A stretch of 61,592 nt of DNA from Candidatus Woesearchaeota archaeon (lineage in GTDB: Archaea > Nanobdellota > Nanobdellia > Woesearchaeales > WJIZ01), in contig WJIZ01000042.1 of the NCBI GenBank assembly GCA_014729995.1, positions 1 through 61,592 of the forward strand, given 5' to 3'. Numbering within the stretch: the stretch's first letter is position 1; the number at the start of each line of letters is the position of its first letter. Of this stretch, positions 1 to 61,592 are shown piece by piece. The position numbers and the translations under genes were made by a program. The notes under the pieces are model-generated. The model was given only the letters and a program-made list of their open reading frames with translations. It did not search any database and was not told the origin of the DNA.

Positions 1-1956
1 ATCACTATTTGTCGAACGAAGATACTTTCCAACATCATCTTTTATCGTAAAACCTGTCAAAGCCATATCCTCCGTACTTAGTTGAATATTGGTATTTTCT
101 ACTAAATCAAGTGTTTTCTCATACAAAGGAAAATAACCTTGCTGCTGATCTCTTGTGCCATCCACCCTGATCCTGTAGGTCCCGTTTGGCAAGCCAAACG
201 TTGCTTTACAACCCATCCAATTGGTAGACACCAGAGTGCTGGTGTTGTCATAGATGAAAAAACGAAGATCATACCATCCGTAGTTGTCAGAAAAAGTACA
301 ACCATCGCTATTTGTTGAACGAAGATACTTTCCTTGGTCATCTTTGATTGTAAAACCTGTCAAAGCCATGTCTTCTGTGCTAAGTTGAACATTAGTGTTT
401 TCTACTAAATCAAGTGTTTGTTCATACAATGGAAAATAACCTTGTTGTTGGTCTCGAGTTCCATCGACTTTGATCCTATATGTTCCATTAGGCAATCCAA
501 AAGTAGTCTTACATCCCATCCAGTTAGTAGAATGTATTTTAGTTCCATTCTTATATATCCTTAAGCGCAAGTCATACCATCCATAGTTGTCTGAAAATGG
601 ACAAGCCTCACTTCCAGTACCACGCAAATATTTTCCTTGGTCGTCTTTAATTGTAAAACCTGTTAAAGCCATATCATCTGTGCTCAATTCTATGATAGTT
701 TTTTCCTGTACTGTTACTGTTTTCTCAAATAACGGCAAATAGTCTTGTTGCGGATCTTTTAATCCAATTACTCTGATCCGATAAGTTCCATCATTTAAAC
801 CAAAAGTTGTTTTACATCCAATCTGACTTGAAGCATCTACTTGATCTCCACTTTCATTATGTACGTACATTGTAATGTCATTCCAAGTGGAGACATTAGT
901 TGCACTGCAAATTTCACTTCCACTACTACGTATATGATTCCCAACATCATCCTTTGTAGTAAAACCAAAGAGAGCCATATCGTTTGTACTGAGGTTGTAG
1001 ATATTACCCTCACTAACTGTCATAGTCTGTTTGTACAAAGCAAGATAACTTTGTTGAGGATCTCTTAGTCCGATTACTCTGATTGTGTATATCCCATCCC
1101 TTAAAGCAAAAGTTGTTTTACATCCAATCTGACTTGAAGCAGCTACTTGATCTCCACTTTCATTATGTACGTACATTGTAATGTCATTCCAAGTTGAGAC
1201 ATTTGCGGCACTGCAAATTTCACTGCCACTACTACGTATATGATTCCCAGCATAATCTTTTGCAGTAAATCCAAAGAGAGCCATATCATTTGTGTTTAGG
1301 TCGTAAATGTTACCTTCACTAACTGTCATGATTTTATCATATAAAGGCAAATAACTTTGTTGAGGATCTCTTAGTCCTATAACTCTGATCCTATAAGTTC
1401 CATCATTCAAAGCAAAAGTTGTTTTGCAGCCGATCTGACTTGAGGCTTGTACTTGGTGTCCGCTTGCATTGTAGACATAAGCTGTAATGTCATTCCAGGA
1501 TGTTCTGTTTATGTTGCTGCAGCCTTCACTGGCACTGCCATACATATAATTCCCTATATCATCCTGCAATGTAAGTCCGATTAAAGCCATATCCTCACTG
1601 CTTAAATCATATGTAGTATTACTCTGAACTGTCAGTTCTTTTTCATACAAGGTCCAGTATAATTGTTGAGGATCTTTCCTTCCAATCACCTTTATCTTAT
1701 ATCCCATAGGAAGAAGATCCAATGAAATATTACATCCCTGCGCACCAGAAGAGATTATCAAATCTCCAGTCTCATTATAAACGTAAAGAATAATACTATT
1801 CCAAGCTACCTTCGGTGTTTGACTGCAGCTGCTGCTATAGATATAATTACCCTCATCATCCTTCAAAGTTAAGGTAATATTTGCAGTATCTGCCAGAACG
1901 GATTTCACTGGCATAAATAGTAAGAAAGCGAACAAAATCCAAAATAACTTTTTCAA
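1..1956 (-). CDS. Secreted repeat protein, 3' end missing
   Basis: One reading frame stays open for 652 codons from a TTG at 1956 to the window edge, so the C-terminus is missing. The TTG follows a strong GGGGGGTAAG ribosome-binding sequence, the same arrangement as at ribD. Residues 1-22 form a signal peptide (KK, then a hydrophobic core, then VLA). After it come six complete copies and the start of a seventh of a 101-102 residue unit. Each unit has KDD near its start, a Cys followed about 30 residues later by a second Cys in GCKTTF, then DGTYRIRV and a DPQQ or DQQQ-Y motif. Copies 3/4 and 6/7 are almost identical, which suggests recent duplication. The paired Cys and beta-rich pattern suggest disulfide-stabilised beta-sandwich domains on the cell surface (inferred). 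No specific family is recognised. Confidence 0.85.
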   Translation of the reverse strand, partial: MKKLFWILFAFLLFMPVKSVLADTANITLTLKDDEGNYIYSSSCSQTPKVAWNSIILYVYNETGDLIISSGAQGCNISLDLLPMGYKIKVIGRKDPQQLYWTLYEKELTVQSNTTYDLSSEDMALIGLTLQDDIGNYMYGSASEGCSNINRTSWNDITAYVYNASGHQVQASSQIGCKTTFALNDGTYRIRVIGLRDPQQSYLPLYDKIMTVSEGNIYDLNTNDMALFGFTAKDYAGNHIRSSGSEICSAANVSTWNDITMYVHNESGDQVAASSQIGCKTTFALRDGIYTIRVIGLRDPQQSYLALYKQTMTVSEGNIYNLSTNDMALFGFTTKDDVGNHIRSSGSEICSATNVSTWNDITMYVHNESGDQVDASSQIGCKTTFGLNDGTYRIRVIGLKDPQQDYLPLFEKTVTVQEKTIIELSTDDMALTGFTIKDDQGKYLRGTGSEACPFSDNYGWYDLRLRIYKNGTKIHSTNWMGCKTTFGLPNGTYRIKVDGTRDQQQGYFPLYEQTLDLVENTNVQLSTEDMALTGFTIKDDQGKYLRSTNSDGCTFSDNYGWYDLRFFIYDNTSTLVSTNWMGCKATFGLPNGTYRIRVDGTRDQQQGYFPLYEKTLDLVENTNIQLSTEDMALTGFTIKDDVGKYLRSTNSD

Positions 1957-2037
1957 ACTTACCCCCCAAACACATAGAAATACAGCCCAATTTAAATATT
2001 TAATTATAAATCAGCTATTTATCAAAAAAATTGCTCT

Positions 2038-2853
2038 TCAAGAAGCGCTTAAGGGAGCGATTTTCCTTGAGGCAACAGCAATGGAATCAAGCTCAGCTAT
2101 TTCCTGAATTTTTTTTTCATCATTAATAACTGACTTGACAAGCTGTGTATAGTCCTGCGCTCCTCTGGACTTCTTATCATATGAGAAAATGGATTTCCCG
2201 TATTTGGGCGCCTCCTTCAGCTTTGAATTAACCCTTATCGGCTCAGAGATAACATCATAGAATTCGCTGCGCATCTTATCCAGGTATTCCTTGCAGATCC
2301 TGTTTCTCTTGTCAAACATTGTAGGTATTATCTTGGTTACTTTTGTTTTTGTCCCGAAAGCATGGTTTATTGTAAGGACAGCGTCTATTATTTTCTTTAC
2401 AGCATCATATCCCAGGTAGTCTGTGGGGACAGGTATAAATGCCTCGCTACAATAGACCAGTGCATTCTGGTTTAGTATGCTCAGTGAAGGAGAGGCATCT
2501 ATGATTACATAATCATAATTCTTCAGCTTTTTCAGCTTTTCTTCCAGCACGAACTGGCTGTTCTCTTTTTTGGAAAGCAGGGCATCTGCCTTGGTAAGCT
2601 TTTCGTTGCTGGATATTATGTCCAGGTTTTTGCCAAGCGGGCTTACACACTGCTCAACTTTAGCGTTTCCTATCAATAGGTCATACATGTCCTTTTCAGC
2701 TTCGTAATGCAGGCTTGCAGCCAAATTTCCCTGCGGGTCCATGTCTATCAACAGTACTTTTCTGTCATTCCTTGACAGGCCCGCTGCCAGATTGATTGAT
2801 GTTGTTGTTTTCCCGACGCCGCCTTTCTGGTTGATTATGCAGATTTTTCTCAT
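2038..2853 (-). CDS. parA: ParA/MinD-family partition ATPase
   Basis: This 271-residue protein is a deviant Walker-A ATPase. KGGVGKTT lies at residues 10-17 with both signature lysines (K10, K15), and a Walker-B-like VIIDASPS stretch near 115-122. Family members bind DNA non-specifically as ATP dimers and move chromosomes, plasmids or protein cargo. No ParB-like gene lies beside it, so it is an orphan here. The start ATG sits about 30 nt from an inverted repeat that probably serves as an operator. The gene runs toward the repeat protein with an 81-bp gap. Whether it acts in chromosome or plasmid segregation cannot be told from the sequence. Confidence 0.92.
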   Translation of the reverse strand: MRKICIINQKGGVGKTTTSINLAAGLSRNDRKVLLIDMDPQGNLAASLHYEAEKDMYDLLIGNAKVEQCVSPLGKNLDIISSNEKLTKADALLSKKENSQFVLEEKLKKLKNYDYVIIDASPSLSILNQNALVYCSEAFIPVPTDYLGYDAVKKIIDAVLTINHAFGTKTKVTKIIPTMFDKRNRICKEYLDKMRSEFYDVISEPIRVNSKLKEAPKYGKSIFSYDKKSRGAQDYTQLVKSVINDEKKIQEIAELDSIAVASRKIAPLSAS

Positions 2854-2881
2854 TTTTTTCCCCTCGTTTATTAATTTTTAA

Positions 2882-2901
2882 AGTATACGATTTTGTATAC
2901 T
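2882..2901. promoter_or_regulatory. Inverted repeat in the parA promoter, putative operator
   Basis: AGTATAC and GTATACT form a perfect 7-bp inverted repeat with a 6-bp spacer. On the minus strand a TATA-like TTATATAT (about 2904-2911) lies just upstream, so the repeat falls between TATA box and transcription start. That is a repressor position, and ParA-type genes are commonly autoregulated (inferred). Confidence 0.5.
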
Positions 2902-3049
2902 AATATATAAATGTTTTGATTAATAAATTTTAGTTATTTTTTTAGACAGCTTAAATTTATAATTGCTTAAAATATGGTAAGCATGCTTATTCTGCAGCAT
3001 AATAAAATATATAAATTTAATAATTTTTTTTGGATAAGGAAGGATAAAT

Positions 3050-3121
3050 ATGAGTGAAACAGGCCAGACTAAGCCGGTTTATGAAGAAGTGTATCAGGCA
3101 CTTGGTCTTTCCAAAGAATAA
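3050..3121 (+). CDS. Possible 23-residue peptide upstream of the histone
   Basis: An ATG preceded by AGGA-type ribosome-binding sequence opens a 23-codon frame, MSETGQTKPVYEEVYQALG followed by LSKE. It ends just before the histone TATA box. The peptide is acidic with a short amphipathic helix. It could be a genuine microprotein or the remnant of a longer gene. No family is recognised. Confidence 0.35.
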   Translation: MSETGQTKPVYEEVYQALGLSKE

Positions 3122-3122
3122 T

Positions 3123-3131
3123 TTTATATAT
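3123..3131 (+). promoter_or_regulatory. TATA box of the histone gene
   Basis: TTTATATAT lies about 25-30 nt upstream of the ATG at 3153. This spacing implies leaderless transcription and argues against the longer in-frame start at 3054, which would add 33 residues and lies upstream of the promoter. Confidence 0.6.
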
Positions 3132-3152
3132 GTTAAGCTTTTTTCTGTCATT

Positions 3153-3365
3153 ATGCCAAGACCAGGCAGCATAATACCAAAAGCGCCCCTTGCGAAAATA
3201 ATGCAGAAATCCGGCGCAAAAAGGGTTTCGGACAAGGCAGCGGAAGCTCTGGCAAACTATCTTATTAATTACGCAGGCAGGATCAGCGAGAGAGCTGTCA
3301 GGATCGCGAGGCATTCGGGGAGGAAAACAGTCCAGGCTGGCGATATCAAGGTAGCTGAGAGGTAA
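3153..3365 (+). CDS. Archaeal histone
   Basis: This 70-residue protein has the complete HMf-type histone fold. It runs from the N-terminal PKAPLAKIM helix, through the RVSDKAAEALANYL long helix, to the C-terminal RKTVQAGDI segment. Family members wrap DNA as dimers and longer multimers. The start is placed at 3153 because this gives the usual family length and the correct distance from the TATA box. It is followed after 4 bp by the YbjQ-like gene, so the two may be co-transcribed. Confidence 0.95.
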   Translation: MPRPGSIIPKAPLAKIMQKSGAKRVSDKAAEALANYLINYAGRISERAVRIARHSGRKTVQAGDIKVAER

Positions 3366-3369
3366 AAAA

Positions 3370-3687
3370 ATGTTCTTATCAACCACTGAAAGCATAACAG
3401 GCTATAAGATAATAAAGAACTTGGGAATCGTAAGGGGAAATTCTGTCAGGGCCAAATGGTTCGGGGCTGATTTTGTGGCAGGCCTGAAAAATATAGTAGG
3501 CGGAGAAGTAGAGCAATACATGAAGCTGATGTCAGAGGCAAGGGAGAAAGCCATCGAGAGGATGAATAATGATGCCAAAAAGCTCGGAGCTAATGCAGTT
3601 GTGTGCGTGAGGTTCATGACATCCCAGATTGCTCAGGGAGCTGCTGAAATCCTTGTATACGGCACAGCTGTCCAAGTGAAGCAATGA
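3370..3687 (+). CDS. YbjQ/UPF0145 family protein
   Basis: At 105 residues this matches the YbjQ (UPF0145) family, which has an N-terminal TTE/TGYKI strand, a central EAREKAIERM helix and the GANAVVCVRF strand. Bacterial members form pentameric rings and are often annotated as heavy-metal binding, but a firm function is unknown. It overlaps the next gene by 4 bp (ATGA), which indicates translational coupling to the membrane protein downstream. Confidence 0.85.
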   Translation: MFLSTTESITGYKIIKNLGIVRGNSVRAKWFGADFVAGLKNIVGGEVEQYMKLMSEAREKAIERMNNDAKKLGANAVVCVRFMTSQIAQGAAEILVYGTAVQVKQ

Positions 3688-4016
3688 AAGAAGTAGAAGA
3701 TCCTGCACAAAAACTGTATAGGGAAAGGAGTAGAAGCCTTGACTTAGACAGGGATGTAGACAGGTTTGCCATGTGGGCATTCTTTTTTTCTATCGCCTTG
3801 CCATTAAGCATATTTTTCTGGCCTATTATTGTTATTACTGTATTCTTCCCTTTTATAGGCATGGTGCTGAGCATAATAGCTTTGTCGAGAATCAGAAAAA
3901 ACAAGGCTAAAGGAAGGGGGTTTGCTGTAGCTGCACTTATATTGTCTGTAGTAGAGATAATCGGCATTTTTGTGCTGCTGGCTCTGTTCGGCCTTGCTGC
4001 AGGGAATGCATTTTAA
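3684..4016 (+). CDS. Small two-helix membrane protein, DUF4190-like
   Basis: This 110-residue protein has a charged N-terminal 28 residues, then hydrophobic helices at about 29-65 and 79-107 separated by the basic loop SRIRKNKAKGRG. The helix-RxRKNKxKGxG-helix layout is typical of DUF4190 proteins. Function is unknown. The 4-bp overlap with the YbjQ-like gene suggests the two work together at the membrane (inferred). Confidence 0.7.
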   Translation: MKEVEDPAQKLYRERSRSLDLDRDVDRFAMWAFFFSIALPLSIFFWPIIVITVFFPFIGMVLSIIALSRIRKNKAKGRGFAVAALILSVVEIIGIFVLLALFGLAAGNAF

Positions 4017-4061
4017 TGCAGCAATTAATTTTATAAATCAGTGCACATGCTTTTCCCATAC

Positions 4062-4135
4062 GGGCTGGTGGCGAAATTCGGTATCGTGTCCCCTTGGCTA
4101 GGGGAAGGCTCCGGGTTCAAATCCCGGCCAGTCCA
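4062..4135 (+). tRNA. tRNA-Ala (GGC)
   Basis: The cloverleaf is complete. The acceptor GGGCTGG pairs with CCAGTCC, the D stem is GCGA/TCGT, and the anticodon stem TCCCC/GGGGA closes a TTGGCTA loop with anticodon GGC. The T arm is CCGGG-TTCAAAT-CCCGG. The G3-U70 pair, the universal alanine identity element, is present, and A is the discriminator. CCA is not encoded. Confidence 0.93.
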
Positions 4136-4349
4136 TTTGATACTTTTTGTCTTATATCCGGGGTCCCTGCGGTTGATTTGGACAAAAACTAACTGCTTCC
4201 TGCCGGTCCATATTCAGTTATGCTATAGCATAAGATAACAGAAATTTCCTATGTCAAACAAAATCGAAAGAAAGGCCTTGAAACGAAAAGAAGCGGAACT
4301 AATTAATATTAAAAAATAGACACTTTTTTAAGTAGTACTCCGTTCTTTA

Positions 4350-4827
4350 ATGAAAAATGACACTACCTCAATTATTATGCAGGTTGAAAGGTTGCAGTCT
4401 GAAAGTGGCAATAGGTTTTATGTTGTTGTAGAACCAGCTACTTCTGTTGAAGGAAATGAGTTAACTTGGCACAGAGTAGGTGATGAGCCCAAAGTAGAAA
4501 AAAATGATAACGCTCCTTATGGAGCCTACTCAAACATACAGTGCTCAGGAAGTTATACCTCCTGATTACAAAGAAAATGTTACAGATCAATGGGCTTCTC
4601 ATGCTTCTCTTACTGAACTTGAAGGAAGACTTAAGGAAGGAACAGCGCCAAATGTACAAAATAATATACGAGCAGGATTAGTTGAACATGTACAAAGAGA
4701 TTTTGAAAATATTGCTGATTTCCTTGTAGTTGGATTGGGAAAAGGTAAGGTAACTGGTCCATTGAAAAATGACCGATTTAATGTTGAATATAGTTTATCT
4801 TTTGCACCCTACTTACGAGAAGCATAA
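4350..4827 (+). pseudogene. Unknown AT-rich gene split by a frameshift
   Basis: Two overlapping frames, 4350-4565 (71 codons) and 4504-4827 (107 codons), look like one protein. The second frame opens immediately after a TAG at 4495-4497, at a run of seven A (4498-4504). Removing one A would join the frames into about 158 residues. A GCTCC/GGAGC hairpin lies a few bases downstream. The cause could be a decayed gene, slippage at the A run, or a sequencing indel. No family is recognised. Base composition is more AT-rich than in the neighbours and the gene sits just after tRNA-Ala, a common integration site. Confidence 0.5.
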
Positions 4828-5078
4828 TTAGTCCCGCCTTTAATTCTTTTACTAAATGTGCCGTTGCACTCAGCGATACGGTCTTTCTTCCGACTCAGTA
4901 AGCATAAATTCTTCAATTCTAATTTTACTCCCAGCTACATAAAGCCCTCTAGCGCCAATTATGAATAATATTTATCTTTCCTTTTGGGGATGATAAATGC
5001 TGTTTATAATTTATAAGAGATATATTTATATAACATAAGCACTGTATAAGGAAAATAAAGCCATTGGAGGTGTTCAAT

Positions 5079-5279
5079 ATGGCAGAAAAAACAGCATTGG
5101 ACTGGGTAGCCTTAATTTTGGTCATTGTAGGCGGCCTGAATTGGGGCTTGGTGGGCTTGTTCGAGTTTGACCTCGTGGCAGCCTTATTCGGGGGAATGAC
5201 CTCGGTTATTTCTAAAGTAGTATATACGCTGGTGGGAGTAGCAGCCTTATACATGCTGTACTTCGCATCTAAGAAATAG
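5079..5279 (+). CDS. DUF378 small membrane protein
   Basis: The start at 5079 follows a clear GGAGGTG ribosome-binding site at 7 nt, so the five-residue longer frame is not used. The 66-residue protein has two membrane helices. It also has the DUF378 hallmark GGLNWGLVGLFEFDLVAALFG in the middle (the NWG-LVG-F pattern). The family is widespread and of unknown function. It converges on the MATE gene and the two stop codons overlap by 11 bp. Confidence 0.85.
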   Translation: MAEKTALDWVALILVIVGGLNWGLVGLFEFDLVAALFGGMTSVISKVVYTLVGVAALYMLYFASKK

Positions 5280-6630
5280 GCTTTTTTTCTATTTTTTTTA
5301 ATTTTATCACCAGCCATGCTATGCCTGTTGCTGTCGAGGCGGCCCCGCCGGATATCATTGCTACGGCAACAGAGATGTAGCTGAATTCAAATATAAAAAC
5401 GAAAACATAAGCAAGGGGCACAGCGACAACAAATACCCTTATAATCTGCAGTATCATGCCGGGCAGACCTTTTCCCATGGCCTGCATTATCCTGGCTGCC
5501 AGCATAGTCAGCGCCATCAGCGGAAAAGTAAGCACATCCAGCCTTAAGTATGGGGAGCCTATTGCCAGTATGCTTGCCTCGCTCGTAAAGATATCAAAGA
5601 AGAATTTGGGCGCTAAGAAAAAGACTATCCCTACACTGGCTGTAATATACAGGGAACTCCTTATAGCAAACCAGCTTACCTCGCTGACAAGATTATACTT
5701 TCCTGCGCCGTAAAACATCCCGACTAATGTCAACGTTGCTATTGCCAGCCCCACAACAGGCATCATGGCAACGCTCTCAAGCCTTGACACTATGCCGAAC
5801 ATGGCAACATGGCTTGTGCCGAAAGTGACCAAAACCCTGTTTAGAAACATTATATAGATTGATAGAAGCAGCATAGTGAAGCTGGATGGCAGCCCCACTG
5901 AGAATATTTCCCTGATTATCGGCAGGGAAAAATGAAAATTTCTCCTGTGGACATGAAGGTAGCTGACTTTCCTTGTTGCTGCCATGAATATTGCCAGCCC
6001 GGTAAAAAAAGAGATAACAGTAGCCAGGGCTGCTCCCTGTATGCCTAAGCCCAGGCCCGGGATGCCCAGCACCCTGGGAAAGATAAAGAAAGGGTCGAGG
6101 GCGACGTTTATTAATGTGGAGGCGATCATGATTTTCATCGGGGTCTTGGTGTTGCCCTGTGCCGAAAAGATTCCATTGAACACATATGCCAGAAACATGA
6201 ATACAGAGCCTGCAAAAATTATATTCATGTAATCGACAGCAAATTCCAGAACATTTCCCCTTGCTCCCAGGAAAGCCAATATCTGCCTGAGGAAGGAAAT
6301 GGCTATTATCGCTATTAAAATTGCTACTGCTGAGCTTATAATCAGGCCGTGCATCGCCGTATTTTCTGCTTCTTTTTTCTTATTTTCCCCCAGGAAACGT
6401 GCAATCCTGCTGGACATGCCGGTATTTATTCCGGCATTCAAAGCAATGAGGATAAAGAACAGCGGGAAGCTGAATGTAATCGCAGCCAGGGCTTCTTCAC
6501 CGAGCCTGCCCACATAAGCTGTATCCACGACATTGTAAAGGGTCTGCACTATAGTGGCAAGCATTATAGGCCATGCCAGCCTGAATAATGCTTTCCTGGG
6601 ATTTTTTGCAAACTCATTCACCTTTTCCAT
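5269..6630 (-). CDS. MATE family multidrug/Na+ antiporter
   Basis: The 453-residue product has 12 predicted membrane helices in two MatE repeats. The N-terminal repeat contains WPIMLATIVQTLYNVVDTAYVGRLG and the usual GMSSRIARFLG loop. These transporters export cationic compounds using Na+ or H+ gradients. A TATA-like element lies upstream on the minus strand (complement of 6650-6661). It is divergent from the DUF2156 gene. The substrate cannot be inferred. Confidence 0.92.
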   Translation of the reverse strand: MEKVNEFAKNPRKALFRLAWPIMLATIVQTLYNVVDTAYVGRLGEEALAAITFSFPLFFILIALNAGINTGMSSRIARFLGENKKKEAENTAMHGLIISSAVAILIAIIAISFLRQILAFLGARGNVLEFAVDYMNIIFAGSVFMFLAYVFNGIFSAQGNTKTPMKIMIASTLINVALDPFFIFPRVLGIPGLGLGIQGAALATVISFFTGLAIFMAATRKVSYLHVHRRNFHFSLPIIREIFSVGLPSSFTMLLLSIYIMFLNRVLVTFGTSHVAMFGIVSRLESVAMMPVVGLAIATLTLVGMFYGAGKYNLVSEVSWFAIRSSLYITASVGIVFFLAPKFFFDIFTSEASILAIGSPYLRLDVLTFPLMALTMLAARIMQAMGKGLPGMILQIIRVFVVAVPLAYVFVFIFEFSYISVAVAMISGGAASTATGIAWLVIKLKKIEKKPIS

Positions 6631-6791
6631 TCAAGCAGGCAAAGCATAAAGGTTTATAATGGTTTGGACAGAAAAACCAGTTTGCCCGGTGCAAAACCTT
6701 GGAATGAGGCATTCCATTTTTGCCAATAATATTATTCTCATCTATTAACCAGATTCGTAACCCATATAAACTTCCATGCATGCCCACTATC

Positions 6792-7631
6792 ATGCAGTTC
6801 AGGCCGATAACATTGGACGATAAGAGCCTTTTTGATAAGTATCTGGGGAATTTCCCCCAAAATGCGTCAGAGCTTACCTTTACCAACCTCTTTGCATGGA
6901 GAAAGGCAAAAAAGCATGAGTTTACGGAGATTGATAGCCATCTTCTTGTAAAAACAGGCTCTTTCTACTATCAGCCTATAGGGGCAAGCCCTTCAAAAAT
7001 CATCAGGAAAATCATTGATAAGGAGAGCAAAGCGGTATTTGAAAGGGTCGAAAAAAAGATTGCACAGCAGCTGGAAGGGTTAAAAACAAAAGAGCAGAGG
7101 GGCATGTTTGATTATGTATATAGGATAAGCGATCTCACAGAGCTGAAAGGAAATAAGTTCGAGCCGAAAAGAAACCTCATCAAGCAGTGCGAAAAGTACC
7201 AGCCCGAGGTATGCATGCTTAATGAGGGCAACATACATGAATTTTTTCAGCTCCAGAAAAAATGGTGCAGTTTGAAAAGCTGCGAGGAAAACAAGCCTTT
7301 GCAGCATGAAAATGAGGCCATAACTGAAACCCTGAATAATTTCAGGGAATTCAAATTACTGGGTATCTGCATAAGAAAGGAAGATGCTGTGGCGGGCTTT
7401 GCTATAGGCGAGCAGCTCAATAATAATGTGTTCGTCGAGCATTTTGAAAAAGGCGATACAATGTTTAAGGGCATCTATCAGTATGTGCTGAAGGAGTTTG
7501 TAAAAGCCATCCCTTCGCATTTTAAATATCTCAACCGGGAGCAGGATCTTGGAATACCAGGCATAAGAAAGGCAAAGGAAAGCTACTATCCTGTAAAGCT
7601 TGTAGAAAAGTACAGGGTTTCTTCTGAATAG
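6792..7631 (+). CDS. DUF2156 / phosphatidylglycerol lysyltransferase-like GNAT protein
   Basis: The 279-residue product, starting at MQFRPITLDD, matches the COG4866/DUF2156 group, which shares the acyltransferase fold of the MprF C-terminal domain. Typical features are F-LY/FDKYL at the N-terminus, an F-NLF-WR stretch and a C-terminal NREQDLGIPGIRKAKESYYP that closes the family. MprF-type enzymes move aminoacyl groups from tRNA to lipids, but the substrate of this subgroup is not established. The start was chosen from a CATATAAAC TATA box at about 6759, which makes the 24-residue longer frame unlikely. Confidence 0.8.
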   Translation: MQFRPITLDDKSLFDKYLGNFPQNASELTFTNLFAWRKAKKHEFTEIDSHLLVKTGSFYYQPIGASPSKIIRKIIDKESKAVFERVEKKIAQQLEGLKTKEQRGMFDYVYRISDLTELKGNKFEPKRNLIKQCEKYQPEVCMLNEGNIHEFFQLQKKWCSLKSCEENKPLQHENEAITETLNNFREFKLLGICIRKEDAVAGFAIGEQLNNNVFVEHFEKGDTMFKGIYQYVLKEFVKAIPSHFKYLNREQDLGIPGIRKAKESYYPVKLVEKYRVSSE

Positions 7632-7649
7632 CAGGCGCTTACAACAACA

Positions 7650-7657
7650 TTTATAAA
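7650..7657 (+). promoter_or_regulatory. TATA box of the L7Ae operon
   Basis: TTTATAAA in an AT-rich context lies about 115 nt upstream of the L7Ae start. Transcription starting some 25 nt later gives a leader of about 90 nt. That is long for this genome, where most promoters look leaderless. Confidence 0.55.
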
Positions 7658-7683
7658 CTACTTATAATTTCATATCCCAGCCA

Positions 7684-7744
7684 ATGATAAATGAGCTTCG
7701 ATGCAAGTCGGAGTGATTGAGGTAAACTTTCTGAAGCTTTACCT
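7684..7744 (+). promoter_or_regulatory. Structured L7Ae leader with kink-turn signature
   Basis: Two hairpins fit in the leader. The first is 7695-7701 paired with 7708-7714 (7 bp with two G-U pairs, hexaloop). It is flanked by GA on its 5' side (7693-7694) and GA on its 3' side (7715-7716), exactly the tandem sheared G-A/A-G arrangement of a kink-turn next to its NC helix. Unpaired A/U-rich bases on the 5' side could form the bulge. The second hairpin is AGGTAAA (7720-7726) with TTTACCT (7738-7744). L7Ae is itself a kink-turn binder and is known to regulate its own mRNA this way in some archaea, so autoregulation is a natural inference. Confidence 0.5.
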
Positions 7745-7769
7745 TGGATGATTATGGAGGAAGATATAA

Positions 7770-8087
7770 ATGGCAGAAGATAATGCACTGGAAGCAATTG
7801 AGCTTGCCAAGGCGACAGGCAAGATAAAGAAAGGAAGCAATGAAGTCACGAAAGCAATAGAAAAGGGAACAGCCAAGCTGGTGGCATATGCCAAGGATGT
7901 AGATCCCAAGGAAGTTGTCATGCACCTGCCTTTGCTGTGCAAAGAAAAGGATGTTCCGTGCGTGGAGATTGCAACTAAGGAAGAGCTTGGCGCAGCTGCA
8001 GGCATAGAAGTGGGAACGAGCGCTGTAGCAATCATTGAAGAGGGCGAAGCCAAGCAGAACATAGAGAAGCTGAAAGCCCGGGAATAA
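7770..8087 (+). CDS. rpl7ae: Ribosomal protein L7Ae
   Basis: The 105-residue protein contains the L7Ae/L30e RNA-binding core: [17 protein letters not shown] at residues 17-33, then [17 protein letters not shown] and [17 protein letters not shown] sequence. It binds kink-turns in 23S rRNA, box C/D and H/ACA guide RNAs and RNase P RNA. A GGAGGAAG ribosome-binding site precedes the ATG. It leads an operon with S28e, L24e and Ndk, a conserved archaeal gene order. The leader upstream carries a possible kink-turn. Confidence 0.97.
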
Positions 8088-8089
8088 AA

Positions 8090-8362
8090 ATGGCGAAAGA
8101 CAAATACCAGAAAAAACAGGAGAAGAAAGGCGGCGTCCACTTTACCAGGGCAGTTCCTGCAGAAGTGCAGGAGATTATAGGCAGGACAGGTTCAAGGGGG
8201 GAGGCTGTGCAGGTAAGGTGCAAGGTCATGTCAGGTAGGGACTCCAACAAGGTTTTGAGGAGAAACTGCAAGGGCCCTGTCCAGATAGGGGATGTGCTGA
8301 TGCTCAGGGAAACTGAGATAGAAGCCAAGCCGCTGGGAAGAGCCGGAAGGGGTGCAAGGTAA
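8090..8362 (+). CDS. rps28e: Ribosomal protein S28e
   Basis: This 90-residue small-subunit protein is recognised by the RTGSRGEAVQVRCKVMSGRD core and the C-terminal PVQIGDVLMLRETEIEA. The first 20 residues are a basic extension (KYQKKQEKKGG) longer than in many archaea. It starts 2 nt after the L7Ae stop and is followed directly by L24e. Confidence 0.96.
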   Translation: MAKDKYQKKQEKKGGVHFTRAVPAEVQEIIGRTGSRGEAVQVRCKVMSGRDSNKVLRRNCKGPVQIGDVLMLRETEIEAKPLGRAGRGAR

Positions 8363-8363
8363 G

Positions 8364-8540
8364 ATGGTAAAATGTACTTTTTGCGGGCAGCAGGTAAAGC
8401 CAGGCACAGGCAAGATTTTTGTATACAAAGACGGAAAGACAAATAATTTTTGCAGCTCCAAATGCGAGAAAAATATGCTTAAGCTCAAAAGAAAGCCCAT
8501 CGCTACCAAATGGAGCAGCAGGTTTATCAAGACAAAATGA
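8364..8540 (+). CDS. rpl24e: Ribosomal protein L24e
   Basis: The 58-residue product is a zinc-ribbon ribosomal protein. Its ligands are C-x2-C in CTFCG near residues 4-7 and C-x3-C in FCSSKC near 30-34, followed by KLKRKP. The start at MVKCTFCG is one base after the S28e stop; a four-residue longer frame starting inside S28e is not used. The stop overlaps the ndk start (ATGA). Confidence 0.95.
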   Translation: MVKCTFCGQQVKPGTGKIFVYKDGKTNNFCSSKCEKNMLKLKRKPIATKWSSRFIKTK

Positions 8541-9040
8541 TAGAGCAAAGCCTGGTATTGATAAAGCCGGACGGCATGGTAAAGCACCTGACAGGGGATA
8601 TTATATCAAAGCTTTCGGAAACGGGGCTGAGGATAGTGGGCGCCAAGGTCGTGCAGGTGACAAGAGAATTGGCTGAAGAGCATTACCAGCAGCTCAAGGA
8701 CGCTAAATTTTTTGATGAGCTGATAAGGTATATAATGGGTGAATACCACACCAAATCTGTCCTGGCCATAGTTTACCAGGGCCATGATGCCTGCAGGAAA
8801 ATCCGGAAGATAGCAGGCGAGACTAATCCCGAAAAAGCAGAGCCCACATCCATAAGGGGCAAATACGGCAGGATAACCCAGGCAGGGGTTTTTGAGAATG
8901 TCGTCCATGCTTCCGAAAATCCGGAAGAAGGCAAGAGAGAGATAATGCTCTGGTTCAGGCCCGGAGAACTGGTATATACAATATTTCCCACAGAATTGCG
9001 CGAGATAAAGCGTGAGGAATTATTTTGGAAGGAGGATTAA
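8537..9040 (+). CDS. ndk: Nucleoside diphosphate kinase
   Basis: The enzyme transfers the terminal phosphate between NTPs and NDPs. The 167-residue protein has LIKPDGM at 8-14, the GKYGRI region and the catalytic histidine H124 in NVVHASE. It is longer than the typical 150 residues, with the extra length around ETNPEKAEPTS and near the C-terminus, as in other archaea. The start at 8537 overlaps the L24e stop by 4 bp (ATGA) and gives the standard MIEQSLVLIKP beginning. Confidence 0.95.
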   Translation: MIEQSLVLIKPDGMVKHLTGDIISKLSETGLRIVGAKVVQVTRELAEEHYQQLKDAKFFDELIRYIMGEYHTKSVLAIVYQGHDACRKIRKIAGETNPEKAEPTSIRGKYGRITQAGVFENVVHASENPEEGKREIMLWFRPGELVYTIFPTELREIKREELFWKED

Positions 9041-9041
9041 A

Positions 9042-11222
9042 ATGGGAGAAAAGACAGTCGATAAGGTAATGAGGATCAACAGGGTTCCTGCACAGATCAG
9101 GAATATCGCTATTTGTGCACATATAGACCACGGCAAGACCACGCTTACAGACAACCTGGTAGCCGGGGCAGGAATGATGTCCGAGGAGCTTGCAGGGAAG
9201 CAGCTGGTCATGGATTTCCATGAGGATGAGCAGGAAAGAGGCATCACAATAGACACTGCGGCTGTATCCATGGTGCATAAGTTTGATGACAAGGAATACC
9301 TTATCAATCTGTTGGATACGCCCGGCCATGTTGATTTCGGCGGCGATGTCACGAGGGCAATGAGGGCTGTTGACGGAGCAATAGTGCTTTGCTGCGCTTC
9401 CGAAGGAATCATGCCCCAGACAGAAACAGTGCTGAGGCAGGCGCTGAGGGAAAGGGTAAGGCCCGTGCTTTTCATAAATAAGGTTGACAGGCTGATCAAG
9501 GAGCTTCAGCTTACTCCCGAGCAGATGCAGGAGCGCTTTATCAAGATCATCACCCATGTTAATAAGCTTATAAAGCAGATTGCCGAGAAGGAGTACGGGG
9601 AAAAATGGCAGCTGAATGTCCAGGAGGGCTTAGTTGCTTTTGGCTCTGCTTTCCATAACTGGGCATTAAGCATTCCCTTTATGCAGAAAACAGGCATCAC
9701 ATTCAAGGATATCATAGATGCTTATAGCGATCAGGGCGAGAAATACAAGGAGCTGGCAAAGAAAGCGCCTTTGCATGAGGTATTGCTTAACATGGTAGTG
9801 AGGCACATGCCCAATCCGGTGGATGCGCAGAAATACAGGATCTCCAAGATATGGAACGGCGAGCTCGATTCCGAGGAGGGAAAATCGCTGGTAAACTGCA
9901 GCCCCAACGGCCCGCTGTTCTTTGTTGTAACCAAGATTGTCGTGGATCCCCAGGCTGGAGAGATTTCGGCAGGAAGGCTTTTCTCCGGGACAATGAAAAA
10001 GGGGATGGATGTCCACCTTAACAGGATGAAGCAGCCGGGAAAAATACAGCAGGTGTATATTTACAACGGCTCAAAAAGAGAGATAATCGACAATGTGCCT
10101 GCAGGAAATATAATCGGCGTGGGAGGAATAAAGTCATTCCCCGGAGAGACAGTTACTCTTTCTGAAACAACGCCTTTCGAGGAAATAACTCACATATTCG
10201 AGCCTGTTGTTACAAAGGCAATACGTGCGGCAAACCCCGCAGACCTTCCTAAGCTGATAGAGACATTAAGGACTGTAGCCAAGGAAGACCCTTCTGTCGA
10301 GGTGGAAATAAATGAGGAAACAGGGGAGCATCTTCTGCACGGCATGGGAGAGTTGCACCTTGAAGTCATAGAAAACAGGATAAAGGCAGAGAAAAACGTG
10401 CAGGTAAAGACATCACCCCCTATAGTTGTTTATAGGGAGACTGTCACAAAGCCTTCTTCAGGAGAAGTAGAGGGGAAATCACCTAACAAGCACAATAAGT
10501 TCTACTTTAAAGTAGAGCCCCTGGATGATGCTGTTTATGATGCGATAAAGCAGGGCAAGATACATTCAGGCAGAGTCAAGAAAAAGGATACTGCCTTAAG
10601 GGACTCTTTGGTGGAGGCAGGAATGGACTCAAAGGATGCTGTAAAAGTCAAAGACATTTTCAACGGGAATATACTTGTAGACGAAACCCGCGGCCAGGTG
10701 CATCTGGGCGAGGTGATAGAGATGATTTTTGACATGTTCGAGGATGTCATGAAAGCGGGGCCTTTGGCTAAAGAGCCCTGCATCAAGGTAAGGGTCAGCC
10801 TGACTGACATGAAGCTGCACGAAGATGCCATCCATAGGGGGCCTGCCCAGGTCTATCCTGCTGTAAGGGAGGGCATAAGGGGGGCGATGATGCTGGCAAA
10901 GCCGCTGATGTTTGAGCCGCTGCAGATAATGCGCATCGAAGCGCCTACAGAATACATGGGAGAGCTTTCAAAGATAATCTCAAACAAAAGGGGGCAGCTT
11001 CTGGAGATGAACCAGGAAGGCGCTTTGGTTGTTGCAAGGGCGAAGCTGCCTGTGGCTGAACTGTTCGGCTGGTCATCTGAGCTTCGCTCTGCTACGGGAG
11101 GAAGGGGCAATTCAAGCCTTGTGGACCAGATGTTTGAAAAGCTGCCGGAAGAGCTACAGGAAAAAATCAAGTCGCAGCTGAAGGACAGAAAAGGGCTGAG
11201 TGATGCACAACTGGGTGCGTAA
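9042..11222 (+). CDS. fusA: Translation elongation factor 2
   Basis: This 726-residue GTPase moves tRNAs and mRNA through the ribosome. G1 is AHIDHGKT (26-33), followed by the DTPGHVDF and NKVD motifs and domains II-V. The C-terminal loop HEDAIHRGPAQ keeps the histidine that is converted to diphthamide in archaea and eukaryotes. GGAGGATT lies 6 nt before the chosen ATG, just after the ndk stop, so the ten-residue longer frame is rejected. It probably belongs to the L7Ae-Ndk transcription unit. Confidence 0.97.
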   Translation: MGEKTVDKVMRINRVPAQIRNIAICAHIDHGKTTLTDNLVAGAGMMSEELAGKQLVMDFHEDEQERGITIDTAAVSMVHKFDDKEYLINLLDTPGHVDFGGDVTRAMRAVDGAIVLCCASEGIMPQTETVLRQALRERVRPVLFINKVDRLIKELQLTPEQMQERFIKIITHVNKLIKQIAEKEYGEKWQLNVQEGLVAFGSAFHNWALSIPFMQKTGITFKDIIDAYSDQGEKYKELAKKAPLHEVLLNMVVRHMPNPVDAQKYRISKIWNGELDSEEGKSLVNCSPNGPLFFVVTKIVVDPQAGEISAGRLFSGTMKKGMDVHLNRMKQPGKIQQVYIYNGSKREIIDNVPAGNIIGVGGIKSFPGETVTLSETTPFEEITHIFEPVVTKAIRAANPADLPKLIETLRTVAKEDPSVEVEINEETGEHLLHGMGELHLEVIENRIKAEKNVQVKTSPPIVVYRETVTKPSSGEVEGKSPNKHNKFYFKVEPLDDAVYDAIKQGKIHSGRVKKKDTALRDSLVEAGMDSKDAVKVKDIFNGNILVDETRGQVHLGEVIEMIFDMFEDVMKAGPLAKEPCIKVRVSLTDMKLHEDAIHRGPAQVYPAVREGIRGAMMLAKPLMFEPLQIMRIEAPTEYMGELSKIISNKRGQLLEMNQEGALVVARAKLPVAELFGWSSELRSATGGRGNSSLVDQMFEKLPEELQEKIKSQLKDRKGLSDAQLGA

Positions 11223-11256
11223 GCTTCTTAAATACCATAATGATTAGCCTGTTATA

Positions 11257-11871
11257 ATGGGCAGTCCTGAAAGGAATTATCTGAATGATGCAGCTGCTGT
11301 AATGAGGGCAAATTATGAGCGTCAAATAGCATTGGCTATGGATAAGCCCACTCATGAAATGTTTGCACAAACCGGAATCTATAACCAGATTGATGATATT
11401 GTCTTACACCTTTCTGAAAAATACGAGGAAAGTGATAATTTTGCCCATAAAGCTTTGGATAAGCTTAAGAAAGCTGCAAAAATAGTAGGAGTTCCTGCTC
11501 TATCAGGAGCAATAACAGGCGCTTACTGCGGATACGGGGAAGAAAGCATGCTCCACGGTGCAGAAATAGGCTCATTCTATTGCTCTCTTGCAGGAGCCAC
11601 TGTGTGGGGGATAGGAATAGTTATAGAAGACTTGGTAAAAGGAATGTCCAGGTTGAGTTCGCGCCTATGGGAGTATACATCAAAACAAAACCCGGAAGAT
11701 TTGATAATAAGAGAATTATCAGAAAAAATTAAGGCAATTGATGCAACAGTAAACGACATAGAGAATATATTAGATTTTCATTTTCTGGCTAAGCGCCAAA
11801 TTTTAAAATTAATTCAATATCCGGAAACTAAATCCAAGAAAAGGCCAATAAGTCTTGAAAGCTGGTCATAA
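11257..11871 (+). CDS. Hypothetical protein with Gly-rich hydrophobic segment
   Basis: This 204-residue protein is not recognised. The N-terminal 70 residues are helical and charged. Residues about 75-125 form two hydrophobic, Gly/Ala-rich stretches (VPALSGAITGAYCGYG and SLAGATVWGIGIVIED) that resemble membrane-inserting hairpins. The C-terminal part is again helical. A TTAAATA element about 30 nt upstream of the ATG suggests its own leaderless promoter. Its stop overlaps the next ATG by one base, so the two form a small operon. Confidence 0.6.
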   Translation: MGSPERNYLNDAAAVMRANYERQIALAMDKPTHEMFAQTGIYNQIDDIVLHLSEKYEESDNFAHKALDKLKKAAKIVGVPALSGAITGAYCGYGEESMLHGAEIGSFYCSLAGATVWGIGIVIEDLVKGMSRLSSRLWEYTSKQNPEDLIIRELSEKIKAIDATVNDIENILDFHFLAKRQILKLIQYPETKSKKRPISLESWS

Positions 11872-12122
11872 TGCCGATAATGTATGGGGCAGCCGGATCA
11901 ATAGTAAATCGATTGACTTCGCTGGAATATAATACAATGAAATATGCAGCCGCGGGCGTAGTGCATGTTGGATTAGAGGCATTACTCTCGGATATAAAAA
12001 TGCGAATTGAAATAAGAAAGCATAGAAGACTCATCGATATTGTTGAGGATATGTCTGCTGAAGAGACCCAGCTTCTGGTTGGGGGGCTTGCATATAGATG
12101 GTTTGGCAGCGACATTTCCTGA
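11871..12122 (+). CDS. Hypothetical 83-residue protein
   Basis: The ATG shares a base with the preceding stop (TAATG), a coupling arrangement that supports the start. The protein begins with an amphipathic, Ala/Gly-rich stretch (AAGVVHVGLEALLSD) followed by a basic helix and an acidic ESMSAEET-like C-terminus ending in WFGSDIS. No domain is recognised. It probably works with the upstream gene (inferred from the overlap). Confidence 0.5.
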   Translation: MPIMYGAAGSIVNRLTSLEYNTMKYAAAGVVHVGLEALLSDIKMRIEIRKHRRLIDIVEDMSAEETQLLVGGLAYRWFGSDIS

Positions 12123-12161
12123 AACCCCTCAATTATGCAACACGCTAATCTGATAGTAACC

Positions 12162-12169
12162 TTTATAAA
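12162..12169 (+). promoter_or_regulatory. TATA box of the EF-1A/S10 operon
   Basis: TTTATAAA lies about 65 nt upstream of the EF-1A ATG. An initiation point near 12190 leaves a short leader holding a GGAGGAT ribosome-binding site, fitting a highly expressed leadered mRNA. Confidence 0.55.
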
Positions 12170-12229
12170 TAACGATAAAATCCTTTAAGACGAAAAAACG
12201 CTTAAAAAATAATAAAGGAGGATTTAAAA

Positions 12230-13516
12230 ATGGCTGATAAAAAACCACACATAAACATTGTTTTCATAGGCCATGTTGACCATGGAAAGTCCACAACAGT
12301 GGGCAGGCTGCTTTTCGATACAAAAAACATTGACGAGCAGACCATGAGAAAGCTCAAGGAGAAGGCAGAAAGCCTGGGCAAAGGCGGCTTTGAATTCGCT
12401 TTTGTCATGGACAACCTGAAAGAGGAGCAGGAAAGGGGAGTCACAATCGACCTTGCCCATAAAAGATTTGATACAGAGAAGTATTATTTCACAATAATCG
12501 ATGCTCCCGGCCATAAGGACTTTATCAAGAACATGATTACAGGAGCATCCCAGGCAGATGTGGGCGTGTTAGTTGTAGCAGCTAATGACGGCGTTAATGC
12601 ACAGACAAAGGAGCATACATTCCTGGCAAGAACCTTAGGAGTGGAGCAGATGATTATAGCCGTAAACAAGATGGATATCAGCGGAGTTGAGTACTCTGAA
12701 GACAAATACAAGAAAGTCAAGGAAGACGTTTCAACCCTGCTGAAGACAGTAGGCTATAAGCCTGAAGAGATTCCCTTTGTACCCATAGCAGCGCTGAAAG
12801 GCGATAATGTTGCTGAAAAATCAGCTAATATGCCATGGTACAACGGCAAGACCCTTCTTCAGATCCTGGATGACATAAAAGAGCCTGAAAAGCCTGTCGA
12901 CCTTCCGTTGAGGCTGCCTATACAGGATGTTTATAACATAACAGGCATAGGCGTTGTCCCTGTCGGAAGAGTTGAGACAGGAAAGATTAAGATAGGCGAT
13001 AAGGTTATTGCCATGCCGGGAAGGGAAGGAAAAGGCGTTAACGGAGAAGTAAAGAGCGTAGAGATGCACCATGAGCAGATGCAGGAAGCAACCCCCGGAG
13101 ACAATATAGGATTTAACATAAGGGGCTTTGGCAAGAAAGACATAGCAAGGGGAGATGTTATAGGGCACACGGACAACCCTCCTACTGTGGCTACAGAGTT
13201 TACAGCACACATGGTTGTCCTGAACCATCCTACAGTCATAACCGTAGGCTACACTCCTGTCTTCCACATACATACAGCGCAGATAGCTTGCCAGGTTACA
13301 GCGATAGAGAAGAAAATGAACCCTGCAACAGGCGAGACAATAGCAGAAAACCCTGACTTCATAAAGAACGGCGATGCAGCCATAGTCAAGGTAAAGCCTG
13401 TCCAGCCTCTGGTCATAGAGAAGCAGAAAGACATCCCTCATATGTCGCGGTTTGCTATCAGGGATTCAGGCTCTACAGTTGCAGCAGGAATGTGCATAGA
13501 CCTTGTCAAGAAATAA
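12230..13516 (+). CDS. tuf: Translation elongation factor 1-alpha
   Basis: The 428-residue GTPase delivers aminoacyl-tRNA to the ribosome. It carries GHVDHGKST (14-22), [12 protein letters not shown] and three domains of normal archaeal length. Codon use and the strong GGAGGAT ribosome-binding site agree with high expression. It is followed by S10, the standard archaeal EF-1A-S10 pair. Confidence 0.98.
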
Positions 13517-13530
13517 TTTTTTTTATTTTC
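13517..13530 (+). terminator. T-rich stretch after EF-1A
   Basis: TTTTTTTTATTTT directly after the EF-1A stop is a typical archaeal U-tract. It may give partial termination before S10. Confidence 0.35.
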
Positions 13531-13592
13531 CCACCAGGATTCCTGGATCATGGTGAACTAAGCTTATCATGAAATAAGCCCTGAGGAACAAG

Positions 13593-13904
13593 ATGCAGAA
13601 AGCAAGAATAAAGCTGGCAAGTACGGACATAGCGAAAATCAACGGAGTTTGCTCAGCAATAGGCGATATAGCTGAGAAGACAGGGGTAGATATGAGAGGA
13701 CCTATTCCCCTGCCAACGAAGAAGCTGAAGATCACAACAAGGAAATCGCCGTGCGGTGACGGAAAGGCAACCTGGGAAAAATATGAGGCAAGGGTGCATA
13801 AGAGGCTTATCGACCTTGGCATAGATGAGCGCGCCCTAAAGCTTGTGATGAGAGTTCCCATCCCGGAGGGGCTTAATATAGAGATTGAGATGATAGGCGT
13901 TTAA
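13593..13904 (+). CDS. rps10: Ribosomal protein S10
   Basis: The 103-residue protein matches archaeal uS10: [15 protein letters not shown] at the start, [10 protein letters not shown] in the middle and the [17 protein letters not shown]-terminus. A GAGGAA sequence lies just before the ATG. It lies 76 bp downstream of EF-1A and ends at the border of a relic zone. Confidence 0.97.
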
Positions 13905-13905
13905 G

Positions 13906-14070
13906 CTATTTCTTGCAGGCAATAACTGCATAAATATCCCTGCGATATTTTACCTCTATATTCCGGAATCCTATTCTTTTAAGCTGGCTTATATGGTCTT
14001 TCTCTTTCAGTATTCTTTCAATTTTTTTTGTTAAGCCCCATATGATTTTATATAGACTCGTAAAAAATCG
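13906..14070 (-). pseudogene. C-terminal remnant of a SAM methyltransferase
   Basis: The minus strand is open for 54 codons and ends in LKRIGFRNIEVKYRRDIYAV then IACKK. The pattern lk-GF-n-ev-y--di-av-a-KK is the usual C-terminus of class I (UbiE-like) SAM-dependent methyltransferases. The frame is cut by a stop at 14071-14073, has no start codon and lacks the SAM-binding part, so it is a decayed fragment. It converges on S10 with one base between the stops. Confidence 0.45.
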
Positions 14071-14074
14071 TTAG

Positions 14075-14236
14075 GGTTATATACAAATAAGCCCTGGTTT
14101 ACAGAGCGAATTAAGCAAAAGAAAGGTATTTGCTAGAGAAACCTATGGAGAGATTATATGGAATTTGATAGAGCACACCAAGGAATTATCCGAAGAGAAG
14201 AAAAATAATAAATATATTTATTCTGAAGCCATGTAA
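14075..14236 (+). pseudogene. VapB-type antitoxin remnant (DUF7557-like)
   Basis: This 53-codon frame begins right after a TAG and has no start codon except a Met one codon before the stop. It reads IQISPGLQSELSKRKVF, then ARETYGEIIWNLIEHTKELSEE. That matches the archaeal antitoxin pattern IQIS-L-eL-k-k--RETY-eVI--Li----elsee. A VapC-type PIN toxin is not found next to it. The first codons of the ribbon are missing, so the gene appears broken. Confidence 0.45.
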
Positions 14237-14583
14237 TATCTGATTCTCAATTTTTGGTAATGCTTTTGCGCAGCATTTAGCAATAATGCTGCCTGGGGCA
14301 ATCCACATAACATTACATTTCCAACAATGCCTATGGAATCTCCCACTCCTTTGAATATCTGTTCAATTATCAACCTATCAATAGATTCTGGTTCTTTCTG
14401 ATTAATTTTTACGCCATCAAAAATGGGGCGAAATCTTAAGGGAACAGTCTGGGGCTGGTTAATTGAATATTTATCCGCAACAAAGCCGAGGAAATACTCA
14501 TCCCCTGTCTTATGGCCTAGGTATGTTCCCGCAGGATCCAAGCCTGTAACTATACCATCGCAGAATGCCTGAATTTTTCCCAT
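14218..14583 (-). CDS. Hypothetical 121-residue protein
   Basis: The ATG at 14583 lies about 30 nt downstream of an ATATTTATATTAAA promoter-like element on the minus strand. The protein has a Gly-rich start (DGIVTGLDPAGTYLGHKTGDE) and a C-terminal hydrophobic helix (IGIVGNVMLCGLPQAALLLNAA). It is more AT-rich than neighbouring operons. No family is recognised, and it sits in a relic-rich interval. Confidence 0.5.
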   Translation of the reverse strand: MGKIQAFCDGIVTGLDPAGTYLGHKTGDEYFLGFVADKYSINQPQTVPLRFRPIFDGVKINQKEPESIDRLIIEQIFKGVGDSIGIVGNVMLCGLPQAALLLNAAQKHYQKLRIRYYMASE

Positions 14584-14719
14584 CTAATTTATTAAAATCA
14601 TTTTAATATAAATATTTTACTTTTTCGCTTACTAATAAAGAAAATAAGTTAAGAGAAGCCAGAGAAATTGCTTTCAATTAGTTAAACTTATAAACAAAAT
14701 ATCTATTCTTTTAGGCTGT

Positions 14720-14816
14720 GCCGGCGTCGCATAATCCGGTATTGCGCAAGACTGGAAAATTAAGACAGCAATCTTGTTTCCTTCGGGATGTCCCGGTTCA
14801 AATCCGGGCGCCGGCG
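14720..14816 (+). tRNA. tRNA-Ser (GGA) with a 13-nt intron
   Basis: The acceptor is GCCGGCG/CGCCGGC with discriminator G, the long variable arm is TCC-TTCG-GGA, and the T arm is CCCGG-TTCAAAT-CCGGG, all serine features. The anticodon stem CAAGA/TCTTG encloses 20 nt instead of 7. Removing 14758-14770 restores the loop CTGGAAA with anticodon GGA. The intron sits at the canonical 37/38 position. CTG/CAG pairing with 3-nt bulges next to it gives a relaxed bulge-helix-bulge for the splicing endonuclease. A TTATAAAC TATA box lies near 14687. Confidence 0.88.
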
Positions 14817-14861
14817 CTTTTTCCATTAATTTTATATAGAATTCTGATTTCTGTTTAGGCT

Positions 14862-16529
14862 ATGGATATAGATAAAATAATAAGGAAATATGCTTTGCAA
14901 AATGCGGTAAAGTTCAATGGAAAAGCCTCCCTGAAGGCAATTATGGGGAAGATATTCGCGGAAAATTCCTCTCTGAAGGAAAAAGCAGGAGAGATATCCA
15001 GAAAAACCAGCCAAATTATAAAAGAAGTCAATTCCATGCAGGCAGAAAAGCAGAAAAAGGAACTGCAGAAAATAGCGCCTGAACTGCTTGAAAAGAAAGA
15101 GAAGAAGGAAAGGGATATATTCGCTTTTCTCGGGCTTAAAGACAGTGAAAAAGTCAATACTGCCTTTCCGCCTTCACCGGAAAAGTATCCCCATATAGGC
15201 CATGCCAAGGCGATCTTGCTGAATCACATGCTCGCGAAGCAGCATAACGGAAAATTCATACTGCGTTTTGAAGACACCAATCCAAAATTAGCAAAAAAAG
15301 AATTTTATGGCATAATGCAGGAGGATTTCAAATGGCTGGGAGTTGAGTGGGATGAATTAGTTTATGCTTCGGACCATATGGAGCTGTTCTATGAGAAGGC
15401 AGAGTTCCTGATTAACGTGCATCTTGCTTATGTAGATAAGTCCTCCAAGGAAGAAATCAGGAAAAGCAGGCAAAGCGGCACGCCCACTAAGTACAGGGGC
15501 AAGTCTCCGGAAGAAAACCTGAAACTATGGGGGAAAATGTGGAAAGCAAAAGAAGGGAGCGCTGTCCTAAGGCTCAGGATAGACCTGAAGCACAAGAATA
15601 CAGCAATGAGGGACCCGACAATTTTCAGGATAATCGACCAAACTCATCCAAGGCAGAAAAATAAGTACAGGCTTTGGCCCAATTATGATTTCCAGAATGC
15701 GATAATGGATTCTTTTTCTGGCGTGGATGTGAGATTAAGGAGCAAGGAATTCGAGCTGAGGTCAGAGCTGCAAAGGTGGATACAGGATAAGCTGGAGATT
15801 AAGGAAACCCGCACTTATGAGTTCGGAAGGTTCAACATGACAGGTGTCTTAAGCTCTGGAAGGCTGATAAGGGAAAAGATAGAGAAAAAAGAGCTCATCG
15901 GCTGGGATGACCCGAGCCTTACAACTTTGGCTGCGCTCAGAAGAAGGGGGTTTTTGCCTGAGGCGATAAGAAGCTTCCTTCTCTCGACAGGCATCTCCAA
16001 GGCTGAAGCCACTCTCACCTGGGATGACTTGATAATGCATAATAGGCGGCTGCTTGATGCCACGGCAAGAAGATATTCAGCTATTTTTGACCCTGTGGAA
16101 ATTAACATGGAAAATGTCCCTGGTATGGCTGTAGAGCTGCACCTGAATCCGAATGAAAAGAAAGGCGGGAGGAAATTCAAGGTTGACGGGAAATTCATAA
16201 TTTCGAGAAGCGACATAAACAGGATGAAAGACAGGGAAATAACAAGGCTCATGGACTGCATTAATGTGATGAAAAACAAGGGAAAAGTGTGCTTCAGCTC
16301 TTTAAAGTTTGAGGATTTCAAAGGTAAAAGGGTGATTAACTGGCTTCCGGGAAAGGGCAATATAAAAGTCGAGGTAATGATGCCTGACAAGGAAAAGCTT
16401 CGCGGCCTGGCTGAGCATAATGCAAGAGGGCTGAAAGAAGGCGACATCATCCAGTTCGAGAGATTTGGGTTCTGCAGGCTGGACAAAAAAGAAAAGGATG
16501 TTCTTAAATTCCGGTATACCCATAAGTGA
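14862..16529 (+). CDS. gltX: Glutamyl-tRNA synthetase, archaeal type
   Basis: The 555-residue enzyme has the archaeal/eukaryotic GluRS layout: an N-terminal helical extension (1-90), the Rossmann core with HIGH at 111-114, and a C-terminal beta-barrel anticodon domain. RGWDDP-like GWDDPSLTTLAALRRRGFLPEAIR is diagnostic. The KMSKS-equivalent reads LSSGRLIR at about 330, where relatives usually have SKRK, so the expected lysine is replaced by glycine. The enzyme probably charges tRNA-Glu and, through amidation, tRNA-Gln (family inference). It follows tRNA-Ser by 45 bp. Confidence 0.95.
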   Translation: MDIDKIIRKYALQNAVKFNGKASLKAIMGKIFAENSSLKEKAGEISRKTSQIIKEVNSMQAEKQKKELQKIAPELLEKKEKKERDIFAFLGLKDSEKVNTAFPPSPEKYPHIGHAKAILLNHMLAKQHNGKFILRFEDTNPKLAKKEFYGIMQEDFKWLGVEWDELVYASDHMELFYEKAEFLINVHLAYVDKSSKEEIRKSRQSGTPTKYRGKSPEENLKLWGKMWKAKEGSAVLRLRIDLKHKNTAMRDPTIFRIIDQTHPRQKNKYRLWPNYDFQNAIMDSFSGVDVRLRSKEFELRSELQRWIQDKLEIKETRTYEFGRFNMTGVLSSGRLIREKIEKKELIGWDDPSLTTLAALRRRGFLPEAIRSFLLSTGISKAEATLTWDDLIMHNRRLLDATARRYSAIFDPVEINMENVPGMAVELHLNPNEKKGGRKFKVDGKFIISRSDINRMKDREITRLMDCINVMKNKGKVCFSSLKFEDFKGKRVINWLPGKGNIKVEVMMPDKEKLRGLAEHNARGLKEGDIIQFERFGFCRLDKKEKDVLKFRYTHK

Positions 16530-16577
16530 CCGGTTAAATCAAAAGATTTAAATCCTATTCCAGAGTTTGGGAATGAT

Positions 16578-16790
16578 ATGGATGGCAGTGAAACAATGGA
16601 AGAAGTTGTAGGAAATACACAAGCCCAAATCTTTCCGACTGCACAGCAATGGCGGCTTCACAGAGAATATATGCAGGGGCATTACCGCGGCCAGCCTGAT
16701 TGTATCGTGCCCAGGCATCTGCAAGAAGCATATTATGCATGTGAAAAATTTATTCAATCCTATCGGCGAATGAATATGCAGGATTTTTAA
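16578..16790 (+). CDS. Hypothetical 70-residue protein
   Basis: This short polar protein begins MDGSETMEEVV and ends in a helical YYACEKFIQSYRRMNMQDF segment. A GATTTAAATCC TATA-like element about 28 nt before the ATG supports a leaderless transcript. No family is recognised. Confidence 0.5.
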   Translation: MDGSETMEEVVGNTQAQIFPTAQQWRLHREYMQGHYRGQPDCIVPRHLQEAYYACEKFIQSYRRMNMQDF

Positions 16791-16871
16791 TTTTGGCTTC
16801 ATCATGCTGAGAATATGCATTAGCGTAACCTTTATATAATCAGTCAGCTACCTTTCATATGGGTGATAATT

Positions 16872-17054
16872 ATGGCAAAGACACTTGTAGTGGCTTCGCG
16901 GATAAAAGAGCTGGCAAAGCATGAGGGAAAGCAGTTAAATGTTTCATCTGACCTGACGGGCGCCCTTACCAAGAAAGTGGAATCCATTATAAGCGAAGCA
17001 TGTAAAAGAGCAGTTTTAAACGGAAGAACAACAGTTATGAGCAAGGACTTATAA
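16872..17054 (+). CDS. Histone-fold-like protein (DUF1931 type)
   Basis: The 60-residue product reads VVASRIKELAKHEGKQLNV at the start, then SDLTGALTKKVESIISEACKRAV and NGRTTVMSKDL. This helix-strand-long helix-RxTV--kDL pattern is that of the histone fold as found in DUF1931-type archaeal proteins. It lacks the usual nucleosomal histone motifs, so a DNA-binding or dimerising role is inferred. The start was set at the second Met because GGTGAT lies 6 nt before it. It overlaps the converging coiled-coil gene by 6 bp. Confidence 0.65.
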   Translation: MAKTLVVASRIKELAKHEGKQLNVSSDLTGALTKKVESIISEACKRAVLNGRTTVMSKDL

Positions 17055-17642
17055 TCTCTTAAGTTTTTTCTTGTACTGGTTCAGTTTCTCTTCTATTTTA
17101 TGCAGCCTTGCGGGATGTATTGACCTGTCTTTCTTCAGCCTGTTATAGCTTTCTTCCAGTCCCACAATCTTGTCCCTTAATTCTTCAACCTGCTTTCTCT
17201 TGTGTTCCTCTTCTACCGTATTGCCTAATTTATGGACTTTATTCTTTACAGAGTCCTTTTTCCTGTGCACTGTTTCAATGGCTTCCCGCAGCCCGGTCAT
17301 TGACTGGACAGCTTTCTTTAGTTCCTTGTTTTCTTCCCGCAATCCAGCCCTTTCTGACTTCAGCTCATCCAGCTCTTTTTCTAATCTGCGAAGCTTTTTC
17401 ATTACAGAAACAGGCATCCTCTTATCCCTGCCCAGCTGCGAAACATTTACCTCTTTTTCAAGCAGGTCATCTATCCTGCTGTTTAATTTACCTATCTCTG
17501 CATGCAGGCCTTTTTTTTTCAGCTTGTCCAGGTGTGAGTCAAGGTTTTTTTTGGAGTTCTCCCTGTCATAATACCTTTTAGATACTATACAGAGGTGCTT
17601 CATGAACTTCTTCAGCTGAAAAGGGTTGATTTGCTGCTGCAT
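17049..17642 (-). CDS. Coiled-coil protein
   Basis: The 197-residue protein is almost entirely charged heptad sequence. There is a likely coiled coil from about residue 35 to 190, for example LRRLEKELDELKSERAGLRE. It has no membrane helix or enzyme motif. It lies 2 bp downstream of another coiled-coil gene, so the two are probably co-expressed and may form a scaffold or chromosome-associated complex (inferred). Confidence 0.65.
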   Translation of the reverse strand: MQQQINPFQLKKFMKHLCIVSKRYYDRENSKKNLDSHLDKLKKKGLHAEIGKLNSRIDDLLEKEVNVSQLGRDKRMPVSVMKKLRRLEKELDELKSERAGLREENKELKKAVQSMTGLREAIETVHRKKDSVKNKVHKLGNTVEEEHKRKQVEELRDKIVGLEESYNRLKKDRSIHPARLHKIEEKLNQYKKKLKRL

Positions 17643-17644
17643 AT

Positions 17645-18130
17645 TTATTTCCTGAAGAAGCCCCTCTTTTTCTGGCTTTCGGGCGGCGAAGGCGCATTCA
17701 TGCTGTCCTGCTTATTCTGCTGCCCGGGAGGGGGCATATTAGGGAACATTGGGGGGGGCATATTCTTGTCTGGCGGGACAGAAGGCGGATTATTGGGCGT
17801 GTCGAAAGGCCCTTGCTGCTGCTGGAATTTCTCGCCAAAATGCCTGGGTGCTTTCTGTCTCTCGGGGAATTTCTCTTTCACTATATCAGAAAGAGCGACC
17901 ATGCCTTCTGCAATAATCTTGTTCTGCTCAATTATCTCGTCCAGCTTGTCCATCAGTGGCCTGACCTGCTGACTAAGCGCCTTTTCTTCCTGCTCTTCAA
18001 GCTTCATCTCATCTGTAGCTGACCTGAATATCTCAAGCAGGGTATCCATATGCTTGGTCAGGTTATTCACAGATTTTAGAAGCTCATTTTTTGATTGCGG
18101 CATGACACCATATGGTTCAATATCAGCCAT
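17645..18130 (-). CDS. Coiled-coil protein with Pro-rich tail
   Basis: The first ~105 residues of this 161-residue protein are helical and heptad-like (NLTKHMDTLLEIFRSATDEM and similar). The tail from about 108 is rich in Pro, Gln and Asn (NNPPSVPPDKNMPPPMFP) and ends with the basic QKKRGFFRK. Cytoplasmic helix plus disordered Pro-rich tail proteins of this kind are common in DPANN genomes and have no known function. It pairs with the coiled-coil gene downstream. Confidence 0.65.
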   Translation of the reverse strand: MADIEPYGVMPQSKNELLKSVNNLTKHMDTLLEIFRSATDEMKLEEQEEKALSQQVRPLMDKLDEIIEQNKIIAEGMVALSDIVKEKFPERQKAPRHFGEKFQQQQGPFDTPNNPPSVPPDKNMPPPMFPNMPPPGQQNKQDSMNAPSPPESQKKRGFFRK

Positions 18131-18215
18131 TTTATCATCCTCTTTTATTGATTTGACTATTATAAAGCTATCTTGAATGTTATCGTTTATAAAGTTAACG
18201 TTGGCTCCTGCTTAG

Positions 18216-19457
18216 TCATTTTTTCTTTACAATAACCTCTATTATCCTGTTTCCCTGCACTTTCTTTATGGTAATGTCCAGCTCATCCAGGCTTATCTGC
18301 TCATTCTCATCAGGTATCCTGCCTGCCTTGTTCAGTATATAACCGGAAAAAGTATCATAGCCTTCCTCTGTGCTGAGCTTTGTCCTAAGCTTTCTGTTCA
18401 CATCCTCTATGTCCGCTTTTCCCATTACTTTCCATGACTTTTTGCCCATCTTAACGAACTCGGGCTTGATTTTTTCTGTCTCGTCCCTTATCTCGCCAAC
18501 TATCTCCTCGAGAATATCCTCCATAGTGACCAATCCAGAAACTCCGCCGTGCTCATCCACAATTATAGCCATCTGCTGGTTCTTTTTCTGTAGGAATTTC
18601 AAAGTTTCGTCAATCTTTTTTGTTTCTGGGATGAATGCAGCCTGCCTCATCAGCTTTTCTATAGGGATATTATACCTTTTTTTCTTTATGTAATCCAGCG
18701 CATCCTTAAAATAGAAAATGCCCACTATCTTATCTCTTGTCGATTCAAATACAGGCAGCCTTGAATAGTGCTTTTTCTTTATTATATCGAGCGCATCCTT
18801 AAGCTTTGACTTCACGTTTATCATGATCATGTCTGTTCTCGGAACCTTGATTTCATCCACATCAGTATCGTCAAACTTGAATATTCTATGGATAAGCTCT
18901 TTCTCCTGCTTGTCTATGCCGCCCTCTTCCCTTGCTATGTCCACGATATTCCTGACCTCTTCTTCCGTTATTTTGGGCTGCATCAGCTTCACCCTAAAGA
19001 CGTGGACTGTAAGGAAATCAAAAACCGCTATTACAGGGTAGAGTATTATGCTTAGCCAGTAGACTATGGGGGCCATGATGAGTGATATAGAGTTTGCATG
19101 GCTTGTCGCAATGCTCTTTGGGACTATCTCACCGAATAACAGGATAAGAAAAGTCATTATTCCTGTTGCATAAGCAAGGGGGCTGAACTCGAATATCTTT
19201 AATGCCGCATTTGTCGCGATTACAGAAGCAGCTATATTTACAGCATTGTTGCATATCAGGAGTGTAATAAGCATCCTGTGGGGAGTTTCCTTCAGCCTGC
19301 TTAATGCAACGCTGCCTTTTTTCTTTTTTTTCAGGAAGAATCCTACCTTGAACCTGCTTACAGAAATAAGGGCTGTCTCAGAGCCGGAGAATATCCCGCT
19401 CAGCCCGATTAATATTATGAGGGATATAATCTCACTGGCAGTTATCATCATATTCAC
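18216..19457 (-). CDS. CNNM/CorC-family CBS-domain transporter
   Basis: The 413-residue protein starts with a DUF21 membrane domain of three to four helices (residues 5-140, with GIFSGSETALISVSR). Two CBS domains follow (about 205-325, with PRTDMIMINVKSKLKDAL and AIIVDEHGGVSGLVTMEDILEEIVGEI), then a C-terminal CorC_HlyC domain. Homologues export Mg2+ or Na+ and sense nucleotides through the CBS pair. Older annotations call them hemolysins. Confidence 0.9.
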   Translation of the reverse strand: MNMMITASEIISLIILIGLSGIFSGSETALISVSRFKVGFFLKKKKKGSVALSRLKETPHRMLITLLICNNAVNIAASVIATNAALKIFEFSPLAYATGIMTFLILLFGEIVPKSIATSHANSISLIMAPIVYWLSIILYPVIAVFDFLTVHVFRVKLMQPKITEEEVRNIVDIAREEGGIDKQEKELIHRIFKFDDTDVDEIKVPRTDMIMINVKSKLKDALDIIKKKHYSRLPVFESTRDKIVGIFYFKDALDYIKKKRYNIPIEKLMRQAAFIPETKKIDETLKFLQKKNQQMAIIVDEHGGVSGLVTMEDILEEIVGEIRDETEKIKPEFVKMGKKSWKVMGKADIEDVNRKLRTKLSTEEGYDTFSGYILNKAGRIPDENEQISLDELDITIKKVQGNRIIEVIVKKK

Positions 19458-19571
19458 TGTTTATATTTTTATATATAAATGCTTCTATTATTTTTATAAT
19501 AGTTAGTATAACAGAATCTTGGAAAAATCAAAAAGCCAAAATTTAAATATGCATAATAAGATTCCTGCCTT

Positions 19572-19655
19572 ATGGAGAAGAAATGCATGCATTGCGGCAC
19601 GGAATTGGATAAGGAGGATAGTTTTTGCCCTGCGTGCGGCGAAGATATAGATTAA
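19572..19655 (+). CDS. 27-residue zinc-ribbon miniprotein
   Basis: The ATG opens a 27-codon frame, MEKKCMHCGTELDKEDSF then CPACGEDID. Two CxxC pairs separated by 11 residues make a minimal zinc ribbon. An AATTTAAATATG promoter-like stretch lies about 30 nt upstream. It immediately precedes a YkgJ-type zinc-binding protein, so the two may be co-transcribed. Confidence 0.6.
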   Translation: MEKKCMHCGTELDKEDSFCPACGEDID

Positions 19656-19666
19656 GGATTTCTAAG

Positions 19667-20152
19667 ATGAGATTTAAATGTAATAAGCTGGTTAGCTGTG
19701 TTTCCTGCGGGGAGTGCTGCAGATTCAGCGAAGAGCCAGGCTTAAGCGATGCTGAAGAGGAAAGGATTAAGAGGGCATTATTCCGCAAAACAGGGACAAT
19801 CTACTTATATGCCTTTTCAAGATATACAATAAGCATAACCAAACAGGAGAAAGCTGTTCTGGAAAAAGAAGCTGAAATTAAAGGCATAAGCATAAGCATA
19901 CTTCCCAAGAAAATATTTATCACAAGAAGCGGAATACATATTTATGATTATTTTATCGATGCAAAGGCATGCCCTTTCCTTGTGAATAAAAGATGCGTTA
20001 TTTATGAGAAAAGGCCGTGGATATGCAGGCAGTTTCCAAGAATAAGCTATGATAATGCTGATTTTATCAAATTTCAGAATAGCAATGAGATAGTAAAGGA
20101 TGATTATGGAAAATGCGTGAACCTTGCTTCAGGCACAATTGGTATGCCCTAA
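19667..20152 (+). CDS. YkgJ-family cysteine cluster protein
   Basis: The 161-residue product carries the CxxCxxCC zinc/iron cluster motif CVSCGECCRF near residues 10-19. A second pair lies in ACPFLVNKRCVIYEKRP and a third in WICRQFPR, the full pattern of the UPF0153/YkgJ family. The function is unestablished; roles in metal-dependent modification have been suggested. The frame starts at MRFKCNK, 11 bp after the zinc-ribbon gene. Confidence 0.85.
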   Translation: MRFKCNKLVSCVSCGECCRFSEEPGLSDAEEERIKRALFRKTGTIYLYAFSRYTISITKQEKAVLEKEAEIKGISISILPKKIFITRSGIHIYDYFIDAKACPFLVNKRCVIYEKRPWICRQFPRISYDNADFIKFQNSNEIVKDDYGKCVNLASGTIGMP

Positions 20153-20168
20153 AAATTCCATCAAAAGC

Positions 20169-20429
20169 TTATTGTTCTCTTTGTTTGTATGTATCATAGC
20201 TTCTAAAAAAAATCCGCTCTCCCGGCAATTCTGAAAAAGAGGCTATATCGGGTTCTGATAATTTCTTTCCTATTATTAATTTCAGGCCTTTTTTTATGAA
20301 TCTAGCGAATTTAAAGAGTGTATTTATCCTGGGCAGGATGCCTTCGCGCTCTTCCGATACCTCTTTTGTCAGGGTCTTCCTGCTTTGAGAATTGTAATCA
20401 CTAAAAGTTACTACATCCGCTCCAATGCA
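20169..20429 (-). other. Open frame without a start codon behind argS
   Basis: About 86 codons are open on the minus strand, overlapping the end of argS. The inferred protein is coherent and basic (for example LPRINTLFKFARFIKKGLKL) and ends in YDTYKQREQ. No ATG, GTG or TTG lies in the usable part. It is therefore a decayed gene, a gene with an unusual start, or chance. The interval otherwise holds nothing else. Confidence 0.35.
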
Positions 20430-22072
20430 TCAATTCCAAGCAAATCCAGCGAATTCTTCAGTGCCTGCCTGAAGGCCTGCACTAGCCGGATCCTGAATGC
20501 CTCTTCCTCCGAGCCTATTACCTTACAGGCAGTATAAAACTCGTTGAAGTCCTGCGCTAGCTTATAGCTGTAATTCGCTATTATGCCCGGATTCAGCGAG
20601 GAGGCTGCTTTTCCAACCATTGAAGGGAGCTCTGCGATTCTCTTTAAGAGCAGTATTTCTTTTTCATGCAGCTCAGGAATGGCTAATCTCCCTGCCTTAT
20701 CCCCCTTCCTTATTATCGATGAGGCCCTTGCGTAGCTGTATTGGAGATAGGGCCCTGTATTGCCCTCGAAATTGACAGACTCTTCCTTATTGAATATGAT
20801 TTCCTTGTTGGGATTTTGCTTCAGCATTGAATACTTCATCGAGGCGATTGCTATTGCCAGGGCGCGCTTTTCCAGCTCTTTTTCGGAAAGCTTCCTATGC
20901 CTTTTTTTTATCTCTTTTTTTGCAAAATCAACCAGCTCTTTCCTGAAATCGCTGTAAAGGATGTTATCCCCTGTCCTTGAGGACATCTTTCCATGAGGCA
21001 GCTTGAGCAAGCTTACGGGAACGTGGATGCAGCTGTACTTAAGCTTCATGAGCTCCAAAACCCTGAACACCTGCTTAAGATAGTGCTCCTGCTCCTTCCC
21101 AACAACGTAGATGGATGTATTGACTTTGAATTTGCTGAATTTCCTGGCTGCCAGTGCAATGTCCTTGCCGCCGTAAAGCACGGTGCCGTCTTTCCTGAGC
21201 ATGAGGAAAATTCCGAGATTATATCTTTCCAGGTTTACTATTGTTGCGCCGTCTGACACTTCGGCCACTTTTTTATCAAGCAGCTCCCGGGAAATCTTTT
21301 TTGCTGGTGATTCAAGCTCCGACTCGAAGAAATATTCATCAAAGCCAGTGTTAAGCTCTTTGTATATTTCTTCAAGTGAATCAAGGCAGAGCTTTCTTGT
21401 TTTCTGCCACAGCTTGTTTAGTTTTTCATCTTTTCTTGAGTCAAGATTTTGGTTTATCTCATCCACTTCCTGCTGTAATTCAGGATTATGGCTGAGCCTT
21501 TTTACTGCGTCTACATATATATGGGCAAACCATGATTCGTCTTTTTTTATCTTTTCCTTCGAATGGAATTTTTTATAGCACCACAGCCATTTCGCTACGT
21601 GCATTCCTGTGTCGCCCTGGTAATTCGCCCTTATTACATTCTTTCCTGTAAATTCAAGGATCCTTGCAAGGCTTTCCCCTAATGATGTTCCCCTTACATG
21701 GCCGACATGGAATGCTTTGTGAGTGTTAGCCTGGGAGAATTCAACCATCACTTTTTCTTTCTTAGAGGCTATCTTCCCGAATCCTTCTTTTTGAGCCAAT
21801 ACTTTTTTTATCGTGTCTCGTGCTATTGCTCTCCTGTCTATGAAGAAATTTAGGTAGGGGCCTTTTGCTTCTGTCTTCTCTATAAAGTCAGATTTCAGAT
21901 TAGCCTTAAGCCCTGAAGCTATTTCCGCAGGATTCTTCTTCAGCTTTTTTGAAAACTGGAAGCACGGCAGTGCAAAATCCCCCAAAGAAGCATCAGGAGG
22001 GATCTCCAGGACTATTTCTGAATCTATATGCTTTTTAATGAGCTTTTTTATTTTTGCCCTGTATTCTTCCAT
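20411..22072 (-). CDS. argS: Arginyl-tRNA synthetase
   Basis: The 553-residue class I enzyme charges tRNA-Arg. It has the HIGH-type motif HVGH (about 122-125), the KMSKS-type KMSSRTGDN, and the all-helical anticodon domain ending in the family-typical LLGIDALERM. A TTTTATAAATA promoter about 25-30 nt upstream supports the ATG at 22072 over an upstream TTG. It is divergent from hpt. Confidence 0.96.
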   Translation of the reverse strand: MEEYRAKIKKLIKKHIDSEIVLEIPPDASLGDFALPCFQFSKKLKKNPAEIASGLKANLKSDFIEKTEAKGPYLNFFIDRRAIARDTIKKVLAQKEGFGKIASKKEKVMVEFSQANTHKAFHVGHVRGTSLGESLARILEFTGKNVIRANYQGDTGMHVAKWLWCYKKFHSKEKIKKDESWFAHIYVDAVKRLSHNPELQQEVDEINQNLDSRKDEKLNKLWQKTRKLCLDSLEEIYKELNTGFDEYFFESELESPAKKISRELLDKKVAEVSDGATIVNLERYNLGIFLMLRKDGTVLYGGKDIALAARKFSKFKVNTSIYVVGKEQEHYLKQVFRVLELMKLKYSCIHVPVSLLKLPHGKMSSRTGDNILYSDFRKELVDFAKKEIKKRHRKLSEKELEKRALAIAIASMKYSMLKQNPNKEIIFNKEESVNFEGNTGPYLQYSYARASSIIRKGDKAGRLAIPELHEKEILLLKRIAELPSMVGKAASSLNPGIIANYSYKLAQDFNEFYTACKVIGSEEEAFRIRLVQAFRQALKNSLDLLGIDALERM

Positions 22073-22156
22073 GAAAGCTTTAAAAAGCAAGGCTATTTAT
22101 AAAAATTTGGTTAAAATCAGATAAGAATTTAAATGCCGAATTTTACAAGCTGTTAA

Positions 22157-22645
22157 ATGAAAATAAAAAAGCTAATTCCGGAAGTAAAAATAAAAAAGAA
22201 AATAAAGCACCTTGCCATAGCTGTGAAAAGGGATTTCGGGAATAATGTCCGCTGCATTGTCGTCTTAGACGGAGCACAGAATTTTTTTTCAGTTCTGGAA
22301 AAAGAGCTGGAAAAGCTCGGCATGACGGTGAAAAGCTCATTTATACGGATAAAGAGCTATAAGGGAAAGAGAAGCAGCGGAAGGCTCGATGCTGAAAGCA
22401 TCCCTGAAATCAAAGAGCAGAATTTGCTCATAGTTGATGACATCCTCGATACAGGGCTTACACTCTCTTATCTCAGGAAGAAGTTCCCTGGTGCCAGGGC
22501 ATGTGTGCTGCTCGACAAAAGAGTAAAAAAAGATGCCAGGGCTGATTATGTCGGATTTAAGATACCCGATAAATTTGTGGTTGGGTTCGGCCTTGACTAT
22601 GAGGAGAAATACAGGGAATTAGGCTATATCGGATATATTGAATGA
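22157..22645 (+). CDS. hpt: Hypoxanthine phosphoribosyltransferase
   Basis: The 162-residue enzyme salvages hypoxanthine or guanine with PRPP. The PRPP loop LLIVDDILDTGLTL is intact. The C-terminal KFVVGFGLDYEEKYREL-YIGYI segment is the HPRT signature for base and Mg2+ binding. It begins the purine-salvage neighbourhood and converges on apt with no gap. Confidence 0.93.
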   Translation: MKIKKLIPEVKIKKKIKHLAIAVKRDFGNNVRCIVVLDGAQNFFSVLEKELEKLGMTVKSSFIRIKSYKGKRSSGRLDAESIPEIKEQNLLIVDDILDTGLTLSYLRKKFPGARACVLLDKRVKKDARADYVGFKIPDKFVVGFGLDYEEKYRELGYIGYIE

Positions 22646-23176
22646 TTATTCCCCTTCAAACTCAACCAGGGCAAAGACCTTATATTCCGCTTTCTCCAGC
22701 TTTTTCCTGCCGCCCACCTCTGGAAGGTCAACTATGAACGCGCATTCCGCAATCCTGCCGCCCAGTTTTTCTATTAGCTGTGCAGCTGCAAGCGAAGTGC
22801 CTCCTGTAGCCAGCAAGTCGTCAACAAGAAGCACGTTCTGGCCTTCTTTCACTGCATCTGCATGTATTTCTATAGTGTCCCTGCCGTATTCAAGGTCATA
22901 GGTGACGGATTCGCATTTATGCGGCAGCTTGCCATTCTTCCTTAAAGGCACAAAGCCTAAACCGAGCTCATGTGCAATTATCCCGCCCAGGATAAAGCCC
23001 CTTGCCTCGATGCCTGCAACAATATCTATTTTCGCGCCTTTGTAGCGCCTGGTGAATTCGGATATGATATCCTTTAAGCCGTCTGCATCCTGCAATAGGG
23101 TGGTTATGTCGCGGAACATGATACCCTTTTTAGGGAAATGGGGGATAGTGCGTATTTTTTTCTTTATATGCTCCAT
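22646..23176 (-). CDS. apt: Adenine phosphoribosyltransferase
   Basis: The 176-residue protein has the APT layout: FPKKGIMFRDITTLLQD at about 14-30, the EARGFILG loop, and the PRPP motif VLLVDDLLATGGTS. It converts adenine and PRPP to AMP. It is co-oriented with and one base from the methylthioadenosine phosphorylase gene, which releases adenine, so the two catalyse consecutive steps. Confidence 0.96.
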   Translation of the reverse strand: MEHIKKKIRTIPHFPKKGIMFRDITTLLQDADGLKDIISEFTRRYKGAKIDIVAGIEARGFILGGIIAHELGLGFVPLRKNGKLPHKCESVTYDLEYGRDTIEIHADAVKEGQNVLLVDDLLATGGTSLAAAQLIEKLGGRIAECAFIVDLPEVGGRKKLEKAEYKVFALVEFEGE

Positions 23177-23177
23177 C

Positions 23178-23972
23178 CTAATCGCCCCCTATTATTGCGC
23201 TTTTGTATGCTGTCATGCATTCGCATTTATCGTGGCAGATTTTTGGGATGCTGTCAAGCAGCAGCTTGGTCACGCTTTCAGCATTCTTCTTGAAAGTTTC
23301 GAGCACCATTTTTATGTCCACTGCCTTTTCTGACTCGTGCCAGCAGTCATAGTCTGTTGACATGCACACGACAGCATAGCAAAGGCCAGCTTCCCTTGCG
23401 AGAACGCATTCAGGAACAGTGCTCATGTTGATAACTGAGCCGCCCCATAAGCGGAACATGTTTGACTCTGCTTTTGAGCTGAAGCGCGGCCCCTCGATTG
23501 TAACCACTGTGCCTTTCTCATGGATATTAAGCGCCAGTTCCTTTCCCGCCTCAATCAGCTGTTTTCTCAATTGCCCGCAGAAAGGCTCTGCCATAGGGAT
23601 ATGGCACACATTGCCCGAATCATAGAAGGTTGAAGCCCTCTTGGTTGTCCTGTCTATGAACTGGTCTGCAATAACAAAATCGCCCGGCTTTATCTCTTCC
23701 CTCAAAGAGCCGCAGGCGCTTGTAGCAAGAATATGTGTGCAGCCTTTCTGCTTTAGCGCGTATATGTTTGCCCTTGAATTTACGGCAGTTGGGTGGATAG
23801 TGTGCTTTTTCCCATGCCTTGAGAGTATGGCAACATCTGTCCCGCCGATGCTGCCCTCGACTATAGCAGAGCTTGGGGTCCCATAAGGAGTCTCAACCTC
23901 TGTTTCTTTGGGCTGTTTCAGTAGCTTTGGATTTTCCAGGCCTGAGCCGCCGATTATTCCTATCCTGACCAT
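23178..23972 (-). CDS. mtnP: S-methyl-5'-thioadenosine phosphorylase
   Basis: The 264-residue enzyme cleaves methylthioadenosine to adenine and methylthioribose-1-phosphate. It has IGIIGGSGL at the start, [37 protein letters not shown] and the base-binding STDYDCWHE. The start at 23972 follows AGGTGA at 6 nt, and the GTG three codons earlier is less likely. The gene sits between a paralogue upstream and apt downstream. The C-terminus contains an unusual CHDKCEC cluster. Confidence 0.95.
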
Positions 23973-23977
23973 TTTTT

Positions 23978-24676
23978 TCACCTGTTCTTCTTTATGATTT
24001 CCATTATTACCTTTAGTGCTTTTTTGAAATTCTTATTCGCTGCTTTCTCAACAGCGCTTTGGCTTATTTTTCCTTTAGCTATCCCGTTGGCGTAATTGTC
24101 AACTGTGCATAGGGCTGCATAAGGAATAGCCAGCTCTCTTGCCAGTGTAGCTTCCCTGGCAAGGCTCATTCCGATAATGTCGCCCCATTTTTTAATGATG
24201 CTTATCTCTGCCTTTGTCTCGTATCTTGGGCCTTTAGCCTGGACATACACAGCCTTGTTTTTTGCCTTTAATTTCGCTTTCTTTGCAGCAGCCTTAAGCC
24301 TTTCCCTCATTTCTTTATTCAGCTCGGGTGTTACACACTTCATCTCGAACTCGATAAAGCTATCTGGAAAGAAATCTACATAGTCATCAGGAATGACAAC
24401 AGTTCCCGGCTTTATTGCTTCTTTCAGCGAGCCTGTGGAGCATATGCCGAATATTTTTTCAGCTCCGAGAAGGTTTAAGGCGCATAAGTTTGCCTTATGG
24501 TTTATCTTATGAGGGGGTATAGTTTTGTTTTTTCCGTGCCTGGGAAGGAAAATTACCTTTCCCTTTACAAAGAGCAGGACATTCCCGTACATTGTCTTGA
24601 CTATCTCCTGCTTAAAGCCCCTTAAAAAAGCCCTGCTGTCAAAACCCGAGCCACCTATTACAGCTATCTTCGGCAT
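23978..24676 (-). CDS. Purine nucleoside phosphorylase of the MTAP family
   Basis: This 232-residue paralogue of MtnP shares [29 protein letters not shown] and [11 protein letters not shown]. Its base pocket differs, reading TVDNYANGI where MtnP has STDYDCWHE. That substitution resembles 6-oxopurine-specific members such as methylthioinosine or inosine/guanosine phosphorylases, so a hypoxanthine/guanine nucleoside substrate is likely (inferred). It leads a three-gene salvage operon with mtnP and apt. Confidence 0.85.
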
Positions 24677-24749
24677 TTAGGTAAAAATTGGAATATCTTT
24701 TATATATTTTTTTAATCCACGTGCGCAAGCCCGTCTGATTACAGGCAGG

Positions 24750-25370
24750 CTATTTGGGTGCGCCTTGCCTGATATATCGCGCCAGCTCCTCAATAGAGAT
24801 AATCCTCAGGTTATGCTTTTCAGCAAAGCTTTTCAGCTCTTCAAGCTTTGCAGCATCCCCTTTTTCATTAAGAATCTCGCAGATAACTGCAGCAGGATAA
24901 ATGCCTGCTATTTTGCATATGTCTATAGCTGCTTCCGTATGGCCGGGCCTTTTTAGGACTCCCCCGTCACTATACTGCAGGGGAAATACATGGCCGGGCC
25001 TTGACAAATCCCCCGGCTTTGTCTCCTTATTTATCAATGCCTTTATCGTATCTGACCTGTCATGGGCGCTTATGCCTGTCCTGTCATTTTTTAAGTCAAC
25101 AGAAACAGTGAACCTACATCTGGTTATCTCTGTGTTTTCCTTATCGCGCACCATTAGGGGAATGTCCAGCTCATCCAGCCTCTGTTTCAGCATGGGCACG
25201 CATATAAGGCCACGGGCTTTCTTTATCATAAAATTTATTTTTGACGGCACAGCCTTTTCCGCCGCCAGTACCAGGTCGCCTTCGTTTTCCCTGTTTTCAT
25301 CATCAACAACAACTATAAACCTGCCCCTTTGCAAATCCATTGCTGCTTTGCTTATTGCTGAAAAGCCCAT
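24750..25370 (-). CDS. ribB: 3,4-dihydroxy-2-butanone 4-phosphate synthase
   Basis: The 206-residue enzyme makes the four-carbon riboflavin precursor from ribulose 5-phosphate. DDENRENEGDL (about 22-32) binds the two metals, and the GISAHDRSDT, SRPGHVFPL and GHTEAAIDI motifs are all present. It stands alone, not fused to GTP cyclohydrolase II, which is encoded separately at 39 kb. The gene lies downstream of ribD in the same orientation. Confidence 0.96.
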   Translation of the reverse strand: MGFSAISKAAMDLQRGRFIVVVDDENRENEGDLVLAAEKAVPSKINFMIKKARGLICVPMLKQRLDELDIPLMVRDKENTEITRCRFTVSVDLKNDRTGISAHDRSDTIKALINKETKPGDLSRPGHVFPLQYSDGGVLKRPGHTEAAIDICKIAGIYPAAVICEILNEKGDAAKLEELKSFAEKHNLRIISIEELARYIRQGAPK

Positions 25371-25430
25371 AACTTGAAAGAAATCTGCGCATTTAAAAAA
25401 CTGATGGTAGCAATTACAAATAAATGGGTA

Positions 25431-26504
25431 TCAGAGATAGGCTTCCACTAAAATGTCCCTGACCAGCTTCTTTAGCTTTACATCCTTAAGCCTGACAGCC
25501 TGCTTGAGCTCTTTTATGCCCAGCTCGCCTATAACGCCCTTAGCATCATCCCCCAGTATCTTGGGAGAGGTAAAGAGCATTACCTTATCCACTAATTTAG
25601 CTGTTATCATGCCTGCATTCAGCATAGAGCCGCCTTCCAGCATGACATTGTAATAGCCCATCCTTGCCAGCTGCTTCATGACCTGCTTCAGGTCAACCAT
25701 ATTGTTTTTTGGCTTTGTCCTGATCAGCCTCACACCCATGTTTTCAAGATTCTTCATCTTTGTTTTCGGTGCGCGCTCTGAACATGCCACTATTACAGAG
25801 AGAGGATTCTTCAGCAGTTTTGCCTTATAGGGAATTTTCAATTTAGTGTCCACAACCAGCTTTATTGTTTCTCCCCCTTTTACTTTCCTGGTGTCAAGCA
25901 GGGGGTTGTCTTTGATTACTGTATTGATTCCTACCATGATAACCCTTATGCTGTCCCTTAGCTCATGCACCTTTCTCAAGGACTCTTTTCCTGTGATGTA
26001 TTTTGACTCTCCCCCAGATGTAGCTATCTTTCCGTCAACAGTCATGCCTGCTTTCAGGATAACAAAGGGAATCTTTTTCTTCATGTACTTTATGTAGCCT
26101 TCATTCAGCCTTTTGCATTCCTCTTCCAATAGCCCCATCCTTGCTTTGAGGCCGCGGAGCTTCAGTATCTCATACCCGTCTACTTTTGGGTTTGGGTCCT
26201 TCATTCCTATGACTATCTCCCTTACTCCGGCTTTCACTATCTCCTCGGTGCATGGCGGAGTCTTGCCCCAGTGAGAGCACGGCTCAAGCGTCACGTACAT
26301 TATAGAATTCCTTGCCTTATGCTTTGCCTGGTCTAAAGCTGCCTTTTCAGCATGCATACCCCCACATTCCTTATGATAGCCTCTTCCCACTACCTGGCCC
26401 CTCTTGACTATTATACAGCCCACCAATGGGTTAGGGCAGGCATCAGGAATGCCCTTCTTAGCCAGATTGACAGCCTGCTGCATATATTTCTTATGCGGAA
26501 TCAA
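25431..26504 (-). CDS. ribD: Bifunctional riboflavin deaminase/reductase RibD
   Basis: The 357-residue protein fuses an N-terminal CMP/dCMP-type deaminase with a RibD_C reductase. The deaminase keeps zinc ligands H51 and E53 in MHAEKAA and C76 and C85 in EPCSHWGKTPPC. The reductase (residues ~145-357) has LKAGMTVDGKIA and the LEGGSMLNAGM loop. This fusion is bacterial in style; many archaea use a separate Arr reductase. The start is a TTG after GGGGGTAA, with an ATG six codons later as an alternative. Confidence 0.95.
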   Translation of the reverse strand: MIPHKKYMQQAVNLAKKGIPDACPNPLVGCIIVKRGQVVGRGYHKECGGMHAEKAALDQAKHKARNSIMYVTLEPCSHWGKTPPCTEEIVKAGVREIVIGMKDPNPKVDGYEILKLRGLKARMGLLEEECKRLNEGYIKYMKKKIPFVILKAGMTVDGKIATSGGESKYITGKESLRKVHELRDSIRVIMVGINTVIKDNPLLDTRKVKGGETIKLVVDTKLKIPYKAKLLKNPLSVIVACSERAPKTKMKNLENMGVRLIRTKPKNNMVDLKQVMKQLARMGYYNVMLEGGSMLNAGMITAKLVDKVMLFTSPKILGDDAKGVIGELGIKELKQAVRLKDVKLKKLVRDILVEAYL

Positions 26505-26589
26505 CTAAATTACCCCCTGTAATGTTAATTTTTAAGCAACTTATATATAAAATCTCGTATTTATTGAAAAGTAAGAAATATGGCTTATA

Positions 26590-28032
26590 TCAGTAGCATT
26601 TGCCGAAATAAGCATACATCCCGGCTTCTTTGTTGCAGTGAACGCACTTCTTATTGGCCTTTTTCTGGTTGAATGGAATAGCCCTTGTATTGGCCCCCCT
26701 TGTCTTGTCCTTTATGTAATCCTCGCACTCCTCAGAGCCGCAGAAAGGCGCATAGATGAGCTTTTTTTCTTCGGCAGCTTTCATGAACTCATCCCATGAT
26801 TCTGCTTCTATGATGTTTTTTTTCATGTTCTGCCTGGCTTTTTCGAAAAGGCTGTTCTGGATGTCTTCGAGAAGCTCCTTGACCTTTTCTTTCAGTTCCT
26901 TTCTTTTGACAAATTCCTTTTTTCCTGTATCCCGCCTGACAACAACGACTTGTTTTTTTTCAATATCTTTTGGGCCGATCTCTAATCTTAATGGGACTCC
27001 CTTTAGCTCGTATTCATTGAATTTCCAGCCTGCCGAATACTCTTCCCTTTTGTCAAGCTTGGTGCTGAAGCAGGAAAGCTCTTTCTTTATCTTCTCTGCT
27101 TCGGCTATAGCCTTTGCTTTGGTTTTTTCGAACAGGATTGGGATTATGGCTGTCTGCACCGGGGCTATTTTAGGCGGGAGGACAAGCCCCTTGTCATCGC
27201 CATGCTGCATCACTACCGCTCCGATAAGCCTTGTTGAGAATCCCCAGCTGCTTTGCCATGGCAGATGGTCTTTTTCATCCCTGCCAAGGTATTTTATGCT
27301 GAATGCTTTTGCGAATCCCTGACCCAGGTTGTGGGACGTGCCGCACTGGAGGAATTTTCCGTCGGGCATAAATGCCTCGACAGTTGTTGTGTATTTAGCT
27401 CCTGCAAATTTCTCTTTCTCTGATTTCCTTCCCTTTATAACAGGAATTGCAAGCTGCTCCTGTGCAAGCTTTTCATATTCATCCAGGAAGAGCAAGGTTT
27501 CCTTATTGCATTCCTCCTCTGTTTCATAAGCGCAGTGGCCCTCCTGCCAGAGGAATTCCCTGCTTCTCAAAAACAGCTTCACATCTTTCACTTCCCACCT
27601 TATGATATTGCACCATTGGTTAATCCGCAGAGGGAGGTCGCGGTGCGAGCGTATCCACTTCGAATAGGAATCGTATATAATTGTCTCTGACGTGGGCCTT
27701 AAGGCAAGCCTTTCCTTGGAATCCTCATCCTTATTTGAAACCCATGCAACCTCAGGCGCAAATCCTTCTGCGTGCTCTGCTTCTCTTTTGAAGAAAGATT
27801 CGGGTATGAACATGGGAAAGTATGCATTCTCTACATTCCTTGCCTTTATCCTTTTATTGAAATAGTCCTTTATCTTCTGCCATATGGCATAGCCGTAAGG
27901 CCTTATTATCATCGTGCCCCTTACAGGCGAATAGTCTGCCAGCCCTGATTTTATGACAACCTGGCCGTACCATTCAGGCATGTCATCCTCTTTCTTTACT
28001 GTTATTCCCTTCTCATCGGCTTTTTTCTGCAT
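26590..28032 (-). CDS. proS: Prolyl-tRNA synthetase, archaeal/eukaryotic type
   Basis: The 480-residue class II enzyme shows RPTSETIIYDSYSKWI and the class II motifs. It also has the C-terminal zinc-binding domain (CGSEEC near 445 and CVHC near 465) and a terminal FGKCY, the hallmark of this ProRS type. The start at 28032 was chosen because a TTTAAATATA promoter lies about 25 nt upstream, inside the 15-residue longer frame. Confidence 0.96.
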   Translation of the reverse strand: MQKKADEKGITVKKEDDMPEWYGQVVIKSGLADYSPVRGTMIIRPYGYAIWQKIKDYFNKRIKARNVENAYFPMFIPESFFKREAEHAEGFAPEVAWVSNKDEDSKERLALRPTSETIIYDSYSKWIRSHRDLPLRINQWCNIIRWEVKDVKLFLRSREFLWQEGHCAYETEEECNKETLLFLDEYEKLAQEQLAIPVIKGRKSEKEKFAGAKYTTTVEAFMPDGKFLQCGTSHNLGQGFAKAFSIKYLGRDEKDHLPWQSSWGFSTRLIGAVVMQHGDDKGLVLPPKIAPVQTAIIPILFEKTKAKAIAEAEKIKKELSCFSTKLDKREEYSAGWKFNEYELKGVPLRLEIGPKDIEKKQVVVVRRDTGKKEFVKRKELKEKVKELLEDIQNSLFEKARQNMKKNIIEAESWDEFMKAAEEKKLIYAPFCGSEECEDYIKDKTRGANTRAIPFNQKKANKKCVHCNKEAGMYAYFGKCY

Positions 28033-28116
28033 AGTCAGGCGATTTGATTGAATATATTTAAAGGTTTTTATGAGCAAACTGCTTTCCAGAATCTTTTATG
28101 TAGCTTTTTCTTTTGA

Positions 28117-28425
28117 TTAACTGTCTAGCCCGCCATAAATATCCATATATGCAGCAGCTGCAGGATCCAGGCTAAAATTCTCAATGACATGCTCCCTTGC
28201 TGCCTGGACCATATCATATCTCATATGAGGCTCATCGATTAGCGTCCTGGCAAACCTGCAGAAAGCATTAAAACTATCACAGATATATCCTGTTTCAGAA
28301 TGCTTTTTCATTTCTACGTGTGCTGTGTTGTCTGGAACAAGTACAGGCTTTGCGCAGGCATTCGACTCCAGAGGCGGCAATCCAAATCCTTCCCATTTTG
28401 ATGCAGTTACATGAGATACTCCCAA
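28117..28425 (-). pseudogene. C-terminal fragment of a GT4 glycosyltransferase
   Basis: The frame contains SKWEGFGLPPLESNACAKPVLV, here cited only as the EGFGLPPLE-NA-aKPV motif that binds the sugar nucleotide in GT4 enzymes, followed by the usual helical tail. Only the last ~100 of about 380 residues remain. A TAA lies four codons before the first possible start (TTG), so this is a truncated remnant. Confidence 0.7.
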
Positions 28426-28432
28426 AATAAAT

Positions 28433-28446
28433 CCGATTTAAATCGG
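28433..28446. repeat. 14-bp palindrome beside the glycosyltransferase remnant
   Basis: CCGATTTAAATCGG is a perfect palindrome located 8 bp upstream of the truncated frame. It could be an operator, or mark the breakpoint that truncated the gene. The interval from here to 28697 shows only short broken frames. Confidence 0.4.
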
Positions 28447-28696
28447 TGATTTCACAAAGATTACAGGAATAAGAAAGGATGTATTGAATTAAAGAGAAGG
28501 GTTGTTCTTGTTGTTCCTGTTGGTAGTGAAATTGGACTTCTATGAAAAAATAAAGTTTGTAAAAATCAACAAGAAAGAAGCTGAAAATTGCAATTAATGA
28601 AATGGCTGAGCCGGATCACGCTTTTGCGCTTCTCAAATGCCTGAAGATAAAATAGCCCCCCACTATCCTATATCCAACTATAAAACATAAGAAAAG

Positions 28697-28705
28697 CTTA
28701 TAAAC
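28697..28705 (+). promoter_or_regulatory. TATA box of the phosphohexomutase gene
   Basis: CTTATAAAC lies 28 nt before the ATG at 28726, the leaderless spacing seen repeatedly in this window. Confidence 0.55.
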
Positions 28706-28725
28706 ATAAATCAGAAACACAACAT

Positions 28726-30093
28726 ATGATAGAATCATTCTCAGGCATAAGGGGCATATACGGAAAAGAGCTGACGAATGATATTGCTTTAAGGTACGCT
28801 TATGCTTTCAGGAAGCTGTGCAGGCCGGCAAAAGCTGTCATAGGCTCAGACACAAGAGCGAGCGGGGAAAAGCTCAGGACAGCGCTGATTGACGGCCTTG
28901 GCTGTGATATTATCGACACAGGAGTCCTGCCTGCTGCCGCTGTCCAGAATGCGGTAAGGGAATACAAGGCAGACGGCGGCATAATAATCACAGCCTCGCA
29001 CAACGAGCCTGAATACAACGGCTTCAAGTTCCTTGATAAGGACGGCGCGGTATTGAGGCCCAAAGACATGGAAAACCTGATAAATTTCTCCAGGAAAATA
29101 GGTGCATTAAGCAGCGAAGAATTACTCAGCCAATTAGGCGAGAGCAAGCCTGTAAAGAGAATAGAAAAGAAAGGAAAAGATGCCCTGAAAAGATACAGGA
29201 AATTTATCGAAAGCTTCTTCAGCAGGAAAGAGAAGTCGCTGTTAAAGTCATTAAAAGCGGATTTTATTGTAGACCCTAACGGCGGGGCAGGGATAACAGC
29301 AAAGGACATCCTTGAGGGATTGGGGATTAAAGCACGCTATATCAATATGAAAAAAGGCGAATTCAGGAGGGAAATAGAGCCCGGGAAGAGCTTAAAATTC
29401 CCTGCTGCAAAGAAGAAAGCGCAGTTCGTAGCGGGCTTTGACTGCGACGCAGACAGGCTGGAAATAATGCTGAATGATTCAAAATTAGCTTCAGGAAACC
29501 ATATCCTTGCCCTGATAACTGAGGATGTGCTCGCGGGCATAAAAAATCCAGAAAAGGAGACTGTTATTGTAAATGACGCTACAAGCTATGTTGTAAGGGA
29601 AACAGCAGGCAAATACTCTGCAGGCTGGAAAGAAGTGGAAGTTGGGGAGATAAATGTTGTTGATGCTATGATGGATTTTAACTCGCCTGTGGGCGGAGAA
29701 GGCTCTAACGGCGGAGTTATTCTGCCGCCTTCCAGGTGCAGGGACGGCATATTAACTTTGATTTGCCTTCTTAAGATAATGGCAAAAAAGCAGCAAAGCC
29801 TGAAAGAGCTTATAAACAGCCTTCCGAAATACCATTATATCAAGGAAAAAACAGCTTTAAAAAAAGATTTTGCAGAAATAAGGGAAAAAGTAAAGCAGTA
29901 TTATCTTGATTCTGGCTTTTTAATCGAGGAAACCGGGGACGAAACAGGCGGCCTTAAGGCAATAAAGGACAATTCATGGGTCTGGTTCAGGCAGTCCAAG
30001 ACAGAAAAAAATGTTTTGCGGATAATAGCTGACTCGAAAAAAGAAAAAACAGCTGCTTCTCTGCTGAGCCAGGGAAAAAAACTGGTAAGCTAA
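28726..30093 (+). CDS. Phosphoglucosamine/phosphomannomutase
   Basis: The 455-residue alpha-D-phosphohexomutase has the phosphoserine loop TASHNEPEYNGFK (about 89-101) and the metal loop DCDADR. It also has the sugar-binding GEGSNGG and the C-terminal phosphate-binding RQSKTEKNVLRIIAD. It interconverts sugar 1- and 6-phosphates, supplying nucleotide sugars. Glucosamine, mannose and glucose substrates cannot be told apart reliably. It converges on purD with a 4-bp overlap. Confidence 0.92.
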   Translation: MIESFSGIRGIYGKELTNDIALRYAYAFRKLCRPAKAVIGSDTRASGEKLRTALIDGLGCDIIDTGVLPAAAVQNAVREYKADGGIIITASHNEPEYNGFKFLDKDGAVLRPKDMENLINFSRKIGALSSEELLSQLGESKPVKRIEKKGKDALKRYRKFIESFFSRKEKSLLKSLKADFIVDPNGGAGITAKDILEGLGIKARYINMKKGEFRREIEPGKSLKFPAAKKKAQFVAGFDCDADRLEIMLNDSKLASGNHILALITEDVLAGIKNPEKETVIVNDATSYVVRETAGKYSAGWKEVEVGEINVVDAMMDFNSPVGGEGSNGGVILPPSRCRDGILTLICLLKIMAKKQQSLKELINSLPKYHYIKEKTALKKDFAEIREKVKQYYLDSGFLIEETGDETGGLKAIKDNSWVWFRQSKTEKNVLRIIADSKKEKTAASLLSQGKKLVS

Positions 30094-31379
30094 GTCTCCC
30101 TCAGGTAGCCCCATGTATGCAGCTTGTCAGAATCATCATACCACCTGTCTCCTATGTCTTTCCTGTAATACATATGGGGTATGATTATGTTTTTTATTCT
30201 GGCATAGGCCTGTTTCTGCGCCTGCTTCATGGTTTTTCCTGTACCGCACACAACTAAGACTACTCCTGCTGTGCCTGTAACAAGCCATTCATCATTGACT
30301 TTCTTTACATCCTCAATATGCACGCCGTCGTAATTCTTCCTGAAGAATACCACAGAATCCTTTGATTTCACATTAAAGGTTTCCTTGTCTGTGAATGGAA
30401 AAGGGGGCACAACCAGCCTCACCCCTATCTGAAAGCCGCTTTTAACCTTTAGCTTAGGAATATTGCCTGAGGCAAGGCCGTAAAAGAACTCCCCAATGGG
30501 GGTTATCATGCCCTCCTGCTGTATGAAAATAGAGGGATAGCCAAAGCGCGAGGTAAACTCAAGGGGGTATATGCCGTTGCTATTGACTATGCAGTTGATA
30601 TCTATATAGCCGACATAGTGCTCTTCAGCAAGCTTCGGCTCCATCTTCTTCAATGTATGGTTGAATATCTTATTAGGCCCGCTCCAAAACATTGTTGTTC
30701 CCATCTCCCCTGTGGAAGGACCTAAATCGCCCGGAAAGAGCTTCTTGTGCTCGAAATTCACGTTAATTGGATAGATAAATTCCTTGCCGTTGAAAAAACC
30801 GCCTACAGCTATTTCAACCCCTACCATCTTCTTCTGGAGCTGGAAGAGGGGTATTTTTTTGGCCCACGCCTTCTTGTAATCGTTTAAAACCTGAAGAACA
30901 TCCTTGCCGTTGTCGTCATCACCCACAAAAAGCAGCCCCTTGAGGTTTTGGGCATAGCCGCTCGGCTTTATGACATACTTGGCAGGATTCTGCTCTACAT
31001 AAGCAATGGCATCATCAAATGACGTGAAGTCCTTGTAAGGTATGATAGAAATCCCGTATTTCTTCAGCTCTTCCTGTCCGAAAGTACGGTCATCCTCAAG
31101 CTTATCTGTATAGGCTGAACCGCCTATGACAAGCTTCCCCTGCTTTCTCAGCTTCTGTGCTTTCTCACCCTGGCCGAGAACATCATCAAATACAATAACA
31201 TCAGCCCAATCTATCTCATTTTCCCATTCATCAACCTTAGGCACAAACCCGTCTGCCACTTCCTTCTCTTCAGCATTCTTAATGTAATATTTCACATTAT
31301 GCCCTTCCTTCATGACATGCCATGCTGTATCCCCTATCAGGCCGTCCAGCGACACAAAAAGAAAATTCTTAGCCTCCAT
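30090..31379 (-). CDS. purD: PurD-like phosphoribosylamine-glycine ligase
   Basis: The 429-residue ATP-grasp protein resembles PurD. It has an N-terminal Rossmann-like domain, ATP-grasp lobes with YVIKPSGYAQNLKG, GPSTGEMGTTMFW, and YPLEFTSRFGYPS as the metal-binding strand. PurD joins glycine to phosphoribosylamine. The N-terminus (LFVSLDGLIGDTAWHVMKEGH) diverges from standard PurD, so a related carboxylate-amine ligase is possible. PurF is encoded at 48 kb but no other purine-ring genes appear here. Confidence 0.8.
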   Translation of the reverse strand: MEAKNFLFVSLDGLIGDTAWHVMKEGHNVKYYIKNAEEKEVADGFVPKVDEWENEIDWADVIVFDDVLGQGEKAQKLRKQGKLVIGGSAYTDKLEDDRTFGQEELKKYGISIIPYKDFTSFDDAIAYVEQNPAKYVIKPSGYAQNLKGLLFVGDDDNGKDVLQVLNDYKKAWAKKIPLFQLQKKMVGVEIAVGGFFNGKEFIYPINVNFEHKKLFPGDLGPSTGEMGTTMFWSGPNKIFNHTLKKMEPKLAEEHYVGYIDINCIVNSNGIYPLEFTSRFGYPSIFIQQEGMITPIGEFFYGLASGNIPKLKVKSGFQIGVRLVVPPFPFTDKETFNVKSKDSVVFFRKNYDGVHIEDVKKVNDEWLVTGTAGVVLVVCGTGKTMKQAQKQAYARIKNIIIPHMYYRKDIGDRWYDDSDKLHTWGYLRET

Positions 31380-31611
31380 GCAGGCATTTAAAATGCTCAG
31401 GTATTTATTTTTATTTGTTTTTTGAGTGCTGATATTGTTTTACATCTAACTACAAAAACAAATTCCTAGAAACGTAGGTGATGCTGAATATGCAAAATGG
31501 ATCATAGTAGTGATGCCTAAATTGATTAAGTGAATTTGAAAGAAAATGGGGAGCTAAAGGCAGAAATCATGGAAGATAGATGGTTATCGAAAAAAAATTG
31601 ACAAAAAATAA
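31380..31611. other. Intergenic region, no gene found
   Basis: This 230-bp AT-rich stretch holds the purD promoter on the minus strand. It also has a short open run on the plus strand (NVGDAEYAKWIIVVMPKLIK then a stop) with no start, perhaps a remnant. Nothing else is seen. Confidence 0.4.
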
Positions 31612-32106
31612 TTACTTTCTTGAATAACTGGCAGTACTTCCAGTCATTCCTTTTGGTCTTTTTGGATTGGGGCAATCATGCTCCTCAGGAAGTCTAGGTT
31701 TCCCACAATGCCATTTATGACAATATTTACAGTAAAAAGCATCTATGCCATCATTAATCTTTTTTCCACAATCCTTATACTCACAAGTGCCTTTTAATTT
31801 GGGCCTGGTGCGTTTAGCTTTTTCTGGTTCATCAAAAACATCTCTTATATCTATATTTTCAATCTCTTGTTCTTCCTTTTGTCTTGTAACTGACACATCT
31901 TGATAGGTGGTTGGCTTATCACTATATTCTTTAGCATGTTTTCTACAAAAATACTTTTTAATGCCATAGATTTGATAGATATTATCATTTAGTTGTTTAC
32001 CACAAACTACACAAGAAGCCCTGCCAGTAGTTTTGTGTACATTACTGGGAAGTTTAGGATTTATCTTAGATAGAAACCAAATTATGAATCTTTGGAACCT
32101 ATTCAT
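31612..32106 (-). CDS. AN1-type zinc-finger protein
   Basis: The 164-residue protein carries two zinc modules. An N-terminal treble-clef-like one has CVVCGKQL near 32 and later CRKH. A C-terminal AN1-type finger has CEYKDCGKKI, AFYCKYCHKWHCGKPRLPEEHDC. AN1 fingers occur in archaeal proteins of unknown, possibly proteostasis-related role. The central 70-110 region is charged and probably disordered. The gene is AT-rich compared with neighbours. Confidence 0.75.
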   Translation of the reverse strand: MNRFQRFIIWFLSKINPKLPSNVHKTTGRASCVVCGKQLNDNIYQIYGIKKYFCRKHAKEYSDKPTTYQDVSVTRQKEEQEIENIDIRDVFDEPEKAKRTRPKLKGTCEYKDCGKKINDGIDAFYCKYCHKWHCGKPRLPEEHDCPNPKRPKGMTGSTASYSRK

Positions 32107-32259
32107 TTTATCTTCTTATATAAAAAAGACATAATTCTTTAAAAATTTAGCGAATTAAAACATCCTATTTAAACCTAGGTCTCGCTAACTTTACAGCCCA
32201 AAATTTACGCAAGATTTATATATCTATAACGCAATTTATACTGTAAAAGGGTGGTTATT

Positions 32260-32394
32260 TTGGGTCTTGAGAGGGCCTGTAAGCAGTGCAATGCTGAAAT
32301 GAAGGAGATTAAGACACAAGAGGTAGCAGGCACAGTCTACCACTGCCTTAGATGCGAAAATTGCAAGAAAGAGGTTGCAAGGAGAGAATATTAA
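32260..32394 (+). CDS. 44-residue zinc-ribbon protein (TTG start)
   Basis: A TTG preceded by GGGTGG opens a 44-codon frame with CKQC (residues 7-10) and CLRCENC (29-35), a zinc ribbon. The next ribbon gene follows by one base, which supports an operon. An ATTTATATATC TATA-like element lies near 32215. Confidence 0.55.
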   Translation: MGLERACKQCNAEMKEIKTQEVAGTVYHCLRCENCKKEVARREY

Positions 32395-32395
32395 G

Positions 32396-32527
32396 ATGGC
32401 GGGAGAAAGGTCATTGCAGGATGTTGAGGCAGAGGGCGCGAAAAAATGCCCTGAATGCGGCTCAACAGACATTGAGAAAAAGGATGATGAAATCTATTGC
32501 AGGAAATGCGGCCTGGTTATAGATTAA
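32396..32527 (+). CDS. TFIIB-type zinc-ribbon miniprotein
   Basis: This 43-residue protein has CPECGSTD and CRKCGLVID, the exact spacing of the TFB N-terminal ribbon (CPxCG, 17 residues, CxxCGLV). The cyclin repeats of TFB are absent. It could compete with TFB at RNA polymerase or be a general zinc-ribbon adaptor (inferred). It lies one base after the preceding ribbon gene. Confidence 0.65.
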   Translation: MAGERSLQDVEAEGAKKCPECGSTDIEKKDDEIYCRKCGLVID

Positions 32528-32599
32528 AGCAACCCGGCTTATTATATAATTCCAGGATATCTACCATAATTTTTTAAACAATAGGCATTTCTTTAGCAC

Positions 32600-33883
32600 A
32601 TGCACAAAGTATACATAAAAACAAGGGGCTGCTCAGCCAATTTTTCTGAAGGGGAGATAATGGCAGGCCTTCTTAATAAAGCTGGTTTTAAGATAGAAAA
32701 CAGCAAGGATAGGGCAGATATAATAATCCTGAATGTTTGCACTGTTAAGGGAGAGAACACTGCCTTGAGGGACATAAGGAAGATATCCGGGGTTTATCCA
32801 GAAAAAAAGCTAATAATAGCCGGCTGCCTGACAAGAAGCCTTATCGCCGAAATAAGGGGAATAACCGAAGATGCCTCGCTTGTCAGCACTCATAACCTCT
32901 CAAGGATTGTTGAGGCTGTGGAGGAAGCGATTAATGACAACATAATAGAGATAATTTCTCCTGGCAGCGAAAAAAAGCTCAAGCTGCCAAAGATCAGGAA
33001 AAATCCTGTTGTGGGTATAGTGCCTATATTAAGCGGATGCAACGGCGAATGCACGTACTGCTCTGTGAGGCTTGTGAAGGGCGGGCTCGAATCATATCCC
33101 ATGGAGCAGATAATAGAAGAGGCAAGGTCATGCTTAAGGGACGGCTGCAGGGAGCTCTGGATAACAAGCCAGGATAATGCAGCTTACGGAACAGAAAAAA
33201 TATGGCGCTCCTCGCTTCCAGAACTTCTGAAAGATATCCTTAATATAGAGAAAAGCTTTATGGTGCGCCTGGGTATGATGAATCCATTCAACCTGCGGCC
33301 TATCCTTGACGACATGATCCAGATTTATAAGCATGAAAAGGTATTTAAGTTCCTTCACCTCCCGCTGCAATCGGGAAATGACGAGATACTTGAGAGGATG
33401 GGAAGAAAGTATACCATAAGTGAGTTCAAGGATATTGTTAACCGCTTCAGGAGGGAAATCCCAAATCTTAATCTTTCTACCGACATTATTGTCGGCTTTC
33501 CTGGAGAGACAGTAGAGCAGTTTAACAACTCTCTTGATATGATAAAAGAGATAAGGCCTGATATACTGAACATCTCAAGGTTTACTGCAAGAGACGGCAC
33601 TGCTGCTGCAGACATGCCCGACAAAATCCATGAAGGAGCAGCCAAAGACAGGACAAGGATACTTACTGGCATATTCCAAAACATCTCCAGGATGAACAAC
33701 GAGAAATGGATTAACTGGCAGGGAGACATCCTTATAGACGAGAAAGGAAAGCACGATTCATGGATTGGAAGAAATTTCGCATACAAGCAGGTTATCGTTA
33801 AGGGTGATTACGGGCTGGGTCAGAACGCCGGGGTAAAGGTGACTAACATAACCTCCTTTGACTTAAGGGCTGAACGAGCTTAA
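32600..33883 (+). CDS. tRNA t6A37 methylthiotransferase
   Basis: The 427-residue radical SAM enzyme adds a methylthio group to t6A37. It has the UPF0004 domain with cysteines C11, C47 and C81 for the auxiliary cluster, the radical SAM motif CNGECTYC (about 149-156), and a C-terminal TRAM domain. HLPLQSGNDEILERMGRKYT and STDIIVGFPGET are family hallmarks. It matches the archaeal/eukaryotic CDKAL1-type branch. Confidence 0.93.
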   Translation: MHKVYIKTRGCSANFSEGEIMAGLLNKAGFKIENSKDRADIIILNVCTVKGENTALRDIRKISGVYPEKKLIIAGCLTRSLIAEIRGITEDASLVSTHNLSRIVEAVEEAINDNIIEIISPGSEKKLKLPKIRKNPVVGIVPILSGCNGECTYCSVRLVKGGLESYPMEQIIEEARSCLRDGCRELWITSQDNAAYGTEKIWRSSLPELLKDILNIEKSFMVRLGMMNPFNLRPILDDMIQIYKHEKVFKFLHLPLQSGNDEILERMGRKYTISEFKDIVNRFRREIPNLNLSTDIIVGFPGETVEQFNNSLDMIKEIRPDILNISRFTARDGTAAADMPDKIHEGAAKDRTRILTGIFQNISRMNNEKWINWQGDILIDEKGKHDSWIGRNFAYKQVIVKGDYGLGQNAGVKVTNITSFDLRAERA

Positions 33884-34461
33884 CCGCAATATAGCTCATG
33901 GCCTAGCTGTTTTTCACTGGTATTCTCGACATGACAATCTTTTATAAAATCCCCAAGTCTTTCTTCAAGTCTTTTAAAATTTGGATCTGCATCAACTATT
34001 GCACCATTAAATATCACAACATACATTTCCGGATAATTTCTCTGAAGTTCATAAAAATAAGTCAGTGCTAATCCCATATCAAGATCTGACCTAGTAAGAT
34101 TATCATGCCCTATTATGCATTGACCAGGCGTGCTACCTAATTCCTCAGAAACATTATAGATTGATCTTTCAATTGAATCCATATTAGGTAGGGATACAGC
34201 CTCAGGTTTTGCTTCAAAAAACAGATTATATTTAACGACTCCTCTATGATATATATCTTCAAGTCTCCTTTTAAATTCCGATTCTGATAAAATGCCTTTG
34301 CTATCAGGTAAATTAAAATCGACTGGTGAACAAAAAAATGTGTATATTTTCCCATATATCCTTTTGAATGGATATGATGCACTTAAAGCAATCTGATGTA
34401 GGTACGCTTGTCTTTTAGATTTGTCGCTCAGAAACTCATACAGGTGCATAATTCTCATCAA
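33880..34461 (-). CDS. Hypothetical 193-residue protein
   Basis: The protein has no recognised motif. It looks globular, with alternating helices and strands (MDMGLALTYFYELQ-like helix, then YVVIFNGAIVD strand and acidic helix). It overlaps the stop of the methylthiotransferase gene by 4 bp tail to tail and is more AT-rich than its neighbours, which suggests separate ancestry. A second in-frame Met at residue 2 or 5 could be the start. Confidence 0.5.
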   Translation of the reverse strand: MMRIMHLYEFLSDKSKRQAYLHQIALSASYPFKRIYGKIYTFFCSPVDFNLPDSKGILSESEFKRRLEDIYHRGVVKYNLFFEAKPEAVSLPNMDSIERSIYNVSEELGSTPGQCIIGHDNLTRSDLDMGLALTYFYELQRNYPEMYVVIFNGAIVDADPNFKRLEERLGDFIKDCHVENTSEKQLGHELYCG

Positions 34462-34542
34462 ATTAATCTGGAATTTTGGAATTTTTATAATTTACCCAAT
34501 TTATAGAAAGGCTTATATATCACTGTATCTGAAAATATTAAA

Positions 34543-34782
34543 ATGGGACAGGGAGAAGTAATAACATTCCTCAAAAGATACAGAAAAACCAAGCAGTTCA
34601 GAAAAAAGCCCTGGCTTACTGTAAGGGAAATTTACAACAAGATGAAGCACACTAAAGACTCCTCTGAATTGGGCTCGATAATAAATTCCTGCAAGAAATT
34701 AAGGGAATCGGGAATGATAAAGTTCAAGGAAATGGCTTCGAAGAAAGCAAACAGGAAAATATACCATTACCAGTCCAAATAG
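34543..34782 (+). CDS. Small winged-helix-like protein
   Basis: The 79-residue basic protein reads WLTVREIYNKMKH, then SELGSIINSCKKLRESGMIKF and RKIYHYQ. That is helix, recognition-type helix and wing, as in archaeal winged-helix regulators. A TTATATATC promoter lies about 27 nt upstream. It is followed by a SHOCT-like miniprotein. Confidence 0.6.
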   Translation: MGQGEVITFLKRYRKTKQFRKKPWLTVREIYNKMKHTKDSSELGSIINSCKKLRESGMIKFKEMASKKANRKIYHYQSK

Positions 34783-34793
34783 CTCTTTCTAAA

Positions 34794-34958
34794 ATGACAG
34801 AAGAAACCACTGAAACAGGAGACATTCCGTTTGAAGATATTGCGGAAAGCAATGACATGCATCTGGAAACCCTGATTAGCCTGCTCAGGGACAAGGGAGT
34901 AATAACGCAGGAAGAGTTTGACAGGAAACTTGATGAGCTTTACCCTGAAGAGGAATAA
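34794..34958 (+). CDS. 54-residue SHOCT-like protein
   Basis: The frame encodes an acidic N-terminus, then LISLLRDKGVITQEEFDRKL with DELY, the short two-helix SHOCT pattern (L-kGviT-eEFd-k-del). Such domains mediate oligomerisation. It lies 11 bp after the winged-helix gene and probably shares its transcript. Confidence 0.55.
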   Translation: MTEETTETGDIPFEDIAESNDMHLETLISLLRDKGVITQEEFDRKLDELYPEEE

Positions 34959-35185
34959 ATTGGAGGGACATAATCCCTTATTATTACATCCGTTGCTTTT
35001 AGGCCTAACCTATCTTTAAATTCCCTGTATTCCTTTTCTGATTTTGTCTTGATCTCACTATCGTGAAAACACACAACAAAGCTAACCAGGGTCCTTATCC
35101 CTGCATTTTTACAGTCCGCGGTAAAATCAAGGATATTATTAAAAGCATCCTTATGTTTTGGCCTGCACAGCTGAAATATCCTGGA
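34941..35185 (-). pseudogene. C-terminal remnant of a radical SAM-type protein
   Basis: About 80 codons are open on the minus strand, with FQLCRPKHKDAFNNILDF then a helix and TLVSFVVCFHD. The l-rp--kdAf--ildF----k--gi-tlvsfVv pattern resembles the C-terminal part of TatD-associated radical SAM proteins. The catalytic CxxxCxxC part is absent and the frame is cut at about 35185, exactly where the TrmB remnant begins. Confidence 0.4.
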
Positions 35186-35769
35186 GAGGTCCGGTCTTCA
35201 GAATTCTGTGATGCGCAGGGGGCTTAATTCATTAATTGGCAAAGGGCTGATTAGCTTCATAAAAGAAGGAAAGAAAAGAATTTATCAGGCTGCAAATCCT
35301 GAAAATTTCTATGACTTTATAAAAGATAAAAAAAAGCGATTTAAGGCCATAATGCCTGAACTTAAGAAGAAGCAGAGTATGGCGAAAACAACAAGCTATA
35401 CTGAAACGTATAAGGGAAAAAGAGGAATAAACCAGCTGTATATCACGCTCCTGAATTCAGGAGGCAGGGAATATAATACATTTGGGGGCGGCTCAGGCGT
35501 TACGTATGATGCCATGGGCGAATCATGGTGGAAAAGCCTGCATGCCAAAAGGCTAGCAAGAAAGATAAGGTGCAGGCAGGTATTTGATGAATCGATAAGA
35601 GAATTCGGTAATATCCTGAATAAGAAACCATTAACAAATTAGGAGATTACGTGGGAATTGCAATATTTACGGGTAATCCTTATGGAGTCCTGATAAAAGA
35701 TAAAACTGTAGCCGAAAGCTGTAGGAAACAATTTGAAATATTGTGGAAAAAAGCTAAAATAAAATCAAT
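35175..35769 (+). pseudogene. Broken TrmB-family transcription regulator
   Basis: The sequence starts inside the recognition helix (LERSGLQNSVMRRGLNSLI), continues through KGLISFIKEGKKRIYQA and a long middle region, then hits a stop at 35640-35642. The family C-terminus continues in another frame (GDYVGIAIFTGNPYGVLIK and FEILWKKAK). So the gene has lost its N-terminal ~40 residues, carries a frameshift near 35630, and has lost its own stop, reading antisense into gap. It is a decayed sugar-responsive regulator next to glycolytic genes. Confidence 0.6.
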
Positions 35770-36805
35770 CGCCGTTATAAGTGCAGTCCTTGCAGTAGTC
35801 AATTCCCAAAGACTTGTCTGTCATGTCCATGCTCTTCTTGCCATCTTTGAATCCCATTGTTGCCCTTATCGCGTCGATATTCTCGCAGACAACATCACTC
35901 TCCTGGTGCACTGCCTGGATGTAGAGAAGCTTGTTGCCGTGCGTTCCGACAGCTTCCTTCCAGATGCATATTTCAGGCATGTCGCCCCTGGAATTTCCGA
36001 GGTCTTTGGCAAGTTCCATGATCTCTGCTGTGCTTCTCACGCTGGACTCATTAGCGACAACCCTGACTCTTCTTGTCCTGCTGAAAAGACTGATTGCCTT
36101 ATTTACGTCAGGCTTTTCCCTGCATTCGCATGTTATGGTATGGACGTGCATCAATGAGGAGGAAACAGATAATGCAGTGGTAAAAATCTGCACGTCATGC
36201 AGCACTGTCTGGACGTCAGGGCCATGATGGGATGGCAGCTCCAATACAGGGACAATAGCATTTATCGGGCCGTGCCTTATGTCCCACGGGTCAGCCCCTC
36301 TCCTTATCATGGTAGCATAGATTTCCTTGATGCCCCACTTTTTGTTAACCTCGTTCAGGGTCCTGCTCAATCCAGTAGTGTTGCAGCTGACAACCCTCAA
36401 ATAGTCTTTTCCCACGCATTCATCATAATTGCACTGCGCAACAAAGCTGGCATCCGCAACATGCGGCTTTTCCCCTCCCTGGAATATTGCCTTGACATTA
36501 TTCGGCTTGTAGTATTTGTCCTTATTTTCAGCCCCTATTTTCTTAGGTGCTGTATCAACCATTACATCAACTTTCTTCAGAAGATCATCTGCTTTTCCCT
36601 TAACTTTAATTCCGTTTTCTCTCAGGGCTGCGCCGTCATCTACAAAATAGATGTCATAGCCTTTCTCCTGGGCAGACCTGATCCTCCAGTTATAGCTTCT
36701 TCCTGTCACTCCAACAAGCTCCATGTCTTCCTGTTTTGATACAGCATCAGCAACCCTTTTTCCGATAGTACCAAAACCCATTATACCCACTTTGATTTTT
36801 TCCAT
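35765..36805 (-). CDS. gap: Glyceraldehyde-3-phosphate dehydrogenase, archaeal type
   Basis: The 346-residue enzyme oxidises glyceraldehyde 3-phosphate to 1,3-bisphosphoglycerate. The Rossmann loop is VGIMGFGTIGKRVA at the start and the catalytic cysteine is C141 in SCNTTGLSR. RRGADPWDIRHGPINAI is typical of archaeal class II GAPDH. It is the last gene of a PFK-aldolase-GAPDH block read on the minus strand, 11 bp after the aldolase stop. Confidence 0.96.
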   Translation of the reverse strand: MEKIKVGIMGFGTIGKRVADAVSKQEDMELVGVTGRSYNWRIRSAQEKGYDIYFVDDGAALRENGIKVKGKADDLLKKVDVMVDTAPKKIGAENKDKYYKPNNVKAIFQGGEKPHVADASFVAQCNYDECVGKDYLRVVSCNTTGLSRTLNEVNKKWGIKEIYATMIRRGADPWDIRHGPINAIVPVLELPSHHGPDVQTVLHDVQIFTTALSVSSSLMHVHTITCECREKPDVNKAISLFSRTRRVRVVANESSVRSTAEIMELAKDLGNSRGDMPEICIWKEAVGTHGNKLLYIQAVHQESDVVCENIDAIRATMGFKDGKKSMDMTDKSLGIDYCKDCTYNGD

Positions 36806-36816
36806 GTGTTTCTCAC

Positions 36817-37932
36817 CTACAGATTTTTCCTGACAATAGAAGCAGTGCCCACTGACTTGAAAGCCTTTATGTGGTCGTGTGCTGCCTTATATGATTTCTC
36901 TTCAATCTCTTTCCTGCATTCCTTGGACATGGAATAGATATCATCAAAGAACTCCTTTGTGGCATACTTGACATTTTTCCCTATTATTTCTTCCGGCTTC
37001 TTTCCTTCTATCGGCTTGTTCGCTAGCACCCATTTCTTTATATTTTCCCACAGTTCAGGATGGTGCTTCTTGACAGCCTCATACACTATATTCTGGAACA
37101 GCGTAGCGACATTGCCCTTTAATATATCCCCATGCGGGAATTTGTCTCTGATGATATGAAGGGGAGTGCCTGTTATGCCGTGCTGCGCAATCCGCACACC
37201 TAAATTAGCATCTCTGAGAGCTTTGGCAACAGCCCTAGTCTGCCTGATATCGATTGTTGTCTGTGCTATGGGCCTGCCGTCAGCATCAAATATATTGCCG
37301 TGCGTAGAGCCGTTGGCGATTGCTATCAGGTTAGGCGTGATGCCCGCTTCCTTAAGCTTGGTAATATAAGTGACAGCTTCCTGGGGCTTTGTCAAAACCA
37401 TTCCTTCAGAATCTTTCCTTCCTATCTCCCCGACTTCGACCTCAAGCCCGAAGTCGACTTCAGCATTTTTCTGGATGTATTTTGCCAGCTCAATCGTAGC
37501 TTTTAAATTGGGCGAAAGCTCCTCTTCAATCGACTTGCCCTTAAAATTGAACAAATGAGATGCATCTATAGCAAAGCTGGTGTAGCCTGCTTTAATCTGG
37601 TGCTTTATCAAATCCTTAACCTCGGCTAGCTCCTCTTCTGTTCCTTCTTTAACCTGTATATGGTCGGCGTGCAATGCCCATATATCATGGCCTATCTCCT
37701 TATTGGCATTGATAAGCCTTTCTGACAGGGTAGCCGGGGTAAGCCCCGAATATCCCACATTCTGGTTGCATTCTGTCCTGGCGAGCTCCATTATCAGAGC
37801 AGCATCCAGCTCCTTTGCTGCTTTAAAAACGCCCTCTGCAACTCCCTTTGTTATTCTTGGATTGCAGGCAAGAACTATACAAGATTCGTCCTTTAATGCC
37901 TGAAAGATTTTATTTCCTGCCAATGGTTCCAT
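36817..37932 (-). CDS. fba: Class II fructose-bisphosphate aldolase
   Basis: The 371-residue enzyme is a zinc-dependent TIM barrel. Metal and substrate residues are visible in ALHADHIQV, VEVGEIGRKD, IANGSTHGN and VRIAQHGITGTPLH. Classic archaeal aldolases are class I, so a class II enzyme is bacterial-like and its operon position supports a glycolytic role. It is longer than E. coli FbaA, with a C-terminal helical extension after residue 320. Confidence 0.9.
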   Translation of the reverse strand: MEPLAGNKIFQALKDESCIVLACNPRITKGVAEGVFKAAKELDAALIMELARTECNQNVGYSGLTPATLSERLINANKEIGHDIWALHADHIQVKEGTEEELAEVKDLIKHQIKAGYTSFAIDASHLFNFKGKSIEEELSPNLKATIELAKYIQKNAEVDFGLEVEVGEIGRKDSEGMVLTKPQEAVTYITKLKEAGITPNLIAIANGSTHGNIFDADGRPIAQTTIDIRQTRAVAKALRDANLGVRIAQHGITGTPLHIIRDKFPHGDILKGNVATLFQNIVYEAVKKHHPELWENIKKWVLANKPIEGKKPEEIIGKNVKYATKEFFDDIYSMSKECRKEIEEKSYKAAHDHIKAFKSVGTASIVRKNL

Positions 37933-37936
37933 AAGC

Positions 37937-38998
37937 TCACCCCTCTACACCAAAAAATATCCTTGCTTCATCATACCTTCCTTTGGAGACTGTCTTCAGG
38001 CTGCCCAGCGCATCTTTCATGCTTACAGACTTTATATCAGTGCCCCTGAGAGAGGCTATCTTTCCGAACTCTTTCTTGTCTGCCATCTCTGCTGCGTGCA
38101 GGCCAAGCCTTGTGCCTAAAACGCGGTCAAAAGCAGTAGGATGCCCAGCCCTCTGCAAATGGCCCAAGACAACATGCCTGCACTCCTTTCCCGTAAGTTT
38201 TGTTATGTCCCTGGCAAGGCACTCTGCAATTCCTCCTAAGCGGACATGCCCAAACTCATCCTTTTCCTTGCACTGCAAAGTCATATCGCCTTCTTTCGGC
38301 AAAGCGCCCTCCGAGACTGCAATAATGGTATAAGATTTCCCGCTTTTTTCCCTTCTGTCTATGATCTTGCATATCTCATTTACATCAAAAGGCTCCTCAG
38401 GTATTAATATGATATGCGCGCCCCCTGCCATTCCAGCATGCAGGGTAAGCCAGCCTGCGTGCCTACCCATGACCTCCACGAGCAGGATCCTTGAATGGCT
38501 TTTCGCGGTTGTGTGAAGCCTGTCTATGGCATCAGCTGCAATATTAACAGCAGTATCGAAGCCGAATGTATAATCAGTTGCATTGACATCATTATCAATG
38601 GTTTTAGGAACTCCGACAACATTCAGACCGTCCTTATAAAGCTTCCATGCCACTCCTAAGGTGTCTTCACCGCCGATAGCTATTAATGCATCACATTTGA
38701 ATTTCCTGAGGTTTTTCTTTACCTGCTCAAGCCCGTTCTCAACCTTGTATGGGTTTGTCCTGGAAGTGCCGAGAATAGTTCCGCCAAGCATATGGATGTC
38801 CTCAACCTCATCTAAGTCAAGAGGATGGTGCTCACCTTCACCGAGCAGGCCTGCCCACCCTTTCCTGAATCCAAGGACATCATAGCCAAGTGAGATTGCC
38901 TTTATTGTTATTCCCCTGATAACAGCGTTCAGCCCGGGAGCATCCCCTCCGCCCGTCAAAACGCCAATTTGCTTTTTCTTAGGTCCTGTTATAGCCAT
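37937..38998 (-). CDS. pfp: 6-phosphofructokinase, probably PPi-dependent
   Basis: The 353-residue protein belongs to the PfkA family, with GGGDAPG at 16-22 and IDRLHTTA-SHSR plus EVMGRHAGW around the active site. Two residues that separate donor use point to pyrophosphate. D112 stands in GGEDT, where ATP enzymes have Gly, and K132 stands in PKTIDND, where ATP enzymes have Gly. A reversible PPi-PFK would serve glycolysis and gluconeogenesis. GGGGAGA 7 nt before the ATG sets the start at 38998. Confidence 0.9.
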   Translation of the reverse strand: MAITGPKKKQIGVLTGGGDAPGLNAVIRGITIKAISLGYDVLGFRKGWAGLLGEGEHHPLDLDEVEDIHMLGGTILGTSRTNPYKVENGLEQVKKNLRKFKCDALIAIGGEDTLGVAWKLYKDGLNVVGVPKTIDNDVNATDYTFGFDTAVNIAADAIDRLHTTAKSHSRILLVEVMGRHAGWLTLHAGMAGGAHIILIPEEPFDVNEICKIIDRREKSGKSYTIIAVSEGALPKEGDMTLQCKEKDEFGHVRLGGIAECLARDITKLTGKECRHVVLGHLQRAGHPTAFDRVLGTRLGLHAAEMADKKEFGKIASLRGTDIKSVSMKDALGSLKTVSKGRYDEARIFFGVEG

Positions 38999-39117
38999 AA
39001 AACATCTCCCCTGAACCAACGATTAGTAGTGATATTTAAAGTTTATGCTGGTCTCATGGATTATTTGGCCGCTAAAAACATAAGATAATTATATAAGCTT
39101 CTATTTTACTAATTGCT

Positions 39118-39729
39118 ATGAAAGATATTATAAAAGAGACAATCGAATCGGAAATCCCTACGCGCTATTACGGCACATTCAGAATCAGGGGGTTCAGGAC
39201 AAAAGACAACTTGCATCATGTAGCCCTGGTTAAAGGAGATGTAAAAGCCAAAGAGGATGTCATAGTAAGGATACATTCCGAATGCCTGACAGGAGACGTG
39301 TTCCACAGCCTGAAGTGCGACTGCGGCGAGCAACTTGAGGCAGCGCTAAAGAGAATAGACAAAGAGGGCATGGGGGTTTTGATATACCTGCGCCAGGAAG
39401 GGCGCGGCATAGGCTTGTTCAATAAAATAAAGGCATATGAGCTGCAGGAGCAGGGCATGGATACTGTCGAGGCCAACCAAAAGCTAGGCTTCAAGGCAGA
39501 CCAAAGGGATTACACATTGGGGGCAGCTATTTTGAAAGAGCTCGGCCTGAGCACAATCAGGCTCATGACAAACAACCCCAAGAAGATAGAGGGCCTGGAA
39601 AAATACGGGATAAAAATAAGGGAAAGGCTGCCTTTGGTGATAAAGTGCAATAAGTACAATGAAAAGTATCTCTGTACAAAAAAGACCAAGCTCGGCCACC
39701 TTATTGAAGAAAAGGGCGTAATAAAATAG
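39118..39729 (+). CDS. ribA: GTP cyclohydrolase II
   Basis: The 203-residue enzyme opens GTP in the first step of riboflavin synthesis. Zinc ligands C56, C67 and C69 lie in [15 protein letters not shown], followed by the catalytic [11 protein letters not shown] and the GTP-binding [10 protein letters not shown]-like segment. This is the bacterial enzyme; most archaea use GTP cyclohydrolase III. Together with ribB and ribD at 25 kb it gives a bacterial-type pathway. A TTATATAAG promoter lies 29 nt before the ATG. Confidence 0.96.
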
Positions 39730-39765
39730 GAAATTTTATATTCCTGCGATAATTTATAATAATTG

Positions 39766-39975
39766 ATGAATAAAAACGAGGTTTTCCTGGCATCAGGCTT
39801 CATATTGGCATTCGCGCTTGTACTTTATTTCCTGGGCGATTCCATAACAGGGTATAGCGTTTTGGAAAGCAACAAGGCAGCCTACGGCGACACAATACTC
39901 ATAAATGCTGCCATACTCTTTATCCTGCTCTCGGCAGTCTTCTTCTATATAAAAGGCAGGATAGGGCAAGACTGA
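39766..39975 (+). CDS. Small two-helix membrane protein with TGYSV motif
   Basis: The 69-residue protein has helices at about 6-25 and 45-63, with GDSITGYSVLESNKAAYGD between them. ITGYSV right after the first helix recurs as TGHVIV and TGNVVF in two other membrane proteins of this window. The second Met was chosen as start, though the first is equally possible. Function unknown. Confidence 0.65.
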   Translation: MNKNEVFLASGFILAFALVLYFLGDSITGYSVLESNKAAYGDTILINAAILFILLSAVFFYIKGRIGQD

Positions 39976-39976
39976 A

Positions 39977-40606
39977 TTAGCCGAATCTGAGTGTTTCCAT
40001 AGCTTTGGCAAGATCTTTCTCCTTCAATAGGAATATAGTATCAGTCCAGCATGACATGCTTTCGATGACATTTATGCCTGCATAGGCAAGCTTTGAGTAA
40101 AGAAAGGACATCACTCCCGGGATGGTTTCAATATCTTCAGATGTCTTTAGGGTTATCTCGACAAGGCTGGCAGTATGCTTTAGTATGCTTCCGCCGAACG
40201 TTTTTTCCACATCCGCATCATATTCATCAGACACTATCACTGTAAAAACAGAGAAGCTTTCCACAAGCCTGAAAGTTCCTTTTTCCCGCCTTATCTTTTT
40301 CTCAATCAGCTGCATATTTGCAATAGCTGCATCTCGGCCGATAACAAACACGCTAATCCTGTTCTTGGTCTCAATTCTGCTTTTTCTGAGCAGCCTTACT
40401 ATTTCTTTTTCATTTCCCCGCCCGGCTATCTTCTCTTTATATCTCCTGCATGCAATAAGAATAGCATCAAAATTCCCTGCATCCAGGTTTTTAGCCCTTG
40501 CTATCTCTCTTGCCAGCGAGGAATAATTGATAAGCCCTTTTTTTAGGCTGCTCTGTATATAAGGGCGGTTTTGTATGTACTGCTCTGCAATTTTTGTGAT
40601 GCTCAT
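39977..40606 (-). CDS. ACT-domain protein with N-terminal helical domain
   Basis: The 209-residue protein starts with a helical, HTH-like region (IAEQYIQNRPYIQSSLKKGLINYSSLARE). It ends in an ACT-type ligand-binding fold (EITLKTSEDIETIPGVMSFLYSKLAYAGINVIES). Such proteins are thought to sense amino acids or related small molecules. Its start overlaps the stop of the kinase gene by 4 bp (ATGA), indicating a two-gene operon. Confidence 0.7.
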   Translation of the reverse strand: MSITKIAEQYIQNRPYIQSSLKKGLINYSSLAREIARAKNLDAGNFDAILIACRRYKEKIAGRGNEKEIVRLLRKSRIETKNRISVFVIGRDAAIANMQLIEKKIRREKGTFRLVESFSVFTVIVSDEYDADVEKTFGGSILKHTASLVEITLKTSEDIETIPGVMSFLYSKLAYAGINVIESMSCWTDTIFLLKEKDLAKAMETLRFG

Positions 40607-41523
40607 TTTAGGAACTTCCTTAATGCCCTGATATTATGCTCAAGCCACTCCCTATTCTTTGTTTCCTTGCTTATATTGACCATGCTTATCCAGTGCCAAA
40701 GCTCATACATCTTTATCCTCTGTTCATATTCCCTGCTTATATGGCCGTATTTCCTATAGCCGTCGAAAAAAGGCTTTCTTAGGTTCTTCATCCTGCTGAA
40801 AGCCCATAATTCCATCTTTATGAAGTCGTTCTCATTATGGCCTGCTATTGCCCATTCGACATCGATTATGCCTGCTATCCTACTTTTCTTTGTCAGGATA
40901 TGGGGGCAGTGGTAATCCTTATGCAGCAGGCAGGGCGTTTCCTTAATGTCCAGCAAAAAGCTGTATTCACCTATTTTTTCCTCAATTCTGGGTATCATTT
41001 TCCTGATCTCTTTCAGGGAAGAAATATTGTACATCTTTGTTAATAAGTCATGCCATGCAAAATCGCGCCACTTTCTGAAAGCAGGCTTTATCTCATTATC
41101 CATCAGCCAGCCGAAATGATGAAACTTGACAGAATGCAGCCTGGCTAAAATTTCCCCTGCTTTCCTGAAAATAGGTTTTTTCCTGTATTTCCGATAGTTC
41201 TTGTCTATAGCCATGCCGTCTATCTTGGACATGAGCATGTAGGCTTTCGGAATTATTTCCCCTGAATCATCCGAAGCCAGGATTTCGGGCACTGGTATAT
41301 CCAGCTGTGACTTTATGCACCTGTACACGAATGACTCTTTCTTTGCTTTCCACGGCTCATTATATATCCTCAAGATAAGCGGCTTCCTGCTTTTTTTCAG
41401 CCTTATCTCCAGCATCTCATTTATATGACCCTTATCGTAAGGCTTTACTTCAGCCAGCTCCTGCTCAGGAATGTGCTGCTTAATAATGTTTTCAATTGCT
41501 TTTCTTGAAACTTTCATTTTCAT
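40603..41523 (-). CDS. Aminoglycoside phosphotransferase-like kinase
   Basis: The 306-residue protein has the APH/choline-kinase fold with ILRIYNEPWKAKKE around the ATP lysine. The catalytic HKDYHCPHIL near 205 keeps the Asp, but the usual Asn is replaced by His. The metal-binding GIIDVEWA comes near 222. Relatives phosphorylate antibiotics, sugars or choline-like compounds; a metabolic substrate is more likely than resistance here. It is co-transcribed with the ACT gene. Confidence 0.75.
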   Translation of the reverse strand: MKMKVSRKAIENIIKQHIPEQELAEVKPYDKGHINEMLEIRLKKSRKPLILRIYNEPWKAKKESFVYRCIKSQLDIPVPEILASDDSGEIIPKAYMLMSKIDGMAIDKNYRKYRKKPIFRKAGEILARLHSVKFHHFGWLMDNEIKPAFRKWRDFAWHDLLTKMYNISSLKEIRKMIPRIEEKIGEYSFLLDIKETPCLLHKDYHCPHILTKKSRIAGIIDVEWAIAGHNENDFIKMELWAFSRMKNLRKPFFDGYRKYGHISREYEQRIKMYELWHWISMVNISKETKNREWLEHNIRALRKFLK

Positions 41524-41620
41524 ACCCTCTCAGCCTGTTGAGTATTTCTCTTCTTAAAAAAACCTTTTCCGGATTAAGCCAGATTGACAATCTTCTCTGT
41601 TTTAGTCTTTTTTGTCTCAT
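41492..41620 (-). CDS. Possible 42-residue basic protein
   Basis: An ATG about 35 nt downstream of a TTTATATA element opens a 42-codon frame rich in Arg and Lys (MRQKRLKQRRLSIWLNPE at the start). It ends 31 bp inside the kinase gene in another frame, so translation could be coupled. It may be a real microprotein or a leader. The rest of the interval to 41829 holds only the GDPD promoter region. Confidence 0.35.
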   Translation of the reverse strand: MRQKRLKQRRLSIWLNPEKVFLRREILNRLRGYENESFKKSN

Positions 41621-41829
41621 ATTATACTTTTTGTTTTAAATAGTATATAAATGTTTTTATTTTGGTCTTGAAAAATCTGGTGTGTCTTGCCGCAATCAAA
41701 AAAATTTATAAAAGAAATATAGAAAATTAGGTTATGACAAGCGCTTTTAAAGCTGAATAATAATATTTCAATTCTATAATGATGATTTGCAATAAGTTTT
41801 AAAATAATCTGCTCATATCCTCATAATAA

Positions 41830-42504
41830 ATGCCAAAAATAATCGGCCACCGCGGGGCAAAGGGGGAATATCCAGAGAATACATTAGGGGGATTTAAGAA
41901 GGCCATAGAAGCTGGAGTGGGCGGCATAGAGCTCGATGTTCATCTTACCAAAGACAATGAACTGGCTGTTATCCATGATGAAGATGTTGACAGGACAACG
42001 AATGGAAAAGGATTAGTTAGAGAGATGACTTTAGGACAGTTAAAAAAATTTGATGCAGGCAACAGGGAGAGGATTCCCTCGCTGCAGGGAGCAATAAGCG
42101 TGATTAAGCACGCGGGAATTTTTCTGGCTGTCGAGATTAAGTGCCGCAATGCTGAGCAAAAGGTTGTAGAAGCTATAGACAGCAGCGGCATGACAAAGGA
42201 TACCATTGTAAAATCATTTGACCATCGCATTGTCAGGAATTTAAAGAAGATAAATCCAAAAATAAAAACTGCCTGCCTGCTTGTGGGGCTGCCTGTTCAT
42301 GCCTATAAGATTCTGGGAGATGCTAATGCTGATGCTATTTCCATTAACTGCGACACTGTTGACAAAGAATTGATAGATGAATGCCATAAGTATGGCAAGG
42401 AAGTCTTTGTCTGGAATATTGATGATAAGAAAAAGTTGAAAAAATATTCTGATATGGGGGCTGATTATATAGGGACTAATTTTCCTTCTATAGTGAAGCT
42501 CTAG
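41830..42504 (+). CDS. ugpQ: Glycerophosphodiester phosphodiesterase
   Basis: The 224-residue GDPD enzyme hydrolyses glycerophosphodiesters. It has IGHRGAKGEYPENTL (5-19) with catalytic His, ELDVHLTKDNELAVIHDEDVDRTTNG in sequence blocks, VEIK, and the closing VFVWNIDD--GADYIGTNFP. No signal peptide is seen, so it acts in the cytoplasm. The stop overlaps the PEBP gene tail to tail. Confidence 0.94.
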   Translation: MPKIIGHRGAKGEYPENTLGGFKKAIEAGVGGIELDVHLTKDNELAVIHDEDVDRTTNGKGLVREMTLGQLKKFDAGNRERIPSLQGAISVIKHAGIFLAVEIKCRNAEQKVVEAIDSSGMTKDTIVKSFDHRIVRNLKKINPKIKTACLLVGLPVHAYKILGDANADAISINCDTVDKELIDECHKYGKEVFVWNIDDKKKLKKYSDMGADYIGTNFPSIVKL

Positions 42505-43037
42505 CTTTTTTTGTATTTGCCCATCAGCATAGCTTCCCCTATCTTATGCTTCTCTACTGCCGAATAAAGCTCTTCTGCGGTTCCGGCATCAAGGCTTTCG
42601 GTGTCAAGAGCATACAGCCTGAAGAAATACCTGTGCGTGCCTGAAGGGGGGCAGGGGCCGCCATATTCCTTTCTTCCGAAATCATTTTCTATCTCCTCGC
42701 CTGCTGTGCTGCCATCTTCTATAGAGCGCCTGCCGGCAGGTATGTTCTTTATCAGCCAGTGTTTCCATGTTTTTCCAGGCGCATCAGGATCGTCAAAAAT
42801 CAGGGCAAAGCTCTTTGTTTGCTGCGGAACATTGTCCCACTTCAGTTCAGGATTTATGTCCTGCCCCTGACAGGTGTATTCTACAGGGATATCTCCTTCA
42901 TGCCCAAAAGCATTCGATGTAAGCTTCATGTTCCCACCTCCAATGGTTTTCTCAGCAAGCTCAGCCCGCTGGGCAGTCTGGCTGCTGCATGACAATAAAA
43001 ACAGGGACAAAACAAAGGCAAATAACAGCTTTTTCAT
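42501..43037 (-). CDS. YbhB/PEBP-family lipoprotein
   Basis: The 178-residue protein begins with a lipoprotein signal (hydrophobic stretch then LLSC, C17). It then has the phosphatidylethanolamine-binding fold with FGHEGDIPVEYTCQGQDINPEL, LIFDDPDAPG--WKHWLIKNIP and GPCPPSGTHRYFFRLYALD. The ligand-pocket DPDAP and GxHR motifs are intact. A bacterial-type lipobox in an archaeon suggests lipid anchoring outside the cell. Confidence 0.9.
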   Translation of the reverse strand: MKKLLFAFVLSLFLLSCSSQTAQRAELAEKTIGGGNMKLTSNAFGHEGDIPVEYTCQGQDINPELKWDNVPQQTKSFALIFDDPDAPGKTWKHWLIKNIPAGRRSIEDGSTAGEEIENDFGRKEYGGPCPPSGTHRYFFRLYALDTESLDAGTAEELYSAVEKHKIGEAMLMGKYKKS

Positions 43038-43115
43038 GCATACAGCAGGATTTTTTTCTTAATAAATGTTTTGATATAGAAAACTTTTTAAACATCACTA
43101 AGCAGGATATGATAT

Positions 43116-43433
43116 ATGTTCCAGTCAGTACAAAGGTTGCGCAGGGATGAGAAGCTGATAATTTTCCTTGGTGTGATATTGACAGTTATAGTATTCTATT
43201 TCATAAATTATTATTTCATAGGTCAGGGAATGATATATTGGGCTTTGGTCGAGACAGGAGTGATGTGGCTGGTTATAATCTCGCTGCTTATACTCGCAGA
43301 CAACCAGAGAATACTAAATGAGGAGCTGAAAGATATACTCAGGGAGAGCATAAAGGAAAGCAAAACACTGAAGCAGATAAGCAGGGAGCAGCTCGAGGAG
43401 ATAAAGCTCCTGAGAGGCTCGAAAAAGAAATGA
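43116..43433 (+). CDS. Small membrane protein with C-terminal coiled coil
   Basis: The 105-residue protein has helices at about 14-34 and 42-62, followed by a charged heptad region (NEELKDILRESIKESKTLKQ). The tail is cytoplasmic by the positive-inside rule. No family is recognised. It converges on the next membrane protein with no gap. Confidence 0.6.
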   Translation: MFQSVQRLRRDEKLIIFLGVILTVIVFYFINYYFIGQGMIYWALVETGVMWLVIISLLILADNQRILNEELKDILRESIKESKTLKQISREQLEEIKLLRGSKKK

Positions 43434-43865
43434 TCATGTAAAGAACCTTATTCTGCCTTTTTGTAAATGCTCAAGGCCTGAGCGCGGGCTCCTATACCTA
43501 AGGTTTATGTCTCCTTCTACTATATGCGGGAATTCACTGCAGGTGAACCTTACATTATGCTCACCGCCCACTTTCAGCATTACATCATACTCATTTGTCT
43601 GGGAGCATTCCCCATCCTGGTAAGAGACAGAGACAAGCTCTACCGGCAGAAGGTTCTGGTTTCTTATGGTGAATCCTATTTCATTCGGACTGGAATAAGG
43701 CTCCCTGCATAAGAATTCTATGGAAATCTTGCACATAAGGTTGCCGTAGAGCCCGAAGCTAAGAAAGCCGAAATAGAAAAGTATTATCATGCAGCCCATC
43801 AGAAAAATAAACAGCCAGCCGTAAGATACCACAAACCTGAAAAATATACCCTCTTCCCTTTCCAT
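43434..43865 (-). CDS. Membrane-anchored protein with external beta domain
   Basis: The 143-residue protein has one N-terminal helix (about 12-40). A beta-rich domain follows with four cysteines (MCKISIEFLC and later GECSQ, FTCSEF) that could form two disulfides outside the cell. No family is recognised. Similar single-helix proteins occur in archaeal pilus or surface systems, but nothing here proves that. Confidence 0.55.
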   Translation of the reverse strand: MEREEGIFFRFVVSYGWLFIFLMGCMIILFYFGFLSFGLYGNLMCKISIEFLCREPYSSPNEIGFTIRNQNLLPVELVSVSYQDGECSQTNEYDVMLKVGGEHNVRFTCSEFPHIVEGDINLRYRSPRSGLEHLQKGRIRFFT

Positions 43866-43915
43866 TGGGTATCTTAGGAAGAAATAGTATATAAAGTTTT
43901 CACTCTAAGGGGGAG

Positions 43916-44200
43916 CTATTCGTCAACCGTAAACAGGCTGCTGTCATTAACATCAAATATGCCCAGCCTTGCTCCTGCATCAAGCCAGCCGTGCGCATAG
44001 TTCAGGCAGGCGAAAGCATTGACATAATCGCCTTTAGAAAAAAAATGCCTGGCATCAGAAAGGTAACGCCCTATCATGTCCAGAAAATCATCCCTCTGCC
44101 TTGTCATGCCGGTCTTATTCCCGGAGCCCTTTGCCTTATTATAGGCAGCGGACGTAACCGAAAAATACCTATCTAGTTTTTCCCTGCTCAGACTCTTCAT
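43916..44200 (-). CDS. DUF357 protein
   Basis: The 94-residue helical protein matches DUF357, with YLSDARHFFSKGDYVNAFACL then NYAHGWLDAGARLGIFDV as the family core. The family is archaeal, often next to RNA polymerase or exosome genes, and uncharacterised. Its start overlaps the end of rpoK by 32 bp, which indicates co-transcription at the end of the exosome operon. Confidence 0.85.
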   Translation of the reverse strand: MKSLSREKLDRYFSVTSAAYNKAKGSGNKTGMTRQRDDFLDMIGRYLSDARHFFSKGDYVNAFACLNYAHGWLDAGARLGIFDVNDSSLFTVDE

Positions 44201-44408
44201 CTTTCCTGCTCATGGACTTGGGCATAGGCCTCTTTATAGCTATAGGGATGACTCCTTCTTCATATTCTCTCTTTGCTATCTCCACAGGATTGTACCTCAT
44301 CTCCTCTAAATCCTGCTCTTTAAGCTTAATCAGGAAAGGAGCTCCCATGCTTATCTGCAGGGCTCTCGAGCCTATGATTCTTGCCTGCTCATATTTTGTA
44401 TCAGCCAT
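44169..44408 (-). CDS. rpoK: RNA polymerase subunit K
   Basis: The 79-residue protein is the archaeal homologue of Rpb6/omega: KYEQARIIGSRALQISMGAP and PVEIAKREYEEGVIPIAIKRP are the conserved core. It stabilises the largest polymerase subunit. The C-terminal 15 residues (SMSRKDEESEQ) are an extra charged tail. It follows rrp42 by 4 bp. Confidence 0.95.
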   Translation of the reverse strand: MADTKYEQARIIGSRALQISMGAPFLIKLKEQDLEEMRYNPVEIAKREYEEGVIPIAIKRPMPKSMSRKDEESEQGKTR

Positions 44409-44412
44409 TTTT

Positions 44413-45192
44413 TCACCCTAAAGCCTGCCTTAGCAGCTTGGACTTCTCTATGCCTATGTCAATCATCCTGCTTACGTCGTCCTCTGATATAGTATATTCC
44501 CCGCCTTTCTGCAATGCGCATATTGTCCCGTCTTTCGTGGTCGTGACCGTAAGCCTAGAATCAATGACTTTCTCCTCGGAGAGCGTCGGATCGACAATGA
44601 AGTGCTTCCCCACTTTAGATACTGTTACTGCGATTGGCTCCTTGTTCAGCTCCAGCCCATTGTCTGTCTTTTTCTTGTAGTCTATTTTCTCCCCGTCATA
44701 TTCCGGAAATCTCATATCCTGGAGAGCAGCCAGCACGGCAAGCGCAGAAGCATCGATAAGGTTGCCATCATCATTAAGCACGACAATATCTATGAGCAGG
44801 ATCCATGCCTTTTCAGCCTGCTTTATGCACAGCTTCTTGAAATCAACAGCCTTGCTTTCCCTTATCCCACGGTCAACCACCCTTGCCAGCTCTATGGCCT
44901 GTATCGTAGGCGGGCCCGACTCAAATTCGGGATTGGAAAGGGGTATAAGCTCTGCTCCCACCATAATTGTGCCTTCATCCGGCCTGTCAGGATAGGGCTC
45001 GCTAATCTCGACTTTAACTCCTGCAAGCACTTCAGTATCGCCTATGCTTACTTTGGAGCTGCCCTCTGCAGTATTTGATATCCCTTTTTCTACTTTCACC
45101 GGCTTTCTTATCTCCAGTATGTTTGCTCTGCCGTCGAGCCTTCTTCCTGCATCAAGAATCTTCAATAAGTGTGACTTAATCCCCTTATGCAT
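44413..45192 (-). CDS. rrp42: Exosome subunit Rrp42
   Basis: The 259-residue RNase PH-fold protein forms the hexameric ring with Rrp41. RRLDGRANILEIRKP, GSSKVSIGDTEVLAGVK and VVLNDDGNLIDASALA match archaeal Rrp42, which lacks catalytic residues itself but completes the active site. The start at 45192 follows GAGGGTGG; the GTG three codons upstream is less likely. It overlaps rrp41 by 8 bp. Confidence 0.95.
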   Translation of the reverse strand: MHKGIKSHLLKILDAGRRLDGRANILEIRKPVKVEKGISNTAEGSSKVSIGDTEVLAGVKVEISEPYPDRPDEGTIMVGAELIPLSNPEFESGPPTIQAIELARVVDRGIRESKAVDFKKLCIKQAEKAWILLIDIVVLNDDGNLIDASALAVLAALQDMRFPEYDGEKIDYKKKTDNGLELNKEPIAVTVSKVGKHFIVDPTLSEEKVIDSRLTVTTTKDGTICALQKGGEYTISEDDVSRMIDIGIEKSKLLRQALG

Positions 45193-45898
45193 TTTGACCA
45201 CCCTCGTATTTGGCTTTCAGGGCCTTTCTCTGCACTTCATGGATTTGCTCCATGGATTTCTTTCCCATCTCAACGACCTTAAGGAGCATATCCTTGCTTA
45301 TCTCGCCGTCCATCTGCAGGAGGGAAATTTCTTTTGTGCGGTTTGTCATAGCCAAAGGTATGTCTGCCACAGGCCCGTCTTCATAAGCCTCTTCGAAATA
45401 ATCAAGGTCTACAAGGAGCATATCCCCGACCCTTCCGACAGAAACCGCGCTTACAAGGTCTTTCATCAGTATCCCTGCATCAGCCAAAGCCATGGATGCC
45501 GCGCATATGCCTGCGCATCTTGAGCCTGCTTCTGTCTGCGGCAGCTCGATGAAAACATCCACAACTGAATTGGGAAACTCATCAAGGCTTATCACAGGCT
45601 GCAAGGCCTTGTCTGTTACCATTGATATTTCTTTTGCCCTCCTGTTCTGGCCGGGCCTTACCCTGTTGCCCGATCCTGAAAAAGGCATCATGTTGTAATT
45701 GCACCTTAGCAGGCCTTTGCTTGGGTCCTGCAAGAATTTAGGGTATAGATTTCTCGGGCCGTACACAGCAGCATATCCCCATGTATTGCCTATCTTAAAA
45801 TAAGCAGAGCCTTCAGCATTCTTTATCACTCCTACCTTTGCTTCCATATGCCTGAGCTCTTCAGGCTTTCTCCCGTCATGCCTCTCATCATAGCTCAT
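45185..45898 (-). CDS. rrp41: Exosome catalytic subunit Rrp41
   Basis: The 237-residue subunit degrades RNA 3' to 5' using phosphate. It contains DGRKPEELR, LRCNYNMMPFSGSGNR for RNA/phosphate binding, and the catalytic Asp in EDGPVADIPLAM. It overlaps rrp4 by 4 bp and rrp42 by 8 bp, so stoichiometric translation of the ring is likely. Confidence 0.96.
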   Translation of the reverse strand: MSYDERHDGRKPEELRHMEAKVGVIKNAEGSAYFKIGNTWGYAAVYGPRNLYPKFLQDPSKGLLRCNYNMMPFSGSGNRVRPGQNRRAKEISMVTDKALQPVISLDEFPNSVVDVFIELPQTEAGSRCAGICAASMALADAGILMKDLVSAVSVGRVGDMLLVDLDYFEEAYEDGPVADIPLAMTNRTKEISLLQMDGEISKDMLLKVVEMGKKSMEQIHEVQRKALKAKYEGGQNA

Positions 45899-46611
45899 TT
45901 TCTCTCACCCTGAATTTCTATCTTATTGCCTGTCTTCTCTTCGAGGAATGCCTTTATCCTGTTGGTCAGGCCGGAGATATGCGATTCCCTCTCAATCTTT
46001 TTTATAGCATCCATCGCGATAAACTCGCTTTCAACATCCCCCTGCAGCCAAACCAATCCGTTCTGGCCGACTGTTATCCTGCATCCTGTGGCATTCTTTA
46101 TCATGGTTACCATGCTGCCTCTCTTGCCTATTATCCTGGGCACTTTATTGGTGTTAACCTTGAATATCCTGCCCTCGTTAAGCTTCTTCAGGCCCCTTTC
46201 TCTCATAGTAACATCTATTAAGTTCTGGCTTGTCACATTTGTTATCTTGCATACGATATAGTCGTCCAGGTTATAATACTTCGTAAGGTCTTCTCCCTTG
46301 GGAATGTAATCGCTGGTGGCATCTTTTACAGACAGCATGGCAGTATATGCACAATTTATGTCAAGCCTCCACGACCCCATGGTTATATCGATAACCTTCC
46401 CTATTATTGTGTCGCCTGGCTTTGGTATGTAAACCCCTGACAGGGGAATGACTTTTATTGTCCTGCCGTCTATATACAAAACGCCCAGCCTGGAGGAATA
46501 AATATTGTCCTCATCCCTGTAAGAGCCGCTGCCGGGCAGGTTATCCATGCCCTTAGCCAGCAATTCTCCCGGTACAACTATCGATTTTGCTTCCGCTAAA
46601 ATGTCTCCCAT
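45895..46611 (-). CDS. rrp4: Exosome RNA-binding cap subunit Rrp4
   Basis: The 238-residue protein has an N-terminal domain (VVPGELLAKG), an S1 domain (GDTIIGKVIDITMGSWRLDI) and a KH domain (VPRIIGKRGSMVTMIKNATG), the standard Rrp4 order. It forms the cap that feeds RNA into the Rrp41/Rrp42 ring. It lies 9 bp after psmA. Confidence 0.96.
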   Translation of the reverse strand: MGDILAEAKSIVVPGELLAKGMDNLPGSGSYRDEDNIYSSRLGVLYIDGRTIKVIPLSGVYIPKPGDTIIGKVIDITMGSWRLDINCAYTAMLSVKDATSDYIPKGEDLTKYYNLDDYIVCKITNVTSQNLIDVTMRERGLKKLNEGRIFKVNTNKVPRIIGKRGSMVTMIKNATGCRITVGQNGLVWLQGDVESEFIAMDAIKKIERESHISGLTNRIKAFLEEKTGNKIEIQGERK

Positions 46612-46620
46612 TTAATTCAC

Positions 46621-47349
46621 CTATTTCTTCTTCTTTTTCAGCGCAGCTTCCAGCTCTTCCTTGGAATATTTCTTAAACTGCTTATCCTTGATTGTGATGA
46701 ATGCTGCGTCTATACTTTCTATATTAAAATTCTCACCAAGCACTTTTCTGAGCGCCCTTATTGCGAGGGAAAGCCCTTCATTTACACTGATATCTTCCTT
46801 GTATTCCTTTTTAAGGATTTCCTCAACCTCTACCTCCCCTTCGCCTATTACCGAAGCCCTGTATTCGAAATAAATGCCTGTCGGGTCAGTTTCAAATAAT
46901 TTTGCCGTAGAGTCATCTATGCCACCCACAAGTATAGACACGCCGAAAGGCCTCAAGCCGCCGCTCTGCGTGCATATCTGCTTCAGGTTGCACATGTCCT
47001 TCACGACGCTTAATGTGTCTATTTCCGAGCCGTAAGTGACCTGATGTTGCTGCGCTTTCATCTGCGCCCTCTCTATAAGCACTCTTGCATCTGAAAGTAT
47101 TCCTGAAGCTGTAGCCATTATATGGTCGTCGACCTTCCATATCTTCTCAAGGGATTCAGATACAATAAGATTATCAACAACCCTCTTATCAGTAACAAAC
47201 AAGATCCCGTCCTTGCAGGTTAGTCCTATAGCAGTGCTTCCCTGCCTGACTGTTTTCTTGGCATATTCAACCTGCAATAGCCTTCCATCTGGAGAAAACA
47301 TCGTTATTGCCCTGTCATAACCCATCATTTGATGCTGCATTGGCTGCAT
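46621..47349 (-). CDS. psmA: Proteasome alpha subunit
   Basis: The 242-residue protein starts MQPMQHQMMGYDRAITMFSPDGR, cited here as the GYDRAIT-FSPDGRL-QVEYA gate signature. The C-terminus is a Lys-rich KKKK tail. Alpha rings gate the 20S core. GAGGTG six bases before the ATG at 47349 sets the start. The beta subunit is 2.7 kb away on the other strand rather than adjacent. Confidence 0.96.
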   Translation of the reverse strand: MQPMQHQMMGYDRAITMFSPDGRLLQVEYAKKTVRQGSTAIGLTCKDGILFVTDKRVVDNLIVSESLEKIWKVDDHIMATASGILSDARVLIERAQMKAQQHQVTYGSEIDTLSVVKDMCNLKQICTQSGGLRPFGVSILVGGIDDSTAKLFETDPTGIYFEYRASVIGEGEVEVEEILKKEYKEDISVNEGLSLAIRALRKVLGENFNIESIDAAFITIKDKQFKKYSKEELEAALKKKKK

Positions 47350-47368
47350 TGTTAACACCTCATAGTTT

Positions 47369-47725
47369 TTATTTTGTCAAAAACTTATTCTTTGCTTTCT
47401 TTAATATTCCGCTTTTTCCTATAGTATGGTAAGCTGCTCTCCTGCCCTTAATATTGGTTATCATGACAAGGGAAGCGACAACAGGCTCTACTGCCTTATT
47501 CGCGACCCTTATTATTCCCCTGTTTTTTTCTGGCATGTAAGCATTGCTTATAAATTTTATTTTTGCCTTTGCCAGACCGAATTCTCCTATGTATTTCCTG
47601 CATGCGTCTGTTATTGCATAGCTAACATCATGTGCATTGAACTTGTGCTCTGAAACAAATTCAAACACAATATACCTCTTCTTTTCCCTTAAACTCGGCC
47701 TTAAGGGCTTGGTTTTAGCTCGCAT
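47369..47725 (-). CDS. rnp2: RNase P protein component Pop5
   Basis: The 118-residue protein fits the Rpp14/Pop5 family, with RPSLREKKRYIVFEF at the start and AKIKFISNAYMPEKNRGIIRV plus VASLVMITNIKG, all matching the RNA-binding alpha-beta core. It helps RNase P mature tRNA 5' ends. The ATG at 47725 gives the normal length. A GTG nine codons earlier and an out-of-frame 13-codon frame (47756-47715) that overlaps the start are also present. Confidence 0.88.
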   Translation of the reverse strand: MRAKTKPLRPSLREKKRYIVFEFVSEHKFNAHDVSYAITDACRKYIGEFGLAKAKIKFISNAYMPEKNRGIIRVANKAVEPVVASLVMITNIKGRRAAYHTIGKSGILKKAKNKFLTK

Positions 47726-47876
47726 CGTTAAAACACTGAGAAAAGAGCTCACTCATTTCTCTCTCTGGCAAAAAAGAATACTTTATGATATATAAAGCTT
47801 ACGATGGCGTGATGTAAAGCCTGTAAAGATAGCTGAATGAAACAAAGAATACTTCATTATTAGAAAAAGCAAGGAA

Positions 47877-49436
47877 TCACCCGCATTTTGTAGCTGTTTC
47901 ATATAACCTGGAGCTTTCCTTCCTGCCTTTCCTGAAATTATCAAGCGCAACTCCCATAAGCTTTTTGCCTAAGGGGGTAGGGTAATACCTATTAAGGCAT
48001 GCCATGCAGAGGTCTTTCCTGGGAAGGCCTATGCTTCGCACCAGGCCGGGTATTGACTGGTAAATGACAGAATCAGCTCCCAGATGCTTTGCCATCTTTT
48101 CAGCAGATTTCTGAGGCATCTCGTCATAGGGCTCTTTCATGAATTTGGGCGCGATCAGCTCTGTGACAGTGCTCATGTCTATGCCATAGAAGCAAGGCCC
48201 CATTATGGGCGGGCAGCTCACTCTTACATGGACTTCCTTAGCGCCGCCGTCTTCTTTCAGGCTCTGCACCAGCTGCTCTGTCGTAGCTCCCCTCACGATG
48301 CTGTCATCAACCAACAGAACTTTTTTTCCCTTGAGCACTTCCCTCACCATAGTGTACTTATTCTGCACTTTATCTTTCCTGCTGCTTCCCTCGATAAAAG
48401 TCCTTCCCACAAACCTGTTTCTTATCAGGCCTTCCCTTGTCGGCACGCCCAGCTCATAGGCAAAAGAGTCTCCTGCAGCTTTCGCGCTGTCAGGAACAGG
48501 AACTGCAATATGGTCTTTGGTAATCTTCTCTGTCTCTAATTTTGCAAGCTCCCTCCCTAAATTCGTACGTGCAATATAAACTGACTTGCCGTCAAGAACT
48601 GAGCTGACATTAGAAAAATATACCCACTCAAACATGCAATGCGCTTTCCTGGGGCATTTTGCACATCTTTTAATGCTTATATTGTCATCTTCTACAGATA
48701 TCATCTTTCCAGGCTCTAAAGACTTGAAATTTTCATAGCCGCAGTTAACCAGGGCATTGCTTTCAGACGCAACTAAGAGGCTGCCGTCCTTGACAGCATA
48801 ACTTAACGGCCTGAACCCAAGAGGATCCCTCAGAGCAGCTAAGCTGCCTCTTGCATTAAGGAATGCTATATTATAAGCACCTTCAAATTTCTTGGTTAAA
48901 TTGCTGAATACATTTTTAAGGTCAGGCCTCCTGCTGCCGGCCAGCTCACGTGCAATATAATGCATGAGTATCTCTGTATCGTTCTCCAGTATGAAATGAT
49001 ACTCTGCTTTCTTTTCGAGAGTTTCCTTCAGCTTTGTATAATTGACAAGATTTCCGTTAAAGCAGAAAGAAAACCATTTCCAGAGCCTGCCGTGATGCCT
49101 TTCGAATGGCTGTGCATATATCCTTTCGTCCTTGCCGAAGGTGGCATACCTCACGTGGCCTATTCCTTTCTTGCCTGCGTATTTCCTGAATAACTGGATG
49201 CTTTTGTCTTTCCTGCTTGTCCTGAATACCTCATTGACTGTGCCTATGTTCTTATATGTGTCAAGCATCTGCCTCCTGCCCTTATTGAATGTGGAGATTC
49301 CCGCACTGAGCTGCCCCCTGTTCTGCAGGTTCAGGAGCAATTTGTATAGGTAGAACAAAGCCTTGTTTTCAGCCTTGCTGCCATCTTTAAGATAGACAGC
49401 AGCAACACCGCACTCATCATGCACTTCCTGTGGCAT
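47877..49436 (-). CDS. purF: Amidophosphoribosyltransferase PurF
   Basis: The 519-residue enzyme makes phosphoribosylamine from PRPP and glutamine. After a propeptide of eight residues the nucleophile is C9 (HDECGVAAVY). The glutaminase part has GIGHVRYATFG and CFNGNLVNY, and the PRPP site is VLLVDDSIVRGATT. Four cysteines (CAKCPRKAHC and a C-terminal CMACLNRYY) fit the Fe-S type. It is monocistronic here and widely separated from purD. Confidence 0.95.
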   Translation of the reverse strand: MPQEVHDECGVAAVYLKDGSKAENKALFYLYKLLLNLQNRGQLSAGISTFNKGRRQMLDTYKNIGTVNEVFRTSRKDKSIQLFRKYAGKKGIGHVRYATFGKDERIYAQPFERHHGRLWKWFSFCFNGNLVNYTKLKETLEKKAEYHFILENDTEILMHYIARELAGSRRPDLKNVFSNLTKKFEGAYNIAFLNARGSLAALRDPLGFRPLSYAVKDGSLLVASESNALVNCGYENFKSLEPGKMISVEDDNISIKRCAKCPRKAHCMFEWVYFSNVSSVLDGKSVYIARTNLGRELAKLETEKITKDHIAVPVPDSAKAAGDSFAYELGVPTREGLIRNRFVGRTFIEGSSRKDKVQNKYTMVREVLKGKKVLLVDDSIVRGATTEQLVQSLKEDGGAKEVHVRVSCPPIMGPCFYGIDMSTVTELIAPKFMKEPYDEMPQKSAEKMAKHLGADSVIYQSIPGLVRSIGLPRKDLCMACLNRYYPTPLGKKLMGVALDNFRKGRKESSRLYETATKCG

Positions 49437-49471
49437 CTGATTGGATTTAATGATGATGGTTTTTTAAATCT

Positions 49472-49624
49472 TTGCATAAAATTTCCAGGCGGTTTTTATA
49501 TGAAAATATTTATTATAAACAAGCATGGAATTTATATAGAAAAAATCCTGATACAAACCCTATTTATATGATAATGATACAGATTTTCCTGCCGAAAATT
49601 AGAAAAGATACAAGAAGAAGTTGA
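49472..49624 (+). other. Short open frame, possible gene remnant
   Basis: A 50-codon frame from a TTG reads coherently (FLYENIYYKQAWNLYRKNPD and further). It has a TTTTTTAAATC element just upstream. It could be a small gene or the end of a lost one. The remaining interval between purF and the tRNA locus holds the purF promoter and otherwise nothing clear. Confidence 0.25.
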
Positions 49625-49724
49625 TTGAGGATATCAATTATAAGGTTTTATCCCTGATTTGCCATATCTTAATTGATAAAAAAAACACTAACTTTAAAAA
49701 AGTATCAGATTCCCTTTACTTAAC

Positions 49725-49782
49725 GCCGTGGTAGCACAATCCGGTACTGCGATGGCCTTGAGAGCCATTTTCCTTCGGGATA
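49725..49782 (+). pseudogene. Partial tRNA-Ser copy lacking its 3' third
   Basis: The sequence has acceptor strand GCCGTGG, a D arm, the anticodon arm with TGA, and the variable arm, but stops just before the T arm. Bases 49734-49782 are identical to 49815-49863 of the intact tRNA-Ser next to it (49 bp). A CTTTAAAAA promoter-like element about 28 nt upstream would drive both. Complementary 3' acceptor bases CCACGGC plus G occur at 49985-49992. Confidence 0.75.
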
Positions 49783-49916
49783 CAATGAGAAAAAAAGCCT
49801 GTTATGCCAGCGTGGCACAATCCGGTACTGCGATGGCCTTGAGAGCCATTTTCCTTCGGGATATCCCGGTTCAAATCCGGGCGCTGGCGTGGCAATGGGC
49901 TTTTTTTCTCATTGTA
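49781..49916. repeat. 19-bp perfect inverted repeat around tRNA-Ser
   Basis: 49781-49799 (TACAATGAGAAAAAAAGCC) is the exact reverse complement of 49898-49916. The arms enclose the intact tRNA. The right arm contains the T-run that can end tRNA transcription. The left arm begins at the point where the partial tRNA copy breaks off. Confidence 0.85.
49806..49889 (+). tRNA. tRNA-Ser (TGA)
   Basis: The acceptor GCCAGCG pairs with CGCTGGC, with discriminator G. The D stem is GCA/TGC, and the anticodon stem ATGGC/GCCAT holds the loop CTTGAGA with anticodon TGA. The long variable arm TCC-TTCG-GGA and the T arm CCCGG-TTCAAAT-CCGGG complete a serine tRNA. No intron. No TATA box stands directly upstream, so it may be transcribed from the promoter in front of the partial copy. 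Confidence 0.93.
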
Positions 49917-50080
49917 CAATTGACATTCGCCTGATTAGTATCCGTGTTCAGGCAGGAAGCATTGCTTTAAGATAAAAGCCGGGCGCCACGGCGTATTTAA
50001 AAGCTAACCAAAACATTTATATATTACTTAGCCATTAACAGTAATACCAATTCTTGAAATGAAGAATTCTTAGGAGGATT

Positions 50081-50731
50081 ATGATAAGAATGGTAGATGA
50101 TAAAAATTTTATGAAAACCGGTACAACAACCATTGCTGTAAAATGCAAAGACGGTGTTGTGCTAGCAGCAGACAAGAGAGTAACATCCGGCTACCTGGTA
50201 GCTAATAAAAAGTTCAACAAAATCATAAACATAAATGACAAGATAGCTGTTACAACAGCCGGGACTGTCTCTGATGTTCAGCTTATGGTAAAGCTGCTTA
50301 AAGCAGAATTAAAGCTGAAAGACATAAGGACGAACAGGGAAAGCTTTGTCAATGAAGCTGTCAATCTCCTGTCGAATCTTGTATACAGCAATATCAGGAA
50401 ATTCAGCATTATACCCGGAATAAGCCATTTCATTGTGGGCGGGACAGACAATAAAGGGCAGCACATATTCGATGTCGGCGCAGACGGCTCTGTTACTGAA
50501 ATAGACGATTATGTTTCTTCCGGCTCAGGAAGCGTCATGGCGTACGGAGTACTGGAAGCGCTCTACAAGGAAGACCTGGCTGTGCAGGAAGCAGTCTCAA
50601 TAGCGAAGAAAGCCATAAATGCGGCTGTCCAGAGGGATATAGCTTCAGGAAACGGCATAGACATAGTTACTATAACAAACAAAGGAGTAAAAAAGGAGCT
50701 TACCAAACAGGTTTCTTATAAGATTGAATAA
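50081..50731 (+). CDS. psmB: Proteasome beta subunit
   Basis: The 216-residue precursor has a 14-residue propeptide ending in MKTG. The catalytic threonine T15 (TTTIAVKCKDGVVLAADKR, with D31 and K33-type residues) and the GSGSVMAYGVLE region are intact. It forms the proteolytic inner ring. AGGAGG lies close to the first ATG; the Met three codons later is an alternative start. It precedes aCPSF1 by 24 bp. Confidence 0.95.
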   Translation: MIRMVDDKNFMKTGTTTIAVKCKDGVVLAADKRVTSGYLVANKKFNKIININDKIAVTTAGTVSDVQLMVKLLKAELKLKDIRTNRESFVNEAVNLLSNLVYSNIRKFSIIPGISHFIVGGTDNKGQHIFDVGADGSVTEIDDYVSSGSGSVMAYGVLEALYKEDLAVQEAVSIAKKAINAAVQRDIASGNGIDIVTITNKGVKKELTKQVSYKIE

Positions 50732-50755
50732 AATTCTATTTTTATGTGAAAACAG

Positions 50756-52657
50756 ATGGCTGATATAATAAAGGAAATACTTAAGGACCTGCCGAGTGAA
50801 AAAATTTCTGATGCGGGCTACGAAGCCAGCAATATAGTCTTATACACAAAAGACGGTGATTTTTTCCTGAACAACAACGGCATGATAAAGCAGATAGTTG
50901 ATAAGATAAAGAAAAGGGTAGAGCTCAGGCCGGATCCAAGCATCACCATGGACATGGAGAAGGCAGAAAAGGAAATCAAGAAAATACTGACTGATGAAGC
51001 AGGCATTGACCAGGTAATATTCGACCCGCAGAGAAGCATAGTCATAATAGAGGCTGAAAAGCCGGGTCTGGCAATAGGAAAGCAGGGCTCTTTGCTGAGG
51101 GAGATAAGGCAGAAGACTTTGTGGGTGCCGCATATAAGAAGAAAGCCTGCCATAAGGTCAAAGCTTATAGAGAACATACGTGCGGTCCTCTACCAGAATT
51201 CTGATTTCAGGAGAAAATTTCTTGATAAGGTGGGCCACAGGATATATGACGGATGGCTGCGGGAAAAAAAGCATGAATGGATAAGGGTAAGTTTCCTCGG
51301 CGGGGGAAGGCAGGTGGGCAGGAGCTGCATTCTGCTGCAAACTCCAGAAAGCAGAGTTATCCTAGACTGCGGCATTGACCCTGCACAGGGAGAAAGCAAT
51401 TCAGAGTCATATCCTTTCCTAGAAGCTCCTGAATTCAAAATCAATGAAATAGATGCCATAATAGTAAGCCATTCCCATCTTGACCACTGTGGTCTTATCC
51501 CGTATTTAATAAAATTCGGATACAAAGGGCCTATATATTGTACTGCTCCAACAAGGGATGTAATGGCCCTGCTCCAGCTCGATTTTATCAAGATCATGCG
51601 CAACGAGGGCAAAGAGCCTATCTATACATCAGAAGATGTCAAAAACATGGTCAAGCAGACCATCACCCTTGACTACAATGAAGTAAGCGACATCACTCCA
51701 GACGTAAGAATAACGCTATATAATGCAGGCCATATACTGGGCAGCTCCATGGTTCATATCCATATCGGCAACGGCCTTCATAATCTCCTTTACACTTCAG
51801 ACATGAAATTCGGCAGGACAGCATTGCTCGAGCCTGCAGTGACGGAATTCCCCAGGCTTGAAACAATGATACTCGAAGCCACGTACGGCGGGAAAGACAA
51901 CATACTGCCAAGCAGGAAGGAATGCGAGGAATACCTAAAGAACATAATACTCGAGACTGTAAGAAGAAAAGGAAAAGTGCTTATACCTGTACTGGGCTCG
52001 GGAAGGGCACAGGAAGTTGTTATCCTTATCGAAGACATGATACGATCCGGCCGGATAAGCGAAATGCCGGTATTTATCGACGGCATGGTATGGGACATTA
52101 CAGCTATACATACAGCCTATCCGGAATTCCTGAACAGCTCTATAAGAAAGCTCATATTCCACAAGGACCAGAACCCTTTCCTTAGCAGGCATTTTAAGCG
52201 CGTAGGCTCCCAAAAGGAAAGGATGCAGATTATAGAGGAAACAGGGTCGTGCGTAATACTTGCTACCTCAGGCATGCTTGTCGGAGGGCCTTCTGTTGAG
52301 TACCTGAAGCATCTCGCGGACAACCCCAAAAATACTATGGTTTTTGTATCGTACCAGGGCGAAGGCTCGCTTGGAAGGAAAATACAGAGGGGGGAGCGTG
52401 AGATTAACATGGGCAGCGTTGCCAAGCCGGAAATCCTTAACTTAAAGATGGATGTTCGCACAATTGAAGGGTTTACAGGTCATTCCGGAAGAAATCAGCT
52501 GATGAGCTATCTACATAAGTGCAGGCCAAGGCCGAAGAAAGTGCTGATAAACCATGGGGAGTCTTCAAGGTGTTCTGACCTTGCAAGCTCCATCCACAAG
52601 CAGAACAGGGTAGAGACCATGGCTCCAAGGAATTTGGAAACGATAAGGCTTAAGTAA
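50756..52657 (+). CDS. aCPSF1, KH-domain beta-CASP ribonuclease
   Basis: The 633-residue protein has two N-terminal KH-like domains (with GLAIGKQGSLLREI), a metallo-beta-lactamase core with HSHLDH at 239-244, a beta-CASP domain and C-terminal NHGESSRC. This is the archaeal CPSF1/FttA family, which cleaves nascent RNA 3' ends and ends transcription at U-tracts. It fits the T-rich gene ends seen in this window. Confidence 0.96.
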   Translation: MADIIKEILKDLPSEKISDAGYEASNIVLYTKDGDFFLNNNGMIKQIVDKIKKRVELRPDPSITMDMEKAEKEIKKILTDEAGIDQVIFDPQRSIVIIEAEKPGLAIGKQGSLLREIRQKTLWVPHIRRKPAIRSKLIENIRAVLYQNSDFRRKFLDKVGHRIYDGWLREKKHEWIRVSFLGGGRQVGRSCILLQTPESRVILDCGIDPAQGESNSESYPFLEAPEFKINEIDAIIVSHSHLDHCGLIPYLIKFGYKGPIYCTAPTRDVMALLQLDFIKIMRNEGKEPIYTSEDVKNMVKQTITLDYNEVSDITPDVRITLYNAGHILGSSMVHIHIGNGLHNLLYTSDMKFGRTALLEPAVTEFPRLETMILEATYGGKDNILPSRKECEEYLKNIILETVRRKGKVLIPVLGSGRAQEVVILIEDMIRSGRISEMPVFIDGMVWDITAIHTAYPEFLNSSIRKLIFHKDQNPFLSRHFKRVGSQKERMQIIEETGSCVILATSGMLVGGPSVEYLKHLADNPKNTMVFVSYQGEGSLGRKIQRGEREINMGSVAKPEILNLKMDVRTIEGFTGHSGRNQLMSYLHKCRPRPKKVLINHGESSRCSDLASSIHKQNRVETMAPRNLETIRLK

Positions 52658-52798
52658 CCTTAATACAAAATAGCCCACTTAAGTGTAAAATGCACAGATG
52701 CATGCATAAATTTTAGTTTTAGCCTGCCATATAAAAAAACCTATATAGGGGTGATGATTCACATCTATTATGAAAGCATCCATGGGAGAGGCAGGCAG

Positions 52799-53428
52799 AT
52801 GATTTCCCTGTGCTGCATTTTAAGAAACGAAGAAAAGAATTTAAAGCAATTTCTCAGCCATTACAAAGGATTAGCTGATGAGGTCATAATTGTGGACACC
52901 GGCTCCAAAGATAAAACAATAAAAACAGCAAAAAAATTTACCAATAGAATTTTCAGTTTCAGGTGGCAGGATGATTTCTCCATAGCAAGGAATTTCTCAA
53001 TAGAAAAAGCATCTAAGAGGTGGATTCTCTGGCTCGATCCTGATGAAATAATAGATAAGAAGGATTTCTGGGAAATAAGGCAGCTGACGGAAAAAAGTGC
53101 ATTTTTAGGATTCAGGCTCATACAGGAAACTTACTTCAGGAACAAATTAGTCTCTACCAGGGGGATATGCAAATTGTTCCGGAATAATAAGGGCATTCAG
53201 TTTTCCTACCCTGTCCATGAGACAGTGAGGCAATCGATAAAAGCATCATCCGGAAGGATAGGAAAGACAGGGATTAGGGTAAAGCACTATCCCGAACTGG
53301 GCAAATGGAAATCTGCATATTATTTTGAATTGCTTGAAAAAAAGAAAAAAGAATTTCCCGAAAGCAGCTGGAGGAAAGAGCTCGAGAACGAAGTAAAACT
53401 ATTTAAACAACTGGAAATTCAGCCATAA
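52799..53428 (+). CDS. Family 2 glycosyltransferase
   Basis: The 209-residue GT-A enzyme begins ISLCCILRNEEKNL, has EVIIVDTGSKDKT, and the metal motif WLDPDEII. The C-terminal part (YPVHETVRQSI) matches the SunS/WaaE-like subgroup of small GT2 enzymes. GGGAGAGG before the ATG at 52799 argues against a 16-residue extension. Donor and acceptor are unknown. It lies 1 bp upstream of map. Confidence 0.88.
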   Translation: MISLCCILRNEEKNLKQFLSHYKGLADEVIIVDTGSKDKTIKTAKKFTNRIFSFRWQDDFSIARNFSIEKASKRWILWLDPDEIIDKKDFWEIRQLTEKSAFLGFRLIQETYFRNKLVSTRGICKLFRNNKGIQFSYPVHETVRQSIKASSGRIGKTGIRVKHYPELGKWKSAYYFELLEKKKKEFPESSWRKELENEVKLFKQLEIQP

Positions 53429-53429
53429 A

Positions 53430-54314
53430 ATGGAGCAGCAAATCCTGGAATCCTATAAAAAAGCAGGAAAGATAGCAAAAGAATCTTTGCTTTACGGAAA
53501 AAGCCTAATCAAGAAAGGCTCTAAGCTCCTTGATGTGACGGAAAAGATAGAGGAAAAGATAATCTCCCTCGGAGGCAAATTGGCATTTCCTGTACAGATA
53601 AGCTGCAATGAGATAGCAGCCCACTATTGCGCTTTCAAGGATGACCCGATTATTTTTGAAGACCAGCTGGTTTGCCTGGATATCGGCGTTCATGTAAATG
53701 GCTATATAGGAGACAATGCCTGTTCTGTCGACCTGTCGGGAAATAATTCCAATCTGGTCAGGGCAAGCGAGGAGGCACTGAAGGCAGCGGCTGAAAGGCT
53801 TGCTTTGGGGGTTAAATTATCTGACATAGGGGAAGCGATTGAAACTGCGATAACTAACATGGGCTTTGAGCCGGTAAGAAACCTAAGCGGCCACGGCCTT
53901 GCGCAATACAGCATACACACAAAACCTACTGTGCCTAATTTCAACACAAAAACAGGAGAAGTTCTTGAAGAGGGATTTATCGCAATAGAGCCCTTTGCAA
54001 CTGATGGGCCGGGCTTAATACACGAAAAAGGCGATGCAAATGTATTTTCCCTTACAGGAAAAAAAGCTGTAAGGACAGGGTTTGTAAGGGATATCCAGAA
54101 ACAGCTGGAATCTTATAGCGGGCTGCCTTTTACCAAACGGTGGCTTCTCAGCAATTATTCTGAGCCGCAGGTAAATTATGCATTAAGGCAGTTAAAGCAG
54201 CTTGAGATACTCCATGAATACCCCCCTTTGGCCGAAAGAAGCGAAGGAATGGTAAGCCAGGCAGAAAATTCCTTTCATGTCGGAGAGGAAATTGTCCTGT
54301 TGACTAAAGCCTGA
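53430..54314 (+). CDS. map: Methionine aminopeptidase type II
   Basis: The 294-residue enzyme removes initiator Met. It has the pita-bread fold with metal ligands in LDIGVHVNGYIGDNACSVDLS (two Asp, split over the motif), the His in SGHGLAQY, and Glu in AIEPFA and QAENSF. The helical insertion near 210-260 marks type II (archaeal/eukaryotic). It follows the glycosyltransferase immediately. Confidence 0.96.
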   Translation: MEQQILESYKKAGKIAKESLLYGKSLIKKGSKLLDVTEKIEEKIISLGGKLAFPVQISCNEIAAHYCAFKDDPIIFEDQLVCLDIGVHVNGYIGDNACSVDLSGNNSNLVRASEEALKAAAERLALGVKLSDIGEAIETAITNMGFEPVRNLSGHGLAQYSIHTKPTVPNFNTKTGEVLEEGFIAIEPFATDGPGLIHEKGDANVFSLTGKKAVRTGFVRDIQKQLESYSGLPFTKRWLLSNYSEPQVNYALRQLKQLEILHEYPPLAERSEGMVSQAENSFHVGEEIVLLTKA

Positions 54315-54371
54315 TGGAAGACCCTCTCCAAAATCACAATTTATTTATATCACGTTATGCAATTCCTCCCC

Positions 54372-55793
54372 ATGAAAGAGGATTTCAGCAATACGTCGAA
54401 TAGGGAAGCAGGACACGAGAATTCTCAGGCAGAAATCCCGGAAAAGCCAAAACAGCCGGATGAATTCCATGAAGAGCCAAAGGAAGTGATAAGGCCGAAA
54501 AAAAGGCAGACTGTAAAGGTTCTTGCAGTAGCATTTGCAGCAATCCTTGTTGTTTCTGTCCTTACGCAATTATACAATCCAACATTTACAGGGCATGTAA
54601 TCGTTAAGACTGACAAAGTAGAGGTACAGGATATGGCATACAAGGGCAGCACGTATCTCATCAGCTCCAACAGGTCAATCCCGATGAAATCCGCAAAGCT
54701 TACCGGAACAATAATGGGCAACGGCTCTGTCTCTGTGTACCTTGCTAATGGCGCTGAAAAAAAGCTGATTTATACGAACAAGGCCATGGAAAAAAAGTTT
54801 CCCTTAATAACAGGATTTGCAGTTAAAAGCATAAAAGAGCAGAAAGAGGGCTCTTTTGTGGAAATCGATTTTGAGAATATCAGGCTGGAGAAAGAAGGCA
54901 GGGCAGTATCAGGCATCAGGCTGATAAGCAGGGGCAATGACCAGGGAAAATATATAGAGAAGGTAAGTGTTTCGTGGCAGCCCGACAACGGGGAAAAAAT
55001 AACCGGCATAATGCTGAATGATGCAGAATTCTGGGGATATGGCAGCGCTGGCTCGCCGATAGGAAAACAGGTTTCAGGCAGGGAATTAAGTGCGTGGGGC
55101 CAGAAGCTTCCTGATGAGGAAGCAAGGGAAATCAATGAGATATTATTTGACTCAGACATGACAGGTAAGGAAATAACCATAGAGCTCTTCTTTTACGACT
55201 ATCTTGTAAGCTTCAGGCTCGGCCAGGAAAGAAAGGCAAAGATATTCATAGATTTGTCAGGAGAAAAGGAATCCTATGTAGAGGAAGATGGCGAGAAAAA
55301 ACAAATCTATGATATAAGCAGGATTCGGTACAGTAAAAATATTGGCGAAACAGGCGGCACTTCAGAAGGAAGCAGCGGCAGTGAAGAGGATGCCGGTGAA
55401 GCAGGCAGTTCAGAGCAGTTTACCGAAACACGGGGAATTAACGGCACTAAAACAGCTGCTTCCGCTATAAATAATGCCTTTGCTGATATCGGCAACTATA
55501 CGGCAAAATATCTAATCGCGAACCTTCCTGATGGAAGGATAATAAAAAAGAAGCTGCTGAAGGACGAAATCAACTTCGTGGACACTAACAATACAGCCAT
55601 ACAGCTGCAGGTAATTGAAGACCCAAAATACAGGGAAGCGTTTGAAAAAACAGCTGTCAGGCAAATTTACAATATATCACACGAATGTGAAGAGACCTGT
55701 GTCTTGGACAGGCTTGAAAGAGAGGAATATGAATTCGTCTTCGAGATAGAGGAAGGCACAGCCATGAATGTGACCAGCATTGCATTTTCTTAA
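54372..55793 (+). CDS. Membrane-anchored protein with external domain and TGHV motif
   Basis: The 473-residue protein has a charged, Pro-rich cytoplasmic start of about 48 residues and one helix (VKVLAVAFAAILVVSVLTQLY). NPTFTGHVIVKTDK follows directly outside the membrane. The rest is a large, beta-rich external region with a Ser/Gly/Glu linker (GGTSEGSSGSEEDAGEAGSS) and a C-terminal domain. The ATG at 54372 fits a leaderless transcript from ATTTATTTATA near 54341. No family is recognised. Confidence 0.7.
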   Translation: MKEDFSNTSNREAGHENSQAEIPEKPKQPDEFHEEPKEVIRPKKRQTVKVLAVAFAAILVVSVLTQLYNPTFTGHVIVKTDKVEVQDMAYKGSTYLISSNRSIPMKSAKLTGTIMGNGSVSVYLANGAEKKLIYTNKAMEKKFPLITGFAVKSIKEQKEGSFVEIDFENIRLEKEGRAVSGIRLISRGNDQGKYIEKVSVSWQPDNGEKITGIMLNDAEFWGYGSAGSPIGKQVSGRELSAWGQKLPDEEAREINEILFDSDMTGKEITIELFFYDYLVSFRLGQERKAKIFIDLSGEKESYVEEDGEKKQIYDISRIRYSKNIGETGGTSEGSSGSEEDAGEAGSSEQFTETRGINGTKTAASAINNAFADIGNYTAKYLIANLPDGRIIKKKLLKDEINFVDTNNTAIQLQVIEDPKYREAFEKTAVRQIYNISHECEETCVLDRLEREEYEFVFEIEEGTAMNVTSIAFS

Positions 55794-55847
55794 TTTAAGC
55801 ATTGATAATCGAAAGAAATATAAATGCCCTTTTCTGGGATTGACAAT

Positions 55848-56081
55848 ATGTTCAGGGTAAAGCCGCAAAAAGTGGTGCTGTTTGCATCCTTAGTTACTGC
55901 TGTCCTGCTGGTAGTGCTGCTCAATCTTGTCAAGGTTGGTGAAAACTCAATGACAGGAAATGTGGTATTCGATTCTGGCGGAGAGAAAGCAAGCCTGATA
56001 GTTGTTTTTGCGTTTATCGCGATAATAGCAGGCGGCCTTACTTTTATGACCATAGTGTATAAGCAGAACCATCGGTATTAG
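55848..56081 (+). CDS. Small two-helix membrane protein with TGNVV motif
   Basis: The 77-residue protein has helices at about 7-27 and 48-70. Between them is GENSMTGNVVFDSGGEK, the same helix-(x)TG-x-V pattern as in the preceding gene. The start is set at 55848 from an AAATATAAATG promoter about 28 nt upstream. It follows the large membrane protein by 54 bp; the two may cooperate (inferred). Confidence 0.65.
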   Translation: MFRVKPQKVVLFASLVTAVLLVVLLNLVKVGENSMTGNVVFDSGGEKASLIVVFAFIAIIAGGLTFMTIVYKQNHRY

Positions 56082-57307
56082 ATATCTTCGAGGCTTAATC
56101 TCTGCTCCCTGCCTGAGACCATGTCTTTCACTGTAAGCTTTCCCGACATTAGCTCTTTTTCTCCTATAACGATAACCTTCCGCGCCTTGATCTTATCTGC
56201 ATACTTAAACTGGTTTCCCAAGTTTCTTCCCATTAGGTCGACTTCAACACAATACCTGTTTCTTAGATTATCAGCTGCCTGTAATGCATATCCTGTCTCT
56301 TTCCCGGAAACAGGGGCAATGTAAAAGTCAACACCCTTTTCAGCTTTCGGGATAATGCCTTTGTCTTCCAATAAAAGAAGCAATGTAGCATATCCCAAGC
56401 CGAACCCTGTAGCAGGGGCTTTCTGGCCGCCAAACATCCCGACAAGGTTGTCGTATCTGCCGCCCCCTATAATAGCCCTGTATTTATTGCCCGTGTCAAA
56501 GACCTCAAAAACTGTTCCTGTATAATAAGCCAGGCCGCGTGCTGTAGAAAGGTCAAATCTTAGGAATTTCCTCTTATTGCCCAGCATACTCATGAGCCCC
56601 TTCATCTCATCCAGTGAATTCTTTATATCCTTATTTGCCGGCTTTATGTCTTCAATACCCTTATCAAGAAGCGAATTTATCTTATCATAAGCTATGGTTT
56701 CTTTTTTCAGCTCCCTGTTAAACTCCTCCCTGCCTATCTTTTCCCTCTTGTCTATCAGCCTTATCACATTCTCCAGCTTGGAAGCCGGAATGAACTGCAG
56801 CAGGATGGCCTGCAGCAGGCCTCTTGAATTCAGCTTGACATAGAAATCCTTTTCTGTAAGCCCAAGCGAGACAAGGCAATCAATAGCAAGTGATATGATC
56901 TCAGCGTCCGCATATATGCTGCCAGCACCAAACAGCTCCACGCTCATCTGATAGAACTCTCTTAACCTTCCTTTCTGCGGCTGCTCGTATCTCCACATCC
57001 TGCCTGTCGAAAACCATTTGACAGGCTTTGGGAGGGATTTCTGCCGGCTGATAAACATCCTCGCCATGGGAACTGTCAGGTCAAACCTTAATCCCAGGCT
57101 TTCCCTGCCTCTTTTCTCAAGAGTGAATATCTGCTCCTTTATCTCCTTTCCCTCTTTTCTGGTAAGCAAATCAAGGCTTTCAAAAGCAGGGCTGGAAACT
57201 TCCTTATAGCCGTATTTTCCGGCAATATTCCTAAGCAGATTAAAGATACTGTTCCTTATTTCCATTTCTTCTGGGAAAAAATCCTCAGTTCCTTTCGGCT
57301 TCTTCAT
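56078..57307 (-). CDS. hisS: Histidyl-tRNA synthetase
   Basis: The 409-residue class II enzyme begins KKPKGTEDFFPEEM, has motif 2 LRFDLTVPMARM and FRYEQPQKGRLREFYQMSVELFG (the window reads MWRYEQPQKGR), and the histidine-specific RGLAYYTGTVFE and ALIGGGRYDNL-type loops. A complete C-terminal anticodon domain follows (ending near SGREQRLSLEDI). It overlaps the small membrane gene by 4 bp tail to tail. Confidence 0.96.
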   Translation of the reverse strand: MKKPKGTEDFFPEEMEIRNSIFNLLRNIAGKYGYKEVSSPAFESLDLLTRKEGKEIKEQIFTLEKRGRESLGLRFDLTVPMARMFISRQKSLPKPVKWFSTGRMWRYEQPQKGRLREFYQMSVELFGAGSIYADAEIISLAIDCLVSLGLTEKDFYVKLNSRGLLQAILLQFIPASKLENVIRLIDKREKIGREEFNRELKKETIAYDKINSLLDKGIEDIKPANKDIKNSLDEMKGLMSMLGNKRKFLRFDLSTARGLAYYTGTVFEVFDTGNKYRAIIGGGRYDNLVGMFGGQKAPATGFGLGYATLLLLLEDKGIIPKAEKGVDFYIAPVSGKETGYALQAADNLRNRYCVEVDLMGRNLGNQFKYADKIKARKVIVIGEKELMSGKLTVKDMVSGREQRLSLEDI

Positions 57308-57444
57308 AGGAAAAGCTTTTATCCGGAGTTATATAAAGTTTTTGCAGATTTATTGAAAATATTCCCAGTTTGATTCTTTTTTTCCTTATAATTTAATCTG
57401 ATATGCCTGACTTTAAAATTGACTGGTGAAAATTATATTTTAAT

Positions 57445-58977
57445 TCACTCATACTCTATAGTGCCGGGCGGCTTTTGGGTTATGTCGTACACTACCCTGT
57501 TCACGCCCCTGACTTCATTTACTATTCTGGAGGAAATTTTCTCGAGCAGGCTGGGAGGCAGCTTTGCCCAGTCTGCGGTCATGGCATCAATTGATGTAAC
57601 AGCCCTTAAGCTGATAACATATTCATAGGTTCTTGCATCACCCATCACGCCGACAGCCTTTATAGGAAATAAAGCAGCCAAGGCCTGCCATACTTTGCCA
57701 TAATAGCCGGATTTCCTGAGCTCTTCAATGAATATGTAATCAGCCTGCCTCAATATGCTGAGCCTTTCGGCAGTAATCTCCCCCAATACCCTTATGCCCA
57801 AGCCGGGGCCGGGAAAAGGATGCCTGTTAAGTATCTCATCAGGGATGTTAAGCTCTTTTCCTAATTTCCTCACACCATCTTTATACAGGTCCTTGAGGGG
57901 CTCTATTACCCTTAAGTGCATCTTGCGGGGAAGTGTAAGGTTATGGTGGGACTTTATCTTGGAAGCTTCTTTGGAGGGCTGTGCGCTCTCAATCCTGTCA
58001 GGATATATTGTGCCCTGCCCCAGGAAACTGATTTTTGGATGCTTCTCCTCAAGCTCCCTTGCTTTTTTCTCAAAAACCTCTATAAAGGTATGCCCGATAA
58101 TCTTCCTTTTCTTCTCGGGATCGGTAATCCCTTTCAATTTTTTCAAAAAAATCGCGGAAGCATCAACAGAATAGAAATTTTCAAACTCGAAATATTTTTT
58201 AAAAGCCTGCTCAACCTCTTTTCTTTCATTATTCCTTATCAGGCCGTGGTCGATGAATACGCAGTGCAGCCTATTGCCTATTGCCTTATGCATGAGCACG
58301 GCAGCAACCGTAGAGTCAACTCCTCCTGAAGTGGCCATCAGGACATCATTCCTGCCTGCAGTATGCCTGATTTCCTGCATTAACTTTTCTTTCAAATCAC
58401 TTATATCGAAATCCTTCTCTGCTTTGCAGATATCAAAAACAAAATTAGAGAATATCTTATTTCCCTTCAGCGTGTGCACGACTTCGGGATGGAACTGCAG
58501 GCCGTAGATTTTCTTGTCATTGTTTTCAACAGCTGCTACGGGGCATGAGCCTGTGAAAGCAAGCACATCAAAATTCGTGAGCCTGGAGACAGCATCACCG
58601 TGGCTCATCCAGACCTGCTCTTTTTTGGACAGGCCTTTCAGCAGCCTGCCGTTTTTCTTAATTTTCAGCTCCGCTTTCCCATACTCCTTAATCTGCTTAT
58701 TCTCTACCCTGCCGAACTCTTTTCCTATAAGCTGCATGCCGTAGCATATGCCCAGCACAGGAATTCCCAGCCCGAATATTCCCCTATCAGCCATAGGAGA
58801 GCACTTATTATAGACAGAAGCAGGCCCGCCTGAGAGGATTATTCCTGCAGGATTGAGTTTCCTTATCTCGTTAGCAGGCATATCCCACGGAAGTATTTCA
58901 GAATAAACACCCAGGTCGCGCACTCTTCGTGCTATCAAATGCGACAACTGAGAGCCAAAATTTATTACTGCCAGCAT
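57445..58977 (-). CDS. guaA: GMP synthase, glutamine-hydrolysing, fused
   Basis: The 510-residue protein holds both activities in one chain. The glutamine amidotransferase has C78 in GICYGMQ with H163 and E165 in QFHPEVV. The ATP pyrophosphatase has the PP-loop SGGVDST at 217-223, followed by the dimerisation domain ending in KPPGTIEYE. Many archaea split these into two genes, so the fusion is bacterial-like. It converts XMP to GMP, downstream of the salvage genes at 22-24 kb. Confidence 0.96.
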   Translation of the reverse strand: MLAVINFGSQLSHLIARRVRDLGVYSEILPWDMPANEIRKLNPAGIILSGGPASVYNKCSPMADRGIFGLGIPVLGICYGMQLIGKEFGRVENKQIKEYGKAELKIKKNGRLLKGLSKKEQVWMSHGDAVSRLTNFDVLAFTGSCPVAAVENNDKKIYGLQFHPEVVHTLKGNKIFSNFVFDICKAEKDFDISDLKEKLMQEIRHTAGRNDVLMATSGGVDSTVAAVLMHKAIGNRLHCVFIDHGLIRNNERKEVEQAFKKYFEFENFYSVDASAIFLKKLKGITDPEKKRKIIGHTFIEVFEKKARELEEKHPKISFLGQGTIYPDRIESAQPSKEASKIKSHHNLTLPRKMHLRVIEPLKDLYKDGVRKLGKELNIPDEILNRHPFPGPGLGIRVLGEITAERLSILRQADYIFIEELRKSGYYGKVWQALAALFPIKAVGVMGDARTYEYVISLRAVTSIDAMTADWAKLPPSLLEKISSRIVNEVRGVNRVVYDITQKPPGTIEYE

Positions 58978-59008
58978 GCAGAAGGTTACAAACCCCGATT
59001 TAAAAAGT

Positions 59009-59572
59009 TTACCATCCTGTGAGGATTATCTTCTCTTTCCTGCATTCCTTTTTCATTATTTCCGAGCTGTTTGAGGTGTCAATAAGGTGCTCATTGCTGT
59101 ATTCGACAATCTTATAGGGCTGTGTGAAGTTAAACCCTACCCTGAAAAGATATCTTTTATCAGGCAGGAGTGAAAACTCCCCTTCCTGGCAGCTGTCGCA
59201 AACCGAGAAATAAATCCTTTTCTCATAGACTCCGTGCTGCTTATATATCGTCTTATAATCCTGGCCCGTTTCCCTTACCTGGAAAATGATCATGTTAGGA
59301 ACTGTCCTGATTTTCCAGTAGACTTCAGCAGCGTGCTCTCCGCTGACGCAGGCAGGCTCAACCTTAACTTCCTCTATTCTCGTGTTATTTTCATTCGACA
59401 ATACCGGCTCAGGCAATACGAGTTCAGGCTCTTCCTTAACTTCTTCAAGAGGCTCTTCGGGCTCTTCCTCAGCAAATTCCTGCTTTTTTTCCTTTCCCAG
59501 CACCTTATCAATTGTCTCGCATCCAATGAGCAGCACTATAAGGATTGCCATGACTAATATAATTTTCCGCAT
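59009..59572 (-). CDS. Putative lipoprotein with Glu/Pro-rich linker
   Basis: The 187-residue protein has a lipoprotein signal ending at LIGC (C18), a linker rich in Glu and Pro (about 32-75) and a beta-rich domain with four cysteines (ACVSGEH, SVCDSCQEG, KKECRK). The domain recalls fibronectin-like modules but no family is certain. It would be lipid-anchored outside the cell. Confidence 0.65.
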   Translation of the reverse strand: MRKIILVMAILIVLLIGCETIDKVLGKEKKQEFAEEEPEEPLEEVKEEPELVLPEPVLSNENNTRIEEVKVEPACVSGEHAAEVYWKIRTVPNMIIFQVRETGQDYKTIYKQHGVYEKRIYFSVCDSCQEGEFSLLPDKRYLFRVGFNFTQPYKIVEYSNEHLIDTSNSSEIMKKECRKEKIILTGW

Positions 59573-59758
59573 ATTGTGTTACCTAATGGCTTTCCTATAA
59601 AAATATTTCTATGCTTGTTTTGTAAAGGGAGTTATTAGTTTACCTTTCAGTTTTTACAATGATACAGTTTGTTTTATTGATGATTTCGTTTATTGGTTTA
59701 TTATTGGATGATAAAAATAAATAAACCAGTTTTCTCGCCCCATTCTAAATATAAATTT

Positions 59759-60015
59759 CTTTTACGAAGTAAAAGTGTAGATGTCCATTAGGACTAAGGA
59801 ACTCCCCCTTTAATTAAAAACTCCCCTATTAAAAATATATTTCTCCGAAGGAGACTATATGTGCGTAGCACTGGAACTCCCTAACTTTACCGTCTAAGAA
59901 ATGGAAATTTTATTGTATTTAACATCGGGCTAAGCCCTGTTAAGTTCTTTGACCCTACAACGTGGGGTCAAACTGCGTCCGCAGAGTTTTTTCGGGAGCG
60001 TTCCATCGAGCGAAC
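59759..60015. ncRNA. Dense cluster of short hairpins, possible structured RNA
   Basis: No gene is found here, but at least seven hairpins are. They are CTTTTAC-GAA-GTAAAAG (59759), TCTCC-GAA-GGAGA (59842), GTGC-GTA-GCAC (59861), TTAACA..GGGC-TAA-GCCC-TGTTAA (59919-59943), TTTGACCC..GGGTCAAA (59948-59972), CTGC-GTCC-GCAG (59973-59984) and GTTC..GAAC (60000-60015). Repeated GAA triloops and the TTAACATCGG hairpin recur in the element at 60.9 kb. Strand and transcription are unknown. Confidence 0.4.
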
Positions 60016-60042
60016 AAAGTGAGCAATCAAGAACAAATATAA

Positions 60043-60857
60043 AGGGGGACATTTCGTCTAATAAACTATTTCAATATTTGAAAGATTCTCCTTTGGATTC
60101 TAATTCAGATTTCATGTTGATATATGATTTATATCTCACGTCATTGTCTAGCGATTTAAATCTATTGAGAGTTTTCAAATTTGCCAAATCAAATTCTCTC
60201 AGAATTTTACCATTTTTTATCAGTGTGATTCTATCAAAAATGAATTTCATTTCTTGAGGATTTTTGTTTAGGGCATTCCATACATTTTGAAATTTTGCGT
60301 TATTCGAATAAGCATTTTGTTTCATATTCCATATGGTGGTATGCCATATCTCTTTTTGATAGGTTTGGCATTTAAATCCTTGAATTGAGTTTAAAGTAGA
60401 ATCTATTTCTTTTTTTAATGCAACCAAAGGTTTAGAAGGTTTAACTTCTATTGCTAAAACTTTTCCACCAATGGGTGTATCAAATTTGATATATTTTCCA
60501 GTACCAATTAGATTGCCTGGTTTATGAAAAGATTGTGCTTTTCCAAAAATGATTTTCTCAAGCACTTCGATAAGTTTAAGTTCGTTATTCGATTCAATGG
60601 GTCCAGCTACAGTAATGTGAGGCACATAATGATAGGAATAATGTGCGATTCTGTAATGTCTTTTTAATTCGAAATGACGATCCAAAAAATATTTTTTAGG
60701 ATATCCTGAATATCGATATTCCAGCAAGTATGAATTTATCGGTTTTTGTCCTGCAAATAATCTCTTTAAAAAATTGAATATTATATTCATGATTGTTATG
60801 AAATTATTTAACTGAATAATAAATCTTCTGATTTATCTTTAAGAAATGTCCCCCCTT
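60043..60857. repeat. Inverted repeat framing the 2H phosphoesterase gene
   Basis: AAGGGGGACATTTC at 60042-60055 is complementary to GAAATGTCCCCCCTT at 60843-60857, with a one-base difference in the G run. The gene at 60071-60790 lies between the arms. Confidence 0.7.
60071..60790 (-). CDS. 2H phosphoesterase / RNA ligase-like protein
   Basis: The 239-residue protein has two HxTx motifs, PHITVAG (about 57-63) and WHTTIWN (about 149-155), about 92 residues apart. This is the 2H phosphoesterase signature shared by 2'-5' RNA ligases and cyclic phosphodiesterases. Both His-Thr pairs are intact, so it may act on 2',3'-cyclic phosphates or RNA ends. The gene is AT-rich and framed by its own inverted repeat, unlike the chromosome to its left. 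Confidence 0.75.
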   Translation of the reverse strand: MNIIFNFLKRLFAGQKPINSYLLEYRYSGYPKKYFLDRHFELKRHYRIAHYSYHYVPHITVAGPIESNNELKLIEVLEKIIFGKAQSFHKPGNLIGTGKYIKFDTPIGGKVLAIEVKPSKPLVALKKEIDSTLNSIQGFKCQTYQKEIWHTTIWNMKQNAYSNNAKFQNVWNALNKNPQEMKFIFDRITLIKNGKILREFDLANLKTLNRFKSLDNDVRYKSYINMKSELESKGESFKY

Positions 60858-60897
60858 CCACCATTTAGCCACTAAAAATTATTGAACTTAACATCGG

Positions 60898-61017
60898 AAT
60901 TCCTGTTAATTGCCCCGAGCCGATAGGCGAGAGCGCAGCGTGGTCGAGGAAAACGAAGTTTTCCGAAGAAGTTTGAGATTTGGGCGCATTTCAGAAGTTG
61001 GTGTCGTAACTAATAAG
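60898..61017. repeat. 120-bp direct repeat, copy A
   Basis: This sequence is identical over 120 bp to 61473-61592. It contains GCC-GATA-GGC and GGAAAAC-GAA-GTTTTCC hairpins, then TTTGAGATTTGGGC and AGAAGTTGGTGTC. The TTAACATCGG..CCTGTTAA hairpin at its left edge (60888-60909) matches the one at 59919. Confidence 0.95.
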
Positions 61018-61036
61018 TGGTTAAATAACCAAAAGA

Positions 61037-61044
61037 TTTATATA
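61037..61044 (+). promoter_or_regulatory. TATA box of the terminal small gene
   Basis: TTTATATA lies about 28 nt before the ATG at 61067. Just upstream, TGGTTA and TAACCA (61016-61030 region) form a short inverted repeat that could bind a regulator. Confidence 0.5.
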
Positions 61045-61066
61045 CTAATAATATATTCTTTTATTT

Positions 61067-61393
61067 ATGGTAAATCAGAGTAAAGTTAATGATCCTAGAA
61101 TGTGGAAAAAGTGGAGAGCTTCTGGAGCAGTTGGGACTATTGATGATGCAATAGCTAGACAATTAGTAAAACAAGGAGATTTGAAAGTTAATGCAATTGG
61201 CGAACACTATGCTGGACCAGCAGAAGGTTATTCAACTTTATCACTAGGTGAAAGAACTGTGAATGAAGGTCCTGATTGGAAGGTAACTGAACCAGTTTTA
61301 GCGGTATTAGCTCCAGGATATAATTATCAATTAGGACAGGAACTTTCAAAATTACCTAAAGGATATAAACCTTTAAGAACTGTTTTTGGATAA
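61067..61393 (+). CDS. Hypothetical 108-residue protein between repeats
   Basis: The protein has no recognised family. It has a helical start (DPRMWKKWRASGAVGTIDDAI), a Gly/Tyr-rich middle and a C-terminal segment ending KGYKPLRTVFG. Codon use is AT-rich. It has its own leaderless promoter and lies between two exact copies of the 120-bp repeat, in the position of a cassette gene. Confidence 0.6.
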   Translation: MVNQSKVNDPRMWKKWRASGAVGTIDDAIARQLVKQGDLKVNAIGEHYAGPAEGYSTLSLGERTVNEGPDWKVTEPVLAVLAPGYNYQLGQELSKLPKGYKPLRTVFG

Positions 61394-61398
61394 ACTAA

Positions 61399-61592
61399 GA
61401 CACCAACTTCTTTTTAATAAATCTTCAAATTTTAATTTGACTATTGTTTAGCCCAAATCTCAAATTGCAATTAATTCCTGTTAATTGCCCCGAGCCGATA
61501 GGCGAGAGCGCAGCGTGGTCGAGGAAAACGAAGTTTTCCGAAGAAGTTTGAGATTTGGGCGCATTTCAGAAGTTGGTGTCGTAACTAATAAG
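61399..61592. repeat. Long imperfect hairpin element with repeat copy B
   Basis: GACACCAACTTCT (61399-61411) pairs with AGAAGTTGGTGTC (61568-61580), and inside it GCCCAAATCTCAAA (61451-61464) pairs with TTTGAGATTTGGGC (61547-61560). Two perfect nested stems (13 and 14 bp) thus close a ~190-nt element. Its right part (61473-61592) is the exact second copy of the 120-bp repeat. The layout resembles the R and L arms of an integron attC site, though the consensus RYYYAAC/GTTRRRY is only partly met. Confidence 0.75.

Follow-up and report, generated by a model that had tools for sequence, protein, structure and literature searches.

Introduction

Integrons are the best-known platform for gene capture and, to our knowledge, those described depend on the integrase IntI with its I2 domain. 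Xer-type sites are also known to delimit gene modules, namely the pdif modules of plasmids such as those of Acinetobacter. Escudero et al. (2016) described the joint origin of I2 and attC sites as a chicken-and-egg paradox (PMC4792948). In CTXphi-type integration, XerCD acts on a folded single-stranded phage site (PMC4792948). Archaeal integrons with a true IntI were reported by Ghaly et al. (2022), six in 6718 genomes, together with attC clusters, some of them in Nanoarchaeota (PMC9668308). Since that search required an IntI-specific domain, recombinases of the kind presented below would be passed over (PMC9668308), and some of our sites may already be within its list of attC sites. In the open-access journal literature we found no Xer-based archaeal cassette arrays.

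The window, by which we mean the whole stretch of DNA analysed (61,592 nt), is contig C42 of an archaeal MAG (G000; 1.33 Mb, 97.9% complete). A first-pass annotation had read its end as a possible gene-cassette array of an undescribed or archaeal integron-like kind, perhaps one left without an integrase, perhaps another system altogether. We propose that the window probably ends in an integron-like cassette array which would be run by a XerA-derived tyrosine recombinase without I2, on folded attC-like sites. The host is a DPANN archaeon, probably of the Woesearchaeota group, a label that we take from named relatives with such a recombinase, among them a MAG of Woesearchaeota whose locus L115 has an attI-like site.

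Results

Two cassettes at the end of the window

Positions 59729-61592 form a piece of a cassette array, in which two cassettes are bordered by the sites S0, S1 and S2, all of them minimal sites without an inner stem; features lie on the forward strand unless stated. The non-coding stretch before S0 (59729..59919), which ends at that site, has 76-81% identity to L082:13050-13282 and L094:15334-15588, both of which end at TTGTATTTAAC; it is homologous to the cassette trailers of another family (G101:C7) and the sequence just upstream of the recombinase in a third (G050:C2). S0 (59915..59947) has the minimal attC-like form tattt-TAACATCGGGCTAAGCCCTGTTA-agttc and is one of three matches to the minimal-site pattern in the genome. 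Cassette 1 runs from TAA^C to TAA^C (59923..60891), and its ends, GTTAagttc at 59939-59947 and gaactTAAC at 60884-60892, are complementary, with a 5-nt R-box match. Its gene, on the reverse strand (60071..60790), encodes 239 aa of the 2H phosphoesterase / 2'-5' RNA ligase superfamily (PF13563, E 5.8e-6, 26.9 bits against a cut-off of 27). S1 (60884..60913), of the form gaact-TAACATCGGAATTCCTGTTA-attgc, follows and matches the minimal-site pattern at 60889-60908. Cassette 2, from TAA^C to TAA (60892..61474), is likewise closed by complementary ends, GTTAattgc at 60905-60913 and gcaatTAA at 61467-61474, again with a 5-nt R-box match, and carries an open reading frame of 108 aa (61067..61393) without known family, for which no significant Pfam or PADLOC match was found. 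S2 (61467..61488; gcaat-TAA-TTCCTG-TTA-attgc) is shortened, without the 8-nt CATCGGAA of the S1 centre. PADLOC gave no match on either window cassette, and an Rfam scan of the region returned a single chance match (E 0.84).

The two small genes are each framed by their own inverted repeat, as had been noted at the first pass. The arms at 60041..60055 and 60843..60857 (15 nt, 93% complementary, score 12) enclose the 2H gene, and those at 60993..61008 and 61396..61411 (16 nt, 94% complementary, score 13) the 108-aa frame; scores of at least 12 are seen in 3.6% of mismatched pairs. Both cassettes (2/2) have 5 nt complementary beyond TAAC/GTTA, against a background of 3.5%. Taken together, these features of the window exceed chance.

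The last 120 bp of the contig (61473..61592) repeat the left end of cassette 2 (60898-61017) exactly. This copy stops at the contig's last base, where an assembly-graph overlap, a tandem duplication and an excised circle would all look alike. The hairpin of about 190 nt that the annotation had placed after the last gene does contain a perfect 14-bp stem (61451-61464 / 61547-61560), but it consists of the right arm of cassette 2 pairing with the second copy of its own left arm. The 120-bp element exists as an exact repeat, but a role as general spacer was rejected, since it belongs to cassette 2 as its left end. It was also rejected as a genome-wide element, the strong matches in the genome being its own two copies.

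Other array fragments in the same genome

Across the 1.33-Mb genome there are exactly three matches to TAACATNGG-N(0-12)-CCTGTTA, namely C42:59920 (S0), C42:60889 (S1) and C5:287, all in array fragments and in the same direction. Contig C5 (L011) starts inside a cassette, which is followed by the site at 287 and by a further cassette that has framing arms, the R boxes GTTAgtttc/gaaacTAAC and an ORF of 86 aa; a tyrosine recombinase of 281 aa lies 0.95 kb downstream of the array, with a 74-aa ORF in between. Given that C5 starts and C42 ends within arrays, two contigs of G000 end inside arrays, and joining them by synteny failed, guaA and purM not being adjacent in family members. The order recombinase-purM is conserved in G001, and the G000 recombinase may be a housekeeping XerA. 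No clear attI-like site was found in G000; elsewhere in the window's own family, a recombinase in L195 (G005:C27, 1-600) is closely preceded by a cassette end and a dif-like candidate attI (TAACAACTATTAAGCGAG). G000 also encodes a second PF00589 recombinase, a shorter one, at C18:8620-9123. Similar enzymes (about 220-230 aa) recur across the order in many genomes and, in the cases seen, do not lie near arrays.

Related arrays across the class

A BLAST search with the element recovered related pieces in many genomes of the order, often on contigs carrying a tyrosine recombinase. These pieces lie beside other small genes and are not all part of one transposase-bearing element, so that the integron-like reading of the first pass stood. 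In L027 (G041:C6), the array from which the rule was read, some ten small genes lie between sites whose geometry is fixed, namely nnnnnTAA-CATNGSNN-TTANNNGAAGTT, a variable middle, the partner arm and TAA-6 nt-TTAnnnnn; most of the related sites are longer hairpins, of 56-230 nt, than the minimal sites of the window. The cargo of L027 is mixed, as is usual for integron-like arrays: its cassettes encode an OmdA/YdeI protein, a DUF2683 protein, a cytidine-type deaminase and an RmlD-type epimerase, along with several proteins that belong to no family.

With up to 2 mismatches, the site pattern is present in 211 of the 353 genomes of the order (about 60%); under a stricter pattern it is found in 101 of the 371 genomes that sample the phylum, among them members of other families in the class, with 2 matches in the reversed control. 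The reversed control at the looser setting gives a few matches per genome, and single loose matches therefore prove little, as opposed to clusters on one strand. In 0.94 Mb of archaeal loci, chosen partly by site or recombinase matches and without selection for strand or side, there are 112 sites, against 0 in the reversed sequence and 1 in 1.15 Mb of bacterial loci. One genome has as many as 50 sites: in G249 about 50 are spread over many short contigs (C204, C211, C112, C31 and others), several of them at the very ends, a picture like that of a large array broken up during assembly. One cassette is common to two families (G010 and G041; L014/L027), with 84% nucleotide identity that is broken near the cassette ends. 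Viral contigs of IMG/VR contained no exact match to the strict site pattern, which makes common carriage by phages unlikely.

The cassette unit and its hairpin

Tandem cassettes with complementary ends of the integron type (R''/R') are found in these arrays. Among 59 neighbouring pairs of sites, the 5 nt after GTTA of one site and the 5 nt before TAAC of the next are all complementary in 71%, as against 2% within the same site (n=111) and 3.5% for random sites. Some neighbouring sites have no such R-box match (L081, parts of L093), and these may be exceptions or may have unrecognised sites between them. When sites are compared pairwise, the similarity of the hairpin tracks that of the right flank (0.38-0.61), whereas the left flank stays at 0.22-0.23 against a background of 0.234. 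The hairpin is thus owned by, and moves with, one cassette, and both observations together define the unit as hairpin-GTTAnnnnn-leader-gene-trailer-nnnnnTAA with its boundary in TAA^C, where the exact cut would be made. A boundary inside TAA^C, which reads G^TTA on the opposite strand, implies that the two ends of a cassette complement each other but not those of its neighbours. The flank comparison rules out a boundary G^TTA in the motif-forward orientation, in which the hairpin would move with the left cassette. The framing repeats are cassette-specific too, a score of at least 12 being reached in 85% of own cassettes and 3.6% of mismatched ones (n=47), which generalises what the annotation had observed in the window.

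The 11-bp inner stem of the sites is 0.940 Watson-Crick paired, compared with 0.604 when partners are shuffled (maximum 0.649; n=110). In the 5' arm, position 6 pairs at no offset and position 7 is not in register, and three attC-like hairpins folded as DNA have a two-base bulge at positions 6-7. The AA after the 11-bp stem had been a candidate for extrahelical bases and was rejected: DNA folding often pairs it in a nested hairpin, so that the extrahelical claim is limited to positions 6-7. Cassette ends are rich in C-GNA-G DNA triloop hairpins (65 vs 2.05 expected), and RNA GNRA tetraloops are not enriched (1 vs 0.6 expected). Hairpins of the d(GCGAAGC) type are known for their extraordinary stability in DNA (PMC4686876). 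The covariation, the unpaired bases and the GNA minihairpins without enrichment of RNA tetraloops favour single-stranded DNA as the probable substrate of recombination.

The array recombinase and a dif-like site before it

A tyrosine recombinase, absent from the view of the first pass, is encoded on contig C5 of G000, and many relatives have one next to their arrays. At the 14 loci with both sites and recombinase, all 38 of 38 sites are upstream of the recombinase and on its strand. The genes themselves have no such polarity, and the idea that they point towards the recombinase was rejected, 23 pointing against it and 18 towards it. At many of these loci the last cassette adjoins another kind of site, which is dif-like: nnnnnTAA-CACCTA-TTAAACGAAG. 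This site, conserved in at least 11 loci and for the most part 60-180 nt upstream of the recombinase start codon, we take for a candidate attI. There are also 30 copies of a further motif, CACTGGAC (often GCACTGGACA), in the 1.02 Mb of archaeal loci searched, 16 of them within 400 nt upstream of nine recombinase genes: in G000 at L011 (C5) 1610-1700 and L012 (C33) 250-340, and also in L013, L027, L028, L041, L044, L045 and L098. The motif may serve as an operator, or else as an accessory site for binding.

The array recombinases have no IntI I2 (patch III) insertion. Their spacing from KGxKDR to HxLRHS is 57-68 residues, that of other bacterial Xer-type enzymes mostly 65-76 and that of IntI 106-108. 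On the IntI profile TIGR02249 they score 165-213 bits, with a cut-off of 265 and 476 bits for bacterial IntI; no match over the cut-off was found in 99 relatives, nor any positive in 14 control genomes. In the AlphaFold model of the L115 enzyme (mean pLDDT 82.9, pTM 0.62), the segment from strand 158-161 to helix 194 holds no extra helix besides 164-176, and the solved structures closest to the model are an archaeal Xer (4a8e) and IntI4 (2a3v); by sequence, the L027 enzyme ranks IntI4 first among structures, in two stretches.

In the tree, IntI forms its own clade (100/100) and the array recombinases fall outside it, in three clades among archaeal XerA, one of which has ten members and is purely array-linked (100/96). 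This interleaving with XerA implies that some of them may be housekeeping XerA that are merely nearby; G072 has a separate XerA without array and an array enzyme in one genome. On the XerA profile NF040815 (cut-off 220 bits), L027 (225.3), L016 (221.8), L013 (222.5) and L115 (224.2) score over the cut-off and L011 (217.9), L012 (212.3), L030 (209.9) and L094 (196.7) under it, with 259.6 bits for a XerA without array (L031).

Discussion

We propose that the attC-like hairpin would fold in single-stranded DNA into a Xer/dif-like site with an R box, a centre with two extrahelical bases and the 11-bp stem. The XerA-derived recombinase without I2 would then recombine the folded hairpin with the dif-like, double-stranded attI near its own gene, so that incoming cassettes would be inserted next to attI and departing ones excised as circles. 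That this recombinase acts on these sites is what we infer; no recombination event, circle or rearranged allele was seen in the sequences compared. The recombinase being Xer-like, a different system was the better half of the guess made at the first pass. A broader hypothesis, to which we would give even odds, is that DPANN archaea of this class evolved their own integron-like cassette system on single-stranded DNA from XerA, independently of IntI and without I2; it would be a present-day example of folded attC-like sites in the absence of the IntI-specific domain.

Three other explanations have to be considered. It could be supposed that XerA uses duplex dif-like sites on either side of the cassettes, as with the pdif modules of Acinetobacter plasmids, and that the hairpins are inverted binding sites instead of folded strands, a reading that we find rather doubtful. 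It would account for the TAA...TTA arms with their 6-nt centre, which are dif-like above all at attI, and for recombinases that are XerA relatives without I2. Yet the stem varies in sequence while its pairing is kept and two bases stay unpaired, DNA-specific GNA hairpins are enriched and the cassette ends pair mutually; the covarying stem, the GNA hairpins and the pairing ends are expected of a folded strand and not required of duplex sites. A remnant of a canonical integron (CALIN), in which ordinary attC cassettes are moved in trans by a true IntI and the nearby Xer is irrelevant, appears unlikely. The layout does match integrons, and attC clusters without IntI have been described, some in Nanoarchaeota (PMC9668308). 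Against it stand the lack of a TIGR02249 match over the cut-off in the 99 relatives, the strict polarity of sites towards a Xer-type recombinase with a dif-like attI before it, and the core triplets, whose partial fit to RYYYAAC/GTTRRRY had already been remarked in the window: the halves of the consensus fit 39 and 44 of 109 related sites and both fit in 16. Hardly credible, finally, is that the small genes are surrounded by RNA structures, be they terminators or processing signals, and that the contig end is an assembly artefact. The stems could form in RNA, and the 120-bp repeat breaks off at the contig's last base, which is also how a de Bruijn overlap behaves. Yet an RNA model does not predict R boxes that match from one site of a cassette to the other but fail to match inside a site; the arrays are polarised to the recombinase, RNA tetraloops are not enriched and there is no Rfam match beyond chance.

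If the reading of an array run by a XerA-derived recombinase on folded sites is true, the combination of such sites with a Xer recombinase lacking I2 would make the question of a joint origin directly testable, and with it the question of how integrons could have arisen. It would also be a route to accessory genes for the tiny genomes of DPANN archaea, and array loci may explain breaks in some DPANN assemblies.

Compared with integrons (IntI, attI and attC; PMC9668308), the arrays described here share tandem cassettes of small genes with one folded site per cassette, R-box complementarity of the cassette ends, a boundary in G^TTA, an adjacent recombinase with a candidate attI-like site, and a cassette order read outwards from the recombinase. 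They differ in a recombinase without the I2 insertion and outside the IntI clade, in R boxes of 9 bp (nnnnnTAAC/GTTAnnnnn) instead of RYYYAAC/GTTRRRY, and in the fixed 8-nt centre, the 11-bp stem, the dif-like attI, the genes in either direction and the many GNA minihairpins. With XerA/dif and other single-recombinase Xer systems (archaeal XerA, XerH/difH) they have in common the recombinase family (closest structure 4a8e; NF040815) and the TAA-6 nt-TTA geometry at attI, but here these are linked to multi-cassette arrays with hairpin sites. The pdif modules are similar in that gene modules lie between Xer-type sites; in the present arrays, by contrast, each cassette takes its hairpin along and has two mutually complementary ends. 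CTXphi is comparable in its use of a Xer recombinase without I2 and of a folded single-stranded substrate, which for the arrays is the likely one; the phage stem has no extrahelical bases, the phage encodes no integrase and there is no cassette array, while in the archaeal loci the sites are arrayed and the recombinase is resident.
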